A stretch of 64,000 nt of DNA from Frederiksenia canicola (GTDB lineage: Bacteria; Pseudomonadota; Gammaproteobacteria; Enterobacterales; Pasteurellaceae), in the NCBI RefSeq assembly GCF_011455495.1, contig NZ_CP015029.1, positions 1 to 64,000 of the forward strand, written 5' to 3'. Within the stretch, counting starts at the first letter, position 1. Every line of letters starts with the position of its first letter. The notes beneath the pieces are model-generated. The model made no database searches. It was not told where the DNA came from and was given only the letters and a program-made list of their open reading frames with translations. Shown one piece after another: positions 1-64,000 of this stretch. The translations under genes were made by a program, and so were the position numbers.

Positions 1-718
1 CAACTAAAGGGCCACGTCCTGTGTTGATTAAATAAGCGGTTGGTTTCATCATCGCCAACGTTTCCGCATTGATTAAATTTTGGGTGGTTTCGGTGAGCGG
101 GCAATGCAATGTCACAATATCTGCTTGCTTTAATACGTCTTCAAATGGCGTATAGCCATCACGCACTTGAGTGGCATTGCGATGTTCTGCATAAAGCACG
201 TTCATGCCTAATAATTCTGCTAAACGCCCCACTTCTGTCCCTAAACAGCCTTTGCCAAACACGCCTAAAGTGGCACCACGCACATCGGTAATCGGATAAT
301 CGGTGTAACAGAACTGTCCGCACGTTGCCCAACGATCTGACGTAATTTGATCTCGGTGATAGCCAATTAAACTATGTTTTAGTGCAAAAATCATCCCTAA
401 AACATGTTCAGGCACCGTTACGCTCGAATAACCTGTGACATTTTTCACCGTAATACCAAGTTCTTTCGCCGCAATTAAATCCACATTATTTGTACCTGTT
501 GCCGTGATCGCAATTAGTTTCAGCTTTGGTAGTTTTTCCATCAACTCACGGTTAAATATCACTTTACTGGTAACCACAATATCAGCATCTTTCGCTCGCT
601 CAAATGTTTCATCCGCAGAAGTTCGGTCATATTCAACCCAATTATGTGGAAAGGTTGGACGGGGAATGTTATGGCTGGCTGGAATGCCTGTGCGGTCTAG
701 GAAAACAATATTAATCAT
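1..718 (-). CDS. D-2-hydroxyacid dehydrogenase (NAD-dependent), C-terminus cut by window edge
   Basis: This is an oxidoreductase of the D-isomer 2-hydroxyacid dehydrogenase family, of which about 239 codons are inside the window. The start is the ATG at 718-716, giving [17 protein letters not shown]. The nucleotide-binding Rossmann glycine pattern is seen in [17 protein letters not shown], and the conserved INTGRGP, which carries the catalytic Arg, lies at the very edge. The catalytic Glu and His lie outside the window. From memory the protein closely resembles the Haemophilus gene next to kdsA, sometimes annotated as glycerate dehydrogenase. The substrate (hydroxypyruvate, glyoxylate or lactate) cannot be decided here. 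The gene lies downstream of kdsA on the same strand, separated by a paired-uptake-signal hairpin, so it probably has its own transcript. Confidence 0.85.
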
Positions 719-759
719 ATTCACTCCTTTACGGTTTCTTTTGTTTGGGAAAACTATAT

Positions 760-807
760 AACAAGCGGTCAGATTTGCAAAACGTTTTGCTGATCTGACC
801 GCTTGTT
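760..807. terminator. Inverted pair of DNA-uptake signals forming a hairpin after kdsA
   Basis: AACAAGCGGTCAGAT at 760-774 is repeated inverted as ATCTGACCGCTTGTT at 793-807. Two Apl-type uptake signals facing each other at a gene end are a common terminator design in Pasteurellaceae. The position directly after the kdsA stop fits transcription termination. Confidence 0.65.
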
Positions 808-809
808 GA

Positions 810-1715
<906 letters not shown>

Positions 1716-2564
1716 TTAGTGAAACACACTCGCCTTGCTCTGTTTTTCAAGGCTGGAAATTTCGAGTTTGAGCATCATTGCGGAGGGATCATCAGGGCAT
1801 TGATCGATGAAATAGCTCAAATCATCGTAAGCAGCTTGGTAGCAATCCATACTGGCGAGAACCATTCCCCGATCACGAATTTCATACGGATCTTCAGGGG
1901 TGAAAGTCAAACGGTATTCAATCAAACGCAAGGCTTCAGGGTATTTTCCTTCACGGGTGAGTGCCATTTTAAATACGGTTTCGAGCCGCTCAAGTAATTC
2001 ATCTTGCTCCGCAATGCGTAAATATTCACGGTGTAATTCCGTTCCATAGCCCATTTCGCCTTCAAGCCATTTTTGCATTTTGTCGAAGCTTAGATCGGAT
2101 CCGTCCCAAGGGTTGATAAATCGCACCACTTTACGTCCATTTTCGTCGATAAATTCAGCACGAATCACCAACTGCGTTGGGAAATTCACAGGGTAAAGCG
2201 GTAGATCCAGCACCGCTGCCAAATACAACATCACCGCCCCAAGCGAAACGGGCATCCCACGTTTTCGGCGTAACACTTTGTGTAATGACAAGTTTTCCGT
2301 ATAGAAATACTCTTCGTGATGGCAAGCAAATCCCTGCTCTTGATAGAGAAATTGCACAAGCTGATTGATGCGTTGCTCGTCTGTTTCGCCATTCACTGCA
2401 TATTTTGCCTTTTTGACCAACGCCGACATCAGCCCAAAAATCTGTGGTTCGCTGATGCTGTCATCGGTCATTGTGGTTAAGCGAAGCAGCTCTCGATACA
2501 AAAACCGCTGTAAATTGTCCCGCTGTTTTTTAGTTAAAGAAAAAGGTTGAATTATTTCGTCCAT
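1716..2564 (-). CDS. sirB1: SirB1 family protein (transglutaminase-like fold plus TPR)
   Basis: This is a SirB1/DUF (transglutaminase-like) family protein of unknown biochemical role, conserved between prmC and kdsA across gammaproteobacteria. The N-terminal half contains the family blocks LVQFLYQEQGFACHHEEYF and LRRKRGMPVSLGAVMLYLA. The C-terminal part, roughly the last 80 residues (EGKYPEALRLIEYRLTFTPE onward), looks like tetratricopeptide repeats. The ATG at 2564 gives 282 aa; a GTG three codons upstream (2573) is possible. Either start overlaps the end of prmC, which suggests translational coupling. No catalytic claim is made, because the Cys-His-Asp triad of true transglutaminases is not clear here. 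Confidence 0.85.
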   Translation of the reverse strand: MDEIIQPFSLTKKQRDNLQRFLYRELLRLTTMTDDSISEPQIFGLMSALVKKAKYAVNGETDEQRINQLVQFLYQEQGFACHHEEYFYTENLSLHKVLRRKRGMPVSLGAVMLYLAAVLDLPLYPVNFPTQLVIRAEFIDENGRKVVRFINPWDGSDLSFDKMQKWLEGEMGYGTELHREYLRIAEQDELLERLETVFKMALTREGKYPEALRLIEYRLTFTPEDPYEIRDRGMVLASMDCYQAAYDDLSYFIDQCPDDPSAMMLKLEISSLEKQSKASVFH

Positions 2565-3841
2565 ATTGCCCACGTTACTCTGTCATTGCCGCCATAATCT
2601 TGAGCGGTTTCAATATTATCCCATTGATTCTGTTTAAATTTTTGCTGAACCCAAGCCGCTTGTTGCCAGCCGTGTTCTAACATTAACGCCCCATTATAAC
2701 GCAAATAAAGCGGTGCGTTTTCAATGAGTTGTTGCAAATCCGCCGTGCCTTGCTCACCCGCTACTAAAGCAGAGAGTGGCTCAAATCGGACATCACCGAC
2801 GTGCAGATTTTCGTCATTTTCATCGATATAAGGCGGGTTACTCACAATGAGATCGAACTGCTGATTTTTCAAGGCATCAAACCAATCGCTTTGCATAAAT
2901 TGCACATTGTTAAATCCAAGAGATTGGCGATTTCGCTCCGCCAACGCCACCGCTTCAGGCTGTTTATCCACGCCAACGATTTCCGCTCGCTCGCCCAATT
3001 CACTTGCCAACGCCAACGCAATCGCTCCTGTGCCGGTCCCGAGATCGAGAATTTGCAAAACTTTGGCAGGATCTGACTGCTTGTTCGCCCAATCTAACGC
3101 CAACTCGACCAGCCGTTCGGTGTCAGGACGAGGGATCAAGGTCGCCGTCGAAACCGCTAACGGCAACGACCAAAATTCTTTCTCACCCAAAATGTACGCC
3201 ATCGGCTCACCTTTCGCTCGGCGAACCAATAACGCTGCCAACTGCTTGAGCTCACTCTCGTTCAACACGGTTTCTGAAAAGGCAAAAATGGCGGATTTCG
3301 AGCGTTTGGTCACCGCTTGTAGCAGTAAATTGGCATCAAACTTCGCATTTAAAAACGGATCGTCTTCTCCCATTTCGAGCAAGGCTTGCTCGGCAAAATC
3401 TAACCATTGTTGGTAGGTTTTCAGGTGGATTTTCACCGCCTGAAACCGCTCGCAGACGACTTCAAATTCAGCGGTAATCTGCCCATTTTCTACCCCTGGC
3501 AAGCGGTCAGTTTCTGCCGATATTTTACCAATCGCCTCATTAAAAAATTGCCGATGAGCAGCTTTCCAATAAGCAAAATCGCCTTCCCCTTCAGCTAACG
3601 CAAAGGCTTCGGGCACTTGCCCAAACTGCTCGAAAAAGACGTCCGTTAACGTAATATCAACTAGCGGATTATTTTGGCTATCTAAAATCGTTTGAACCTT
3701 GCCGTCCACTTGCGGAAACGGCACATTTTCCAATTCATAGAAAATTTTGCCCGAACAAGTGGCGGTTTTCTCGCCCGCCATTACCAGTGCAGCGAGATAA
3801 TTCGGGGTTACGCCGAATTGCCATTGGATGGTGTTGTTCAT
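2552..3841 (-). CDS. prmC: ASCH domain fused to PrmC, the release-factor N5-glutamine methyltransferase
   Basis: The single 429-aa reading frame holds two proteins. Residues 1 to about 133 form an ASCH (PUA-like, RNA-binding or modified-cytidine hydrolase-like) domain, with GEKTATCS at 23-30 and AEGEGDFAYWKAAHRQFF at about 83-100. From about residue 141 onward is a full-length PrmC: IPRPDTE, the SAM-binding DLGTGTGA at 266-273 and the catalytic NPPY at 335-338. PrmC methylates the GGQ glutamine of release factors RF1 and RF2. ASCH and PrmC are normally separate proteins, and PrmC alone is about 277 aa. The ASCH domain carries an in-frame uptake signal near 3501, encoding the loop GKISAETDRLPG. 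The start is supported by AAGGTAG upstream. The gene overlaps sirB1. What the ASCH part does for PrmC is unknown. Confidence 0.9.
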   Translation of the reverse strand: MNNTIQWQFGVTPNYLAALVMAGEKTATCSGKIFYELENVPFPQVDGKVQTILDSQNNPLVDITLTDVFFEQFGQVPEAFALAEGEGDFAYWKAAHRQFFNEAIGKISAETDRLPGVENGQITAEFEVVCERFQAVKIHLKTYQQWLDFAEQALLEMGEDDPFLNAKFDANLLLQAVTKRSKSAIFAFSETVLNESELKQLAALLVRRAKGEPMAYILGEKEFWSLPLAVSTATLIPRPDTERLVELALDWANKQSDPAKVLQILDLGTGTGAIALALASELGERAEIVGVDKQPEAVALAERNRQSLGFNNVQFMQSDWFDALKNQQFDLIVSNPPYIDENDENLHVGDVRFEPLSALVAGEQGTADLQQLIENAPLYLRYNGALMLEHGWQQAAWVQQKFKQNQWDNIETAQDYGGNDRVTWAIWTK

Positions 3842-3890
3842 TGTTCTACCTTACAAGCGGTGAGTTTTTCACAAAATTTTGCAAATAGGA

Positions 3891-4436
3891 TTAGTGCACC
3901 TTGGGTTTTTCTGCGGTTTTTGGTTTAGCAAAATGGCTGTGAAGAAAGAGCGTGACGACACGCAGATATTCCACTACTTCTTCGCCCGCCTCGAGCAGTT
4001 CTTCACTGCTGTCGGCTTCATCATAGCCGAGTTTGGCGATTTCGTCTAAATCGTCAATCGCTTCGCCGACTTCATCCGTTTCCTGTTGCAAGGTCGGTTG
4101 GGCTAAGCCTAAACCGAGCAAAAAATGGTTGGTCCATTCTGCGATGCCATCGGCAAGGGCGAAGCCATCCTCTTCGCTTGGGATCCATAGGGAAAATAAT
4201 GTATTGGCTTCATCAAAGCTGTCGTTAACTTGTTGATAAAGCTCGGTTAATTTTGATAGTGGAACTTGTGAAAAAGCGTGTCCGTCGTTGGTGAATTGAT
4301 AAGTGAGGGTTTTCCACGATTCATCTTGCACGCCACCTGCAATTAGCCCACTCAAAAAGCCGTGAAATTCGGCGGCGGTGTAGTCGATTTGTAATTCTTT
4401 GATCAGTCGTTGAAATTCGGTTGCGGAAATAGCCAT
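3891..4436 (-). CDS. ygfB: YecA/YgfB family protein (UPF0149)
   Basis: This 181-aa acidic, helical protein belongs to the UPF0149 (YgfB) family. Family features are the N-terminal helix AEFHGFLSGLIAGG, WTNHFLLGLGLAQ in the middle, and DLDEIAKLGYDE with EELLEAGEEVVEYLRV toward the C-terminus. It lacks the C-terminal SEC-C zinc motif found in YecA itself. Its function is not established in this family; in Pseudomonas a YgfB homologue affects gene regulation. The gene is divergent from zapA, with only 74 bp between them, so the two promoters must lie in that gap. Linkage of ygfB, zapA, ssrS and the 5-FCL gene is conserved in E. coli. Confidence 0.9.
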   Translation of the reverse strand: MAISATEFQRLIKELQIDYTAAEFHGFLSGLIAGGVQDESWKTLTYQFTNDGHAFSQVPLSKLTELYQQVNDSFDEANTLFSLWIPSEEDGFALADGIAEWTNHFLLGLGLAQPTLQQETDEVGEAIDDLDEIAKLGYDEADSSEELLEAGEEVVEYLRVVTLFLHSHFAKPKTAEKPKVH

Positions 4437-4510
4437 AGTTTGTGATTTATCATTGAGTTAAAGAGTGGCATAATAGCAAAAATTTTGGTTTTGGTGAGGA
4501 TTTCCCCATA

Positions 4511-4840
4511 ATGTCAAAGAATAATATTGAATTATCCCTTTTCGGACAGGTACTACGCCTTTATTGTCCGCCTGAACAGCAAGCGTTTCTGCTTGCGTCC
4601 GCACAGCGTTTGGAAGAGCGTGTTGCGGCACTTAAAGAGCAATCAGGCATTATTCAGTTGGAAAAAGTGCTGTCGATTGTGGCGTTGAATTTGAACTATG
4701 AATTAGAACAAGAACAACGTAAAAATTTGGAAAATAAAAATGTGTTGGAGTCTTGTATTAAACAGCTCGATAACTCTCTCGCTAAGTTCCAATCAACTGA
4801 CGTAGAAAATGTCGTGATTGGTCAAGAAAATAACGAATAA
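4511..4840 (+). CDS. zapA: Cell division protein ZapA
   Basis: ZapA binds FtsZ and promotes bundling of the Z-ring at midcell. The 109-aa product has the usual ZapA layout. An N-terminal globular part (IELSLFGQVLRLYCPPEQQAFLLASAQRLEERV) is followed by a long helix (from about residue 50, LSIVALNLNYELEQEQRKN) that forms the dimer coiled coil. The gene is immediately followed by 6S RNA and the 5-formyltetrahydrofolate cyclo-ligase gene, the same arrangement as in E. coli, which supports the assignment strongly. The stop at 4840 is about 50 bp before the 6S RNA start. Confidence 0.95.
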   Translation: MSKNNIELSLFGQVLRLYCPPEQQAFLLASAQRLEERVAALKEQSGIIQLEKVLSIVALNLNYELEQEQRKNLENKNVLESCIKQLDNSLAKFQSTDVENVVIGQENNE

Positions 4841-4892
4841 CGGTAAATCTGCGATTTATCACTAGGAAAAAGGCTCAAATTCCGTTACTATT

Positions 4893-5070
4893 CTTACTGC
4901 CTGAGGTGTACGTTGTTGGTTACGTCCCTGAGCCGATATTTGAAACTCCTTGAGTTGAACTTTTGATCGTTGGTGAGCAGGCTCGCTTGCGAGAAGCCTA
5001 AAAATGATTACGTTCGACTCCCTTGAACCGTCTGGTTCAAGGACCTCCACTGATAACGGCACTTCGGGTC
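4893..5070 (+). ncRNA. ssrS: 6S RNA
   Basis: 6S RNA mimics an open promoter and sequesters sigma-70 RNA polymerase in stationary phase. The region between zapA and the 5-FCL gene contains blocks shared with E. coli 6S: CTGAGGTGT near the 5' end, CCCTGAGCCGATATTT, GTTGGTGAGCA, CTCG..CGAGAAGCCT, and CCTTGAACC..GGTTCAAGG. The outer arms can pair, with CTGAGGTG on the 5' side against the 3' arm near 5040-5066. The run of T at 5071-5076 touches the downstream start codon, so the RNA is probably co-transcribed with the ligase gene and then processed, as in E. coli. The ends are approximate. Confidence 0.93.
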
Positions 5071-5076
5071 TTTTTT

Positions 5077-5649
5077 ATGTCTGACATTCAGCAAATTCGT
5101 CAACAACTACGAACATCAATGCGAGCCAAACGGCTTGCTCTTTCTCCCGCCCAGCAACATTTTGCCGCTAAGCAAATCATTCCATCTGCCCAACAACTTA
5201 TCGAACACTACCAAGCCGAACACATTGCTTGCTATTTGCCATTTGATGGCGAAATCTCACCACTTGCATTAATCAAAATGCTCCAAGCCCAAGGTAAGAA
5301 CGTCTATCTACCCGTTTTGCACCCATTTTCCGCTCATCAGCTATTATTTTTGCGTTTTGATGATGAAAAGGAGCTAGTCCCAAACCGTTTTGGCATTTTA
5401 GAACCGAAATTAGACGTGCAAAAAGTCTTGCCAATCAATGCATTAGAAATGATTTTCGTCCCGCTTGTCGCCTGCGATAAACAAGGTAACCGGCTTGGAA
5501 TGGGCGGCGGTTTTTACGATCGCACCCTTGCCCAATCCCCGCACTTAATCAGCGTTGGACTGGCTCATCGCTGCCAACAAGTCGAACGCCTTCCCCTTGA
5601 AAGTTGGGATATGCCGTTGAGCCATTTAATTATCGGAGAATGTGAATAA
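5077..5649 (+). CDS. fau: 5-formyltetrahydrofolate cyclo-ligase
   Basis: The enzyme converts 5-formyl-THF to 5,10-methenyl-THF using ATP, recycling the folate storage form. The 190-aa product has the family's N-terminal basic helix (IRQQLRTSMRAKRLALS) and the ATP/substrate loop GMGGGFYDRTL near residue 149. The ATG at 5077 was chosen because the longer upstream frame runs through the 6S RNA sequence. It follows ssrS directly, as in E. coli (ygfA). Its stop overlaps the next start (ATG at 5649) by one base, so the two are translationally coupled. Confidence 0.94.
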   Translation: MSDIQQIRQQLRTSMRAKRLALSPAQQHFAAKQIIPSAQQLIEHYQAEHIACYLPFDGEISPLALIKMLQAQGKNVYLPVLHPFSAHQLLFLRFDDEKELVPNRFGILEPKLDVQKVLPINALEMIFVPLVACDKQGNRLGMGGGFYDRTLAQSPHLISVGLAHRCQQVERLPLESWDMPLSHLIIGECE

Positions 5650-6095
5650 TGGAGCTGAAAATCCCACCGCCCGTTGTTTTTCTGATTTGTGCCGCTTTAA
5701 TCTATTTTTCGCCGAATTTTACTGAACCGATGCTGATTTTACGGATTCTCGCCGTCATCATCGCCTTAACAGCCATCAGCATCGACTTACTCGGGCTACT
5801 CGCCTTTTGGCAAAAAAAGACCACCATCAACCCGCTTGCTCCAAGCAAAACCAGCCATTTAGTCACCCACGGCATCTACCGTTTCACCCGCAACCCTATG
5901 TATCTCGGGCTTGCCTGCCAATTGACTGCATGGACACTCTGGCTCAGCAACCTGCTAGCGTTACTTTGGGTATGGGGATTTATTCTCTACATTACCCGTT
6001 TCCAAATCGTGCCAGAAGAACGGCTCTTAGCGGAAAAGTTTGGGGCAGAATTTAAAGCTTATCAGCAACAAGTCCCGAGATGGCTTTGGCGATAG
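5649..6095 (+). CDS. Isoprenylcysteine carboxyl-methyltransferase-like integral membrane protein
   Basis: This 148-aa membrane protein has four hydrophobic segments. Its C-terminal half matches the ICMT/PEMT-like methyltransferase family: HGIYRFTRNPMYLGL, then a hydrophobic segment, then PEERLLAEKFGAEFKAYQQQVPRWL. In this family these residues bind S-adenosylmethionine at the membrane surface. Bacterial members are of largely unknown substrate, so no specific reaction is claimed. The start overlaps the stop of the 5-FCL gene, indicating one transcript. A paired uptake-signal hairpin follows the stop. Confidence 0.85.
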   Translation: MELKIPPPVVFLICAALIYFSPNFTEPMLILRILAVIIALTAISIDLLGLLAFWQKKTTINPLAPSKTSHLVTHGIYRFTRNPMYLGLACQLTAWTLWLSNLLALLWVWGFILYITRFQIVPEERLLAEKFGAEFKAYQQQVPRWLWR

Positions 6096-6161
6096 CAAGC
6101 GGTAAGATGGCAAGAATTTTTTGCAAATCCCGCAAAAAAATTGCAAAATCCAACCGCTTGT
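6096..6161. terminator. Inverted uptake-signal pair
   Basis: GCAAGCGGTAAGAT at 6096 faces ATCCAACCGCTTGT ending at 6161, with TTTTTGCAAA cores between and a T-run after it. It probably terminates the ssrS-fau-ICMT transcript just before the hinT ribosome binding site. Confidence 0.5.
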
Positions 6162-6182
6162 TTTTATGAGAAGGAAAGTCCA

Positions 6183-6551
6183 ATGCAAACCAATTTGACA
6201 AACTACGAAGAAACCATTTTTAGCAAAATTATTCGTAAAGAAATCCCTGCGGCAATTGTCTATCAAGACGAGCTGGTCACAGCGTTCCGTGATATTTCAC
6301 CGCAGGCTCCTACTCACATTTTGATTGTACCGAATAAATTTATCCCGACTTTGAACCACGTTTCTGCTGAAGATGAGCAGGCGTTGGGGCGTTTGTTTAC
6401 GGTGGCGGCGAAAATTGCGAAAGAAGAGGGCATTGCGGAAGATGGCTATCGGGTGATTATGAACTGTAATCAGCACGGCGGGCAGGAAGTGTTCCATATT
6501 CATATGCACCTTGTGGGCGGTGAGCCACTTGGCAGAATGTTGGCGAAATAA
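6183..6551 (+). CDS. hinT: HIT family purine nucleoside phosphoramidase (HinT)
   Basis: HinT proteins hydrolyse adenosine 5'-phosphoramidates and aminoacyl-adenylates. The product is 122 aa, with the nucleotide-binding [20 protein letters not shown] at about 36-55 and the histidine triad [11 protein letters not shown] near residue 106-116 (H-x-H-x-H present). The ATG at 6183 was preferred over an upstream in-frame ATG at 6141 because it has AAGGAAAG before it and gives the standard N-terminus. The following YcfL-type lipoprotein gene starts two bases after the stop, and a thiamine-kinase-like gene comes later. This matches the E. coli hinT-ycfL-(lpoB)-thiK cluster, except that lpoB is absent. 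Confidence 0.94.
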
Positions 6552-6553
6552 CG

Positions 6554-6919
6554 ATGAAGAAACTCGCACTGATTGCATTTTTCGGGCTGTGTCTGACCGC
6601 CTGTAGTAGTAAACCCGTGAGCTATTTGCCGACAGGCACACAGCCAATTGTGAACGTGGAGGCTCCATTATCAGAGCTGCTTGATGTGAATACTGAACCT
6701 TTGGTGTTCAAGGTGAAAAACCGTACGGAGCAACCGCTCAAGGTGGCGTATAAGCTGTTTTGGTACGACAAAGAAGGCGTCACCCAAACGCGTGACCCAG
6801 ATGATCGTTCACCTTGGCTCAATTTTTGGCTTGAACCAAAAGCCAACACCGAAGTGCCACTCACACCACCAACGGCAGAAAGCGTGAATTATCGCGTTTA
6901 TTTGCGGAATGCTCGTTAG
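6554..6919 (+). CDS. ycfL: YcfL family lipoprotein (DUF1425)
   Basis: This 121-aa secreted protein has an N-terminal lipoprotein signal, MKKLALIAFFGLCLTAC, with the modified Cys at residue 17 of the LTAC lipobox. The mature part is a beta-rich domain of the DUF1425/YcfL type (VFKVKNRTEQPLKVAYKLFWYDKEG). The function of the family is unknown. It follows hinT by two bases and is probably co-transcribed. The Ser-Ser after the Cys, with no Asp at +2, predicts sorting to the outer membrane by the Lol system. Confidence 0.85.
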   Translation: MKKLALIAFFGLCLTACSSKPVSYLPTGTQPIVNVEAPLSELLDVNTEPLVFKVKNRTEQPLKVAYKLFWYDKEGVTQTRDPDDRSPWLNFWLEPKANTEVPLTPPTAESVNYRVYLRNAR

Positions 6920-6950
6920 CTCCAACGTGATGTAAAAATACACAACACCC

Positions 6951-6980
6951 GTAGGGGCAGACCGATATGTCTGCCCGTTT
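6951..6980 (+). repeat. Extragenic palindrome or terminator after ycfL
   Basis: GGGCAGAC (6955-6962) pairs with GTCTGCCC (6969-6976) and is followed by GTTTTAT. The context GTAGGGGCAGACC resembles a palindrome family common in this bacterial family; similar elements occur here at about 1682 and 35386. It could terminate the hinT-ycfL transcript. Confidence 0.5.
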
Positions 6981-7072
6981 TATATTGGCAACATATGCTG
7001 CGGAACTGACCGCTTGTGGCGGGTGGATATATAGCCATTCCCTACACATTATTTATTTCTATACGACAATTC

Positions 7073-7840
7073 ATGCCCACAAATCCAGCGCTACAATGGC
7101 TTACACACACCCGACAACAAGCAATTCGTTCTGTTGAAAAATTGACGGGGCTGACCGCTTGTAGCCAATTAGTTACCCTTGAAAACGGTGAACGTTATGT
7201 GCTGCGTAACCAAACCCAGAGGGCGAGCGATTTCGGGGTAAATTATCAACAGGAATCGCAAATTTTAGCGACAATCCGACCGCTTGCAATGGCCCCCAAT
7301 CCACTTTATGTCGATGCTCAACAAAGTTTACTTAGCTGGATTGATGGCAACGTGCCGACCGAATTTTCCCCCGCTCTTCTACAACAACTTGCCGAGCAGT
7401 TGGCGAAATTGCATCAATTTGACTTACAAGCGGTCAGTTCCAACGAAAATGTTACCATTCTAAATTTAACCGCCCGCTGCGAATTTTTATGGCAAAAGTT
7501 ACCTGCACAAACGCAAGTAGAGTTGCCTTTTTCACCGCCATTTCCGCAAATTGCACCTTTCGCCCAAGCTCTCTGTCATCACGATTTACACCTTGGCAAT
7601 TTGGTGGAGCAAGGCGATAAGCTGTTTATTATCGACTGGGAATATGCGGCGGTTTCCGATCCCGCTCTCGAGCTGGCGTTATTTTTGCATGCTAATCCGT
7701 TGTCAGAAACAGAGCAAGCGGTCTTTTTTCAACACTATTTTGCAAAAAATCCGCTTGTTCCGACCGCTTGTCAAAGAAAAATGACGGAATATCAGCCACT
7801 GATTGCGATACTCAACCAACTTTGGTATGCTTTCAGCTAG
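7073..7840 (+). CDS. thiK: Thiamine/choline kinase-like phosphotransferase
   Basis: This 255-aa protein has the aminoglycoside-phosphotransferase/choline-kinase fold. Seen in the sequence are the Brenner motif LCHHDLHLGNLV (His-x-Asp-x-x-x-x-Asn type, catalytic Asp), and IIDWEYAAVSDPALELALF, the metal-binding Asp-Trp-Glu block. The synteny hinT-ycfL-thiK suggests thiamine kinase, which phosphorylates thiamine to thiamine monophosphate in salvage. A choline-kinase-like role is an alternative. The ATG at 7073 was chosen over an upstream ATG at 7016 because family similarity begins there. The gene contains several uptake-signal cores, for example near 7151 and 7281. Confidence 0.75.
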   Translation: MPTNPALQWLTHTRQQAIRSVEKLTGLTACSQLVTLENGERYVLRNQTQRASDFGVNYQQESQILATIRPLAMAPNPLYVDAQQSLLSWIDGNVPTEFSPALLQQLAEQLAKLHQFDLQAVSSNENVTILNLTARCEFLWQKLPAQTQVELPFSPPFPQIAPFAQALCHHDLHLGNLVEQGDKLFIIDWEYAAVSDPALELALFLHANPLSETEQAVFFQHYFAKNPLVPTACQRKMTEYQPLIAILNQLWYAFS

Positions 7841-7859
7841 TTGTTGAGAACAATTCTCA
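7840..7859 (+). promoter_or_regulatory. Fur-box-like palindrome, upstream copy
   Basis: TGAGAACAATTCTCA at 7845-7859 is a near-perfect palindrome of the Fur type. A 19-base alignment to the classical Fur box (7840-7858) matches at about 12 positions by hand count. It lies 36 bp before a second, better box and overlaps the thiK stop. Confidence 0.55.
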
Positions 7860-7882
7860 TTTGTAAGGTTTTGTAAATCCAG

Positions 7883-7911
7883 TTGATCTGATTATTGAGA
7901 ACCATTATCAT
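7883..7911 (+). promoter_or_regulatory. Fur box overlapping a promoter for a short transcript
   Basis: A -35 TTGATC (7883-7888) and a -10 TATCAT (7906-7911) are separated by exactly 17 bp. The spacer and -10 are covered by TTATTGAGAACCATTATC, which matches 14 of 19 classical Fur-box positions (7891-7909) by hand count. Iron-loaded Fur bound here would block RNA polymerase, so the promoter should fire under iron starvation. The predicted start is near 7918. Confidence 0.65.
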
Positions 7912-7917
7912 CTAATC

Positions 7918-7988
7918 ACTTCAAAAATAATAGGTAATCACTCCAACTCTTACGCCGCACTCCCCCACAAAGTTGCGGCGTTTTTTTT
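7918..7988 (+). ncRNA. Candidate Fur-repressed small RNA (HrrF/RyhB-like role)
   Basis: The predicted transcript is about 70 nt, runs from a Fur-covered promoter to a strong intrinsic terminator, and contains no credible ORF. The terminator is CGCCGCA (7953-7959) paired with TGCGGCG (7974-7980), followed by eight T (7981-7988). The loop reads CTCCCCCACAAAGT; the exposed CUCCCCC could pair with Shine-Dalgarno GGGGAG/GGAG sequences. Haemophilus influenzae has a Fur-controlled sRNA, HrrF, reported to be conserved in the family. Whether this is its orthologue cannot be told without the sequence to compare. The alternative is that the hairpin is only the thiK terminator, but that would not explain the promoter and two Fur boxes. 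Confidence 0.6.
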
Positions 7989-8054
7989 CGCCTTTTTTGC
8001 CCGATTTCGCTATAATGCCCCGCATTTCAAATTCATAAAATATAAGGAAAATCA

Positions 8055-9248
8055 ATGAGCCAATCTCTTGAAACCACGCTCGCTGAACTAAAACGTGGCG
8101 TGGAAGATGTCTATTCAGAAGCTGACTTAATCGAAAAATTAAAAGAAAATCGCCCATTGCGTGTCAAATTAGGGGCAGATCCAACCGCGCCAGATATTCA
8201 TTTAGGGCATACGGTGGTATTAAATAAATTGCGTCAATTCCAACAGCTTGGACACGAAGTGATTTTCTTAATCGGCGATTTCACGGGAATGGTCGGCGAT
8301 CCATCCGGCAAAAACAGCACCCGTCCGCCGCTCACTCGTGAAGATGTGTTACGCAATGCGGAAACCTACAAACAACAAATTTTCAAAATTTTGGATCCGC
8401 AAAAAACTCGCATCGTGTTTAACTCTGAATGGCTGGGCGAGCTTGGCACTGAAGGGATGATCCGCTTGGCATCAAACTATACTGTTGCCCGCATGCTTGA
8501 GCGTGATGACTTCAAAAAACGTTTCAGCAACAATCAACCCATTGCGATCCACGAATTTATCTACCCATTATTGCAAGGGCACGACTCGGTGGCATTGCAC
8601 GCAGATGTCGAATTAGGTGGTACAGATCAAACCTTCAATTTGTTGATTGGGCGTGAGTTGCAAAAATCCGTAGGACAAAAACCACAAGTGGCGATGACCT
8701 TGCCATTGTTGGTGGGCTTAGACGGCGAGAAGAAAATGTCGAAATCGCTCGGCAACTACATCGGTGTCACCGAAGCACCAAGTGAAATGTTTGGTAAAGT
8801 GATGTCGATTTCCGATGAATTGATGTGGGACTGGTATAACTTGCTCTCATTCCGACCGCTTGATGAAATCGCTCAATTCAAAGCCGACGTAGCAAACGGC
8901 AAAAACCCACGAGATGTAAAAATTCTGTTAGCCAAAGAGATCATTGCTCGTTTCCACAGCGAAGCTGATGCCGATGCGGCAGAGCAAGAATTTATCAACC
9001 GCTTCCAAAAAGGTGCGATGCCAGACGAAATGCCTGAATTTACCTTTGAAGGCGAAATCGGCTTGGCGAACTTGCTCAAAGAAGCGGGTTTGGTAGCGTC
9101 AACTTCTGAAGCGATCCGCTCTGTCAATCAAGGCGGTGTGAAAATTGATGGCGAGAAAGTTGAAGATTCAAAATTAGTGATCCAAGCAGGCACCACCGCA
9201 GTTTACCAAGTGGGTAAGCGCAAATTTGCACGAGTAACAGTGAAGTAG
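8055..9248 (+). CDS. tyrS: Tyrosyl-tRNA synthetase
   Basis: This class I aminoacyl-tRNA synthetase charges tRNA-Tyr. It is 397 aa, like the TyrRS subgroup common in Haemophilus and Pseudomonas. The HIGH-like motif is HLGH at residues 49-52 within [12 protein letters not shown]. The tyrosine-site block is [13 protein letters not shown], and KMSKS is at 227-231. The C-terminal about 65 residues ([27 protein letters not shown] and on) form an S4 RNA-binding domain. AAGGAAAATCA precedes the ATG, and TATAAT at 8011-8016 is a good -10 element. The gene marks the left border of the CRISPR/tad accessory block. Confidence 0.97.
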
Positions 9249-9346
9249 CTTCGGCAAAATACTCCTCCCAAATATAATCTGTTCCCTAGAAAATTGAGTT
9301 TCAAGCTAACTTGATCGAGGGAACAGCCTTTCTACTCTCCTCATAA
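9249..9346. other. Gap between tyrS and the CRISPR array's distal end
   Basis: No gene is seen. CTGTTCCCT (9279-9287) and AGGGAACAG (9318-9326) form a 9-bp inverted repeat with a 30-nt loop. It could be a terminator stem shared by tyrS and the array transcript, or the trace of an insertion. Confidence 0.4.
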
Positions 9347-12300
9347 GATTCAGCTCCCAGCTAGATTTAGGTGGCTGGTACTGCCATTCCGAATGCGTTG
9401 CTAGATGCGATTTTGGTTTAAACACACAGCCACGCGTAGGTGGCTGGATATTTTCAATGTTAAAAGGGGGGATAGAAATATGACGTTTAAACACACAGCC
9501 ACGCGTAGGTGGCTGGGATCTAATAATGCCGACAGATTAGCTTTGTCGGTCGTTTAAACACACAGCCACGCGTAGGTGGCTGGTAGCCCCGCTCGGGTGC
9601 GAACAGGGGCAGTGGTTGTTTAAACACACAGCCACGCGTAGGTGGCTGGTTGGGGCAACCTATTACTTTGCCTTTGAAGCCTTGGTTTAAACACACAGCC
9701 ACGCGTAGGTGGCTGGGCTCATGCAAAATGGATAACATCACTTTTCTCGTGTTTAAACACACAGCCACGCGTAGGTGGCTGGACTATCAGAGTGAAAACT
9801 TCAGAGTGGTGGGCATGTTTAAACACACAGCCACGCGTAGGTGGCTGGCTACCACCCCGAAGATATTAAGCTGATTAACGTAGTTTAAACACACAGCCAC
9901 GCGTAGGTGGCTGGGTCGCCAATGGATCGCAAAGCTTTTTACCAGTCTGTTTAAACACACAGCCACGCGTAGGTGGCTGGCGCTATCAGGATAGTGAGTT
10001 GATTTATCTACCTTGTGGTTTAAACACACAGCCACGCGTAGGTGGCTGGGGAGCGGTCAGCAATTTTGCCGATCGCCATCAAGCGTTTAAACACACAGCC
10101 ACGCGTAGGTGGCTGGGCAGAGCTTGGACTATTTGCTCTACGCCCTTTACTTGTTTAAACACACAGCCACGCGTAGGTGGCTGGTCTTCACTTAACTCAA
10201 ATGATTTTTTTTCTTTGGGTTTAAACACACAGCCACGCGTAGGTGGCTGGCACCACCAAACTCTATTTTTGTGATCTGTGTCGAGTTTAAACACACAGCC
10301 ACGCGTAGGTGGCTGGCACCAATAAGGGTGTTCCTTTGTGCTATTAGAGATTGTTTAAACACACAGCCACGCGTAGGTGGCTGGTTGCCGTATGATTTAC
10401 CCAAATCACACAAAAGGAGTTTAAACACACAGCCACGCGTAGGTGGCTGGATTGAGTTATGCGAAAAAGGCAGTCAATGAGCTAGTTTAAACACACAGCC
10501 ACGCGTAGGTGGCTGGCACCAATAAGGGTGTTCCTTTGTGCTATTAGAGATTGTTTAAACACACAGCCACGCGTAGGTGGCTGGGCATCAAACATTGATT
10601 TGTCTTGCATATAAATCGAGTTTAAACACACAGCCACGCGTAGGTGGCTGGCCATAGTAAAATAGCCTTGTTTTCAGTGATTAGTTGTTTAAACACACAG
10701 CCACGCGTAGGTGGCTGGGCGTTAGTGATGGATGCCACCGAAGAGCTGATCGATGTTTAAACACACAGCCACGCGTAGGTGGCTGGCTTCTATTTTTGAG
10801 CGAGTGCCGCCCCGCATCGCGTTTAAACACACAGCCACGCGTAGGTGGCTGGTTCTTAAAAAAATAAAGGAAATATATTCCTAAATGTTTAAACACACAG
10901 CCACGCGTAGGTGGCTGGCTTACTCACGAAAGACAACATCAGTCAGTATGTTGGGTTTAAACACACAGCCACGCGTAGGTGGCTGGCGCCTTTAGCGTGA
11001 GGTTCGTTGCATTTTGCAACAAGTTTAAACACACAGCCACGCGTAGGTGGCTGGCTGCAGTGGTTGGGTTAGGTCTTCTTCAAATACAGCAGTTTAAACA
11101 CACAGCCACGCGTAGGTGGCTGGCCAGACTCTTACTTCATTAGAGAGTGCTTATCGTGTTTAAACACACAGCCACGCGTAGGTGGCTGGAAGGAGGTACT
11201 TGCATCAGCCTAAAACGTAAAAATGTTTAAACACACAGCCACGCGTAGGTGGCTGGGTTTTCCGCACGCAACAGATTTTGATTAGTGAAGGGTTTAAACA
11301 CACAGCCACGCGTAGGTGGCTGGGGCAGTTAGCTTTGATTTGCTCAGAGCGTAGGAAGTTTAAACACACAGCCACGCGTAGGTGGCTGGATATGGCATCT
11401 GTATTTCGTGCCATTGCTGTATGGTTTAAACACACAGCCACGCGTAGGTGGCTGGAGGTGCACCATGTCTATCAGCAAACTTCTGATGATGTTTAAACAC
11501 ACAGCCACGCGTAGGTGGCTGGTCAAACCTGATATCATCTACGTACACCAGTATAAACGTTTAAACACACAGCCACGCGTAGGTGGCTGGATCCGTTCCA
11601 TGAGATTCTGGTAGTACCAATTACCGAGTTTAAACACACAGCCACGCGTAGGTGGCTGGGTTTACTCAACGCATAGGTGACATCATCTCTGCTGAGTTTA
11701 AACACACAGCCACGCGTAGGTGGCTGGGGTGCAAATGAGGGGCGAGATTTTTTGAGCTTAGGTGTTTAAACACACAGCCACGCGTAGGTGGCTGGTATGG
11801 TCGAGGACGTAATCGGGGGGATCACGAATGTTTAAACACACAGCCACGCGTAGGTGGCTGGAGAAAAAAAATAAATCGATCGAGAAAAATAGATCGTTTA
11901 AACACACAGCCACGCGTAGGTGGCTGGATCTGTTTTATGACACACCTTTTGTATGTCGATTGGTTTAAACACACAGCCACGCGTAGGTGGCTGGACCTGA
12001 CCGAACATCTGAATATCTTTGGCATTGGTTTAAACACACAGCCACGCGTAGGTGGCTGGTAGTTGACCACATTGAGGATAAACTACAGTCATTTGTTTAA
12101 ACACACAGCCACGCGTAGGTGGCTGGCCTAGAATAGCCGTATGTCCTAAGTGCATATCGCCAGTTTAAACACACAGCCACGCGTAGGTGGCTGGGACAAT
12201 AAACGGAGCTGTCTATTAGATACCACGATGTTTAAACACACAGCCACGCGTAGGTGGCTGGACGCAAAATTGAGTTTAAGCGTAGCGTATTTCATGTTTA

Positions 12301-12594
12301 AACACACAGCCACGCGTAGGTGGCTGGAGTATCTGGTTTTGAAATCGCTAACGACGATTACGTTTAAACACACAGCCACGCGTAGGTGGCTGGGTACGAT
12401 AGATGGTTGCGCATGTATGTGGATAGTGTTTAAACACACAGCCACGCGTAGGTGGCTGGTTACGTACTACTCTAACTGACTTAGCACCGATATAGTTTAA
12501 ACACACAGCCACGCGTAGGTGGCTGGCTGTGCAAGCGGTGCATTTTATGCAGCTTTCAAAACGTTTAAACACACAGCCACGCGTAGGTGGCTGG
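9347..12594 (-). CRISPR. Type I-C CRISPR array, 48 intact repeats plus one degenerate end repeat
   Basis: There are 48 intact 32-bp repeats (plus-strand reading begins GTTTAAACACACAGCC and ends GTAGGTGGCTGG). The first is at 9416-9447 and the last at 12563-12594, separated by 47 spacers of 33-37 bp. All copies I read were identical. A further degenerate copy at 9347-9378 matches 22 of 32 positions, including a perfect TAGGTGGCTGG end, and borders a 48th spacer. On the minus strand the repeat begins CCAGCCACC, folds as CAGCCAC/GTGGCTG and ends GTTTAAAC, the usual I-C design. Transcription is therefore from right to left. The degenerate copy marks the old (trailer) end and the leader is at 12595-12786. 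One 36-bp spacer occurs twice (10317-10352 and 10517-10552). Confidence 0.99.
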
Positions 12595-12786
12595 CCACTC
12601 ATTGCTGAGAGTTTATTGAACAAGGCTGTAAGCTATATCATTCGCTAACTCTCATCAATGATGACAAAAAAGAGTATATCATATCTAATATATCCCTTTC
12701 TAAAATTTCATAACATCCTAATTTTTAAAGAACTATTTTCGTTCGCTAATCTCGTGGCATTTGAATGAGAACTATAGGTTAGCGAG
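12595..12786 (-). promoter_or_regulatory. CRISPR leader
   Basis: This is 192 bp of AT-rich DNA between cas2 and the youngest repeat, with no ORF. It lies upstream of the array in the transcribed direction. It contains TTCGCTAA twice (12641-12648 and 12742-12749, about 101 bp apart) and the related inverted TTAGCGAG at 12779-12786, touching the cas2 stop. These are candidate sites for array transcription or for Cas1-Cas2 and host-factor binding. A precise promoter was not assigned. Confidence 0.75.
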
Positions 12787-13080
12787 TTAAAGAATAAGTG
12801 TGTCTTGAAAAATATCGAGAGATGCTTTGGCTCCGTGATGTTCTACTTTACGTCGCCATTTACTGCCAAGATGATAGAAACGTAAGCTATCGGTTTCTGG
12901 ATTATAAGTTTGTAGAAGCTTTGCTTTGAGTCTCACCCACTGATCGGGGGCGATATCGCACTCAAAGACGGAATATTGTACGCGTACACCGTAATCAAGG
13001 CAATGTTTGGCAATACGACGTAAGCGTGCAGCACCTTCAGGATCATCAAGTGAAATGTCATAGGTTATCAACATCAGCAT
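12787..13080 (-). CDS. cas2: CRISPR-associated endonuclease Cas2 (type I-C)
   Basis: Cas2 forms the Cas1-Cas2 integrase that inserts new spacers at the leader end. The 97-aa product starts MLMLITYDISLDDPEG, with the ferredoxin-fold first strand and its conserved Asp. GVRVQYSVFECDI is the second hallmark. The ATG at 13080 sits 6 bases from GGGAG; starts at 13083 or at an upstream 13107 are less likely. It is the last cas gene, directly before the leader. A gap of about 57 bp carrying an uptake signal separates it from cas1. Confidence 0.95.
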   Translation of the reverse strand: MLMLITYDISLDDPEGAARLRRIAKHCLDYGVRVQYSVFECDIAPDQWVRLKAKLLQTYNPETDSLRFYHLGSKWRRKVEHHGAKASLDIFQDTLIL

Positions 13081-13137
13081 CATTCTCTCCCTAAAATCAG
13101 GCCACAAGCGGTCAGTTCCACTAAAAATTTTGCAAAT

Positions 13138-14151
13138 CTAACGCATCAAAAATGGGGGATACTCCGCTAAATCACCACGTAAATGGCGAGCCAATAGCAT
13201 GGCTTGAATATGCGGAAGTAACCCGATAGCGACTTCTTCTTGTAAAAATGGGTGAATAATTTTCTCTTGCTTTTTGGCCTGCAATGTTTGCAAGAGTAAC
13301 TTGCGTGTTTCAGGCTTCATATTGACAGCACCACTTGCTTCTACGGTGAAGTCCGTGGGCTTGATTTGTCCTAAATTGATCAAACTGAGCACCATTCTAT
13401 CCACCCACCATGCTCTAAATTCCTCTAAAAGATCTTGTGCCAAACTATCCCGTCCAGGACGATCCGCGTGTAGAAAGCCAATTTGTGGATCGAGCCCAAC
13501 GCCTTGTAATGCCCCACTAATATCCCTCCCTAAAATACTGTATAAAAAGGAAAGAAGTGCATTAATGCCATCACGAGGCGGGCGACGACTACGACCATCA
13601 AATGAAAAGCCACTTCTTTCACGAATTAAGTGCTGAAAGACACCAAAATAACGTGCAGCAGCATCACCTTCTATCCCTCGAATTAACTCCACACTTTCTG
13701 CTGTTTGTAAATGGCGTAAACTGGAATTGAGAGCATAAATCGCACTTTCAATGTCGGGATGTTCTCCATGATTACGAATTCGGCGTTGTAAAACCCGTTT
13801 AGAAGCTTGGATTTTGGCAGCAATAATATGACGAGCAATTGGCACTGGGTTCTGCTCTGAAATGCGATATTGTGCACGGCGAAGTAGCACATTACCACTT
13901 TGCCGCCCTTGCAAACGCCCTAAAAAACGTCCGTTCTCGGTAAAAAAAGCCAAATTAACATTATTTTCCCCACAAAACCCCATTAAAAATGGCGAAACTA
14001 ATACATTACCAAAACAGAAGATATGCCCAATGGAATGCACAGGCAGCTGAGCCACCTTTTTCCTATCCTGTTCAACCACCAGCGTTTCCCGCTCCTTATG
14101 CAGATAACTGCCTTGAGTGGTGATATAGAGAGTGTTTTGGAGTTTACGCAT
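13138..14151 (-). CDS. cas1: CRISPR-associated integrase Cas1 (type I-C)
   Basis: Cas1 catalyses spacer integration as a complex with Cas2. It is 337 aa, normal for I-C. The N-terminal beta domain is MRKLQNTLYITTQGSYLHKE, and the helical catalytic domain carries the metal residues Glu in GIEGDAAARYF and His in GFLHADRPGRDSLAQDL, with the acidic residues that follow. FDGRSRRPPRDGINALLSFLYS is a typical family block. The gene is preceded by an unusually long (299 bp) gap after cas4, described separately. Confidence 0.97.
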   Translation of the reverse strand: MRKLQNTLYITTQGSYLHKERETLVVEQDRKKVAQLPVHSIGHIFCFGNVLVSPFLMGFCGENNVNLAFFTENGRFLGRLQGRQSGNVLLRRAQYRISEQNPVPIARHIIAAKIQASKRVLQRRIRNHGEHPDIESAIYALNSSLRHLQTAESVELIRGIEGDAAARYFGVFQHLIRERSGFSFDGRSRRPPRDGINALLSFLYSILGRDISGALQGVGLDPQIGFLHADRPGRDSLAQDLLEEFRAWWVDRMVLSLINLGQIKPTDFTVEASGAVNMKPETRKLLLQTLQAKKQEKIIHPFLQEEVAIGLLPHIQAMLLARHLRGDLAEYPPFLMR

Positions 14152-14450
14152 CGGTCGTTTCCTTAGTTTTCTATAATCATTTCTAGGGAAAATATTATTA
14201 ACTCTAACTGTAATATTGGCTCAAATAGCCATCCCATTAATGGGATGGCATGAGTTTTCTAACAAAATGAAGATTATTTCAATACGCAGTAACGTAAAGT
14301 TACTGTAACTTAAGACTAAAACCTTAAAAAAACATTTCATAAGAAACTGCATTTGTCATGAATGTTTATTGGAAATAAACCTCCTTTATTAAAAAAGCAA
14401 TAATACCTAACAAAATAAAGAAAAACATTCAATATCTTAAACACATAAAA
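14152..14450 (-). other. Hairpin-rich gap inside the cas operon with a tiny ORF; possible CreTA-like element
   Basis: Elsewhere the cas genes overlap or lie within about 65 bp, yet cas4 and cas1 are 299 bp apart. Read on the minus strand, the gap holds in order: a strong Shine-Dalgarno AAAGGAGG (14387-14380); a hairpin GTTTATT/AATAAAC (14380-14364); an ATG at 14359 opening an 11-codon ORF (MTNAVSYEMFF, ending 14324); a hairpin CAGTAAC/GTTACTG (about 14304-14286); and a perfect 22-bp palindrome GCCATCCCATT/AATGGGATGGC (14249-14228) followed by TATTTGAGC. The last part loosely echoes the CRISPR repeat (hairpin then GTTTAAAC). This recalls CreT/CreA toxin-antitoxin RNAs hidden in cas operons. 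The functional reading is inference. Confidence 0.35.
14228..14249. repeat. Perfect 22-bp palindrome upstream of cas1
   Basis: GCCATCCCATT is followed at once by its exact reverse complement AATGGGATGGC. It could be an operator for a repressor, or an RNA hairpin in the cas1-cas2 leader. No matching copy was seen elsewhere in the window. Confidence 0.6.
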
Positions 14451-15053
14451 TCACTTAAAGATTTCCTCCACATACTTCCTTGACCTATCCTTCTCCATCA
14501 ACTTCGGCTGACAAGCCTCAATCAACGAACAGGCTTTACAGCGTTTACTGTATTTAGGTGATGGGGTTATGCCGCTGTCGAGTAAGTTACGTACGGCGAT
14601 GATGGTATCTAACGTTTTTTGGCGTAATTCATCCGTAAAAACAATTGGGACTCGGTGATGAGTTTGGTTGTACCACAATGCCCCTTCGGTAACGGTTTTA
14701 CCTGTCATTGCTTCTAAGCAGAGTGCTTGGGCACACAGTTGGATTTCGTCGATGGGTTCGGGTTTGGGTTTGCCGCGTTTGTATTCAACAGGCTTTAGCT
14801 GACCGTTTGTGAGATCATGTTCAACCATATCTAGAATACCGCTAATACCAAGTTCTTCGGCAGACACATGCACAGTGCGTTCAAAACGAGTACTTTTGCG
14901 TGTTTCTGGCTCACCTGAATCAACACGTTCGTGCAAGGCTTGACCTTGGGCGGTGAGATAGTTCTCTGCCCACGCTTGTTCGTTATGGATTAACGCACAT
15001 TGGCGTGGGCAAAAAGCGTAATGTTGTAAGGCAGAAAGGGGAATCATTTGCAT
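14451..15053 (-). CDS. cas4: CRISPR-associated exonuclease Cas4
   Basis: Cas4 trims prespacers and sets PAM-dependent orientation with Cas1-Cas2. The 200-aa product shows the iron-sulfur cysteines, one in HYAFCPRQCALIH near residue 15-19 and the C-terminal set RCKACSLIEAC near 175-185. The RecB-type nuclease blocks are GISGILDMVEHD and VEYKRGKPK, followed by IQLCAQALCLE. An in-frame Met two codons into the frame (15047) is an alternative start. It lies between cas7 and cas1, the standard I-C position. The 64-bp gap to cas7 contains an uptake signal. Confidence 0.95.
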   Translation of the reverse strand: MQMIPLSALQHYAFCPRQCALIHNEQAWAENYLTAQGQALHERVDSGEPETRKSTRFERTVHVSAEELGISGILDMVEHDLTNGQLKPVEYKRGKPKPEPIDEIQLCAQALCLEAMTGKTVTEGALWYNQTHHRVPIVFTDELRQKTLDTIIAVRNLLDSGITPSPKYSKRCKACSLIEACQPKLMEKDRSRKYVEEIFK

Positions 15054-15117
15054 GGGCTGCCCTATTTTTGGTGATACAAGCGGTCAGTTCCGCTTGAAAT
15101 TTTGCAAATCTGACTAC

Positions 15118-15960
15118 TTAGAAGCCATCAATTTCTTGTGGACTCAGACCTTGCAGTGTTGCAAGCGAGTAGCTACCATCACCGTTGACAGTTAAACTAT
15201 TATGTACTTTTGCTGAGGAATATTGCCCTGACTTGCAATTGTGTTCCCACCAAATCAGTTTGACAACTTGCATACTGCCTTCAGGACGAGCGGATGACGC
15301 ATCTCCTTCAAACAGTTTGAGTAAAACCGATTTAATTTTTTCAGCATCCGCATCAGAAAATCCTGTACGCTCCGCCAGTTGTGGCGACATTGCACCGTAA
15401 GCCACATAAATGCCACGATCAACTCGGTGTTTCATCCCCATTGTGTCTGAGCTTTTTTTAGTACCATCGCCCTCTCCACTCACTGATTTGGTGATTTGCG
15501 TACTAGTTACGCTTACAGGGTCAATACTAAATGCCGACTGGATGGTGACAGGCCCACGAATGGCAATTGATACGCCAGAAGCGTCATCTGTTTTACCAAA
15601 AGCAAATACTTGCCCAAAGCTACGTACGTCAATCCATTTTTCACAGGCAAGTTTTGCCGTGTCATCTTTTGATGATTTTTTCGGATTAAAGGCATCAGGC
15701 CCTAAGCCAACTTCTTTATCTTTTGCTCGATTAGCAAGACTGGTCATTCCATCGTCTTTTCTGTCGTCTGATTGTACAAAAATGTTTTCTTTTGCATCTT
15801 GTAAGCGGTCACGAATTTTGCGTTTTAAACAGACATCAGTGATTTCCCCAATGCCGGTAAAATCGATACGTGGGCGGTTGCCATTTAGTGGATCACCATT
15901 TGGGTTTGCATTTTGGACACTAATAATTAAAGCGAAGTCGATTTTTTTAGTTAAGCTCAT
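15118..15960 (-). CDS. cas7c: Cascade backbone protein Cas7c (Csd2)
   Basis: Cas7c forms the six- or seven-subunit filament that holds the crRNA spacer in the I-C interference complex. The product is 280 aa, starting [24 protein letters not shown], which contains the diagnostic NANPNGDP. The ATG at 15960 has AAGGAAC seven bases upstream and was chosen over a TTG at 15978. Further family blocks are DVCLKRKIRDRLQ, WIDVRSFGQVFAF and MGMKHRVDRGIYVAYG. An uptake signal lies inside the gene near 15796. Confidence 0.96.
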   Translation of the reverse strand: MSLTKKIDFALIISVQNANPNGDPLNGNRPRIDFTGIGEITDVCLKRKIRDRLQDAKENIFVQSDDRKDDGMTSLANRAKDKEVGLGPDAFNPKKSSKDDTAKLACEKWIDVRSFGQVFAFGKTDDASGVSIAIRGPVTIQSAFSIDPVSVTSTQITKSVSGEGDGTKKSSDTMGMKHRVDRGIYVAYGAMSPQLAERTGFSDADAEKIKSVLLKLFEGDASSARPEGSMQVVKLIWWEHNCKSGQYSSAKVHNSLTVNGDGSYSLATLQGLSPQEIDGF

Positions 15961-15980
15961 AGTATGTTCCTTATTCAAGG

Positions 15981-16406
15981 TTAAATAGTTTCAATTTCTG
16001 ATGAATCATCCGCATCTTCTTTAGCTGCATTAAACTGGTTCCGATATGCCATTTGTTGGCTGTGATAACCAAGCAAGAACTCTCCATTTAGTCTCTCTTT
16101 TAATGAAATACCCAATTGAGATAAATTAGCGAGTGCCGCACCAATTTCGTTTTCTTCCTTCTCACGGTTACGTAGAAATCCCATAGAACGATTATTACGC
16201 AGACGCTCTTTGTAAGGCTGAATTTTTTCTTTTAATTGCAACCAAGTATCTAGTGGATGACTCACAAAACGTTGCATATATCTTTCTGCATTTGTCGCAC
16301 GATTTTCACCTGCAATCATCAATGCTCGTCTTTCAATACTTTCAAGTACTGCTAATAATCGACCAAATAGGTAATCGCGAGATACATTTTCTGTTTCTAG
16401 ATTCAT
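15981..16406 (-). CDS. cas11c: Cascade small subunit Cas11c, internal translation product of cas8c
   Basis: In type I-C systems the small subunit is made from an internal start within cas8c and bridges the target strand in Cascade. Here an in-frame ATG at 16406 follows AAAGAGAGAGTTTAGT, a plausible internal ribosome binding site. It would give a 141-aa helical protein (MNLETENVSRDYLFGRLLAV...) covering the C-terminal Cas8c helical bundle, in the expected size range. The start is inferred from family knowledge and position, not proven. Confidence 0.6.
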   Translation of the reverse strand: MNLETENVSRDYLFGRLLAVLESIERRALMIAGENRATNAERYMQRFVSHPLDTWLQLKEKIQPYKERLRNNRSMGFLRNREKEENEIGAALANLSQLGISLKERLNGEFLLGYHSQQMAYRNQFNAAKEDADDSSEIETI

Positions 16407-18008
16407 ACTAAACTCTCTCTTTATTGAAGATTCATAATGACGAGCTCGCCAACCTTTATACAAGGCACAAGCCACACCGATATTTCGTTGCCACTCCCAA
16501 TATTCACAGCCACTTGGATTACAGGCTCGCTCAATGCTCTGTATCATTAAGTCATACGGTATCGGGATATTTTTTCCACCTGCGATAACTGGCAATAAAC
16601 GTGCATATAACTGCTTTTTCAATGTATCACTTAATGCTTTTCCATAAACGGCTTGTGCAATGGTAAAAGGCGATGGCGGAAGATAAAGCCAGTCTATACG
16701 TTTCGTTTTTTTCTTGTCTGAACCCTCTAGGCTGTAACGTTGATACCATGAGAAATCATCTATCCACGCATCAAGATGAGCAAAATAATGTTCAGGAAGA
16801 AATTCCTGATAGTAAGTTAATGCCATTCTCCCTGGTGTTGCGGAGTCTAACATCAGCAAAGAAATGGTTTCGTGATTTTTTAGCTCGACTTTCAAACCAT
16901 GCATTTTCTGTTTAATAATTTCAGCAGCTTGCCAGCCAAGATTGTTCGCATAGTTTGACTGAGTCTCACTGGTCTCAATACTTACTTCCGTGTTCTCCTG
17001 AGAAATACTCAGATCAAGTTCATCTACATTTGTCTGGATATCCTGGATATAATCATAAATATCCTCCAAAGGCTGTGGGACCTGTTTACCGTTAAGAGCC
17101 CAAGCAACTGTCACTTGATCACCATTACGAATACCTTGACGCCCAATCAGCCAACGTAATGCACCATGTGCCTTAGCGGACACTTCTGCCGAAACTGCGG
17201 CGGCCTCATCGGCATTTTCAAATTTCCCTCTGAAAGTATAGCCAGAGCTATCATTTGATGAGATCAATTTCGCTTTATCGCCTGTATGGCGAAGTTTAGC
17301 CGGGTGCATTTTGGCAATCGCACTTTCCCTACCTTGAACAAAGCAGAAGCCTTTATGTGATTCATTGTGGGATAAATAGTCGATCCAAGATTGTTGGATA
17401 CTTTCATCTTGCCAAGTATTGCTTTCAACATCGCTTGCAACTTCAACACTCCAGCAGATTAACGCCGAACCAAATTCAATTTCGCCTTTTGTTTTAGGTA
17501 ATACAGAAAAAATTTCGGGAGCTTCGGTTTTTTCTTCCCATTTGGCTAATACTTTACCTTCTGCTGTTGTGGGGAAAATACCTTCGTTTACTAAATCTGC
17601 AATCACATGACCTTTGCGGACATAATTTAAAACCGATTGTACTTTAGGATGTGAAAAAGGAGAATCGCACCACTCTTGTAGCTGGCTTAAATATTTATCA
17701 AAAAACAAAGGACTAGTACCACCATATCTAGGATAATCTTTCGCCACATATTGAATTTTATCTGCTAATGCATGTGGTGGGGGTTTTGTGCCAGATCGAC
17801 CATCTGATGATTCCGTACATGGAAGCATAATCGTCGTTTTCGGCGGCATTAGTCTCGCCCGTTTAAAGTTTCCTTGAGCATCCAATACAATAACAATATG
17901 AGCAGTTTGTAATGTATGGCCAATCGGGGTTAATGGATTGTTTTCATCTGCCAAATTTTCACTGACAATAGCATCATAGGTTCGATACAATTTTTGCATC
18001 CAGCTCAT
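15981..18008 (-). CDS. cas8c: Cascade large subunit Cas8c (Csd1)
   Basis: Cas8c recognises the PAM and helps unwind target DNA in type I-C Cascade. The 675-aa frame starts MSWMQKLYRTYDAIVSEN and shows the Csd1 blocks ARLMPPKTTIMLPCTESSDGRSGTKPPPHAL, KGFCFVQG and LDSATPGRMALTYYQEF. The start overlaps the cas5c stop by 4 bases. The 3' portion also encodes the small subunit Cas11c from an internal start (separate entry). Length and order fit a functional gene; no frameshift is visible. Confidence 0.95.
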   Translation of the reverse strand: MSWMQKLYRTYDAIVSENLADENNPLTPIGHTLQTAHIVIVLDAQGNFKRARLMPPKTTIMLPCTESSDGRSGTKPPPHALADKIQYVAKDYPRYGGTSPLFFDKYLSQLQEWCDSPFSHPKVQSVLNYVRKGHVIADLVNEGIFPTTAEGKVLAKWEEKTEAPEIFSVLPKTKGEIEFGSALICWSVEVASDVESNTWQDESIQQSWIDYLSHNESHKGFCFVQGRESAIAKMHPAKLRHTGDKAKLISSNDSSGYTFRGKFENADEAAAVSAEVSAKAHGALRWLIGRQGIRNGDQVTVAWALNGKQVPQPLEDIYDYIQDIQTNVDELDLSISQENTEVSIETSETQSNYANNLGWQAAEIIKQKMHGLKVELKNHETISLLMLDSATPGRMALTYYQEFLPEHYFAHLDAWIDDFSWYQRYSLEGSDKKKTKRIDWLYLPPSPFTIAQAVYGKALSDTLKKQLYARLLPVIAGGKNIPIPYDLMIQSIERACNPSGCEYWEWQRNIGVACALYKGWRARHYESSIKREFSMNLETENVSRDYLFGRLLAVLESIERRALMIAGENRATNAERYMQRFVSHPLDTWLQLKEKIQPYKERLRNNRSMGFLRNREKEENEIGAALANLSQLGISLKERLNGEFLLGYHSQQMAYRNQFNAAKEDADDSSEIETI

Positions 18009-18727
18009 AGCCCTATCTCCTCTGCTTCTTTTTCAACGGCTTTGAGATTCTGATGACGTTTAAATGGTTTTTCAGGTTTCATCTTTTGGCGAATAATGCG
18101 GGTTTTGAGCTGTTCTGATTGCACACTTGGAAAAGTAACAATGCCATTTTGCATACTCGCCAGCCAGAATCGGCTAGATAATTCATGTTTACCCGTTTCC
18201 TCAGGGTAGCCAAAGCTATGAAACATTAACCCGAAATCAAGATTGGGTATATCATCATAAACGCTTTCCCCACGACCAAACTCGCAAGGCTCTACATAAC
18301 CTTGGCAATCTCTGGTACCTAAGAAAATATCTTGTCTGCCACCGCGTTCTAACATTCTTTGCATAATTGCGGTATGTTTCGCTTCTATGCGATCATCAAC
18401 CAGCTCTTCCCAATTTTCATTCCATTCAAAATGGGCTTCTACTTGATATTCCACATCTTTCAGAAAAGTATAAATCGCAAGGGTATTACCACCATTCCAG
18501 TTCAACGGTTTAGCCGATTTACTTTGTGTTTGGATCGGTTTCATCACCCGAATTCGGTCAATATGCCAAATTAATGTGGGTTTCCAGTAAATGCTTTTGA
18601 CAATACCTTTGATTGCTTCGTAGGTGGGTATTTGATAACTGAATTTTTCTCCGCCAATCTTAGTAATCGGATCGGTGAACAACGCTTGCTTTCCCCAAAC
18701 TCGGAAACTAATTCGATTATTCTTCAT
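18005..18727 (-). CDS. cas5c: CRISPR-associated Cas5c, pre-crRNA endoribonuclease
   Basis: In type I-C, which lacks Cas6, Cas5c (Cas5d) cuts the repeat and stays on the 5' handle of the crRNA. The product is 240 aa, beginning MKNNRISFRVWGKQALFTDP. The family blocks are YQIPTYEAIKGIVKSIYWKP, FLGTRDCQGYVEP and FGLMFHSFGYPEE. The ATG at 18727 follows TAAGGAGATGT, where TAA is the cas3 stop, so the gene starts 8 bases after cas3. A longer frame from 18742 is rejected because it lacks a ribosome binding site. No cas6 was found, as expected. Confidence 0.95.
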   Translation of the reverse strand: MKNNRISFRVWGKQALFTDPITKIGGEKFSYQIPTYEAIKGIVKSIYWKPTLIWHIDRIRVMKPIQTQSKSAKPLNWNGGNTLAIYTFLKDVEYQVEAHFEWNENWEELVDDRIEAKHTAIMQRMLERGGRQDIFLGTRDCQGYVEPCEFGRGESVYDDIPNLDFGLMFHSFGYPEETGKHELSSRFWLASMQNGIVTFPSVQSEQLKTRIIRQKMKPEKPFKRHQNLKAVEKEAEEIGL

Positions 18728-18735
18728 ACATCTCC

Positions 18736-21192
<2,457 letters not shown>

Positions 21193-21246
21193 AGCAAACA
21201 CACTCAAAGTAAATTACTACGTAAAAACCAATGAAAAACATTACAA

Positions 21247-21276
21247 ATTTTACAATACAAGTACTCTTAGTGTCTA
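21247..21276 (-). promoter_or_regulatory. Candidate promoter of the cas operon
   Basis: On the minus strand, TAGACA (21276-21271) and TAAAAT (21252-21247) are 18 bp apart, just over 50 bases before the cas3 start. The hexamers match the sigma-70 consensus in 5 and 5 of 6 positions. This gap is the only long non-coding stretch before cas3. Confidence 0.4.
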
Positions 21277-21357
21277 GAGAAAATTCGAGGTCAATGTTCT
21301 TAAGAAGCGACAAGCGGTCAGTTCTGGTGAGTATTTTGCAAAAGGTGAGATAAAAAA

Positions 21358-21385
21358 ATGCAGAAGAGCGTTGGCTCTTCTGCAT
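21358..21385 (-). terminator. Intrinsic terminator of the tad operon
   Basis: ATGCAGAAGAGC (21358-21369) pairs with GCTCTTCTGCAT (21374-21385) around a 4-base loop. On the minus strand it is followed by a run of seven T, just after the tadG stop. Confidence 0.85.
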
Positions 21386-21396
21386 CTAGTTAGGCA

Positions 21397-23073
21397 TTAT
21401 GGATTTAAACTATGTCCGACTTCTTCCGTTGTGAATGCTTTTTTGAAAGAATCTAGCAAATCTTCTTCCGTCTTTGCTATAAAATAGTTTTTGTCTCCAA
21501 CACATTTTCTCCAGGCTTTATCGTTTCTTTCATCAGGATCATAGCCAAAAGCAATAAATGCAAGCTTAGACTCATATGTTCTATAGTCAGTAGACTGCAA
21601 TCCATCCATTCGAGCCCTAACAACATCACACAGTCCCCCTTCAATAAACTCCTCGGTTAAGTCTCTGAATTTTTTCTCCAAAGGCTTTCTGTGAGGAGGA
21701 GCTTGGTGATAAGAACTATCTACCATCGATTGATCCTTACCATCAGATAATATAACAATAATACGCTGAGTATTACCAACTTTCTTAGGATCAAGATGAT
21801 GCTTTTTATCAGACATCAAATTAGTACCAACTAAGAGTCCAGAAGTAACAAGAGTTGCCCCCTCTGGCTCAATCTCACGAAGAAAATCTTTGAAAGATTC
21901 TTTCTTGCTTCGATCAAACCAATATGCAGCTCCAGGTACATTCTTTCCTTTCTGGTTATTATAACCAACGCATCTAGCATAACTGCTATTTCCACTAGGA
22001 ATACGCTGAACCTTAAAAATCACTGAATAGTGCTTCGCTGAACCATCAAATGATTCAACTTGTTTGATAGTTTTCTTAACACTAACTTGGGGTGAGAAGC
22101 CCGAAAGGGTCTCCCATCTTCTAGATGTTGGAGTACTATCTGTAAGAAATTCAACAACATTCTTCTCGACTTTTTGCCCATTATCTAATTCAATAAAAGC
22201 TCTCTCTGTCTCAAACAGGTAAGGCAAAACACAATTATCTTCCATCTTATCAAGCTGAATACCTGCCGAACGCAAGATCGCCTTTGTTTTAATATCAATG
22301 CTAGACTCATCTAAACCATTAGGGACTTTTGCACCAAATGAAAACGCTGTAAATCCAATTCTATTTAAAGAGTCGTCTTCTTTAAATAAATAATTATCTG
22401 TTAAGTCATATAATACTGATTTAAGAATAGCACTCTTACTATTACTAGCATATCCCAACAAATTCGGGTTATCCAAACGATAACTCATTGATCCAGAGAA
22501 ATCCGCAACAATCATCACATCTAAAGGTGGTGCTGATTTAGATTTCTCAGCAACTGCACCTGTAGAAATAGAAAAATCACTGCTACTTGAATTAGCTGAA
22601 TTAGAAAATGTCAGTGGAAGCAGTGCTTCTCTTACTACAGTTCCTGAAACACGACACTGGATAGTCTCATTATTAGCACCCTGTAAATTTTGCTTACAGC
22701 TAATGTCATTCGGTGTCCAAGACTTTATATTTGGCATATAAGCTTTAACATAACTTTCAACAAGTTCTTTATCTCGCTGATTACGCAAATTTTGACTAAA
22801 TGAATCATGCTTTCCAGTTGGATCGTTAATTTGGTATTTATCCTTTCTATAAGTGTTATTCTCTGAAGTAACAGCAAGGCTGGCTTGTTCCAAACTATCT
22901 GATAAACGAGCCTGATCTAAAATGACACCAGAGCCATCAACAGCAAAGGCTATAATGGCAAGTAAAGTTGCTCCCATTCCAGCCATTAGGATACTGTACA
23001 CACCTTCTTCTTTCTTAATAAAACGACTAAGATTTTGAGAAAGTTTACTTTGTTTAAAAATTTGTTTTTTCAT
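21397..23073 (-). CDS. tadG: TadG, von Willebrand factor A-type tad protein
   Basis: TadG is the last gene of the tad (tight adherence) operon and is needed for Flp pilus biogenesis. The product is 558 aa. A pseudopilin-like N-terminus (KKEEGVYSILMAGMGATLLAIIAFAVDGSG) forms one membrane segment. The VWA domain starts at about residue 185 with MIVADFSGSMS (metal-site D-x-S-x-S), and RIIVILSDGKDQS carries the second metal-site Asp. The gene follows tadF by 18 bp. It is AT-rich like the rest of the operon. Confidence 0.9.
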   Translation of the reverse strand: MKKQIFKQSKLSQNLSRFIKKEEGVYSILMAGMGATLLAIIAFAVDGSGVILDQARLSDSLEQASLAVTSENNTYRKDKYQINDPTGKHDSFSQNLRNQRDKELVESYVKAYMPNIKSWTPNDISCKQNLQGANNETIQCRVSGTVVREALLPLTFSNSANSSSSDFSISTGAVAEKSKSAPPLDVMIVADFSGSMSYRLDNPNLLGYASNSKSAILKSVLYDLTDNYLFKEDDSLNRIGFTAFSFGAKVPNGLDESSIDIKTKAILRSAGIQLDKMEDNCVLPYLFETERAFIELDNGQKVEKNVVEFLTDSTPTSRRWETLSGFSPQVSVKKTIKQVESFDGSAKHYSVIFKVQRIPSGNSSYARCVGYNNQKGKNVPGAAYWFDRSKKESFKDFLREIEPEGATLVTSGLLVGTNLMSDKKHHLDPKKVGNTQRIIVILSDGKDQSMVDSSYHQAPPHRKPLEKKFRDLTEEFIEGGLCDVVRARMDGLQSTDYRTYESKLAFIAFGYDPDERNDKAWRKCVGDKNYFIAKTEEDLLDSFKKAFTTEEVGHSLNP

Positions 23074-23091
23074 ACGTTACCTCACTGCAAA

Positions 23092-23700
23092 TTAACGTAT
23101 TGGTCCATGAGAAGAGGCTCTTAACAAACCAAGACTCTGATTTTTCTTGGATACTAAAATAGACTTGAAAAGACTTCCTACTTCTGCACAGACAGTGACT
23201 TGATAAATAGGTACAGAACGCAAGGTTTCTGATACTGGTGATGATTTTGTTAACGCCGATACAGGTATAAGTGGTGTACATGTATTAGCCGATCCTTTAA
23301 CAATAGGAAAATCTTCCTTGATAGTTCGAGAGTTCCTATCATTTGGGTCAGTTGGATCATTTAACTCTAAATACTCTAGATAAACCTCAACTTTTTTCTT
23401 ACTTGGATTTCCTTCTCCATAGAGTAGATTAGCAGCTAAAGTTTGCAACTCGGTAATATCTGCATCTGATAAATATTCATTATTAGTATGTGCATATAAC
23501 TGAGTCCTTTCTTTTACGACATTAAGTAGTGAATAAGAAGTCCTTTCCAGCTTCCCTACTGTTGAACGCATTAGTACTAAGTCAAACATAAATGCAAACA
23601 TAATCACTAATACAATAAGCAATAGCATGAATTCCACAGCAACAGCACCTTTCATATTAGAAAGGAATTTTTTAACGAATTTTAATTTTGTCTCTTTCAT
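23092..23700 (-). CDS. tadF: TadF, pseudopilin
   Basis: TadF is one of two pseudopilins (TadE and TadF) cleaved by TadV and required for Flp pilus assembly. The 202-aa product has a short basic leader ending in MKGAVAVEFMLLLIVLVIM, that is G/AVAVEF followed by a hydrophobic stretch, as in type IVb pseudopilins. The start overlaps tadE by 29 bases, suggesting coupled translation. Confidence 0.88.
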   Translation of the reverse strand: MKETKLKFVKKFLSNMKGAVAVEFMLLLIVLVIMFAFMFDLVLMRSTVGKLERTSYSLLNVVKERTQLYAHTNNEYLSDADITELQTLAANLLYGEGNPSKKKVEVYLEYLELNDPTDPNDRNSRTIKEDFPIVKGSANTCTPLIPVSALTKSSPVSETLRSVPIYQVTVCAEVGSLFKSILVSKKNQSLGLLRASSHGPIR

Positions 23701-24232
23701 ATTCTTGCAATATTATCACTTCACGATTAAATATAGGGGTAGAGATAGAATTAGGTATCCAGAAAAACATCGGCTTATATTCATACTGGAAAGAATATTT
23801 CGCAAGAGCAGCATCTTTACCTGGATTCTTTTTCTTTTTAGGATTTTTAGGATCAGTATGATCAATCACATCACGATAATTACCATTTACTAAATCAGAT
23901 ATTGACTCAGCATATTTAACCTCAAAGCGGATAATATTTTGCTTACTCATATCCAAAAACTTAAAGGTCTTATTATCATTCTTTATTTTATTTACAATTA
24001 GATCAAGATTTTTCTTAAACTCGTCTTCATAATCATAATTACTCGCTTTTGTATTTTTAGTAACTTTTACTGCCTGAGAAATAGTCAAATCCATATAAGC
24101 AGAAAGAATCGACATTCTAGCAAGCTCAAAAATAGAAAGGACGACAGCTAAGAATATGCCAATTGTTAAAGCAAACTCTACGGTACTAGCTCCTTTGCTA
24201 TTTTTAATAAAATTTTTAATTTCAACTTTCAT
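23672..24232 (-). CDS. tadE: TadE, pseudopilin
   Basis: TadE is the partner pseudopilin of TadF. It is 186 aa with leader and core NSKGASTVEFALTIGIFLAV: cleavage after the Gly, Glu at position 5 of the mature form, then the hydrophobic helix. The remainder is soluble and rich in Lys and Asn. It lies between tadD and tadF in the standard order. Confidence 0.88.
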   Translation of the reverse strand: MKVEIKNFIKNSKGASTVEFALTIGIFLAVVLSIFELARMSILSAYMDLTISQAVKVTKNTKASNYDYEDEFKKNLDLIVNKIKNDNKTFKFLDMSKQNIIRFEVKYAESISDLVNGNYRDVIDHTDPKNPKKKKNPGKDAALAKYSFQYEYKPMFFWIPNSISTPIFNREVIILQEYERDKIKIR

Positions 24233-24246
24233 AGTATTTCACACTA

Positions 24247-24996
24247 TTAATTTGCTTGTGGAATACGTTCAGTTTTACTTAATGCATTCACAAGATCTTC
24301 AGGACTTGTATTTAACTTCTCTTTACGAATGATATCTAATGCATAACTAGTATCACCTTGTTTCACTAAAGCAAAAACCAAGTTATGAATCAAACGACTA
24401 TCTTTCGAACCATTTAGATATTGAGGTAATAATAATTCTGAAGCGTTATGATAATCACCATTAATGATACTTAACATTGCAAGATTATTAATCGCTACAA
24501 TATCGGTAATAAATAGCTCTCTAGCACGATTGATATCATTGAAAGCATCTTGTAATTTCCCTTTATGAGCGAAAACGATGCCTCTTAAGTTATATGCCTC
24601 ACCATTGTTTGGAGCATAACTCAACAAGGTATTTACATTTTGCATTGCCTCATTGTAATCAGAAAGTTGAACATTATTCTTAACCTGTAAAAGCAATGCT
24701 TTTTCTTTAAATACATCATTTCTTTCCAATAATGGTTTTAAATACAGTAATGAAGATCGACTATCATTCGCTTGATAATAACTCTCAGCCAATTTATATC
24801 GAATGTTAGGATCTTCATTCTTTTTCAATGAATCACGATAAAGAGAAATCAAAGCATTATAATTTTTAGTACTTTCATAAAATTTCTCTTTTACCTCAAT
24901 ACTTTGTGACCCACTAGAAGTAGTTAAGTTAGAACAAGCACTGAGCGTAATTGCTAAACTACAAATTAAAACGGTTTTTAATGACTTAGAATACAT
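24247..24996 (-). CDS. tadD: TadD, TPR lipoprotein (pilotin-like)
   Basis: TadD is a lipoprotein with tetratricopeptide repeats, thought to help secretin RcpA assemble in the outer membrane. It is 249 aa, with signal MYSKSLKTVLICSLAITLSAC giving a lipidated Cys at 21. TPR-like helices begin at about residue 43 (NYNALISLYRDSLKKNED), and NNGEAYNLRGIVFAHKGKLQDAF is the clearest repeat. Its start overlaps tadC by 11 bases. Confidence 0.88.
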   Translation of the reverse strand: MYSKSLKTVLICSLAITLSACSNLTTSSGSQSIEVKEKFYESTKNYNALISLYRDSLKKNEDPNIRYKLAESYYQANDSRSSLLYLKPLLERNDVFKEKALLLQVKNNVQLSDYNEAMQNVNTLLSYAPNNGEAYNLRGIVFAHKGKLQDAFNDINRARELFITDIVAINNLAMLSIINGDYHNASELLLPQYLNGSKDSRLIHNLVFALVKQGDTSYALDIIRKEKLNTSPEDLVNALSKTERIPQAN

Positions 24997-25840
24997 TTGG
25001 TAATACCCTCATTGCACCAGGTGCTAGAATTAATATAACGATTGGGAACATAATGAATATAATCAACGGAACACTCATTTTTGCAGACAAGGTTCCTAAT
25101 TTCTCTTCTAAAACAAGTAGCTGCATTTCTCGAATATCTGCCGAAAGTTGAGTTAGTTGTGGATAGATAGAGGAACCAAAATTTAAACTTTGCTGCATAA
25201 CAGTACAAAACATTCGAATTTCTTTTGTTGGTAATGAAATGGCTAAATCCTGCAGTGCTGCATGCAACCCCGTAATTTCTGCCTTACGGATAATACGTAA
25301 TAATACATAGGTCAAGTCAGGATTTAATTTCTTAAAATCGGATGCCACCTGTTTTAGTGACGCTTCAATAGTCGCCCCAGTCTGTACATTTACTGCAACT
25401 AAATCAATAAATCCCGCCAAATCATTCATAATGTTTTTAATTTTTCCTTTCAGGATAGTATTAATTAGAATACCAGGGAGCAAAATAACAAGGAGAATAA
25501 CAACAAAAATACCTAACATAATATTAGTTGGGTCAGCTCCTATATTAAACAAATAATAAATCAAAGAAACCACAACAATAGCCAATAGTTTCACTCTTAT
25601 ATTTTTGTCAATAACACCTAGTATCTTTAAGATAGGGTTGTTATTAATTAGAAGAAGCTCTAACTCTATCTGTTGTTTAGTTTTACCTTTTTGCAAGTCT
25701 TCTTGGTTTTTCTCTTTAGGCCTTATACTTAAAATAATTTCCTTATTTATTTCAAATTTTTTCTTTGCCGCAAAAGCCATGAATAGAAAGATTGCTCCAG
25801 ATAAGATAAGCGTTAAAAGAAATAATGCTATCTTTATCAT
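24986..25840 (-). CDS. tadC: TadC, inner-membrane platform protein
   Basis: TadC, with TadB, forms the GspF-like inner-membrane platform of the Flp pilus machine. From the ATG at 25840 it is 284 aa. It has N-terminal membrane segments, a cytosolic GspF domain (DLAGFIDLVAVNVQTGATIEASLKQ) and a C-terminal hydrophobic hairpin ending near LIIFIMFPIVILILAPG. The start codon overlaps the tadB stop (ATGA) and is preceded by GAGGAAATCAAC; the longer TTG frame from 25864 is less likely. Confidence 0.9.
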   Translation of the reverse strand: MIKIALFLLTLILSGAIFLFMAFAAKKKFEINKEIILSIRPKEKNQEDLQKGKTKQQIELELLLINNNPILKILGVIDKNIRVKLLAIVVVSLIYYLFNIGADPTNIMLGIFVVILLVILLPGILINTILKGKIKNIMNDLAGFIDLVAVNVQTGATIEASLKQVASDFKKLNPDLTYVLLRIIRKAEITGLHAALQDLAISLPTKEIRMFCTVMQQSLNFGSSIYPQLTQLSADIREMQLLVLEEKLGTLSAKMSVPLIIFIMFPIVILILAPGAMRVLPNVF

Positions 25841-26724
25841 GTTGATTTCCTCATTAACCACCAAATAATAAACAGCCCTAACAATTCACTCCCAACTACA
25901 TAGTAAAGAATTATCCTACCACTGGGATTATTAATTAGAAAATCAAAGTTCTCTGGCATCGTAAACTTCATGAAAAAGAAAAAACCTAAAGGAATACAAG
26001 CCACAATAGCTGCCGATATCCTTGCTTCTGATGTCATTGCTTTTTTCTTCTGCTCCATTTTCTTACTATCTGCAATTACACGGCCTAGTCTAGAGATGAC
26101 CTCTCTCATTTGTCCACCTTTAGTAAGGTTTGTTCTAATAATAGTAATAAAAAAATAGAATTCTTTATATGGATAACGACTATAACTATCTAGAAAGACA
26201 GCCATAGGCTCCTCACCAATTGAGAGACGACGATAAATATTCTTAAACTCTTCCCCCAATTGCCCTGTAATATCTTTCCCACAACGTTCTAACGCTTGAA
26301 GCAAGCCAGCACCAGAAGATGTTGCTGAGTTAATCACCTGAATAATTTCAGGAAATTTTTCGTCAAACATTTTCCTATTCTTATACTGCCCAAATTTCCA
26401 AATTAGAAAGATAAAAATAAAGAAGAAAGCGATAATAAATAGTTTATTATCAAACTTAATGTAAAAAAGATTTGCGTAATATAATACTAAAAAGACAATA
26501 AAGGTTAGAATTATATTTTTGAAAAGACTTTTTTTCTCTCCCGATGTGAAATAAAACATCCATAAAATATATTTATTCTTGAGTTCATTAAGTATAACTT
26601 GGCTTCTCTCAGTATGTTCACCTTCTCTAGTATGAATTTTTCTTCTTGTTCTATTCCAAGTTAAGATTGTATATATGAGTAGTCCAACTCCGAATGCCAA
26701 AATAATATAATAAAGTAAAATCAT
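25837..26724 (-). CDS. tadB: TadB, inner-membrane platform protein
   Basis: TadB is the second GspF-like platform subunit. It is 295 aa from the ATG at 26724, which lies one base after the tadA stop with GGAG 9 bases upstream. The N-terminal transmembrane segment is MILLYYIILAFGVGLLIY. The GspF-like cytosolic block is EIIQVINSATSSGAGLLQALE with LSIGEEPMAVF, and the C-terminus ends in a membrane hairpin. It overlaps tadC by 4 bases. Confidence 0.9.
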   Translation of the reverse strand: MILLYYIILAFGVGLLIYTILTWNRTRRKIHTREGEHTERSQVILNELKNKYILWMFYFTSGEKKSLFKNIILTFIVFLVLYYANLFYIKFDNKLFIIAFFFIFIFLIWKFGQYKNRKMFDEKFPEIIQVINSATSSGAGLLQALERCGKDITGQLGEEFKNIYRRLSIGEEPMAVFLDSYSRYPYKEFYFFITIIRTNLTKGGQMREVISRLGRVIADSKKMEQKKKAMTSEARISAAIVACIPLGFFFFMKFTMPENFDFLINNPSGRIILYYVVGSELLGLFIIWWLMRKST

Positions 26725-26725
26725 A

Positions 26726-28003
26726 TTATTTTTCTCCAAAAATACTTTGTAACTCTGAGCTTAAATTAAATACTTGAGCATTTTGATAAACAACAGAGCG
26801 TGTCAATAAACCATGGTTTATAAATTCACCGATAATTTTACCTTTTTCATCTCTATATTTGCTTGGCTGATAGGAGAAAATATCCTGTAAAACAATTTGA
26901 CCATTCTCCATTCCCATCACTTCAGTAATATTAACCACTTTACGTGATCCATCATTCAAACGAGAGGCTTGAATGATAATATTTACTGCGGATGAAATAT
27001 TTCGACGTATAGCCTCAAGAGGTAAGCTGGCATTAGACATCATTACCATCGACTCTAAACGTGCGGTAGCATCACGAGGGCTATTGGCGTGCAGTGTCGA
27101 CATAGAGCCATCATGTCCAGTATTCATTGCTTGTAACATTTGAAACGCTTCAGCACCACGACACTCACCAACGATAATACGCTCTGGACGCATACGAAGA
27201 GCATTAATTACAAGATCCTGCATCGTAATCTCACCCGTTTTTTCTACGCCAGCTAAACGGGTTTCTAAACGCACAACGTGGGGCTGTTCTAATCTTAACT
27301 CTGCAGTATCTTCCAATGTAAGCACACGTTCCATAGGAGAAATATAGCTAGATAACGCATTAAGCAATGTCGTCTTACCAGAACCTGTACCCCCAGAAAC
27401 AATAATATTTACTCTGGAACGTGCTGCAATAATTAAAAAGTTTGCCATTTCTAAAGTCATAGAACCAAAATTGACCAATTCTTGTAATGACTTCTTAGAT
27501 TTACTAAATTTACGAATAGAAATAGACGTTCCATCTAAAGCGATAGGAGCTATAACAACATTTAAACGACTTCCATCAGGTAAACGAGAATCGACTAATG
27601 GCATACTATCATCAATACGTCTGCCGACTTTAGCCACCATCCGTTTAGCAATATCTGTTAATTGTTCATTATTAATAAAACTTTTCTTGGTTTTTTCTAG
27701 AATACCAGCACGCTCAACCCAGATGTCATCAGGACCATTAACAAGTATATCATTGACGGTATCATCTTCCATTAGTTCACGTAATGGACCATAACCGCCA
27801 ATCTCATCCGCAATGATTTCTGCAATAACTAAAGCATCCGCAGAAGTAATATAAGTATTACTTTTATTTGCAACGCTATTAACATTTTGAATGAGTTCTT
27901 CGACTAATCTCCCTCTTTCATCCTGAATTTCATCAAGTTTCTCGACGTTAAGATTACTTAAAACTTCGGTTCTAAAAAAAGCTTGTTGTTCTTTAGTTAG
28001 CAT
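26726..28003 (-). CDS. tadA: TadA, secretion/pilus assembly ATPase
   Basis: TadA is the CpaF-type AAA ATPase that powers Flp pilus extension. It is 425 aa. The N-terminal domain has YGPLRELMEDDTVNDILVNG, and Walker A is GGTGSGKTT at 204-212. The Asp box is VLTLEDTAELRL, the Walker B region RPERIIVGECRGAEAFQMLQAMNTGHDGS, and the His box MSTLHANS. The gene is intact and is the most strongly conserved member of the operon. Confidence 0.96.
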   Translation of the reverse strand: MLTKEQQAFFRTEVLSNLNVEKLDEIQDERGRLVEELIQNVNSVANKSNTYITSADALVIAEIIADEIGGYGPLRELMEDDTVNDILVNGPDDIWVERAGILEKTKKSFINNEQLTDIAKRMVAKVGRRIDDSMPLVDSRLPDGSRLNVVIAPIALDGTSISIRKFSKSKKSLQELVNFGSMTLEMANFLIIAARSRVNIIVSGGTGSGKTTLLNALSSYISPMERVLTLEDTAELRLEQPHVVRLETRLAGVEKTGEITMQDLVINALRMRPERIIVGECRGAEAFQMLQAMNTGHDGSMSTLHANSPRDATARLESMVMMSNASLPLEAIRRNISSAVNIIIQASRLNDGSRKVVNITEVMGMENGQIVLQDIFSYQPSKYRDEKGKIIGEFINHGLLTRSVVYQNAQVFNLSSELQSIFGEK

Positions 28004-28026
28004 AATGTTCTATTCAACTAATATGA

Positions 28027-29136
28027 TTATTTACCAAGAAGAAAGCCAAGAAATCCTTTTTTATTCTTCTGTGCTGTTGAGCGAGAAAGCATACCTATCA
28101 CTTTCATTGATAAAGTGACTATTTCATTTTTACCCTGTTTTCCTAAATTAATTGAAAGGACTTTATTGCTGTCTGTTTTTTTAAGAAACGGAATAACTGC
28201 ATCCACTTGGCTTTTAATTAAAGTCTCAATATCAGCCTTAACCATTAGTTTTGATGTTTCTAATTTACTATCTGAAAGACAAATAAACGTACGAATTGGT
28301 TTGCCTGTAGTGCTTCTAATTCGCTCACACTCATCTAAAAACTGTTTAGCTACACGTAAAGAACCAATCCGACGCTCAACGATTAAAACGAAGTTATTAC
28401 TTTCTTCAATATAATGATGAAAATCTTCTTTATTAACATTGAAGATAGGTTGATCATAAATAATAAAATTGTATTTATTAGTTACAGAACTGGATAATTT
28501 GCTTGGAGCACCTTTATATAAGCTTAAATGCTCATCAAATTCAACTACATCATTTTGTAATTTTTTATCAAACATTAAATCTAAATCTTGTGATCCATTT
28601 GAGCCTTGAGCAAGTAAGACTGGAATCTTTTTCGTTTTAGCAATTACATCAGCAACGTGAGCACTAATAAGACTTGAACCAATTCCACCTTTACACCCTA
28701 ATATACTAATTTTAATCGTATGACGAACTAGTGGAATATTCACCCCAGATAAAACTTTCTCGATCATCTGACCAAGCTGTGTATCCGCATTAAAGTAGAG
28801 AACACCTTCATCTAGTAGCTTTTGTGAAAGTGAAATAGAGTCACTTTGACCTAATACACAACACCACACATTCTGTGGAATAATGCTATGGATACTTTCA
28901 GTAATTGTATGGGAGTCACTTACATTACCAATATCAACAATCACGCCCAAAGTTTCTTCTTCAGAAAAATCCGCATTGGTAATACTAAAAATATCACCAT
29001 TAACAATCTCGACATTTTCCAAACCACGTGTACGTAACATCTGAGCTACTTGCATTCTAAGCCCATCATGTTCGGATAGAATAACTATTTTACGTACGCT
29101 ATCAATTGCAACGTTATCTTTATCAAGTAATAGCAT
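28027..29136 (-). CDS. tadZ: TadZ, ParA/MinD-like localisation protein
   Basis: TadZ localises the tad machine to a cell pole. It is 369 aa. The N-terminal about 125 residues form a receiver-like domain (VRKIVILSEHDGLRMQVAQML), followed by an atypical ParA ATPase domain with a deviant P-loop, ISILGCKGGIGSSLISAHVA. The missing Lys-Thr/Ser pattern of standard Walker A is known for TadZ. It lies between rcpB and tadA. Confidence 0.9.
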   Translation of the reverse strand: MLLLDKDNVAIDSVRKIVILSEHDGLRMQVAQMLRTRGLENVEIVNGDIFSITNADFSEEETLGVIVDIGNVSDSHTITESIHSIIPQNVWCCVLGQSDSISLSQKLLDEGVLYFNADTQLGQMIEKVLSGVNIPLVRHTIKISILGCKGGIGSSLISAHVADVIAKTKKIPVLLAQGSNGSQDLDLMFDKKLQNDVVEFDEHLSLYKGAPSKLSSSVTNKYNFIIYDQPIFNVNKEDFHHYIEESNNFVLIVERRIGSLRVAKQFLDECERIRSTTGKPIRTFICLSDSKLETSKLMVKADIETLIKSQVDAVIPFLKKTDSNKVLSINLGKQGKNEIVTLSMKVIGMLSRSTAQKNKKGFLGFLLGK

Positions 29137-29159
29137 AAATTAACCTTTTATATTATTTA

Positions 29160-29660
29160 TTATTTAGTTTTTAATTGAACTTGGGAGTTACTTTTAGATG
29201 CACAAGGGATATATGGGTCAAAAGTCATCATATCTTCTGCAGTCTCTACTTTACATTTAGCTCGTTTAGGTGCTACATATTGAATTTCAATATACAACGG
29301 ATAAACATCTTTTTTCACTTTACTGCGTTCTAAGCTTATCTGCTTAGCTTCTACATTTAGATTAACTAACTTTTCTTTTACGCTTTTGGCTAATTTCTCG
29401 GTAGATTTATTTGCCCAAATAATATGCACTTTCTTACTATAACTAGATCCAACATCTCGTGCCACTTTTTGAGATACTGAGGCAATAGTTTCATCTGCAT
29501 TATCTGCAATAACATATCTCTTTATTTGTACTTGGCTATTTAAATGAGAAATGCTCTTTGTTGGATATTCTGGGTTAACATTCTCGACTAGCTCATTTCC
29601 ACTAATTGCAAAACCTGATGCGGAAACCAGTCCAAATAATAATACTATTATGCTTCTCAT
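29160..29660 (-). CDS. rcpB: RcpB, tad outer-membrane-associated protein
   Basis: RcpB is required for Flp pilus export with the secretin RcpA; its biochemical role is unclear. The 166-aa product has an N-terminal signal MRSIIVLLFGLVSASGFAISG and a Lys-rich periplasmic part. The assignment rests mainly on position between rcpA and tadZ and on size; the primary sequence is poorly conserved. Its start overlaps the rcpA stop by 4 bases. Confidence 0.78.
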   Translation of the reverse strand: MRSIIVLLFGLVSASGFAISGNELVENVNPEYPTKSISHLNSQVQIKRYVIADNADETIASVSQKVARDVGSSYSKKVHIIWANKSTEKLAKSVKEKLVNLNVEAKQISLERSKVKKDVYPLYIEIQYVAPKRAKCKVETAEDMMTFDPYIPCASKSNSQVQLKTK

Positions 29661-31045
29661 TGAATGAACCCTCCATTTTTCAAGAAATTAGTTGTCAATG
29701 TTTTATGGTAAACCTCTTTAAATGACGTTGTGTTAAAGAAACGTTCCATTGTCCCTGTTCTTTCAAAGTTAGGATACACAATATCTTCACTATTAACTGG
29801 TTTAACCAAATTAACTGTTGCAACAATGACAAGCTCTTTACTCTCTCTAGATGATGATGCATTACGGAACAATGATCCTAGAATTGGAATATCACCTAGA
29901 ACAGGAACTTTAGAAATGTTTTCAATATCATTTTTAGTTAATAAACCACCTAATACAAAGCTTTCACCATCTGCAACTTCAAAGGTTGATTTAGAACGGC
30001 GCGTATTAAAATAAGGAAGGCTCGAATCATCAATTTTATAATTTCCCGCAATTGTGCTCACTGATTGAGAAAGAATTAAACGGATACGATTATTTTTCTG
30101 GATTTTAGCACCCACAGCTAATTGAATACCAAATTCCTTATAAATAACATTCAACTCACCATCTTTATTGCGTTGAGTAAATGGCACTTCTCCACCGACT
30201 AAAATATCAGCAGTCTCCCCAGATAACATTGAAATGTTTGGTTCTGACAAAATCTTACCATTCTCCTGATTGTCTAATGCATTAATAAAAAGGTTTAAAT
30301 TATTTGCATTAATTAATGCAATATTTGCACCCGCACCAGTAAAGGCCCCAGAAATAGAAACATTTCCAAGATTTTTAAATAAGTTACCTTGTAAATTGCT
30401 CCAATTTACCCCAAGAGCATCAGATAATTTTTTATTAACCTCCACAACGGTTAACTTAACATTAACTTGAGTAGCTTCATCAACGGTAGCAGTAGTAACC
30501 ACTTCATCATATTGATGTTTATCTAAGAATGGAATAAGTTCCTCTTTACCATCCCGAGTAATTTTTGTTTCAATCGTTTTTTTCTTCGCTCCAGAAGCAG
30601 CACCGACAATATTAGTAGCCTCCTCTAACTCCTCAGCTGATTTTGCTTTACCATCAATTACATAAGCTTTACCCACTTTTTTAACTAATAAGTTACTGTT
30701 AGGCAATGTAATTTGAGCTGGACTATCGGAGTTAGAGATATTACTAATAACTGTATTCACATTAATAATGTCGCTAGAAATTGGTGTTCCATCCTCGCTA
30801 AAAGCGATAACTTCTGACTTACCCTCTTCTTTAGCATAAATCATAAAGCTACGGTCATCTAAAATCTCATAATCAGCCACGCTTGGAGAAGAAACAAAAA
30901 CCGTATCAATTTTTTGTTTTGTTCTAATAATTTCACTCTGCCCCTGTTCTAGGTTAAAGGTAGCGGCAAATACATTTGAAAGTAATAATGTTCCAAATAA
31001 ACTTGCATAAGCGAATTTCTTAAATTTATTATTTAGCATTTGCAC
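29657..31045 (-). CDS. rcpA: RcpA, CpaC-type outer-membrane secretin
   Basis: RcpA forms the outer-membrane pore for the Flp pilus. It is 462 aa (or 460 from the second Met at 31039). The N-terminal signal is KKFAYASLFGTLLLSNVFA. A pilus/BON-like N-domain follows with FVSSPSVADYEI, and then the C-terminal secretin domain with EPNISMLSGETADILVGGEVPF and VPVLGDIPILGSLFRN, the classic secretin end motif. It overlaps rcpC by 17 bases. Confidence 0.94.
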   Translation of the reverse strand: MQMLNNKFKKFAYASLFGTLLLSNVFAATFNLEQGQSEIIRTKQKIDTVFVSSPSVADYEILDDRSFMIYAKEEGKSEVIAFSEDGTPISSDIINVNTVISNISNSDSPAQITLPNSNLLVKKVGKAYVIDGKAKSAEELEEATNIVGAASGAKKKTIETKITRDGKEELIPFLDKHQYDEVVTTATVDEATQVNVKLTVVEVNKKLSDALGVNWSNLQGNLFKNLGNVSISGAFTGAGANIALINANNLNLFINALDNQENGKILSEPNISMLSGETADILVGGEVPFTQRNKDGELNVIYKEFGIQLAVGAKIQKNNRIRLILSQSVSTIAGNYKIDDSSLPYFNTRRSKSTFEVADGESFVLGGLLTKNDIENISKVPVLGDIPILGSLFRNASSSRESKELVIVATVNLVKPVNSEDIVYPNFERTGTMERFFNTTSFKEVYHKTLTTNFLKNGGFIQ

Positions 31046-31853
31046 TTCCTCTTAATTCTCTTACAAGAGTTCCACGGTGATTTGTTGGTTCAGATTGATG
31101 ACTTGGTAATACAATAAGTTTAGATTTAGTTTCTAACGTATAGAATTTTTTTACATCCTTTGCGTTAATTTTAACACTGACATAACCAATGTAACCTTCA
31201 CTTCGCTCAGAAGTAGTAATACTTGAGTTATCTGTTTTTTTCTCATCAACTTTATTCTTTTTAACTTGTAATACGGTTAAGTTGTCCATCAATTTAATTA
31301 AGTTCTTTTTATCTGTTTTCTTGTTATCTAAATCTTGTTGCTGATTAAAAACAGATACAGAGTCACCTTGGCGAAGGGTATCTAAAATATACTCTTCGGT
31401 ATCTTTGATGTAAATTCGATAGGCTACTTCTTGGGTAGAGTCTAAACTTGAGATGATAAAACGACTATCTTCAGGTGAGATCAAATTATTTTCTGACAGT
31501 AAAGAACCTGCTGTGATATTCTCATTCGTTAAGAAACCTTGTAAAGAAGTGGCATTCGCTCCCGCTATGAATTGAGTTAAGTCGGATTTGACTAATGGGC
31601 TAGTTTGTTCCACTTTTAATTCAGAGAGAGTGTAATCGTCTGCTTGCAGAAGAATGCCTTTAGATAGTTCCCGATTTGCCACTGCGGTCATAATAACGAC
31701 TTCTGGCACTTTTTCTTTAGATTCTGGAGCGGCTTGAGTCTCCGTTTGAGTGGTGGTTGGTTGTGTTGCTTCATCAGAGGGAAGAAGAAATAACCCGCCA
31801 ACCCCAATAATCAGGATAATAATAGAGAGAAAGAAGAGTGCTCTATAGTTCAT
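31029..31853 (-). CDS. rcpC: RcpC, CpaB-type periplasmic assembly protein
   Basis: RcpC (CpaB/RcpC family) is a membrane-anchored periplasmic protein with a SAF-like domain. In Aggregatibacter it influences Flp pilin modification. It is 274 aa, with N-terminal anchor LFFLSIIILIIGVGGLFLL, a Thr/Gln-rich linker, and the SAF-like region VVIMTAVANRELSKGILLQADDY. It follows tadV in the standard order. Confidence 0.88.
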   Translation of the reverse strand: MNYRALFFLSIIILIIGVGGLFLLPSDEATQPTTTQTETQAAPESKEKVPEVVIMTAVANRELSKGILLQADDYTLSELKVEQTSPLVKSDLTQFIAGANATSLQGFLTNENITAGSLLSENNLISPEDSRFIISSLDSTQEVAYRIYIKDTEEYILDTLRQGDSVSVFNQQQDLDNKKTDKKNLIKLMDNLTVLQVKKNKVDEKKTDNSSITTSERSEGYIGYVSVKINAKDVKKFYTLETKSKLIVLPSHQSEPTNHRGTLVRELRGSANAK

Positions 31854-31907
31854 ATTTAGCCCTTATTTAAAATTAACATAGTCATATTATTTTTAAAGCG
31901 TAATAAA

Positions 31908-32330
31908 TTATAGATTAAAGAGAGCGAGATTGGTTAGGTAACCGAGACTAATCGCAACGCCATAAGGTAATCCATTACGCTTGATTGATGTTTTGAAAAA
32001 TAACCATCCAATGATGATCAATAATAGCCCGAAAAAAGAAGTAAAAACAAAAAAAGATAAAATTTGCTCAGAGGGAATTGTTAGCATCAGCACGGTAATT
32101 AACTTTATATCACCTGCACCGATCACATTGAAAAGAAACAGAAGAAAGCCAATAGAAAGTGAAATTAGTGCAGGTGTAATATACAACTCACCATTTAATA
32201 AATAACCAAAAGGAATTACTAAAAAAAGCAATACTAATATAATATTATTACTTATAACTCTTGAGTTTATATCTGTCCAAGATAATCTTATAAGTAATAA
32301 TATTATTGTTGTTTTTAATAAGACGATCAT
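31908..32330 (-). CDS. tadV: TadV, Flp prepilin peptidase (CpaA family)
   Basis: TadV cleaves the leader from Flp1, TadE and TadF. This 140-aa polytopic membrane protein carries the two aspartates of GXGD-type peptidases: the first in RLSWTDINSR (about residue 20) and the second in VIGAGDIKLI. No clear Shine-Dalgarno precedes the ATG at 32330; instead a 32-bp perfect palindrome lies 12 bp upstream, so translation may be low or need processing. Confidence 0.92.
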   Translation of the reverse strand: MIVLLKTTIILLLIRLSWTDINSRVISNNIILVLLFLVIPFGYLLNGELYITPALISLSIGFLLFLFNVIGAGDIKLITVLMLTIPSEQILSFFVFTSFFGLLLIIIGWLFFKTSIKRNGLPYGVAISLGYLTNLALFNL

Positions 32331-32342
32331 ATTTGTATGATT

Positions 32343-32374
32343 GTAGCTAGCCTATAACGTTATAGGCTAGCTAC
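32343..32374. repeat. Perfect 32-bp palindrome between flp and tadV
   Basis: GTAGCTAGCCTATAAC is followed directly by its exact reverse complement GTTATAGGCTAGCTAC. As RNA it would form a 14-16 bp hairpin between the highly expressed pilin gene and the rest of the operon. No T-run follows on the minus strand, so it is better explained as an mRNA-stabilising or processing hairpin, or a partial terminator, than as a full terminator. Confidence 0.75.
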
Positions 32375-32388
32375 CTTATGCAAATCAA

Positions 32389-32616
32389 CTATTTAAGTTG
32401 AGGAACTGCTGTCTCCACAGAACTTGTTAATGCTTTGAATTTCTCTACAATTTTACCAATGAAACTATCATTACCATAGAATACTGCAACAACAAGTGCC
32501 GCCATTACTACAGCGATTAAACCGTATTCAATTGCAGTTACCCCTTTCTCATTTTCTTTAAAACGACGGATTGATTCTGTTACTGCGATATATGCTTTAG
32601 TAGTTAAGTTAAACAT
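32389..32616 (-). CDS. flp1: Flp type IVb major pilin
   Basis: Flp is the structural subunit of the tight-adherence pilus. It is 75 aa, with the basic leader ESIRRFKENEKG, processing expected after this Gly, and the mature start VTAIEYGLIAVVMAALVVAVFYG with Glu5-Tyr6, the Flp signature. The gene is first in the operon and preceded by GGAG. Only one flp gene is present; some relatives have flp1 and flp2. Confidence 0.95.
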   Translation of the reverse strand: MFNLTTKAYIAVTESIRRFKENEKGVTAIEYGLIAVVMAALVVAVFYGNDSFIGKIVEKFKALTSSVETAVPQLK

Positions 32617-33104
32617 TTTCGTTCTCCAAGTGAAGTCCTCGTTAGGACATTTTAATAAATAAACATTAATTTTTTTAATCCCACATCAATCGTGGTGTGT
32701 TCATTTTACTCTTAATGATTAAAAGCACAATTATCAAAACTAAACCTATAATTTTTTTACAAAGGAAAAATTGTTTTAATTTTGTAATCACAAACAATCA
32801 AATCCCATAACACAAAGAAAAACAAGAGATTTTATTGTATCGCTTTTGTTAAAAAGAGCTTTAATAAGACTGTTTAAAAGTTCATTCCTTACATAAATTT
32901 TAATTTTTAACGATAAAAATTGAGCTATTTAGTAAGTTATTGATTGTTTTTTAGGCAAAAATACTGACAAAAGCCTTTAAACATACAAAATATTGCTGAC
33001 GCTATAGCTTTATACGCTTTAGAGAACACCTTCCTTAAATAAGTAAAAGATATCATTGCTATATATGATATCTTTTCTTTTGTCCATGTAATGAAATAAA
33101 CTTT
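32617..33104. promoter_or_regulatory. Long AT-rich upstream region of the tad operon
   Basis: This is 488 bp without a convincing ORF. It must hold the flp promoter. A small hairpin GTCC/GGAC with loop TCGTTA lies near 32633-32646 in the 5' leader. TTGATA and TAAGAG with a 17-bp spacer occur on the minus strand near 32711-32739, but the -10 match is poor. The grxA-proximal end holds the terminator listed separately. No uptake signal was seen. Confidence 0.4.
33047..33078 (-). terminator. Hairpin after grxA
   Basis: AAAGATATCA and TGATATCTTT form a stem near 33047-33076, with T-rich sequence on both strands. It lies just downstream of the grxA stop on the minus strand. Confidence 0.6.
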
Positions 33105-33368
33105 CTAAAGTTCAATGCCAAATTTTTCTTTGACTAATGGCTGGAAATCAGAAAAACCGCCAACATGCACGTTATCTAAGAAAATTTGTGGCACAGTGGC
33201 AACCGGTTTGCCTACGCGAGGTTCTAGATCTTCTTTTGAAATGCCTTCAGCGATCATATCTACGAATTTGAAATCAAAATCAGGTAATTCTGCTTTCATT
33301 TTTTCCGCTAATGCTTTGGCACGGGTACAGTATGGGCAGGTCAAGCGACCGAAAATTTCTACGTACAT
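33105..33368 (-). CDS. grxA: Glutaredoxin 1
   Basis: This is a GSH-dependent dithiol glutaredoxin that reduces ribonucleotide reductase and protein disulfides. It is 87 aa, matching GrxA length, with active site CPYC at residues 12-15, the cis-Pro block ATVPQIFLDNVHVGG, and a single thioredoxin-fold domain. It is the first core gene to the right of the accessory block. A paired uptake-signal hairpin separates it from typA. Confidence 0.95.
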   Translation of the reverse strand: MYVEIFGRLTCPYCTRAKALAEKMKAELPDFDFKFVDMIAEGISKEDLEPRVGKPVATVPQIFLDNVHVGGFSDFQPLVKEKFGIEL

Positions 33369-33393
33369 AGTTTTTCCTTATATAGGTAATGAA

Positions 33394-33458
33394 ACAAGCG
33401 GTAAGATTGTAACAGAATTTTGCAAATTGCAAAAAATTGCTCGGATCTTACCGCTTGT
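33394..33458. terminator. Inverted uptake-signal pair after typA
   Basis: ACAAGCGGTAAGAT (33394 on) faces ATCTTACCGCTTGT (ending 33458), with TTTTGCAAATTGCAAAAAA between. It probably ends the typA transcript. Confidence 0.6.
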
Positions 33459-33494
33459 ACAAGCAAAGTGCGGATCGAAATCCGCCTTTAACCA

Positions 33495-35342
33495 TTAATG
33501 TGTGCTCGTGCTTGTAGTGGTACGGCTTGCACGCTTACGTTCCACTTCGGTGAGCAGTTTTTTGCGGATACGCACAGAAGTCGGGGTAACCTCCACTAAC
33601 TCATCGTCATCAATAAATTCTAACGCTTGTTCAAGGCTGAATTTTACTGGTGTAGTCAAAGTTAAGGCATCGTCTTTACCTGATGCACGCATATTAGTAA
33701 GCTTTTTACCCTCTAATGGGTTTACGGTTAAGTCGTTTGAGCGGCTGTGAATACCGATGACCTGCCCTTCGTAAATCTCCACACCGTGATCGATCATCAA
33801 CTTACCACGGTCTTGCAAGGCATAGAGTGAATAAGCGAGAGCTTTACCGGTGCCGTTTGAAATCAGTACACCGTTGATACGCTGACCAATTTCACCTGGT
33901 TTTACATCATCATAATGGCTGAAACTGGAGTAAAGTAAGCCCGTACCGGATGTCATTGTCATAAATTCATTACGGAAACCGATTAAACCACGGCTTGGGA
34001 TGATGTATTCTAAACGGGTACGGCCTTTGCCGTCTGGCATCATATCACGCACTTCACCTTTACGAATACCAAGGGCTTCCATCACCGCACCTTGATGCTG
34101 TTCTTCGATGTCGATAGTCACTTGCTCGAACGGCTCTTGTTTGCGACCATCAATTTCTTTGAAAATGACTTTCGGGCGAGAAACCGCTAATTCATAGCCC
34201 TCACGACGCATATTTTCAATCAGCACCGACAAGTGTAACTCACCGCGACCCGATACGCTGAACACATCTGAATCGTCAGTTTCTTCCACACGCAACGCTA
34301 CGTTATGTACCAACTCTTTCTTTAAACGTTCTAAAATTTGGCGTGAGGTGACGAATTTACCTTCTTGACCACAGAATGGCGAAGTATTTACGCAGAAGAA
34401 CATCGTTACGGTTGGCTCATCAACTGAAAGTGCTGGTAACGCCTCCACATTGTTGATATCGCAAAGGGTATCAGAAATGTTGAGTTCGCCTAAACCCGTG
34501 ATTGCAATAATATCGCCTGCGTAGGCTTCCGTTGCTTCATAACGTTGTAAACCTAAGTGACCAAGCACTTGACCCACACGCCCATTACGAGTTTTGCCTT
34601 GAGCATCAATCACCGTAACAGGTTGGTTTGGTTTGACTGTACCACGTTTGATACGACCGATACCGATAACACCTAAGTATTTACTGTAATCCAGTTGAGA
34701 AATTTGCATTTGGAATGGATCTTCTAACTGCACATCTGGCGGTGAAACGTGTTCTACGATCGCTTCAAATAATGGATCCATATTTGGTGCTAATTCTTCG
34801 TGCTCTAAGCCCGCTACGCCGTTTAATGCTGATGCATAGATAATTGGGAAGTCTAATTGCTCATCGCTTGCACCTAAATTAACGAATAAATCAAACACTT
34901 GATCCACTACCCAATCAGGACGAGCCCCTGGGCGATCGACTTTGTTGATCACGACGATGGGCTTTAAACCGTGAGCGAAGGCTTTTTGGGTCACAAAACG
35001 GGTTTGCGGCATTGGACCATCGAAGGCATCCACCACTAACAATACGGAATCCACCATCGAAAGCACACGCTCTACTTCGCCACCAAAGTCGGCGTGTCCT
35101 GGGGTGTCCACAATATTGATGCGGTAGCCGTTCCAGTTAATTGCGGTATTTTTTGCCAAAATCGTGATGCCACGCTCTTTTTCAAGATCATTGGAGTCCA
35201 TCACACGTTCATCCGTATCGCCACGGCTCGTGTCTAAGGTGCCTGAAAGTTTGAGTAATTTATCAACTAAGGTGGTTTTACCGTGGTCAACGTGAGCAAT
35301 GATTGCGATATTACGCAGTTTATTTGTATCGATTTGTTGCAT
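33495..35342 (-). CDS. typA: Ribosome-associated translational GTPase TypA/BipA
   Basis: TypA (BipA) is a translation-factor GTPase that assists 50S assembly, with roles in cold growth and stress. It is 615 aa. The G-domain motifs are [26 protein letters not shown] and [13 protein letters not shown]. Then come EF-Tu/EF-G-like domains II, III and V and the BipA-specific C-terminal domain ([42 protein letters not shown]). Length and motifs indicate an intact gene. Confidence 0.97.
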
Positions 35343-35385
35343 TGATATTTCTTAATTGTAAGGCGGAAATCTCCGCTGAGAGAGA

Positions 35386-35410
35386 TAAAAGGTGGACAAA
35401 CGCCCACCCT
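35386..35410 (-). repeat. Extragenic palindrome upstream of typA
   Basis: On the minus strand CGTAGGGTGGGCGTTTGTCCACC folds with GGTGG/CCACC-type arms. It begins with the same CGTAGGG seen at 6950 and resembles the palindrome at 1682. It is likely a REP-like element. Confidence 0.4.
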
Positions 35411-35485
35411 ACGAAAGCTGAATTGTGATTTAGATCACAAAAAAGACGGGCGATTATACCGATTTTTCTGCCGAACGGCTAGGAA

Positions 35486-35543
35486 ACAAGCGGTCAGATT
35501 TCCGAAAATTTTTGCAAATTTTCCTGAGAAAGTGACCGCTTGT
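35486..35543. terminator. Inverted uptake-signal pair after recR
   Basis: ACAAGCGGTCAGATTT faces AGTGACCGCTTGT, with TTTTGCAAA between; it is placed immediately downstream of the recR stop. Confidence 0.6.
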
Positions 35544-35544
35544 A

Positions 35545-36150
35545 TTAGAGTTGAATGTCCCGCCGTCCTGCAAAGGAATGGGAAAGACTGGTGCCATCGA
35601 CCATTTCTAATTCACTGCCAACTGGAATGCCATGGGCGATGCGGGTGACTTTGATGTTATGCACCATACACATCTCGGCGATGTAGTTGGCGGTGGCGTC
35701 GCCTTCAATGGTGGGGTTGGTTGCTAAAATCACCTCATGGAACGACTCATTTTCCAAGCGTTGTTGCAATAAATCTAAGCCGATTTCCCGTGGACCAATG
35801 CCATCAAGCGGTGAAAGGTGTCCCATCAATACAAAATATCGCCCTGAAAATTGCCCGGTTTGTTCAATCGCTTGAATGTCGGCGGGCATTTCGACCACAC
35901 AAAGCTGCCCGCTCATTTGTCTGCGGTAGTTTTGGCAAATGGCACATTCGTCTTCTTCAGTGAAGGTACGGCAGGATTTACAGTGCCCGATATGGGTCAT
36001 CGCTTCGTTTAACGCTTTGGATAACGCCACCCCACCTTTGCGGTTGCGTTGTAAAAGGTGATACGCCATGCGTTGTGCCGATTTCGGACCAACGCCTGGC
36101 AACGCTCGCAGGGCTTCGATTAAATTTTCAAGTAAAGGGCTGGTTTGCAT
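35545..36150 (-). CDS. recR: Recombination mediator RecR
   Basis: RecR, with RecO, loads RecA on SSB-coated gaps. It is 201 aa, with N-terminal helix-hairpin-helix [21 protein letters not shown], the C4 zinc finger [17 protein letters not shown], and the Toprim domain ([26 protein letters not shown]). LPLDGIG is replaced by LSPLDGIGP, as in other gammaproteobacteria. It stands alone; the usual dnaX-ybaB neighbours are not in the window. Confidence 0.97.
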
Positions 36151-36343
36151 AGGTTTTGGGCTTAAACAAAAATCGGCATTTTAGGCGGTAAATCGTGATT
36201 GCTCAAGTTTTGGTAAAAAATTTGTCTAAACTGACCGCTTGTTAGAGCCAAAGCGACGGTTTTCCGCTATAATCGCCGCCCGATTATCCTATGAGATAAT
36301 TCCTTTCTTTTATAAAGTTAATTCAAACTGAGAGTTGAAACTA

Positions 36344-37588
36344 ATGACAACAGAAAATATCAGCACACCAAAACAGGTGTTCGTTGGCTTACAAATGCTA
36401 TTCGTTGCATTTGGGGCTTTGGTCTTAATGCCACTTATTACTGGGCTTGATCCTAACACAGCCTTACTGACCGCAGGTATCGGCACGCTACTTTTCCAAC
36501 TTTGTACCAAAGGGCAAGTACCGATCTTCTTGGCCTCTTCTTTTGCGTTTATCGCTCCTATTCAATACGGCGTACAAACTTGGGGAATTCCCGTCACGAT
36601 GGGCGGTTTGGTCTTCACTGGTTTGGTCTATTTCGCTTTATCGGCGTTAGTGAAAACCAAAGGCGTTGCGATTTTGGATAAACTGTTCCCACCAGTTGTG
36701 GTTGGCCCGGTGATCGTGATTATCGGTTTAGGGCTTGCCCCTGTGGGCGTGAATATGGCGTTAGGTAAAACAGGCGACGGCTCAGCGGTATTGTTCCAAT
36801 ATGACCAAGCGATTATTGTGTCGATGGTGACACTTATTACCACGTTGATCGTCGCGGTATTCACCAAAGGCTTGATGAAACTAGTGCCGATTATGTTTGC
36901 GATTGCGGTGGGGTACATTTTGTCGATTTTTATGGGCATTGTGAATTTCCAACCGATTGCGGATGCACCGTGGTTCAGCCTGCCAAATATCACCGCTCCA
37001 GAATTCAAACTGGAAGCGATTTTATACTTGCTGCCAATTGCACTTGCTCCAGCCGTTGAACACGTTGGTGGAATTATGGCAATCAGTTCAGTAACAGGGA
37101 AAAACTTCTTAAATAAACCGGGTTTACACCGCACTTTATTAGGCGATGGTGTGGCAACTTCGGCAGCGGCATTCCTGGGCGGTCCACCGAATACCACCTA
37201 TGCAGAAGTTACGGGAGCCGTAATGCTTACCAAAAACTTCAATCCACGAGTGATGACTTACGCAGCAATTTGGGCAATTGCCATTTCGTTCTGTGGGAAA
37301 GTCGGCGCATTTTTGCAAAGTATTCCAACGGTGGTGATGGGCGGCATTATGATGTTAGTGTTCGGTTCGATTGCTGCAGTGGGTATGAGTACCTTAATTC
37401 GTGCTCGTGTTGATATGAGCGAAGCCCGCAACTTGTGTATCGTGTCCGTCGTCATGACTTTTGGTATTGGACATATGTTAGTCAGCATTGGCTCGTTCTC
37501 ACTACAAGGCATTAGCCTCTGTGCGATTGTGGCGATTGTGTTGAACTTAGTGTTACCGAAATCCAAAGAAGCAAAAGAACAGCACTAA
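36344..37588 (+). CDS. uraA: Uracil permease (NCS2 family)
   Basis: UraA is a proton-coupled uracil importer of the inner membrane. It is 414 aa with about 14 hydrophobic segments. The N-terminal block is FVAFGALVLMPLITGLDPNTALLTAGIGTLLFQ, and the NCS2 substrate-site signature includes APAVEHVGGI (conserved Glu). GGPPNTTYAEVTGAVMLTKNFNPRVM is the second site. The ATG at 36344 has GAGAG 8-10 bases upstream; a TTG at 36335 was rejected. It is followed by a strong terminator. Confidence 0.95.
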   Translation: MTTENISTPKQVFVGLQMLFVAFGALVLMPLITGLDPNTALLTAGIGTLLFQLCTKGQVPIFLASSFAFIAPIQYGVQTWGIPVTMGGLVFTGLVYFALSALVKTKGVAILDKLFPPVVVGPVIVIIGLGLAPVGVNMALGKTGDGSAVLFQYDQAIIVSMVTLITTLIVAVFTKGLMKLVPIMFAIAVGYILSIFMGIVNFQPIADAPWFSLPNITAPEFKLEAILYLLPIALAPAVEHVGGIMAISSVTGKNFLNKPGLHRTLLGDGVATSAAAFLGGPPNTTYAEVTGAVMLTKNFNPRVMTYAAIWAIAISFCGKVGAFLQSIPTVVMGGIMMLVFGSIAAVGMSTLIRARVDMSEARNLCIVSVVMTFGIGHMLVSIGSFSLQGISLCAIVAIVLNLVLPKSKEAKEQH

Positions 37589-37603
37589 TTCTTTTAAAAC
37601 GTG

Positions 37604-37642
37604 AAAAGCACAAGGGAGTCTGATCAACCCCTTGTGCTTTTT
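37604..37642 (+). terminator. Intrinsic terminator after uraA
   Basis: AAAAGCACAAGGG and CCCTTGTGCTTTT (arms 37604-37616 and 37628-37640) are followed by TTT. It is a strong 13-bp stem with an 11-base loop. Confidence 0.9.
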
Positions 37643-37648
37643 TGTTTG

Positions 37649-37711
37649 AAAGCGGTCAGTTCCACGAAATATTTTGCAAATTGCAAAAAATTATGAGGAT
37701 CTGACCGCTTG
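37649..37711. terminator. Inverted uptake-signal pair between uraA and fhuA
   Basis: AAAGCGGTCAGTTCC faces GGATCTGACCGCTTG with TTTTGCAAATTGCAAAAAA inside. It is convergent and serves the fhuA end on the minus strand. Confidence 0.55.
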
Positions 37712-37722
37712 CTATCATTTAT

Positions 37723-39834
37723 CTAGAATTTATAGCTTACATTCGCATTGATGTTTCGACCTGAACCGTAGTAGCAATAGTAATCACAAGCTGCGATAAA
37801 TCGACGGTTGCCAATATTTTCGGCATTTAGTTGTAACACCCAGTTTGGATTTACTTCATATCTTGCCATTAAATCCACAACCGTTGCGGATGGAACACGG
37901 GCGTGCGAATAAGGATTATAGGTGTCGTCTTTTGTTGCAACACTATGCCCTAAATAGCGAATGCCCGCCCCTAACGTTAAGCCATTTAGCACATTGCCAT
38001 TAAAGCGATATGCGGTTTTAGCTGCAACGGCTGATGTTGGGATATATTGACGGCGTACTTTCCCTGCTGAAGTTTCTGTTTCTGATTTCAAATAAGTGTA
38101 AGCCAGTGTTGTATTCCAATTTTCAGTAATATTGGCATCAATTTGAACTTCAATACCCTTGCGGCGTACAAGCGGATCTTGTGTAGAACCGCCATTCTTA
38201 TTCACTTTTAAGGCACCTTCATCTTTCGCTCTAAAGCCCGCTACTGTAATCACACCATCAAGCCAATTTGGTAAATATTTTACCCCCACTTCGTATTGAC
38301 GAGTAATATTCGGACGATAAAGCGTTTGATCGCCACTTAAACCAGCTGGCACATTAAACGACTCACTGTAAGAAATATACGGGTTTAGCCCTTGCGATGT
38401 TTCATACATCAATGAACCAGAATAGGAAGTGTGATTGTTTTTCACGCTCTGTGAACTGGTATATTCATCTTGTTTTGCTCGGTCGTGACGCACACCGACA
38501 TTCAATACAAGTGCATCAATAAAGCGACTTTGATTTTGTAAATAAACGCCTAATTGACGGTTTTTGATTGTTTGATGAGTTGCCCCAGATAAATCTTGAA
38601 CTTGTCCATAGCCAACACTTGGATTAAAAATATTCGTTGTAGAAGTTCTATATATCATTTTTTGAGCAATGCTATCCCAAGCGTAGCCCTTGGGATCATA
38701 CATCGTATCGACTTTATTATGGCGATAGTCTGTTCCTACCACTAAGGTATTTTTTAACCAATCTGTTTTGAAATCCCAGCTAATATGGTTATCAACCGAA
38801 TGTAAGAAGGTTTTACCCTGATTGAATACCAAGCCACGAGCTACATTATAAGTTGCGTGATCTACCCCTGAAAAAGCATAAGTACCACGATGATAGTTCT
38901 GAATATGGCTGTAACGATAGCTAGAACGCCATTTTAATGTATCCGTGAACTGATGGTTAAACTCATAGCCAACGCTATATTGACGGTTACGCTCTTTATC
39001 ATTTACGGGATCACCTAAATTTGTTTTTGGATCAATGTAACCATTAGGCGTAGGCACTAACGTGCCATAAGCAGGCAAGAAATTCGAGCTTGGTACACCA
39101 CGATCTAACTGATAGCTGGTTAAAAGGGTTAAATTTGTACGGTCGCTAATGTCAATCGCTAAAGATGGGGCAAGGTATAAACTCTCGTTTTTGGTGCCGT
39201 CCCATTGACCATCTTTACCGCCGTAAGCGGTCACAACACGATAACGCACGCTTTGATCTGCATTCACTGCACCAGTGTAATCGGCAGCAAAGCCGTATTG
39301 CGTATTGTTCCCCACATTGAGTTTAAACTCGCCTTTGCCAACTTGGTCTTTGTGCGGACGTTTGCTTACATAGTTAATCAAACCGCCCGATTGTGCCGCA
39401 CCGAACGTCATTGCATCCGCACCTTTAGTGATTTCTACCGCTTCCAAAGCGAAGGTATTCACATAAGGGGTAAAGAAACCATAGCTAAAGGTTGGCAAGC
39501 CATCAACAGCTTGAGTCACTTCAGCAGCACGCACACGAAACCAGTTGGTGTTGGTATCTTCACCAAATACTTGGTTAGTAAAGCCTGCTTGGTAGCGACC
39601 AATTTCATCCGCTTTGGTGATGTTTTGTTTATCCAATTCATCACGATTGATTGCGACTGCCGATTTCGCTTGATACACAGGCACTTCCCCCATACGGTAC
39701 ATTGAACCACCAGTTACGGTAACGGCTTCAAGTTCAACGGTTTGATTAGTCGCTGTTTCATTTGCCATTGCAGAACCTGCAATGGCAAGGAGTACAACTT
39801 GCGAAAGTGCGGAATACGCAAATGTTTTTTTCAT
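37723..39834 (-). CDS. fhuA: TonB-dependent ferric-hydroxamate receptor FhuA
   Basis: This outer-membrane receptor takes up ferric hydroxamate siderophores such as ferrichrome. It is 703 aa, with signal MKKTFAYSALSQVVLLAIAGSAMA and TonB box-like LEAVTVTG. The plug domain (residues about 55-175) carries GVLIN-type SGGLINYVSKRP, and the barrel ends in the C-terminal Phe of NANVSYKF. The last extracellular region has a close Cys pair (CDYYCYY). It is the last gene of fhuCDBA, the order known in Actinobacillus pleuropneumoniae. The ligand is inferred from the operon. Confidence 0.88.
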   Translation of the reverse strand: MKKTFAYSALSQVVLLAIAGSAMANETATNQTVELEAVTVTGGSMYRMGEVPVYQAKSAVAINRDELDKQNITKADEIGRYQAGFTNQVFGEDTNTNWFRVRAAEVTQAVDGLPTFSYGFFTPYVNTFALEAVEITKGADAMTFGAAQSGGLINYVSKRPHKDQVGKGEFKLNVGNNTQYGFAADYTGAVNADQSVRYRVVTAYGGKDGQWDGTKNESLYLAPSLAIDISDRTNLTLLTSYQLDRGVPSSNFLPAYGTLVPTPNGYIDPKTNLGDPVNDKERNRQYSVGYEFNHQFTDTLKWRSSYRYSHIQNYHRGTYAFSGVDHATYNVARGLVFNQGKTFLHSVDNHISWDFKTDWLKNTLVVGTDYRHNKVDTMYDPKGYAWDSIAQKMIYRTSTTNIFNPSVGYGQVQDLSGATHQTIKNRQLGVYLQNQSRFIDALVLNVGVRHDRAKQDEYTSSQSVKNNHTSYSGSLMYETSQGLNPYISYSESFNVPAGLSGDQTLYRPNITRQYEVGVKYLPNWLDGVITVAGFRAKDEGALKVNKNGGSTQDPLVRRKGIEVQIDANITENWNTTLAYTYLKSETETSAGKVRRQYIPTSAVAAKTAYRFNGNVLNGLTLGAGIRYLGHSVATKDDTYNPYSHARVPSATVVDLMARYEVNPNWVLQLNAENIGNRRFIAACDYYCYYGSGRNINANVSYKF

Positions 39835-39894
39835 AAAAATATCCTTAAAAGATTGAGAAATAAAAGTAAAAAATTGTGAAAATCTGATCGCTTG

Positions 39895-41871
39895 TTACAC
39901 CCGTCTGACCATTACTAAAAAATAACTGCCGCCGATAAGTGTTGCGACCAAACCTGCAGGCACTTCATAAGGGAAGAGCATTTGTCTGCCAAGCCAGTCA
40001 GCAAACACCATAATTCCACTGCCCAGCAAGGCAGACATCAAAATCTGCGAATAGGCTCTGTGTACGCCTAAAAAACGAGTGATATGTGGCACGAGTAACC
40101 CGATAAAACTCAAAGGCCCTATCACCAGCGTTGCCATTGCGGTCAGCAATGCACTAAATAAAATCAATAAATAACGGGTACGGGTCAAATTCAGCCCAAG
40201 AGCTTGAGCCATCGGGGCTTGTAAAGTGAGCAGTTCAAGCCAACGGCTAAAGATCAAACTGGCCGCTAACAACCCTAAACTGACAACCAAAAACGGCACA
40301 GCAAAGCTCAATTCCGCCCCTTGGGTTGAGCCTGATGTCCAGTTAATCAACTGATAAGCTCTTGGATCGCCACTCGCAATCGCCAAGCGTTGTAGCGTAT
40401 CGAATAAGGCGGAAAGGCTAATCCCCGTCAGCAACACCTTTTCAGGTAACATTCCGTTGCGTTGGTTGATCACTGTCAGAATCAGTAACGCGATCACTGC
40501 ACCTGTAATCCCCACTAACCAAAACAGACTACTCTGCTCACTACTTGAGAAAAATAGGACAGCTAAAATGCCCATACTGGTTCCCGATGACACCCCTAGC
40601 AATTCGGGGCTTGCCATTGGGTTTAACGTCAGCCGTTGCAACAGCACGCCGGCCACTGCAAGCAGAATGCCAACCGCAGCAGCCATTAAAATGCGTGGCA
40701 ACCGCAATTCAAAAATTGGAGCGTTTAGTTTGCTAAATTCCAGCAAAATCCAACCGCTTGTCTCTCTATTACCCATGTCTCGCCCGACTGCCAATGCTAA
40801 CCATAGCACTAGCAACAAACCGGCTAAAATCAACACAAGATAACGACGTTGAAAGCGGCGAGATGGCGGCATCGCCGTTTCAGTAATTCGCCCCGTTGGC
40901 ATGGTATTAAACATCAACCAAAGCAATAATGGCGTGCCGAGCAAGGCAGTCACTGCTCCTGTTGGTAAATTGATGGCATAAAAATGGCTGAGGCATTGCA
41001 GAACTAAATCGGTAACAGCTAACAGCAGTGCCCCACCTACAAACGCCCCGAGCAACTGTCCTTTGAGTGTGCGAATGCCAAGCTGTCTTACTAAGGTCGC
41101 TGATGCCAAGCCAACGAATCCCAACATACCAACAGCACTCACCACCGCGGCAATCAAATAGGCACTCACTAGCACACCAAGTAACCGCAATTTGCCGACC
41201 GATACCCCAAGGCTTTGAGCGTTGCTATCATTGAGTGATAACATTGCCAGTGGTCGGATGAGTATTACAACCAGCACTAAGCAAGGTAGTGCGTGGAACA
41301 ACAGAATTTGGCTATCTCGCCAACTTTCTTGCACCAAAGAACCCGCTCCCCAAAGTGCCAGTCCTCTTGATTCCTCTGGGAAAAACAGCATCATCAATGC
41401 CGAAAAAGATCCAAAATAGAGATTAACGACCAAGCCTGCCAAAATCAGCAACAGCGGTGACATCGTTTTTCGCCTTGCTAAGGTCAGCACAAGCACCAAA
41501 CTCAACGCCGCCCCCAACACTGCAACCGCACTAGAACCAAATTCCAGCCAATTTGGCATAAAAATAGCGGTCAAAAACAAGGCAAATTGTGACCCAGCAC
41601 TAATTCCCAACGTATTATCGGACGCTAATGGATTGCCCATCACCTGTTGCAATAATACACTTGCAAAACCAAGCAATCCCCCCGCCAATAACGCCATTGC
41701 GATACGAGGCAGGCTGTAACTTTGTAGCAGTAAAATCTCAAGCGAATCACTGTGGTAAAACAATTCCCATAAGCGTGCCTGTGCAGGCAATTGCAACTGC
41801 AATAAAAAAGCAGTGAGTATGCCAAAAGTGGCAAGCAAACCGCCAAAAAAGTAGTTTGCTCGATTTACCAT
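39895..41871 (-). CDS. fhuB: Ferric-hydroxamate ABC permease FhuB (double-length)
   Basis: FhuB is the inner-membrane permease for ferric hydroxamates. At 658 aa it is a tandem fusion of two FecCD-type halves. Half one has LPRIAMALLAGGLLGFASVLLQQVMGNPLASDNTLGIS, and half two has LPRILMAAAVGILLAVAGVLLQRLTLNPMASPELLGVS. Both halves contain the conserved permease Gly loop contacting FhuC. This duplicated layout is typical of FhuB. The start overlaps fhuD by 7 bases. Confidence 0.95.
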   Translation of the reverse strand: MVNRANYFFGGLLATFGILTAFLLQLQLPAQARLWELFYHSDSLEILLLQSYSLPRIAMALLAGGLLGFASVLLQQVMGNPLASDNTLGISAGSQFALFLTAIFMPNWLEFGSSAVAVLGAALSLVLVLTLARRKTMSPLLLILAGLVVNLYFGSFSALMMLFFPEESRGLALWGAGSLVQESWRDSQILLFHALPCLVLVVILIRPLAMLSLNDSNAQSLGVSVGKLRLLGVLVSAYLIAAVVSAVGMLGFVGLASATLVRQLGIRTLKGQLLGAFVGGALLLAVTDLVLQCLSHFYAINLPTGAVTALLGTPLLLWLMFNTMPTGRITETAMPPSRRFQRRYLVLILAGLLLVLWLALAVGRDMGNRETSGWILLEFSKLNAPIFELRLPRILMAAAVGILLAVAGVLLQRLTLNPMASPELLGVSSGTSMGILAVLFFSSSEQSSLFWLVGITGAVIALLILTVINQRNGMLPEKVLLTGISLSALFDTLQRLAIASGDPRAYQLINWTSGSTQGAELSFAVPFLVVSLGLLAASLIFSRWLELLTLQAPMAQALGLNLTRTRYLLILFSALLTAMATLVIGPLSFIGLLVPHITRFLGVHRAYSQILMSALLGSGIMVFADWLGRQMLFPYEVPAGLVATLIGGSYFLVMVRRV

Positions 41872-42815
41872 GGCTCGCCTCCTGTTTGTAAAGCCTCTGC
41901 CAAGGCGGTCGCAAAACGCTCAGCAGACGGAATCGCTCCAAAAGTCCAAATTGCGGGCAAAATCAGCGGATCTTTCGCCATTGCCAAACGTTGCCATAAT
42001 GTATTGTATTTCAATGATTTTTCGATATTTGTGGGGTACGGCTTCACCACTACAAAACGCAAGTTCTGTGGTAAATCCGCCAGCTGCGTCACACTAATGG
42101 TTTCAAAGCCCCAGTTGTTGTGTGAACCTTGCCATGCATTGTCAAAACCAAGTTGGTTGAGTACCGCACCGAAGGGGCTGTTTTTGGCATAAATCCGTAA
42201 ATGACGACTGTCTATAAACTGTACTAACGCAATCGGACGATCAGTAAACGGCGCTACAAGCGGTCGGATTTCAGCTATTTTTTGCAAATAATGTTGTTCC
42301 AATGCTGTGGCGGCTTGTGGTTTGCCAATCAGCTCGGCGACTTGGCGGGTTGCGGTCAACATGTTCTGCCATGCATCGCCTTCCCGATAAAAATCGACCA
42401 AATCTACCTTGGCGAATTTTTTCAACATTGGGGTAGCTTGAGCGTAGAAAGACGAATTGATGAAATGCAATGGTTGAGCATCAAGTCTTGTTGATAAACG
42501 GTAAATCTGCTCTGGATTTGGTTGCCCACGTACGCCGAGATCAATAATCCATGTAGGCAACTTTGGCTCACTCACCCATACTTGATAACTTGCTACGTCA
42601 CCGATCGCCTTGGGTTCTTCACCTAATGCGAGCAGGGTTTCCGCCACTGTCCAATCTAATGTCGCAAAGCCTTTTTCTGGCTCACCTGCAGCCACTGAAT
42701 GTGCAAAAAAGAGTGAGAAAATGACCGCTTGTAGCAAGCCTCTCATCCGCCCAACGGACAAATGCTCTCCGTAAGCAGAAGCCAAATGGTGTCTTCTCCG
42801 AATCGTCAATTTCAT
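41865..42815 (-). CDS. fhuD: Ferric-hydroxamate periplasmic binding protein FhuD
   Basis: FhuD delivers ferric hydroxamates to FhuB. It is 316 aa, with mature-domain blocks YQVWVSEPKLPTWIIDLGVRGQPNPE, FINSSF and WQGSHNNWGFETISVTQLADLP, as in enterobacterial FhuD. The N-terminus is odd: MKLTIRRRHHLASAYGEH precedes a hydrophobic signal (LLQAVIFSLFFAHSVAAG). The true start may therefore be the Met at residue 24 (42746), giving a normal Sec signal. The Arg-Arg-Arg recalls the Tat signal of E. coli FhuD, but the distance to the hydrophobic core is long. TAATG coupling to fhuC supports 42815. Confidence 0.9.
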   Translation of the reverse strand: MKLTIRRRHHLASAYGEHLSVGRMRGLLQAVIFSLFFAHSVAAGEPEKGFATLDWTVAETLLALGEEPKAIGDVASYQVWVSEPKLPTWIIDLGVRGQPNPEQIYRLSTRLDAQPLHFINSSFYAQATPMLKKFAKVDLVDFYREGDAWQNMLTATRQVAELIGKPQAATALEQHYLQKIAEIRPLVAPFTDRPIALVQFIDSRHLRIYAKNSPFGAVLNQLGFDNAWQGSHNNWGFETISVTQLADLPQNLRFVVVKPYPTNIEKSLKYNTLWQRLAMAKDPLILPAIWTFGAIPSAERFATALAEALQTGGEPW

Positions 42816-43579
42816 TAATAAAAACTCACTGGACGTTGGGTGGTAGGATGATTGATAACATTGAGTTCAATGCCATAAATCGCTTGTAATGAGGCTGTAT
42901 TCACAATTTGATGGGCATCGCCTTCCGCCAGTAGTTTGCCGCTATGCAACGCCACAAGATGATCGCAATAACGAGACGCTAAATTAATGTCATGAATCAC
43001 GATGATGACGCCTAAATTCAAATCACGACTCAGTTTGTGTACCAATTCCATAACTTCAACTTGGTGAGCAATATCGAGTGCAGCCAAAGGTTCATCAAGC
43101 AGTAAAAACTGGCTCTGCTGTGCTAATAACATCGCTAGCCAAATGCGAGAACGCTCCCCGCCAGAAAGCAAATCGACCTGCTGCTCGGCAAATTTTTCGG
43201 TATGCGTCAAAGCCAATGCCTGCTCAATCGCTTGGCTATCCTGTGCAGAATGTCGCCCCAATAGCCCTTTCCACGCATACCGCCCCATTGCAATTAACTC
43301 TTTGGCGGTGAGATTCGTGGCATTCGGCAGATGTTGTGGCAAATAGGCAACTCGCTTGGCAAACTCACGAGTTGACCAGGCGGCAAGCGGTCGATTTTCA
43401 AATAAAATTTGCCCATCAGACAGTGGCTGCTGTTTGGCTAACAGCTTGATTAAAGTCGATTTTCCAGATCCATTATGCCCAATCAGCCCATATACTTTGC
43501 CCGGCTCAAAGGTAAGCGAAATCGGGTGCAGCAAAGTACGGCTGGGGATGGCAAAGGTGGCATTTTGAACGGTGAACAC
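42815..43579 (-). CDS. fhuC: Ferric-hydroxamate ABC ATPase FhuC
   Basis: FhuC energises FhuB-mediated import of ferric hydroxamates. It is 254 aa, with Walker A GLIGHNGSGKSTLIKLL, the Q-loop at AYLPQHLP, signature LLSGGERSRIWLAMLLAQQ, Walker B FLLLDEPLAALD and the switch His in VIIVIHDINLA. It is the first gene of fhuCDBA. No convincing Fur box was found in the 155 bp upstream. Confidence 0.95.
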   Translation of the reverse strand: MFTVQNATFAIPSRTLLHPISLTFEPGKVYGLIGHNGSGKSTLIKLLAKQQPLSDGQILFENRPLAAWSTREFAKRVAYLPQHLPNATNLTAKELIAMGRYAWKGLLGRHSAQDSQAIEQALALTHTEKFAEQQVDLLSGGERSRIWLAMLLAQQSQFLLLDEPLAALDIAHQVEVMELVHKLSRDLNLGVIIVIHDINLASRYCDHLVALHSGKLLAEGDAHQIVNTASLQAIYGIELNVINHPTTQRPVSFY

Positions 43580-43734
43580 AAAAGTCAGTCAATGAAAAGT
43601 AAAAGAGTTTCATTCTAATTAAAAACTATTAGCATTTAAAGACCAAAGCTCTGTTTTATTTAAAAATGAATGGCGTATTTAACTAGTCGGCATTAAATGC
43701 ATTTTGCAAAAAATTGTGTGGATCTGCCCGCCTG

Positions 43735-44226
43735 TTAGTCAGATTGCCATCTCAGTTCCCCACCACATTGTCGACATAAATACTTTCGCTGCTCACGTAA
43801 AATCGCATTATGACGTCGGATAGAAAGATGATGGGTTTGGCAACCGCAGCCGTAGGCGAAACGCTTCCCCTGCACGTTTTGAGTGTCAAAACAGTGGGTG
43901 GTTTCGGCAGGCACGCCAAGCACTTGTTCCATCATCATTTGCCACTCTTTGCCGTGGGGTTGCACCCGCCCGAACTGTTGATAAACCAGCAGATGAGCCA
44001 ATTCGTGTGGCACCACTTGACGAATAAATGCTTCGCCATTTTCAGCAAGCAAAACGGGATTCAAACGAATTTCATTTTGTTGCAAATACGCCACGCCCGC
44101 TTTCACGCCACGCACCGCATAATTGACACTCGGCGGGGAGAATTGCTTGTTGAAATAGGCATTCGCTTTGCCTAAGTCCCGTTTGAGCTGGCGTTGCACT
44201 TGCATTTTGAGAAGGGGCGAGATCAT
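43735..44226 (-). CDS. sprT: SprT family zinc metalloprotease-like protein
   Basis: This 163-aa SprT-like protein has the zinc motif [14 protein letters not shown] (HExxH) and a third His region [14 protein letters not shown]. The C-terminal zinc ribbon is [14 protein letters not shown] with [10 protein letters not shown]. The cellular substrate of bacterial SprT is unknown; the eukaryotic relative Spartan degrades DNA-protein crosslinks. The ATG at 44226 overlaps the stop of the upstream RNase gene (ATGA). In E. coli the neighbour is endA; here it is an RNase T2. Confidence 0.9.
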
Positions 44227-44945
44227 TGGCAATCTATTGGATTCCACTGTTTGTCGTAGCAAATGTAAAGTTCATTGCCACGAGACTCCAAGCCAACATT
44301 TTTCAGCTGCGGATTGAATTTTTTCATCCATTGAAACAGCTCTTTACGGGAAAGATCGTTGGCCGGTAAATTGAGACGGTGAAAGAGCTCACTTTGCTTA
44401 GCAAAATAGGTTTCTGCCGAATTAAAAGCACAAGAACCGTGCTTTTCCCACTGCCCTTGCAGTAAGTTTGCCCCAGGGGAATCGGGCAGATATTTTTTGA
44501 TCAAGGCTTCCGAAACTGGCGGTAAATCACCTTGGCAAAAGCGTGGATGATCGCTCACTGCTTGAGCAGCCGCATTTTGTGGCCATAAACCGTGGATCAC
44601 CCAGCCGAATTGAGCCGCCTCATTACATTGAAACTGTAAATGCTGCGGTATATTGCCGCCATTTTTCTGTTTCTGTTGCTCACAAAAACTCGGCGACCAA
44701 GAGAGCGATAACATATAGTAATCAAACGATCTCGCATTCTGCCCGTATTTATCTTTTGCCATAATGGTGTCGTAATTGCCTAACTCTTTTGGCAAATCAA
44801 GAGATTGACGTTGGCTCGCCGCTGTTTGAGTGGTTGGTTGTTCTTTTTTTTCGTTGTTCAGCCAAGTTAGTACAGAAGCGGCGACAATCACTGCAAGGGT
44901 GACTGCTTGAGTAAGGGTTCTTTTGGTGTTCGATTGTTTGCTCAT
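44223..44945 (-). CDS. rna: RNase T2 family ribonuclease (RNase I-like), membrane-anchored or exported
   Basis: RNase T2 enzymes cleave RNA non-specifically through a 2',3'-cyclic phosphate. The 240-aa product has both catalytic blocks: VIHGLWPQN (first His) and [11 protein letters not shown] (Glu, Lys and second His). [13 protein letters not shown] is the family's N-terminal block. A single hydrophobic segment ([19 protein letters not shown]) near the N-terminus, followed by a charged Gln/Thr-rich linker, suggests a signal anchor or signal peptide. Periplasmic location is inferred. The stop overlaps the sprT start. Confidence 0.9.
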
Positions 44946-44995
44946 ACTGATTTTCTCCTTGGAAAAGGCGTACTATACCTTAAACAGATAGCCTT

Positions 44996-45053
44996 GCAAG
45001 CGGTCAGTTGTAGCTAATTTTTTGCAAAAAATCAGGCGAAAGTGACCGCTTGT
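44996..45053. terminator. Inverted uptake-signal pair between the RNase gene and cysK
   Basis: GCAAGCGGTCAGTT faces AGTGACCGCTTGT around TTTTTTGCAAAAAA. It sits between divergent genes (RNase gene on minus, cysK on plus), so here it is not at a transcript end for either. It may instead simply be an uptake-signal pair, or it may lie in the 5' leaders. Confidence 0.4.
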
Positions 45054-45156
45054 ATATCGCATTTGGTTATATAAAATGCTTTTTTCCTTGTTAGATTCTA
45101 GAAAAAATCCAGTATGCTACTGGAAATTCACAATTTATTTGATAGGAGACATTGAA

Positions 45157-46107
45157 ATGACTATTTATGCAGATAACACCGAAACCATTGGCAACACCCC
45201 TCTTGTTCGTTTAAAGCACTTCGGTAATAACGGCAATTTGTTGGCGAAAGTAGAATCTCGTAACCCCAGTTTTAGCGTGAAATGCCGCATTGGGGCAAAT
45301 ATGGTATGGCAGGCGGAAAAAGACGGCATTCTAACTAAAGATAAAGAGATCATTGATGCCACCAGCGGCAATACGGGCATCGCCCTAGCCTATGTAGCAG
45401 CAGCCCGTGGCTACAAGATTACGCTTACTATGCCAGAAACAATGAGTATTGAACGCCGCCGCTTATTGCGTGGCTTAGGGGCAACGTTGGTACTCACTGA
45501 AGGGGCAAAAGGAATGAAGGGTGCAATTGCTAAGGCGGAAGAAATTCTCGCCAGCGATCCAAGCCGCTATGTGATGCTTAAACAGTTTGAAAATCCTGCT
45601 AACCCTGCCATCCACGAGCAAACCACGGGTCCTGAAATTTGGGATGCAACCGAAGGCAACATTGACGTATTCGTAGCAGGTGTTGGCACTGGTGGGACGA
45701 TAACGGGCGTGAGCCGTTTTATCAAGCAGCAAAAAGGCAAGCAGATCATCAGCGTTGCCGTTGAGCCGAAAGAATCACCCGTCATCAGCCAAACCTTAAA
45801 CGGTGAAGAAGTGAAACCGGGTCCGCATAAAATTCAAGGGATCGGGGCAGGCTTTATTCCGCAAAACTTGGATTTGCACTTAATCGATCGTGTTGAACAA
45901 GTCGATAGCGAAACCGCAATCGCCACCGCTCGTCGCATTATGGCGGAAGAAGGCATTTTAGTCGGTATTTCATCAGGTGCTGCCGTTGCCGCTGCTGATC
46001 GCATCGCAAAACTACCTGAGTTTGCCAACAAAACCGTGGTGGTCATTCTACCCTCCGCATCAGAGCGTTATTTGAGTACTTTGCTATTTGAAGACATTGA
46101 AGCCTAA
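45157..46107 (+). CDS. cysK: Cysteine synthase A (O-acetylserine sulfhydrylase)
   Basis: This PLP enzyme makes cysteine from O-acetylserine and sulfide. It is 316 aa, with the PLP lysine in [14 protein letters not shown], the substrate loop [19 protein letters not shown], the phosphate-binding [12 protein letters not shown], and [11 protein letters not shown]. The ATG at 45157 has TAGGAG upstream; a longer frame from 45076 lacks similarity. It has a C-terminal extension shorter than that of E. coli CysK. Confidence 0.96.
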
Positions 46108-46120
46108 TTGGCAAGAAAAG

Positions 46121-46143
46121 GGGACACTTTCGTGTCCCACTTT
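46121..46143. terminator. Terminator shared by cysK and the convergent yeiH gene
   Basis: GGGACAC (46121-46127) and GTGTCCC (46132-46138) form a stem with loop TTTC, flanked by AAAA on the left and ACTTT on the right. Confidence 0.7.
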
Positions 46144-46176
46144 GCCGAAATACGATAGACGCATTCACCGATTCTC

Positions 46177-47193
46177 TTAAAACTTGTAGCCTAATAATTT
46201 TTCCATTGCTAAATTGACAAAAAAACCACCAACAATCAACCAAATACAGACGAATGCACCAAGCAACAACGGCTTCATTCCCGCTTGTTTAATCGCACTA
46301 AACCGTGTAGTTAAACCCAATGCAGACATTGCCATTAGCAGCAACATGGTATCGAGTTGAATCAACATATTCACTAATGCGTTTGGTAATAAATTAAACG
46401 AGTTGAAAATCGCCACCCCGACAAAAAATACCGCAAACCATGGCATATTAATTTTATTATTCGCCGCACGGCTCTCTTTTTGTAACGAATAAGAAAGAGC
46501 AATAAGAAATGGGGCGAGCATCATCACACGAATCATTTTGCTGATCACCGCAGTATCGGCAACCGTTGGGTTAATATTGCTGCCGGCTGCATACACTTGA
46601 GCCACTTCATGTACACTTGAGCCAATGTAAATACCAAATTGGTGTGAACTGATGTATTGGCTTAAAAAAGGGTACATCATGGGGTAAATAAACATACAAA
46701 TTGTGCCAAAAATCACAATTAATGCCACCGCAACCGAAACCTTATGAGCTTCCGATTTCACTACTGGCGAAGCAGCCATAATCGCCGCCGCGCCACAAAT
46801 GCTGCAACCTGCTGCGGTGAGTTGTACGATTTGACGGTCAATTTTAAGTAATTTAATGCCGATCCAGCAGGTGATAAAAAAGGTCGCAATCAACATAATC
46901 GCATCGGTTGCAATGGCATTCATGCCAACGGAGCTAATGTCTTGCAAGGTAATTCGAAAACCGTACAGCACGATCCCTGTACGCAGTAAAAACGTTTTTG
47001 AAAAGTTAATGCCTTCAATCGTTTGGGCTTCAATTTTAGGATAAACCGTATTGCCCAATACCATCCCAATTAAAATGGCCAGCGTTAAGGCACTTAAATG
47101 TAAACGGGTGGCAAATTGAGTCTCGGCAAGAAACCAAGAGATGACGGCTAATGTCGCCACCACAATTAGCCCAAAGAGTTTATTTTGACTCAT
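46177..47193 (-). CDS. yeiH: YeiH/UPF0324 family putative sulfate exporter
   Basis: This 338-aa polytopic membrane protein has about ten hydrophobic segments and belongs to the YeiH/YadS-like UPF0324 family. The blocks are LAILIGMVLGNTVYPKIE, GINFSKTFLLRTGIVLYGFRITLQDI, CSICGAAAIMAASPVVKSEAHKVSVAVALIVIFG and GIYIGSSVHEVAQVYAAG. The predicted role as sulfate or sulfonate exporter is from family annotation only. The ATG at 47193 follows GGAGGAATA. It is convergent with cysK, which may hint at sulfur metabolism, but linkage proves nothing. Confidence 0.88.
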   Translation of the reverse strand: MSQNKLFGLIVVATLAVISWFLAETQFATRLHLSALTLAILIGMVLGNTVYPKIEAQTIEGINFSKTFLLRTGIVLYGFRITLQDISSVGMNAIATDAIMLIATFFITCWIGIKLLKIDRQIVQLTAAGCSICGAAAIMAASPVVKSEAHKVSVAVALIVIFGTICMFIYPMMYPFLSQYISSHQFGIYIGSSVHEVAQVYAAGSNINPTVADTAVISKMIRVMMLAPFLIALSYSLQKESRAANNKINMPWFAVFFVGVAIFNSFNLLPNALVNMLIQLDTMLLLMAMSALGLTTRFSAIKQAGMKPLLLGAFVCIWLIVGGFFVNLAMEKLLGYKF

Positions 47194-47211
47194 TATTCCT
47201 CCAAACAAAGA

Positions 47212-47238
47212 AAGGCATAATGGTTCACATTATGCCTT
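47212..47238 (-). terminator. Terminator of the small outer-membrane protein gene
   Basis: AAGGCATAATG (47212-47222) and CATTATGCCTT (47228-47238) form an 11-bp stem with a 5-base loop. It lies downstream of the beta-barrel gene and ends in TCTTTG on the minus strand. Confidence 0.75.
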
Positions 47239-47256
47239 ACACATCAACGGGCTATA

Positions 47257-47838
47257 TTAGAAACGGTAAGTCGCGTTAGCACCAAATGTATTTGAGTTTA
47301 GGCTCTCACCATCAAATTTAATGCGGCCTCTTAAATATTCTGCCCCCACTTCAAAGTTCGAAGAGACGGCATATTTAGCCCCAAAACCGTAGTTAAATCC
47401 GCCTTTAGTTTCAGATACCGAGCGTTGGATGCTACCTGAATTGGTTGTTTCACCATCTTTTCCAGAAAATTTAGTCAATGAGTAACCCACTTTGACATAT
47501 GGAAGTAAGTCAGGTAAAACACGGTAGCCTTGCAAATAACTTACATTAGCACGCCATTTTTCATCCACTTTAGCGTAGGAACCCGCACCATCATTTCTAT
47601 CTAATAATTTAGACTTGTTTAATTTTACTTTACCTTCAACTAGACCGACTAAGTGATTACCGTAATCGATACCGTAATCAACAACAACGCCAACACCTGT
47701 AGCACGTTTTACATGTTCATATTTAGTTGAGGTTAAATCAAGACCAACACCAAAGCCAGTAAAGGTTTGACCAACAGGGGCGGCGAATGCGGCAGTAGAA
47801 GCGAAACCGAGTAATGTAGCGAATGCTAATTTTTTCAT
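47257..47838 (-). CDS. Small outer-membrane beta-barrel protein (OmpA/Opa-like barrel)
   Basis: This 193-aa protein has Sec signal MKKLAFATLLGFASTAAFA and a mature part made of alternating strands, ending in the outer-membrane signature Phe (FGANATYRF). It looks like an eight-stranded barrel of the porin-family/OmpW-Opa-like type (VGLDLTSTKYEHV, LPYVKVGYSLTKFSG, NYGFGAKYAVSSNFEVGAEYLRGR). No specific function is recognised. It stands as a single gene with its own terminator. Confidence 0.8.
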   Translation of the reverse strand: MKKLAFATLLGFASTAAFAAPVGQTFTGFGVGLDLTSTKYEHVKRATGVGVVVDYGIDYGNHLVGLVEGKVKLNKSKLLDRNDGAGSYAKVDEKWRANVSYLQGYRVLPDLLPYVKVGYSLTKFSGKDGETTNSGSIQRSVSETKGGFNYGFGAKYAVSSNFEVGAEYLRGRIKFDGESLNSNTFGANATYRF

Positions 47839-47947
47839 CTTTAATCTCCTATGAGTGAAAAAGCGGAGTCAGTTTACTCGCTGACTCCGCATTAAACAAG
47901 CAAAGGATTTTTTCATTTGCAAAAAATGGGAAGAATCCGACCGCTTG

Positions 47948-50278
47948 TTAGCGTTTTTTGCTCTTGCTAGTCGTCGATTTTTTGGCTTTTTTGGCGACTT
48001 TTGCTTTCTTTTTCTTTATCTTAACCGTGGCGACTTCTTTGAAAACAGGCGTGCCTTTTTTCGCTTTCTGTTTAGCGGTTTTGCCCGCTGAACGAGGTTT
48101 GCGAAGATTGCTGATTAAGGCGAAGTCGATTTTTTTATCGTCTAAATTTACGCCAATTACCCGTACTTTCACAGGATCGCCCAAGCGGTACATCATTCCG
48201 TTTTCACCAACTAAGCGTTGGCGATCGCTGTCGAAATGGTAGTAACCGTTATCGAGCGTGGAAATATGCACCAAGCCATCAATGAGTAATTCATTTAGTT
48301 TCACAAACAAGCCAAAGCCTGTCACGCTTGAAATCACGCCGTCAAATGTTTCACCGATATGGTCCTGCATATATTCGCATTTCAGCCAGTCGGCAACTTC
48401 ACGGGTGGCATCATCGGCACGGCGTTCGGTGGCAGAGCATTTCTCACCAAACTGATCCATATCGTCTAGTTTATAGTGATAGCCACCGCCCTCGGTATAG
48501 TGGCGGGTGTTACCTTTTTGCTTTTCAATCAAATACTTAATTGCACGATGCAACAGCAAATCAGGATAACGGCGAATTGGCGACGTGAAGTGGGCGTATT
48601 CCGTCAATGCCAAGCCGAAATGCCCTTCGTTGTCTGGTGAATAAATCGCCTGCTTGAGCGAACGCAGCAGCATGGTTTGGATCAACTCACGATCAGGTCG
48701 TTCTCGAACTGTTTCAAGTAATTTGGCGTAATCTTTTGGCATTGGACTCAGTCCGCCATCCAAAAATAGCCCGCACTCTTTCAAGAAAGAGCGGAAACTA
48801 GTGAGCTTTTCTTCGCTTGGTTGTGCGTGAATGCGATATAAACTCGGTTCGTCCGCTTTTTCAACCAAACGAGCAGCGGCGATGTTGGCTAAAATCATAC
48901 ATTCTTCGATGATTTTATGGGCATCATTACGCACAAGCGGTTCAATTCGCTCAATTCTACCTTGCGGATTGAAAATAAATTGGTTTTCCACCGTTTCAAA
49001 TTCAATTGCCCCACGTTGCTGGCGAGCAGCAACTAACACATTGTACATTTTGTACAAAGCTTCTAAATGTGGCACGAGCGGGGCGTAACGTTCCCGCAAC
49101 GTTTCATCGCCTGAAAGTATGTTCCACACTTTGGTGTAGGTCAAACGGGCGTGGGAATTCATCACTGCTTCGTAGAATTGAAAATCGCCTAGCGAACCAT
49201 TTTTCGATACTTGCATTTCAGCCACCAAACAGAGACGATCAACCTGCGGATTAAGTGAGCATAAGCCATTCGACAGCACTTCGGGCAACATTGGGATCAC
49301 CCGATTTGGGAAATAAACCGAGTTACCACGCTGTTGGGCCTCAAGATCGAGAGCGGTTTTTGGGCGAACATAATAGCTCACATCGGCAATCGCCACCCAC
49401 AACCGCCAGCCGTTTGGCTCCGCTTGGCAGAAAACGGCATCGTCAAAATCACGGGCACTTTCACCATCAATGGTCACCAGCGGGAGATGTCGCAAATCAA
49501 CTCGCCCTAGCTTCGCTTCTTCAGGTACTTCTTCGTTAAATTGACGGATCTGTTTTTCAACCCCCTCGCTCCAAACGTGCGGAATTTCGTGGTTGCGTAA
49601 CGCAATTTCAATTTCCATCCCTGGGGCAAGATTATCGCCGAGAATTTCGGTGATAAAACCGACAGGGCGTTTGAAATCCGCTTTACGTGGCTGAAGCTCA
49701 ACGACCACCACTTGCCCCATTCTTGTCCCAAGGCGGTGTTCTTCGGGGATCAAAATATCTTGATTGATTCGGCTGTCGTCTGGCACCACATAGCTGATGC
49801 CTGATTCCGTGAAAAATCGTCCAACAATCTGCTTTTTGCGTGCTTCAAGCACTCGCACAATTCGCACTTCTTTACGGCCACGGCGATCAGTGCCATTTGG
49901 CTGAGCCAACACATAATCACCGTGCATCACTCGTAACATTTGAGCATTTGGAATAAACCAGTCGTCCGAGCCCTCCACCTGCAAAAAGCCGTAGCCATCA
50001 CGGTGCCCGATAACCGTGCCTTTGAGCAAGTCCATTTTTTCAGGCAACGCATAGCGACGACCTTTAGTGAAGACCAGCTGACCGTCGTTTTCCATTGCTC
50101 GCAAACGGCGACGAATGGCTTCGGTGCGATCTTCATCCGCAATTTTAAAGGCGTTAAGCAACTCTACTTTGCTCATCGGCGCATCGTAATCACGAATGGT
50201 TTGTAGAATAAAATCTCGACTGGGTACGGGGTTTTCGTATTTTTCAAGTTCTTGTTGATAATTTGGATCTTGTTTCAT
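47948..50278 (-). CDS. rnr: Ribonuclease R
   Basis: RNase R is a processive 3'-5' exoribonuclease that degrades structured RNA. It is 776 aa. The N-terminal winged helix is [26 protein letters not shown], followed by two cold-shock domains. The RNB catalytic domain has [17 protein letters not shown] (metal Asp residues) and [20 protein letters not shown]. The S1 domain contains [20 protein letters not shown], and a Lys-rich tail closes the protein. All expected parts are present. Confidence 0.97.
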
Positions 50279-50497
50279 ATTTCTCGTTGTTTAAATATAT
50301 AATTTATTGTTTTATTGATAAAAAAGTGAATTTAGATAAAAAATGACGGGGAATTTGGAATACTAAACTGACAATTTGATGAGAGCTTGCGTTCAACAAG
50401 CGGTGGGATTCTAGCACGGTTTTGCTAAATTGGCTAAATTCTGTTAAAAAATTTAAGCTCTCACAGGCAATGAGAGCTTATCATTACTGACAAGCGG
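50279..50497. other. Gap between argH and rnr
   Basis: This 219-bp gap is AT-rich near rnr, where the rnr promoter must lie. It contains an uptake-signal core (about 50396-50405) and the argH terminator at 50455-50479. No ORF is credible. Confidence 0.5.
50455..50479 (-). terminator. Intrinsic terminator of argH
   Basis: AAGCTCTCA (50455-50463) and TGAGAGCTT (50471-50479) form a 9-bp stem, followed on the minus strand by AAATTTTTT. Confidence 0.85.
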
Positions 50498-51886
50498 TTA
50501 GATTCTCGCCATATTTTGCAAATTTGCTTTTGCCGCAGCGATAGCTTCGGCGATGCGTTCTAAGTTCACACCACCTTTAGCACAACGTTTTGCCAAGCAA
50601 GAGTCGAGCGATAAGATGGGGTAAACGTCTTCTCCAATTCCAGTATGGAACTGTTTAAACTCATCGAGAGAAAGAGCTTCCAACGCTTTGCGTTGGCTGA
50701 TGGCGTACACCACAGCTTCGCCCACAATATGATGTGCTTCACGGAATGGAATGCCTTTTGCCACTAAGTAGTCGGCAAGCTCCGTTGCATTAGCGTAGCC
50801 TTGTTGTGCCGCTTCTTTAGTGCGTTCACTATCGACCTTGATGTCGTCTAGCACCAGTGACGAAATGTTCACACACGCCTGCCACGTTTCCAATGCATCG
50901 AAAATGCCTTCTTTGTCTTCTTGCATATCTTTATTATAAGCAAGCGGTAAGCCTTTGAGGGTGGTGAGTAAGCCCGTTAATGCCCCAAAAACTCGCCCCG
51001 TTTTACCCCGTACTAATTCACACGCATCAGGGTTTTTCTTTTGTGGCATCAGCGATGACCCCGAAGTAACACGGTCAGAAAGCTCAACAAAATGCGATTC
51101 ACCGCTGTTAAAGATGATTAAATCTTCTGCAAAACGAGAAAGGTGCATCATACTGATTGAGGCGGCAGAAAGTAATTCCAAAACGTGATCGCGATCAGAG
51201 ACACTGTCTAAACTGTTGCGAGTCGCCGTTTCAAAGCCCAAATGCTGTGCTAACAAATCACGATCGATCGCATACGCCGTACCAGCCAATGCCCCCGAGC
51301 CGAGCGGGCAAGTGTTCATTCGTTTATAGGCATCAGTCAAGCGGCTGTAATCACGTTCTAACATTTCGTAATACGCCATACACCAGTGTGCAAAAGTAAT
51401 CGGCTGAGCACGTTGTAAATGGGTGTAGCCTGGCATAATGGCGTGCTGATTGGCTTCGGCGGTTTCGACTAATTTTTCTTGCAACGCACGCACCGACTCT
51501 TGCAGCGAAATCACTTGGGCTTTACACCACAGTTTCATATCGACGGCAACTTGGTCATTACGGCTACGCCCCGTGTGCAATTTTTTACCGAGATCGCCAA
51601 CTTTTTTGATCAGTTGTAATTCTACCCAGCTGTGAATATCTTCTGCATCTTCTTGCAGGACAATCGCTAAATTCGGTGCTACTTCCGCGCGTAATTGCTT
51701 GAGTGCGGCAATCAAGCGGTCTAATTCTGCCTCGTCGATCACACCAACAGAGTGGATCGCCTTAGCCCAACCGATTGAGCCATCAATATCTTGCAAGGCT
51801 AAACGGTAGTCAAAACGCAATGAATCGTTAAAATATTTGAATTGTTGATCGGCAGCTTGTGTAAACCGCCCGCCCCAAAGTGCCAT
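50498..51886 (-). CDS. argH: Argininosuccinate lyase
   Basis: ArgH splits argininosuccinate into arginine and fumarate, the last step of arginine synthesis. It is 462 aa in the fumarase/aspartase superfamily. The signature is [20 protein letters not shown] with the mobile catalytic Ser loop, [16 protein letters not shown] is the substrate site, and [18 protein letters not shown] contains the catalytic His region. The start MALWGGRFT is the usual one. The upstream gap carries ARG-box-like palindromes. Confidence 0.97.
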
Positions 51887-52015
51887 AGTTGTTCCTTATG
51901 AATCTGTCAAAATGCACAAAGGCTTTGCCAACGCAACTCAAATTGCTTTGGCAAGCCGTGTAAGGTGATTTGCAAAAAATAAAGCGGATCTAACCGCTTG
52001 TAATGGCTGAATTAT

Positions 52016-52039
52016 TGCATAATTATGCATTCAAATTCA
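52016..52039. promoter_or_regulatory. ArgR-type operator upstream of argH
   Basis: TGCATAATTATGCA (52016-52029) is symmetric and matches the ARG box TGAATNNNNATTCA with one change per half. A second weaker match, TGCATTCAAATTCA, overlaps it at 52026-52039. The site lies in the argH promoter region. Spacing of the two matches is 10 bp rather than the usual 21, so confidence is moderate. Confidence 0.4.
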
Positions 52040-52043
52040 ATAA

Positions 52044-53075
52044 TTATTTATTTTGAATCGCATTTTTGTTGAACAACACTAACTCTCGGCATTGGAAACC
52101 CACTGAAACGGTACTGTTGATAGAAAGATCATTGACACTATAAACCGTCAGTTCAACGCCATTAATCGCAATCTTATAGCGATGAAACTGCCCAAGAAAC
52201 AATTTTTCAACCACCATGCCTTTGCCTGTTGGTTCATTTTTAATCACCAGCTGTTCTGGGCGAAGTAACCAATGATACTGCCCTTGCTGATAAGGCATTT
52301 CTGGAAACTGATAATCGCCAATTGGGCTTTCAAGCCATTGACTCGATTTCACTTCGGTTTGTAAATAGTTTGTCCCCCCAAGAAAATCTGCCACAAATTT
52401 ATTTATAGGAGAATGATAAAGTGCGGTAGGTGTGCCAAATTGCACAATTTTGCCCTGATCCATCACCGCAATTTTGTCCGCAAAGGCAAAGGCCTCTTCT
52501 TTACTGTGTGTGACAAAAATGGCAGGGACTTTTTGGCTTTTTAAAATTTGCTTGATTTCTTGAATCATCTCGTAGCGGGTTTGGCTATCAATGTTTGAGA
52601 ATGGTTCATCTAATAAAAGCAGTTCTGGCTTACATGCCAAGGCTCTTGCAATCGCTACACGCTGTTGCTGTCCCCCCGAAAGTTCGTGCGGATAACGCCC
52701 TTCAAAGCCACATAGCTTCACTACCGACAGCATCTGCCCACAAATGGCATTTTGTTCTTCTTTGGATAATTTGGTTAAGCCGAATTGGATATTTTCCTGC
52801 ACCGTTAAATGCGGAAACAACGCATAATCCTGAAAAATCAACCCAATATGGCGATCTTCCACTGCTTTCTGTGACAAATCTTGTCCACCGAGATGAATTG
52901 CCCCCTCGGAAATTGGCAATAAACCTGCAATGGCTTTTAACAGCGTCGTTTTTCCGCAACCACTTGCCCCTAACAGGCAGATAATTTCATTTTCATCGAC
53001 TGCTAAATCTAAAGATTTAAGCACTGCGGTTTGATCGAACCTAGCACTAAGATTTTGAATTTCAAGGACTTTCAT
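52044..53075 (-). CDS. fbpC: Ferric-iron ABC transporter ATPase FbpC
   Basis: FbpC energises uptake of Fe(III) delivered by FbpA. It is 343 aa, with Walker A GASGCGKTTLLKAIAGL, signature ELSGGQQQRVAIARALA, Walker B LLLLDEPFSNID and switch IFVTHSKEEA. A C-terminal TOBE-like regulatory domain follows (WLLRPEQLVIKNE). The ATG at 53075 lies two bases after the fbpB stop and was preferred over a longer frame. It is the last gene of fbpABC. Confidence 0.93.
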   Translation of the reverse strand: MKVLEIQNLSARFDQTAVLKSLDLAVDENEIICLLGASGCGKTTLLKAIAGLLPISEGAIHLGGQDLSQKAVEDRHIGLIFQDYALFPHLTVQENIQFGLTKLSKEEQNAICGQMLSVVKLCGFEGRYPHELSGGQQQRVAIARALACKPELLLLDEPFSNIDSQTRYEMIQEIKQILKSQKVPAIFVTHSKEEAFAFADKIAVMDQGKIVQFGTPTALYHSPINKFVADFLGGTNYLQTEVKSSQWLESPIGDYQFPEMPYQQGQYHWLLRPEQLVIKNEPTGKGMVVEKLFLGQFHRYKIAINGVELTVYSVNDLSINSTVSVGFQCRELVLFNKNAIQNK

Positions 53076-53077
53076 TT

Positions 53078-54733
53078 TTATCGTTCTTTTTGAGATTGAG
53101 AAATTAATGAACGAGTGAGCCAAATAACAGGGATCAACCCAACTAACACCAACACAATCGCTGGTAATGCTGCTCGCTCTAACTGTTCATCAGAAGTAAA
53201 AGTAAACACATGAGTGGCAAGTGTATCGAAATTGAACGGACGCAGCAGTAAAGACGCATTCAGTTCTTTCATACTTTCAATAAACACCATTAATCCCGCA
53301 GTAATAATACCTTTTGAAATTAATGGAATATGGATTTTTCTAAACATATTTGCCCCATTACTTCCCATGGTTTGGCTTGCCATATCCAATGAAGGGGAAA
53401 CTCGCCCTAATGAAGTTTCTAGGCTGCCAATTGCCATCGCTAAAAAGCGAATCGTGTAAGCCAGCACTAACGCAAATAAAGAGCCTGAAAAAATCAACCC
53501 CACGGGTGATAAATCTAGTGATTTTAACAAATGGTGCAAACTATGATCGGCAAAAGTCAGTGGTGAAAGCAGCCCAATAGCCAACACCGTGCCAGGGATC
53601 GCATACCCCAGAGAAGAAAACTGCAACGACAAGCGGGTAGTTCGTTGCCAAAATTTACCACTGCTATATGAAAGACGGTGAGCTAGATGAAGTAGCAACG
53701 CCACAGCCACAGTCACAATCGAAGCAATCACAGAAACCTTCAAACTATTCACGGCAAATTGCACGAAATCCAAATTCCACGACTGTTCAAAATAATCATA
53801 CGCCCAGTAGAGTAAACGCCCAAAAGGAATAAAAAATGCCAACGACAGCAAGCCCCAGCACCAAAACTGTGCCGCCCATAATTTCCAACCGGTCAATGTT
53901 CTAAATGCGGTTTTCTTTTCGTAGCCGCGTTGATAACTTTTCTGCTTACGGCGGCTATACTGTTCAACACTAATGAGCAAGAAAATCATTAACAGCATGA
54001 GAATTGAAATACGGCTTGCCGTGCCAAGATCGTGAAAACCGAGCCACGAATCGTAAATTGCTGTGGTTAACGTTGGCACAGCAAAGTAAGACACCGTACC
54101 AAAATCGCCCAACGTTTCCATCGCGATTAACGCCATCCCCACCGCAATAGCTGGACGAATCAATGGAAAAGTAATACGGCGGAAAATTTGAGCAGAACTG
54201 GCACCTAACATTTTGGCACTATGGGTAAGATTTTCTGACTGCTCCAGTAACGCCACTCGAACAAGTAAAAAGAGATAAGGATACAGCACTAAAGCGAGTA
54301 CAAAGCTCGCCCCATAAAGGGTACGAATTTGTGGAAACCAGTAATCATGTGGACTTTTCCAGCCAAAAATGTTCCGTAGCATTTCCTGAAAACTGCCCGA
54401 ATAGTCGAGCAAATCAGTATAGAGAAAGGCGATTAAATAGGCAGGCATTGCCAACGGCAAACAAAGCAACCATTGCAGCGTTTTCTGCCCGAAGAATTGA
54501 TAATTTGCGACAATCCATGCGGAAGGTAAGGCAAAAATCAGAGAAAGAAAAACAGTTCCAAATACAAGCAATGCCGAATTCAGCACATAGTTGCCTAACA
54601 TGGTGTTCCAAAAATGAATCAAGTTGTCCATTTCGCCGCTGAGTGCGTGATAACCTAACGCTAATAACGGTAACAACACCAATAAGGTGGCAAGCAATGC
54701 CCCAAAATGCCAAGAAAGATAACGGTTTTTCAT
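53078..54733 (-). CDS. fbpB: Ferric-iron ABC permease FbpB (double-length)
   Basis: FbpB is the inner-membrane channel of the fbpABC ferric-iron transporter. It is 551 aa with about 12 membrane segments, a duplicate of the binding-protein-dependent permease unit. Each half has the EAA-type loop: AKMLGASSAQIFRRITFPLIRPAIA and SQTMGSNGANMFRKIHIPLISKGI. The 161-bp gap to fbpA holds a paired uptake-signal hairpin, which may lower fbpB-fbpC expression relative to fbpA. Confidence 0.93.
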   Translation of the reverse strand: MKNRYLSWHFGALLATLLVLLPLLALGYHALSGEMDNLIHFWNTMLGNYVLNSALLVFGTVFLSLIFALPSAWIVANYQFFGQKTLQWLLCLPLAMPAYLIAFLYTDLLDYSGSFQEMLRNIFGWKSPHDYWFPQIRTLYGASFVLALVLYPYLFLLVRVALLEQSENLTHSAKMLGASSAQIFRRITFPLIRPAIAVGMALIAMETLGDFGTVSYFAVPTLTTAIYDSWLGFHDLGTASRISILMLLMIFLLISVEQYSRRKQKSYQRGYEKKTAFRTLTGWKLWAAQFWCWGLLSLAFFIPFGRLLYWAYDYFEQSWNLDFVQFAVNSLKVSVIASIVTVAVALLLHLAHRLSYSSGKFWQRTTRLSLQFSSLGYAIPGTVLAIGLLSPLTFADHSLHHLLKSLDLSPVGLIFSGSLFALVLAYTIRFLAMAIGSLETSLGRVSPSLDMASQTMGSNGANMFRKIHIPLISKGIITAGLMVFIESMKELNASLLLRPFNFDTLATHVFTFTSDEQLERAALPAIVLVLVGLIPVIWLTRSLISQSQKER

Positions 54734-54838
54734 TGTAAAAATTAGAAAATTTTAAATAATTGATCGCTTTTTTACGTTCAATAAAAAATAGAACAGGACG
54801 CACCGAAAATTCGGCTGCGTCCATATCAAAATAAGATT

Positions 54839-54884
54839 GCAAGCGGTAAGATCTGCAAAACTTTTACAGGATCTGGCCGCTTGT
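54839..54884. terminator. Inverted uptake-signal pair between fbpA and fbpB
   Basis: GCAAGCGGTAAGATCTGCAA faces AGGATCTGGCCGCTTGT. It is placed inside the operon after the binding-protein gene, where attenuation would favour FbpA excess. Confidence 0.5.
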
Positions 54885-54894
54885 ATCACAAAAG

Positions 54895-55908
54895 TTACTC
54901 GTCAAACTTCACTTCATCAACAAGTTTTAACGCTTTGTTATAATTTTTCGCGATATCTTCCAGTTTGATCGCATCCGCAGAGTATGTTCCCCAACCTTCT
55001 ACTAATTTAGATGGTTTTACGCCCGCTTTTACTGGATACTCGTGGTTTAATTCTGCATAAAGGGCTTGTGCTTTGTCGCCACTGAGATACTCGATCAACT
55101 TCACGGCATTCGCTTTATTTGGTGAGTGTTTCGCCACAGCCACTGCACTGATGTTGAAGTGAGTACCAAATTTGCCTTGTGGGAAGTTAAGAATTGCGGC
55201 TTCAGCAGCTGGACGTGATTTTTCATCGTCTAACATTTTACCGTAGTAGTAGCTGTTACCTAATGCATAATCACATACGCCTTCTTTGATCGCTTTGATT
55301 TGGTCACGGTCACCACCTTGTGGTTTTTGTGCCAAGTTGGCTTTTAAGCCCTTAAGGAAGTTACGGGTCGCTTCTTCGCCGTAGTGTTCAATCATCGCTG
55401 CGAATAAAGAAACGTTGTAAGAGTTTTTACCTGAACGTACACAAATTTTGCCTTTATATTCAGGTTTGGCTAAATCTAGGTAGTCAAAGCCTGCTGGTAA
55501 TTTACCAACGCGATCTTTTGAAGTGTAGATAACACGTGCACGTTTGGTTAAACCGAACCATTCATCGTTAGAATCACGGAATTGTTCAGGGATATTTTTC
55601 TCAAGCACTTTTGAATCCACTTTTTGTGCTAAACCTGCATTCACAATTTCCATTACACGGCTAATATCAACGGTCAAAAGCACATCTGCTGGGCTTAACT
55701 CGCCTTCTTTTTTCACACGATCAACCAACCCTTTGTCTGCAAAGATCACATTCACTTTGATGCCAGTGTCTTTTTCAAAGTTTTTGAGCATTGGCTCAAT
55801 TAAGTATGGTTGACGGTAAGAATACACATTGACTTCGTTTGCTGCTAAAGCAGAGGTTGAAGCCGCTAATGCAGAAAGAACTGCAACGGTTGAGAGTGCT
55901 TTTTTCAT
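54895..55908 (-). CDS. fbpA: Periplasmic ferric-iron-binding protein FbpA
   Basis: FbpA is a bacterial transferrin that carries naked Fe(III) from the outer membrane to FbpB. It is 337 aa, with signal MKKALSTVAVLSALAASTSALA and mature start ANEVNVYSYRQPYLIEP. GNSYYYGKML carries the iron-binding tyrosine pair near residue 219-221, and VRSGKNSYNVSLFAAMI supplies the third Tyr (about 165). It strongly resembles the Mannheimia-type FbpA. A CRP-like site lies upstream, shared with divergent rsxA. No good Fur box was found. Confidence 0.95.
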   Translation of the reverse strand: MKKALSTVAVLSALAASTSALAANEVNVYSYRQPYLIEPMLKNFEKDTGIKVNVIFADKGLVDRVKKEGELSPADVLLTVDISRVMEIVNAGLAQKVDSKVLEKNIPEQFRDSNDEWFGLTKRARVIYTSKDRVGKLPAGFDYLDLAKPEYKGKICVRSGKNSYNVSLFAAMIEHYGEEATRNFLKGLKANLAQKPQGGDRDQIKAIKEGVCDYALGNSYYYGKMLDDEKSRPAAEAAILNFPQGKFGTHFNISAVAVAKHSPNKANAVKLIEYLSGDKAQALYAELNHEYPVKAGVKPSKLVEGWGTYSADAIKLEDIAKNYNKALKLVDEVKFDE

Positions 55909-56011
55909 AAAAAATCCTTTAATTGACGATAATTGAGGGTAAATGAAACGAGCGAAGTGTAGAAATATATTCCCGATTTGTCAATGCGAACTGTTCCTAT
56001 TTACAAAAAAG

Positions 56012-56027
56012 TGTGATCCAAATCACA
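56012..56027. promoter_or_regulatory. CRP (cAMP receptor protein) site between fbpA and rsxA
   Basis: TGTGATCCAAATCACA is a perfect TGTGA-N6-TCACA CRP consensus, flanked by AAAAAG and TTTTCC. It is 104 bp before fbpA and 113 bp before rsxA, which are divergent, so either gene could be the target. Confidence 0.75.
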
Positions 56028-56139
56028 TTTTCCATTTGCAAAAAATGGGCTGGATCTGACCGCTTGTAACGGAATTTCTTGTCCAAACGGGCGAAAAAAC
56101 GGATAATACGCCCCATTTTTGCAAGAAATTTTAGCGGCT

Positions 56140-56721
56140 ATGGTGGAATATATTTTACTGGTCATCGGCACGGCGTTGATAAACAACTTTGTGTTGGTGA
56201 AATTTTTAGGGTTATGTCCGTTTATGGGGGTGTCGAAAAAGGTCGAGACCGCCATTGGCATGGGAATGGCAACCACATTTGTACTCACGGTGGCATCGCT
56301 CTCTGCCTATTTGGTCGACACCTACATTCTCGCCCCGCTCAACGCTCAATTTCTTCGAACCTTGGTTTTCATTTTAGTGATTGCAGTGATTGTGCAGCTC
56401 ACGGAAATGATCGTCCACAAAACCAGCCCAACCCTTTATCGCTTGTTGGGCATCTATTTGCCGCTGATTACCACCAACTGTGCGGTGCTTGGCGTGGCGT
56501 TACTCAATGTGAATTTATCTAACAATCTTGTGGCATCGGTGCTATACGGTTTCGGAGCGGCCGCGGGTTTTTCATTGGTATTGGTGCTGTTTTCCGCCTT
56601 ACGTGAGCGATTAGCTGCCGCCGATGTACCAAAAGCCTTTCAAGGTGCGTCAATCGCCTTGATCACCGCAGGATTGATGTCATTAGCCTTCATGGGCTTT
56701 ACAGGTTTAGTCAAAATTTAA
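56140..56721 (+). CDS. rsxA: Electron transport complex subunit RsxA (RnfA)
   Basis: RsxA is a six-helix inner-membrane subunit of the Rsx/Rnf complex, which moves electrons between NADH and ferredoxin-like partners with ion translocation, and in E. coli reduces SoxR. It is 193 aa, with [27 protein letters not shown] (conserved Cys in a membrane helix) and [16 protein letters not shown] with the second Cys. The ATG at 56140 matches the family start ([17 protein letters not shown]). It overlaps rsxB by one base. Confidence 0.96.
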
Positions 56722-57332
56722 TGGATTCTACGATTATTTATCTTGTGATTGGCGTGATCGCCCTGATTGCCTTGATTTTCGGGGCGATGCTTGGCTATTC
56801 GTCAATTAAACTGAAAGTTGAAGCCGACCCGATTGTCGAGCAGATCGATGCACTATTACCGCAAAGCCAATGCGGTCAGTGTGGCTATCCGGGCTGCAAG
56901 CCTTATGCAGAAGCAGTCGCAAACGGTGATGATATAACCAAATGCGTCCCTGGTGGGCAGCCGTTGGTGGTGAAACTTGCTGATTTAATGGGCGTAGATG
57001 TGCCAGACACCAACAGCGAAACACCTGAAACAATGGTAGCGATTATTCACGAAGAGATGTGTATTGGTTGCACCAAATGTATCGCCGCTTGCCCTGTTGA
57101 TGCGATTATCGGTACCAACAAAGCGATGCACACCGTGATCGCCGATCTCTGTACAGGCTGCGAACTCTGTGTTGCCCCTTGCCCAACGGATTGTATTGAG
57201 ATGATAAAAGTTAAGCCCACCGCCAAAACGTGGAACTGGCAATTCGATCAAAATTTGATTATCCCGATTGTAAATACCACAGAAATCACCCCAAAACTTG
57301 TCGTTGGTGTGGAGAAGAACAATGGAAAATGA
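56721..57332 (+). CDS. rsxB: Electron transport complex iron-sulfur subunit RsxB (RnfB)
   Basis: RsxB carries several iron-sulfur clusters. It is 203 aa. The N-terminal membrane anchor is [22 protein letters not shown], and the 4Fe-4S domain [25 protein letters not shown] spans about residues 48-72. Two ferredoxin motifs follow: [17 protein letters not shown] and [17 protein letters not shown]. It overlaps rsxA by 1 base and rsxC by 11. Confidence 0.96.
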
Positions 57333-59385
57333 TGTTTTAAGTCGCATTCGCCAAGGCAAGCTGTGGGATTTCCCAGGTGGCGTTCATCCGCCTGAAATGA
57401 AGATGCAATCGAACCAAAAACCGATCCGCACGCTGCATTTGCCGAAGTTTTTCTATGTGCCAGTGATTCAACACACTGGTACAGCAGGCGACGTGATCGT
57501 CAACATTGGCGATGATGTACTCAAAGGACAGCCACTCACTAAAGGTGAAAACTACCGTCAATTGCCTGTCCACAGCCCAACCTCTGGCAAAGTGATTGCG
57601 ATTCAGCCTTATGTGTCATCACACCCTTCGGGCATTGCTGAACTCACTATCGTGATTGAAACGGATGGCAAAGATCAATGGTGCGAACGCCAGCCGATTG
57701 ATAATTTCTTGCAGCTTACAAGCGGTCAGATTATCGAAAAAGTTTACCAAGCAGGTATTGCTGGCTTGGGTGGTGCCGTGTTCCCAACGTCGAGCAAACT
57801 CGATTTCGCCGACAAACGCTGTAAGCTATTGATTATTAATGGTGCAGAATGTGAGCCGTACATCACCTGCGATGATCGCTTAATGCAAGACTACACCGCT
57901 GAAATGCTCGAAGGTATTCGCATTTTACGCTATGTGCTACGCCCTGAAGAAGTGGTGCTGGCGATTGAAGACAACAAACCGAAAGCGATTAAAGCGGTAC
58001 AAAACGCCTTGAAAGGGGCAAACGACATCAGCGTACGAATAATCCCGACGAAATATCCATCTGGAGCGAGTGATCAGTTGGTACAAGTACTAACGGGCTT
58101 AGAAATCCCGCAAGGCAAACGCACCATCGAAATGGGCATTGTGATGCACAATGTCGGTACCGCATTTGCGGTGAAACGAGCGGTAATTGATGATGAGCCG
58201 CTGATCGAACGGGTCGTTACTCTCACGGGCGATAAAATCCGCAATAAAGGTAACGTTTGGGCTCGTCTCGGCACACCGATTTTGCATCTGCTTGAGCAAG
58301 TCGATTACCAAGCGGACGAGCGTTTTCCTGTTTTCCTTGGTGGACCAATGATGGGCTTTATTCTCCCGTCGTTGCAGTCACCCGTCACCAAAACGGCCAA
58401 CTGCATTATCGCCCCTGATCATTTTGAGTATGCCCCGCCACAACCTGAACGCAGTTGTATCCGCTGTTCTGCTTGCTCTGATGCTTGCCCAGTAGGCTTA
58501 CTGCCACAGCAACTTTATTGGTTCGCCCGCTCGGAAGATCACGATAAATCAAAAGAATATCATCTCGATGCCTGCATTGAATGTGGCATTTGTGCCTACG
58601 TCTGCCCAAGCTACATTCCACTCATTCAATATTTTCGCCAAGAAAAAGCGAAAATTGCCGACATGGATGAAAAAGCCCGCAAAGCCGAAGAAGCCAAACA
58701 ACGTTTTGAAGCCCGAGAAGCAAGGCTCAACAAGGAGAAAGAAGCTCGCACCGCCCGCATTCAACAGGCAGCAGAAAAACGCCGAGAAGAAGTGGCAAAC
58801 AGCGAAGGTGAAGATCCAGTAAAAGCCGCTCTCGCCCGTTTGAAAGCAAAAAAACAGAATTCTGCCGAGACTAGCGAAAGCAATAGCGTAACCGTTAAAG
58901 CCAACGGCGAACCTGATAACCGCGATTTAATGGCACAACGCCGAGCAAGACGCTTGGCAAAACAAGCGGAACAAGGCCACCTCTCCGATGCTAGTGGCAT
59001 TCCACCACAAGAATCCGAGCCTCTCGTACAAGCAAGTGAGAGTGAAAACGCCGATCCAAGAAAAGCCGCCGTGGCTGCGGCTCTCGCTCGAGCTAAAGCC
59101 AAGAAAGCGGCTCAACAAGCGGTCAGTGCCGAGCAACATTTTGCAAAGGTCGAGCCGACTGAAACGGCAGAAAACGTTGATCCACGCAAAGCCGCCGTGG
59201 CTGCGGCTCTCGCTAGAGCTAAAGCCAAGAAAGCGGCTCAACAAGCGGTCAGTGCCGAGCAACATTTTGCAAAGGTCGAGCCGACTGAAACGGCAGAAAA
59301 CGTTGATCCACGCAAAGCCGCCGTGGCTGCGGCGATTGCACGGGCGAAGGCGAAAAAAGCCGCCCAACAAGGAGAAACCCCATGA
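57322..59385 (+). CDS. rsxC: Electron transport complex subunit RsxC (RnfC) with a C-terminal uptake-signal repeat
   Basis: RsxC is the NADH- and FMN-binding subunit. It is 687 aa from the ATG at 57322 (after GGAGAAGAAC). The N-terminal part has [24 protein letters not shown] and [17 protein letters not shown]. Two 4Fe-4S motifs, [17 protein letters not shown] and [16 protein letters not shown], lie near residues 380-430. The Lys/Ala-rich tail has an imperfect and then perfect tandem repeat of 42 aa ([20 protein letters not shown]...), period 126 bp. Each full copy encodes an uptake signal (59115 and 59241). Such tails vary in length among relatives. Confidence 0.95.
59115..59275 (+). repeat. 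126-bp tandem repeat in rsxC, each copy holding an uptake signal
   Basis: ACAAGCGGTCAGTGCC followed by CATTTTGCAAAGG occurs at 59115 and again exactly 126 bp later at 59241, with the same surrounding bases. The uptake signal is read in frame as [12 protein letters not shown] in both copies. Confidence 0.9.
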
Positions 59386-60017
59386 TAAACGATCTTTTCC
59401 CGGCATTTCCGTGGTCGTTTTTGTTTATCCAAGATCTCATCGGCACCATCGTATTTGCGATTTCGGGGGCGATCGCCGCTCGCCAGCACAAAATGGATAT
59501 TTTCGGTATGTTTGTGCTGGCATTTGTTACTGGCGTGGGAGGCGGCACTCTGCGAGATGTGATGATCGGCAGCACACCTGTATTCTGGATGAAACAGCCA
59601 ATTTATGTGCTAATGATCTCTATTGCTGTGATTTTAGTCGCTATTTTGCGTAATCAAATTGACCGTGCTTACTGGAAAAAAGGCTTGTTGATCTTTGATG
59701 CGATTGGGCTTGGCGTATTTACCGTAATTGGTGTACAAAAAGGGATCGACTTCGGACTACATCCACTGATTTGCATTGCTCTCGGTGGCGTGACAGGCTG
59801 TTTTGGCGGGTTAATTCGCGATATTTTACGCAACGAAGTACCGATTATTTTGCAAAAAGAAGTGTATGTAACTGCAAGCCTTATCGGTGGAATTATTTTT
59901 ATCCTATTCCGTGATGCTGGTTTTGAAAGCAATTGGATAGATGTCGCAACGGTGACTACCGTAATTGCAATCCGAATGTTCACTATTCGCTATAATTTGC
60001 ACTTACCTAAAGTCTAA
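59382..60017 (+). CDS. TRIC/UPF0126 family trimeric intracellular cation-channel-like protein
   Basis: This 211-aa membrane protein has two repeated halves typical of prokaryotic TRIC channels (UPF0126, YadS-like). The first half has [20 protein letters not shown] and [18 protein letters not shown]; the second has [19 protein letters not shown] and [19 protein letters not shown]. Bacterial homologues can conduct K+, but the role here is unknown. It overlaps the rsxC stop (ATGA), so it is translated with the rsx operon, although it is not a usual member. In Haemophilus and E. coli rsxC is followed directly by rsxD. Confidence 0.88.
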
Positions 60018-60030
60018 TAAGGAATTTTTT

Positions 60031-60684
60031 ATGAAGCACTTAGTCAAAGTTTGTTTAGTTGGTTTGTCACTTTTACTTTCCAGCTGCACCATTTTTCTTT
60101 GGTCACACGATCCTGCTGTCCGTAGTCATACATATTATGAACAATCGGCAATGGATACTGTACGAGCGTTTGGCAAAACACAGGCTAAAAATAACGAACA
60201 GCTAGTAATGATTGGCGATTCCTATTGGTATTTTATTGATGAAAGAAATACGGCAGAACTATTAAAAGTGCTAAATACCAAACTACCAAAAGCTTTTTCT
60301 ACCCCAAATAATAAGCCTTTTAAGGTGCTATTGGCAGACGATGCTCAATCGTTTAGTTCAAGTTTCACCCTATATTATGAACCACAAAATGACAATGAAA
60401 AGAACGTGTTAAAAGCATTAGGCTTTAGCTCAACTAAAAAACCAGGGCTGTATGAAAAAGACTACGATTTGAAAGGGAAAATCTATCGTTCTAGTAAAAA
60501 AATCAACCATCATTATCAGTTTGAAACGGCACTCCCCATTTCCATTCAGGTTGGCAAAACATCGAGTGAGGTTGATCCTATAAAGTTGATTGAGAAAATT
60601 ACGATGACACCAATAACATTGGCTGGCGATGTAGTATTAGTAGCAATTGAATTGGTGTTTTCCCCATTGAGTTTATTTGAATAA
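60031..60684 (+). CDS. Uncharacterised lipoprotein inserted in the rsx operon
   Basis: This 217-aa protein has a lipoprotein signal, [19 protein letters not shown], with lipidation expected at Cys 19. I do not recognise the mature domain. It has [20 protein letters not shown] near residue 67 and a hydrophobic C-terminal stretch ([21 protein letters not shown]). The ATG at 60031 has AAGGA upstream; the longer frame from 59965 runs through the TRIC gene. It lies between the TRIC gene and rsxD and is more AT-rich than its neighbours, suggesting later insertion. Confidence 0.75.
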
Positions 60685-60712
60685 AAAAGAATTGATTAAG
60701 AAGGATATCTTG

Positions 60713-61774
60713 ATGTTCAAAATGATCAGCTCACCTCATACCCATTCGAGCAATCTCACCGCCAACTTTATGCTGTGGGTGATTGCGGCGATGTTGCCTG
60801 CGTTGTTGGTGCAATGGTATTTCTTTGGTTATGGCGTGTTAATACAAATCGCCGTGGCAGTGGGCTTGGCGATTGGAATTGAAATTGGCGTGGCAAAACT
60901 TCGCCGAAAACCGACCGCTTTCTACTTAGCAGATATGTCGGGCATTTTGACCGCATTAATTTTAGCGATGTCTATTCCGCCTTATTCACCGTATTGGTTA
61001 ACGTTAATTGGTATAGCAGCTGCATTGTTGTTAGCAAAGCACGTCTATGGCGGTTTGGGGCAAAATTTGTTCAACCCTGCGATGATCGGCTATGCGTTGC
61101 TGTTGGTCTCTTTCCCATTGCAAATGACCGCTTGGTTACCACCGCTTGATCTATTAAGTGAACCACCAACCTTTGCGGATAGCTTTTCACTGATTTTTAC
61201 GGGTGTCACCACCGATGGCTTTAGCATTCACCAACTGATTAGCAGCGTAGATGGTATTACTTCTGCCACGGTGCTAGATGGTGCGAAAACCACGCTGGCA
61301 AAAAACGATTTTGCTGAAGCACATCGTCTTGCAGATCTGCTTTATCAACATGTTTTACTAGGCGGTTGGGGGCAACTCAATCTGGCCTTTTTGCTTGGTG
61401 GTATTTTATTGATTTATAAACGCATTATTCACTGGCAAATTCCCGCAGCGATGTTATCAACCTTTGTAATTCTCAGTGGCATGACTGATATTTTCACCCA
61501 TTCGGCGTGGACAATGCCACTGCAACTATTTAGCGGAGCGATGATGTTCGGAGCATTTTTTATTGCAACAGACCCTGTCTCTGCTTCAATTACACCAAAA
61601 GGCAAATTGATTTTCGGAGCCTTAGTAGGACTGCTCGTTTATCTCATTCGCTATTTCGGCAATTACCCTGACGGGGTGGCGTTTGCCGTATTACTGGCAA
61701 ACATTTGCGTACCGCTGATTGATCACTATACCCAACCACGTTTATACGGCACAAAATTAGGCGGTAAAGGATGA
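60713..61774 (+). CDS. rsxD: Electron transport complex subunit RsxD (RnfD)
   Basis: RsxD is an integral membrane flavoprotein with FMN bound covalently to a Thr. It is 353 aa from the ATG at 60713 (AAGGAT upstream). [14 protein letters not shown] near residue 180 is the FMN-Thr site (SATxL pattern). [25 protein letters not shown] and [23 protein letters not shown] are further family blocks. It overlaps rsxG by 4 bases. Confidence 0.95.
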
Positions 61775-62403
61775 AAACATCAGTTATTACAACTCGCTAT
61801 GCGTTGATTTTAGGGACAGTTGCTCTGCTTTGCACAGCGCTTTCCACGGCGGTGTTTTGGCTAACCCAAGCCCGCATTGATGCCGTTACTGCTGAACAGC
61901 AACGTAAATTGCTGTTAGAAGTTGTGCCACAACGCTATTTTGATAATGATTTGCTGGCAACTTGCAAAGTGTTGGATATGCCAAAGCAGCAATTCCTCAA
62001 CAAAATTTTTGTTGCAAAAAAACAGGGAAATCTGACCGCTTACGCCATTCAAACTACCGCGCCAGACGGCTATTCGGGTGATATTGTATTGCTAATCGGG
62101 ATTCAACCCGATGGTACGGTGCTTGGCGTACGAACGCTAGCACACAAAGAAACCCCAGGGCTTGGTGATAAAATCGATACTCGAGTTTCTGACTGGATTA
62201 CCCGTTTCAACGGTAAAAAATTCAGTCTAGAAAGCGAACTGCAATGGGCAGTCAAAAAAGACGGTGGACAATTCGACCAATTCACGGGTGCTACCATTAC
62301 CCCAAGAGCCGTGGTAAATATGGTACGAAACAGCGCCAAGTGGGTTGTGAGTGAATTAAATACCAAACCTGAAATGCTTGAGAAATTTATACAATGTCAG
62401 TAG
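61771..62403 (+). CDS. rsxG: Electron transport complex subunit RsxG (RnfG)
   Basis: RsxG carries covalent FMN on a periplasmic Thr. It is 210 aa, with N-terminal anchor [22 protein letters not shown] and the FMN-binding motif [16 protein letters not shown] near residue 170-185. [22 protein letters not shown] and [11 protein letters not shown] are conserved. It overlaps rsxD by 4 bases and rsxE by 10. Confidence 0.95.
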
Positions 62404-63089
62404 AAAACCAAATTCCTATTCAACAAGTTGATGTGCAACTGCAACCCCCATCAATGTGGAAAACGTTATTTACCCAAGGCATTTGGTCAAACAATGGTGC
62501 TTTGGTGCAGCTACTTGGGCTGTGTCCATTATTGGCAGTGTCGAATAATGTCACCAATGCCCTTGGACTGGGGCTGGCAACACTGCTAGTGTTAGTGATG
62601 ACAAATACCGTAGTGTCGCTATTCCGAAAATGGATCCCACATGATATTCGCATTCCGATTTATGTGATGATTATCGCCACGGCGGTAACCACCATTCAGC
62701 TGCTAATGAACGCTTTTGCCTACCCCGTTTATCAATCTTTAGGGATTTTTATCCCGCTGATTGTCACTAACTGTATCGTGATCGGGAGGGCAGAAGCCTT
62801 TGCCTCCAAAAATGGCGTGCTACATTCCGCCTTTGACGGATTTGCAATGGGCTTAGGAATGTTGCTCAGTCTTGTCTTACTTGGTACGTTGCGAGAAGTC
62901 ATCGGTAACGGCACACTATTTGACGGCTTAGATTTGTTACTAGGCGATTGGGCGAAAGGAGCAAAAATCGACTTATTGCATCTTGATTCAGGCTTACTGC
63001 TCGCAATTTTGCCTCCAGGGGCATTTATCGGTTTAGGGTTCATTTTAGCGGTGAAAAACCTGATTGATCATCGCAAAAAACGCAAATAA
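62394..63089 (+). CDS. rsxE: Electron transport complex subunit RsxE (RnfE)
   Basis: RsxE is the RsxA-like six-helix membrane subunit. It is 231 aa, with blocks [35 protein letters not shown] and [23 protein letters not shown], each containing a membrane Cys. It ends with a basic tail, [12 protein letters not shown]. It completes rsxABC-(2 genes)-DGE. In Haemophilus nth follows; here lpxM follows after 11 bp. Confidence 0.95.
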
Positions 63090-63100
63090 TTGGAGAACAA

Positions 63101-64000
63101 ATGGAACGAGAAACCGCTCAAGTTGGCTATCAACATCAATTTTCCAAAGCCTTTTTACACCCGAAGTATTGGGGCGTATGGCTAGGGGTTTTCGCCCTTT
63201 GTATTTTGGCGTATGTTCCTTACCGCTTGCGAGACAAATTAGCAGCTGGTATTGGTAAAATCGTATTTCGTTATTTGAAATCTAACCGTAAAAAACAGTA
63301 TCACCGTGCCGATGTTAATTTACGTTATTGCTTTCCTGAATGGTCAGCAGATAAGCGGGCGGAAGTCATCGAAAACATGTTTATCACTGTATCACAAACC
63401 ATGTTATCTATCGGCGAAACGGCTATTCGTCCCATTTCACACTTGCAAAAACGCAGCGAGTTTTATGGCTTAGATTATGTAAAACAGGCACGATCTCACG
63501 GTAAAAATGTGATTTTGCTTGTGCCGCACACGTGGTCTATTGATGCCTCTGGCGTCGTGATGCATACGCTTGGAATGCCGATGACCTCAATGTATAACCC
63601 GCACCGCAATCCGTTGGTCGATTGGCTGTGGAACTGGACACGTGAACGTTTCGGCGGAAAAATGCACGCCCGTCAAAATGGGATCAAACCGTTTTTGGCC
63701 GATGTCCGCAAAGGCGAACTTGGTTATTTCTTGCCTGATGAAGATTACGGCGAAGAATTAAGTGTTTATGTCGATTTCTTTGCAACCGAAAAAGCCACGC
63801 TCCCAGGGCTAAATCGTATGGCAAAAGTGGCGAATGCAGAAGTGATCCCGATGTTCCCGATCTACAACGCAGAAAAAGGCGTGTATCAAATTGAAATCCT
63901 ACCGCCAATGGAGTTTAACGGTTCGCCAGAGCAATCCGCAAGGGAAATGAATAAAGTGATTGAGTATTTCGTCACCAAACACCCAGAACAATATGTCTGG
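63101..64000 (+). CDS. lpxM: Lipid A acyltransferase LpxM (MsbB), C-terminus cut by window edge
   Basis: LpxM adds a secondary acyl chain (myristoyl type) to Kdo2-lipid A. 300 codons are visible with no stop. The N-terminal membrane anchor is YWGVWLGVFALCILAYVPY, and the catalytic HX4D is VPHTWSIDASG near residue 140-150. RFGGKMHARQNGIKPFLADVRKGELGYFLPDEDYG and VDFFATEKATLPGL match LpxM rather than LpxL. The start follows GGAGAACAA. The final residues ...KHPEQYVW are near the family's normal C-terminus, so only a few residues should be missing. Confidence 0.92.
   Translation, partial: MERETAQVGYQHQFSKAFLHPKYWGVWLGVFALCILAYVPYRLRDKLAAGIGKIVFRYLKSNRKKQYHRADVNLRYCFPEWSADKRAEVIENMFITVSQTMLSIGETAIRPISHLQKRSEFYGLDYVKQARSHGKNVILLVPHTWSIDASGVVMHTLGMPMTSMYNPHRNPLVDWLWNWTRERFGGKMHARQNGIKPFLADVRKGELGYFLPDEDYGEELSVYVDFFATEKATLPGLNRMAKVANAEVIPMFPIYNAEKGVYQIEILPPMEFNGSPEQSAREMNKVIEYFVTKHPEQYVW

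Follow-up and report, generated by a model that had tools for sequence, protein, structure and literature searches.

The window analyzed here, 64,000 nucleotides of Frederiksenia canicola (contig NZ_CP015029.1, positions 1 to 64,000), contains an intergenic region between a thiK-like gene and tyrS in which a small RNA (sRNA) gene is predicted (Table 1). A preliminary description of this DNA had placed two Fur-type palindromes, a promoter, and an intrinsic terminator in the interval, and reading of the sequence found all of them in place. The 5' end of the sRNA was set from the position of the -10 hexamer, and the covariance model described below matches the F. canicola copy at G000:C1:7911-7988 with 101.9 bits. 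The score of the thiK-like gene lies below the curated cut-off of the family TIGR02721.

Table 1. Features of the thiK-like/tyrS interval of F. canicola (window positions)
Feature	Position	Strand	Basis or remark
thiK-like gene	7073..7840	+	Upstream neighbor; NCBIfam TIGR02721, thiamine kinase, E 4e-39
Fur-type palindrome 1, TGAGAACAATTCTCA	7845..7859		Upstream palindrome, read from the sequence
-35 hexamer TTGATC	7883..7888	+	Promoter TTGATC-N17-TATCAT spans 7883-7911
Fur-type box (palindrome 2), ATTATTGAGAACCATTATC	7891..7909		Over the spacer and -10; 14/19 to consensus
-10 hexamer TATCAT	7906..7911	+	Promoter scan
Predicted small RNA, ~71 nt	7918..7988	+	Covariance model and fold z-score
Nearly invariant 13-nt core, TAATCACTCCAAC	7935..7947	+	Proposed seed; conservation, folds, target tests
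Intrinsic terminator stem-loop	7952..7981	+	Compensatory stem changes
Terminator arms ACGCCGCA/TGCGGCGT	7952-7959 and 7974-7981	+	Sequence; loop CTCCCCCACAAAGT
C-rich terminator loop, CCCCCACA	7962..7969	+	Possible second pairing site; CCCCAC family-wide
U tract, eight T	7981..7988	+	Sequence
Likely -10 of tyrS itself, TATAAT	8011..8016	+	3' of the terminator; sequence
tyrS	8055..9248	+	NCBIfam TIGR00234; downstream neighbor, not thought part of the sRNA unit

A promoter of this kind is at chance level in the window, one being found against a mean of 1.5 in shuffled sequence. The terminator scan of the window did not list the sRNA terminator, whose loop exceeds the 8-nt loop maximum of the scan. 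The fold z-score of the sRNA is -3.56, and only 1 of 200 shuffled sequences folds as well. It is this z-score, together with conservation in 137 of 140 genomes and the enrichment of Fur-type boxes (see below), that sets the sRNA above chance. In the predicted folds the terminator is the only sizeable hairpin, and the core is largely unpaired, one fold of three pairing a few of its bases weakly. Shortly after tyrS there is a CRISPR array, which extends from window position 9416 to about 12600 and has 48 in-register repeats, beginning GTTTAAACACACAGCCACGCGTAGGTGGCTGG, at a spacing of ~66-69 nt.

Distribution and conservation in Pasteurellaceae

Searched at E 0.1, the 214-nt intergenic stretch has matches in 139 of 140 Pasteurellaceae genomes, the weakest of which was taken as chance. 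Covariance model R1, which had no base pairs and in which the alignment had misplaced the terminator arms, was discarded. Model R2, composed of 12 sequences with the stem supplied by hand and thus a narrow seed for distant members, identified the sRNA at E 0.01 in 137 of the 140 genomes and in 42 of 43 genera, with no match in three genomes (G013, G117, and G127). In a sample of 394 Enterobacterales genomes, all 33 matches at E 0.001 fell within Pasteurellaceae, a count that misses at least one family member of the sample (G119). The surroundings of all 137 best matches were compared. Six weak secondary matches (L268-L273) that lack the core were dropped as chance.

Of the 137 copies, 127 have exactly the core TAATCACTCCAAC, CCCCAC near the terminator loop is kept in 129, and a run of at least six T is present in 130. 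Among the 12 aligned seed sequences, the terminator stem has double-sided changes at 4 of its 10 pairs. A larger alignment, fitted to the model, holds 104 matches (101 distinct rows) taken from 100 of the 137 loci, two of these matches being tandem copies and two being weak secondary ones. In it, such changes occur at all 10 pairs, 95.2% of cells are paired, and 236 stem cells are changed on both sides against a shuffled mean of 56. Because core and loop are nearly invariant while the stem changes in a compensatory way, selection appears to preserve both of these segments and the capacity to fold, leaving the letters of the stem free to change. Tandem copies of the RNA are found at L156 (G103; 1298-1376 and 1501-1578) and at L180 (G030; 1267-1345 and 1426-1504); at L027, which is the same place in G103, a promoter and a Fur-type box are present on both copies.

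Conservation among relatives had been named in advance as a check, and it held: the promoter, the Fur box, and the terminator are kept in other Pasteurellaceae along with the RNA. Boxes were scored against the 19-bp Fur consensus, to which palindrome 2 owes its score in Table 1; over palindrome 1, the best 19-mer starting in 7836-7850 reaches 12/19. A Fur-like box scoring at least 14/19 lies within 120 nt 5' of the core in 78 of the 137 copies, and one scoring at least 13/19 in 116, a count in which locus L258 offers only 58 nt of upstream sequence. In random stretches of the same loci, coding DNA included, these scores are reached in 6 and 43 of 2,217 cases, and in shuffled upstream stretches of the same A+T content in 38 and 209 of 2,740. 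A second upstream Fur-type box is visible in many relatives.

The pentamer TATCA is found within 90 nt 5' of the core in 132 of the 137 copies, 23 to 24 nt from the core in 89 of those, and is lacking from the examined stretch in the other 5. A TTGACA-like -35 hexamer (at least 4/6) lies 16 to 18 nt 5' of the -10 in 104 of the 137. The order of elements in the family is one or more Fur-type boxes, a TTGACA-like -35, TATCA(T), usually 23 to 24 nt, the core, and the terminator. The Haemophilus aegyptius and H. haemolyticus loci carry the RNA with a Fur-type box. A putative Fur operator over a sigma-70 promoter, followed by an intergenic RNA with its own terminator, is the arrangement of the class of Fur-repressed sRNAs. 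In genus g38 and in one genome of genus g18, about 20 nt more separate promoter and core, making the RNA longer by ~20 nt (L251, L253, L256, L258-L263, and L265-L267).

Relation to tyrS, HrrF, and other small RNAs

In 105 of the 137 loci, tyrS follows the RNA on the same strand, starting 75 to 696 nt past the loop motif, and in none of the 137 fetched stretches is it on the opposite strand. From the fetched stretches of the other 32 loci, tyrS is absent. One upstream protein family, identified as SfsA by Pfam for one member, is common to 83 of the 137 loci, including 26 of the 32 loci without tyrS. The simplest history is an ancestral order sfsA-RNA-tyrS with later breaks.

The constant orientation of tyrS would suit a Fur-controlled leader or attenuator, in which transcripts from the Fur promoter either terminate or run on into tyrS. 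We regard this as very unlikely: tyrS has a likely TATAAT box of its own 3' of the terminator (a similar box is visible at the same place in many of the relatives inspected, whether the RNA is present or absent), the RNA is predicted to have no sizeable hairpin besides its terminator, and it is kept in the 32 loci without tyrS in the fetched stretch, 26 of which retain the SfsA-type family upstream, a point that disfavors a tyrS leader. That the locus encodes a small peptide is suggested by nothing more than its size, and this reading has a negligible chance of being right; it was rejected because the 71 nt contain no ATG or GTG, only one TTG that lies inside the terminator, and conservation follows the stem and the core, not codons. 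The preliminary description had identified the RNA with HrrF or a functional counterpart. A local copy of HrrF would have the same type of regulator, a similar size, and the same host family, and CUCCAAC occurs in most copies seen of both RNAs. Identity with HrrF can nevertheless hardly be upheld. The HrrF model RF02728 has no match at E 0.001 in the genome of F. canicola or of its one congener, none at E 5 in window positions 7000-9000, and none in the tyrS-upstream stretches scanned (the window and 20 related loci). HrrF is reported to lie between pmbA and hpt (PMC4144887, as far as its text was available), and the RNA described here lies between a thiK-like gene and tyrS. Moreover, 95 of 140 genomes carry both RNAs, a coexistence that refutes orthology.

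HrrF and the tyrS-upstream RNA are alike in being intergenic sRNAs of Pasteurellaceae with Fur boxes; in F. canicola a predicted Fur-type box lies at the promoter (7891-7909), in line with the family-wide enrichment. They differ in sequence and in length, HrrF being reported as about 97 to 126 nt in the text available. RF02728 matches 97 of the 140 family genomes at E 0.001 (62 above the gathering score), as against 137 for the tyrS-upstream RNA, a comparison in which models and thresholds differ; two of the three genomes lacking the latter have HrrF. CTCCAAC is common to the tyrS-upstream RNA and most of 20 HrrF loci inspected, perhaps through convergence on Shine-Dalgarno words. The HrrF copies at L111-L123, L127, L128, and L130 contain CTCCAA(C), in most of them inside TTGCTCCAACAGG.

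In the available part of its report, HrrF is named as the sRNA that Fur regulates in H. influenzae, and six targets, few of them iron proteins, are given for it (PMC4144887); modABC, asnA, asnC, and nrdB are named there (PMC4144887). RNA sequencing of an H. influenzae fur mutant gave HrrF as the sole Fur-dependent sRNA, according to the same partial text (PMC4144887), which argues against the tyrS-upstream RNA being abundant and Fur controlled under the conditions of that study. Our guess is that an RNA of ~75 nt may have been lost in library making. The available text on an Hfq pull-down in Actinobacillus pleuropneumoniae does not report the RNA.

Scans of the window and of 20 related loci, two of which (L040 and L216) are the same place, gave no match of the RNA to any family of Rfam release 15. 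Subthreshold matches of bxd_5, RAGATH-25, and sR30 lie inside tyrS and were rejected, as they look like chance. The tyrS locus of Aggregatibacter actinomycetemcomitans (L040) carries the RNA, and the models of JA01 to JA04 (RF02729-RF02732), which resemble it as iron- or Fur-regulated sRNAs of that family member in the parts of the reports available (PMC4144887 and PMC5753348), have no match there at E values up to 1, nor in the other loci scanned. In A. actinomycetemcomitans 624, two sRNAs are described as upregulated in iron restriction and bound by Fur in chromatin immunoprecipitation sequencing; one is a homolog of HrrF, and the other is predicted to target nitrite reductase (PMC5156373, from the portion available). 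From this partial account, the second may be the tyrS-upstream RNA; if so, the novelty of our RNA is lower and confidence in its mechanism is higher. We found no published description of the tyrS-upstream RNA in the open-licence literature, and a search of plasmids returned two matches to the tyrS region, with nothing over the RNA. In A. actinomycetemcomitans, a different RNA, AaHKsRNA22 (RF02902), is located immediately beyond tyrS on its 3' side (L040, 3727-3824, minus strand); in G017 it is found ~0.9 kb upstream of the tyrS-upstream RNA (L210, 341-439, minus strand).

Predicted targets of the core

A family-wide search for the core complement ahead of a start codon (TTGGAGTGATT-N0-14-ATG) returned 196 matches in 99 of 140 genomes, compared with about 24 for the reversed pattern (hand count). 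With a rearranged word in which TTGGAG was retained, there were 92 matches in 41 of 140 genomes (hand count), a number that narrows the enrichment at the level of counts; 38 of these 92 sit in a single repeat-bearing genome, G086. On its contig C1, TTGGAGATGTTTGATG recurs many times, giving the 38 pattern matches, and is apparently a dispersed repeat. The 196 matches are not independent, since related species repeat the same genes, and among those listed at least 35 have the spacing of ccmD and at least 10 are the antisense of the RNA itself (hand count).

We examined 70 of the 196 loci: 30 returned by the search tool and 40 chosen by us, one per apparent group. They comprise 4 cases of RNA antisense (L311-L313 and L326), 8 matches in ccmD codons, 22 loci with no open frame of 50 amino acids from the ATG, and 36 genes, whose names come from NCBIfam and Pfam or from an N-terminal match to a named member. 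These 36 genes belong to 19 families, and 26 of them, in 11 families, encode iron or heme proteins: Hcp (6 genes), formate dehydrogenase-N alpha (4), a LutA/LdhH-like CCG protein (4), a 4Fe-4S NAD(P)-binding oxidoreductase (3), CyaY (2), HybO (2), and HemN, IlvD, LeuC, a TorC-like protein, and Hmp (1 each). The other 8 families have no clear link to iron; they are SirB-like (2) and pilin-like (2) proteins and, with 1 gene each, UxaB, DppC, DUF5363, an internal start in Lgt, an ICE protein, and a porin recognized by eye. As a control, 20 loci of the rearranged word, picked by us, gave 9 genes, 1 of which is heme linked (CcmC).

The 8 ccmD matches were set aside because the seed lies within conserved codons. 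The first codons of this heme exporter gene hold the seed complement at a constant place (L314-L316, L319, L322, L325, L329, and L372), which could reflect either constraint on the protein or another type of target site. SirB-like genes in two genera (L306 and L352) have the core complement at their start, and one in a third genus (G105:C1:449027) has the complement of the C-rich loop.

At the 30 best-matching hcp loci and the 30 best-matching fdnG loci of each search, the mean longest run of pairing with the core at the start is 7.83 and 8.73, respectively, and both means lie above every value obtained with 200 shuffled cores in which CTCC was retained. The match depends on the clade: the run is only 4 at 10 of the 30 hcp starts and 5 to 6 at 10 of the 30 fdnG starts. 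As expected, this fits a target set that changes, yet it limits the claim. The predicted pairing gives the core a clade-dependent complementarity to the translation starts of iron proteins, a property of the class of iron-sparing sRNAs.

F. canicola itself has no hcp match at E 1e-50 and no full 11-nt match to the core complement followed by ATG. The shorter pattern GGAGTG-N3-12-ATG has 64 matches in this genome and its reverse has 29, and the stretches inspected (15 loci and 20 stretches) cover part of the 64. The start of fdnG (formate dehydrogenase-N alpha) reads GGAGTGATT followed by ATG, a run of ten; shorter matches to the core stand at the starts of hmp, napB, ccmE, dppC, and dppA, and core-motif starts also include that of ModE and those of genes not linked to iron, such as a KdsD-like isomerase. 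In duplex energies, with 500 shuffles of the 5' part of the RNA, the number of shuffles at least as low was 0 for dppC, 3 for dppA, 4 for the KdsD-like gene, 8 each for fdnG and napB, 13 for modE, 27 for hmp, and 35 for ccmE. The KdsD-like gene thus scores as well as fdnG, and hmp and ccmE score worse. Predictions from F. canicola alone are weak and do not in themselves favor iron genes. Allowing one mismatch in the 11-mer was too noisy (250 matches versus 167 for the reversed pattern).

The preliminary description had put the pairing segment in the C-rich terminator loop. The loop is indeed conserved, and its complement matched at 39 places in 5 genomes, compared with 14 places for the reverse; 2 of the 39 are the antisense of the RNA itself (G001 and G061). 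Among 30 of these loci that were fetched, 9 open frames of at least 60 amino acids were listed; they include a weak SirB2-like match, GlpA in F. canicola, an RsxC-like protein recognized by eye, and further frames that have no link to iron. These matches are anecdotal, and a role of the loop as a pairing seed is suggestive. The stronger candidate, and the best-supported segment, is the core at 7935-7947, which had gone unmentioned.

A different reading of the same data is that the RNA, with its Fur-type box, has targets that are not specially iron proteins: the core would be a general anti-Shine-Dalgarno sequence, and the bias toward iron would come from the picking of loci. Our sampling gives this some ground, as 70 of the 196 matches were examined and 40 of them were of our choosing, the control set is small and likewise chosen by us (9 genes from 20 loci), and the rearranged word still yields 92 matches. 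The first 30 loci, returned by the tool, nevertheless include hcp, fdnG, cyaY, and the iron-sulfur oxidoreductase, and the shuffled cores, which retain CTCC, never attain the observed mean pairing. On balance, we consider a target set without preference for iron proteins unlikely.

Proposed function and significance

Our main reading, to which we assign a probability of roughly 0.8, is that the locus is a stand-alone gene for a Fur-repressed, iron-sparing sRNA whose core blocks the ribosome-binding sites of iron-protein mRNAs. Computation shows the anatomy of the gene, its conservation, the covariation of the stem, the enrichment of Fur-type boxes, and an excess over the controls of seed matches at the starts of iron-protein genes; from this evidence we infer transcription, binding by Fur, a response to iron, repression of targets, and any role of Hfq. 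Fur-Fe(II), acting at the predicted box on the promoter, would keep the gene repressed, and iron scarcity would lift the repression. Its product would have a largely unstructured 5' part carrying the nearly invariant 13-nt core (UAAUCACUCCAAC) and would end in the terminator hairpin with its conserved C-rich loop. On mRNAs that encode iron-sulfur and heme proteins, the core would pair at the Shine-Dalgarno region, GUUGGAGUGAUUA or a shorter form of it, and this pairing would block ribosome entry, so that iron is spared. Hence, of the earlier proposal of a Fur-repressed, iron-sparing counterpart of HrrF, the functional part is favored by the conservation, the Fur-type boxes, and the target search, and the identity with HrrF has been given up.

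RyhB of Escherichia coli is repressed by Fur and pairs near the ribosome-binding sites of mRNAs for iron proteins. The tyrS-upstream RNA is similar in concept and differs in that it shows no RyhB sequence-family match, the RyhB model of Rfam having none in the window or the related loci scanned; a likeness to RyhB in function only is the best reading. FsrA, IsrR, PrrF, and NrrF are other Fur-controlled iron-sparing sRNAs from other lineages, and several of them are described with C-rich single-stranded segments directed against Shine-Dalgarno sequences. They share the logic proposed here, and Rfam scans were the one means by which their sequences were compared with the RNA.

A broader proposal, which we hold at slightly better than even odds, is that this RNA is an ancestral iron-sparing sRNA of all Pasteurellaceae, missed so far on account of its small size and its silence in iron-replete cells. 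HrrF would then be its less widespread partner, both the core and the C-rich loop would pair, and the ribosome-binding sites of many iron-protein genes would have been shaped in evolution to match the core. As a second RNA beside HrrF, with complementarity to the starts of many iron-sulfur and heme genes, it would supply the missing iron-sparing arm in the family to which H. influenzae, Actinobacillus, Pasteurella, and Aggregatibacter belong, and its core provides an exact, short seed that is open to test.
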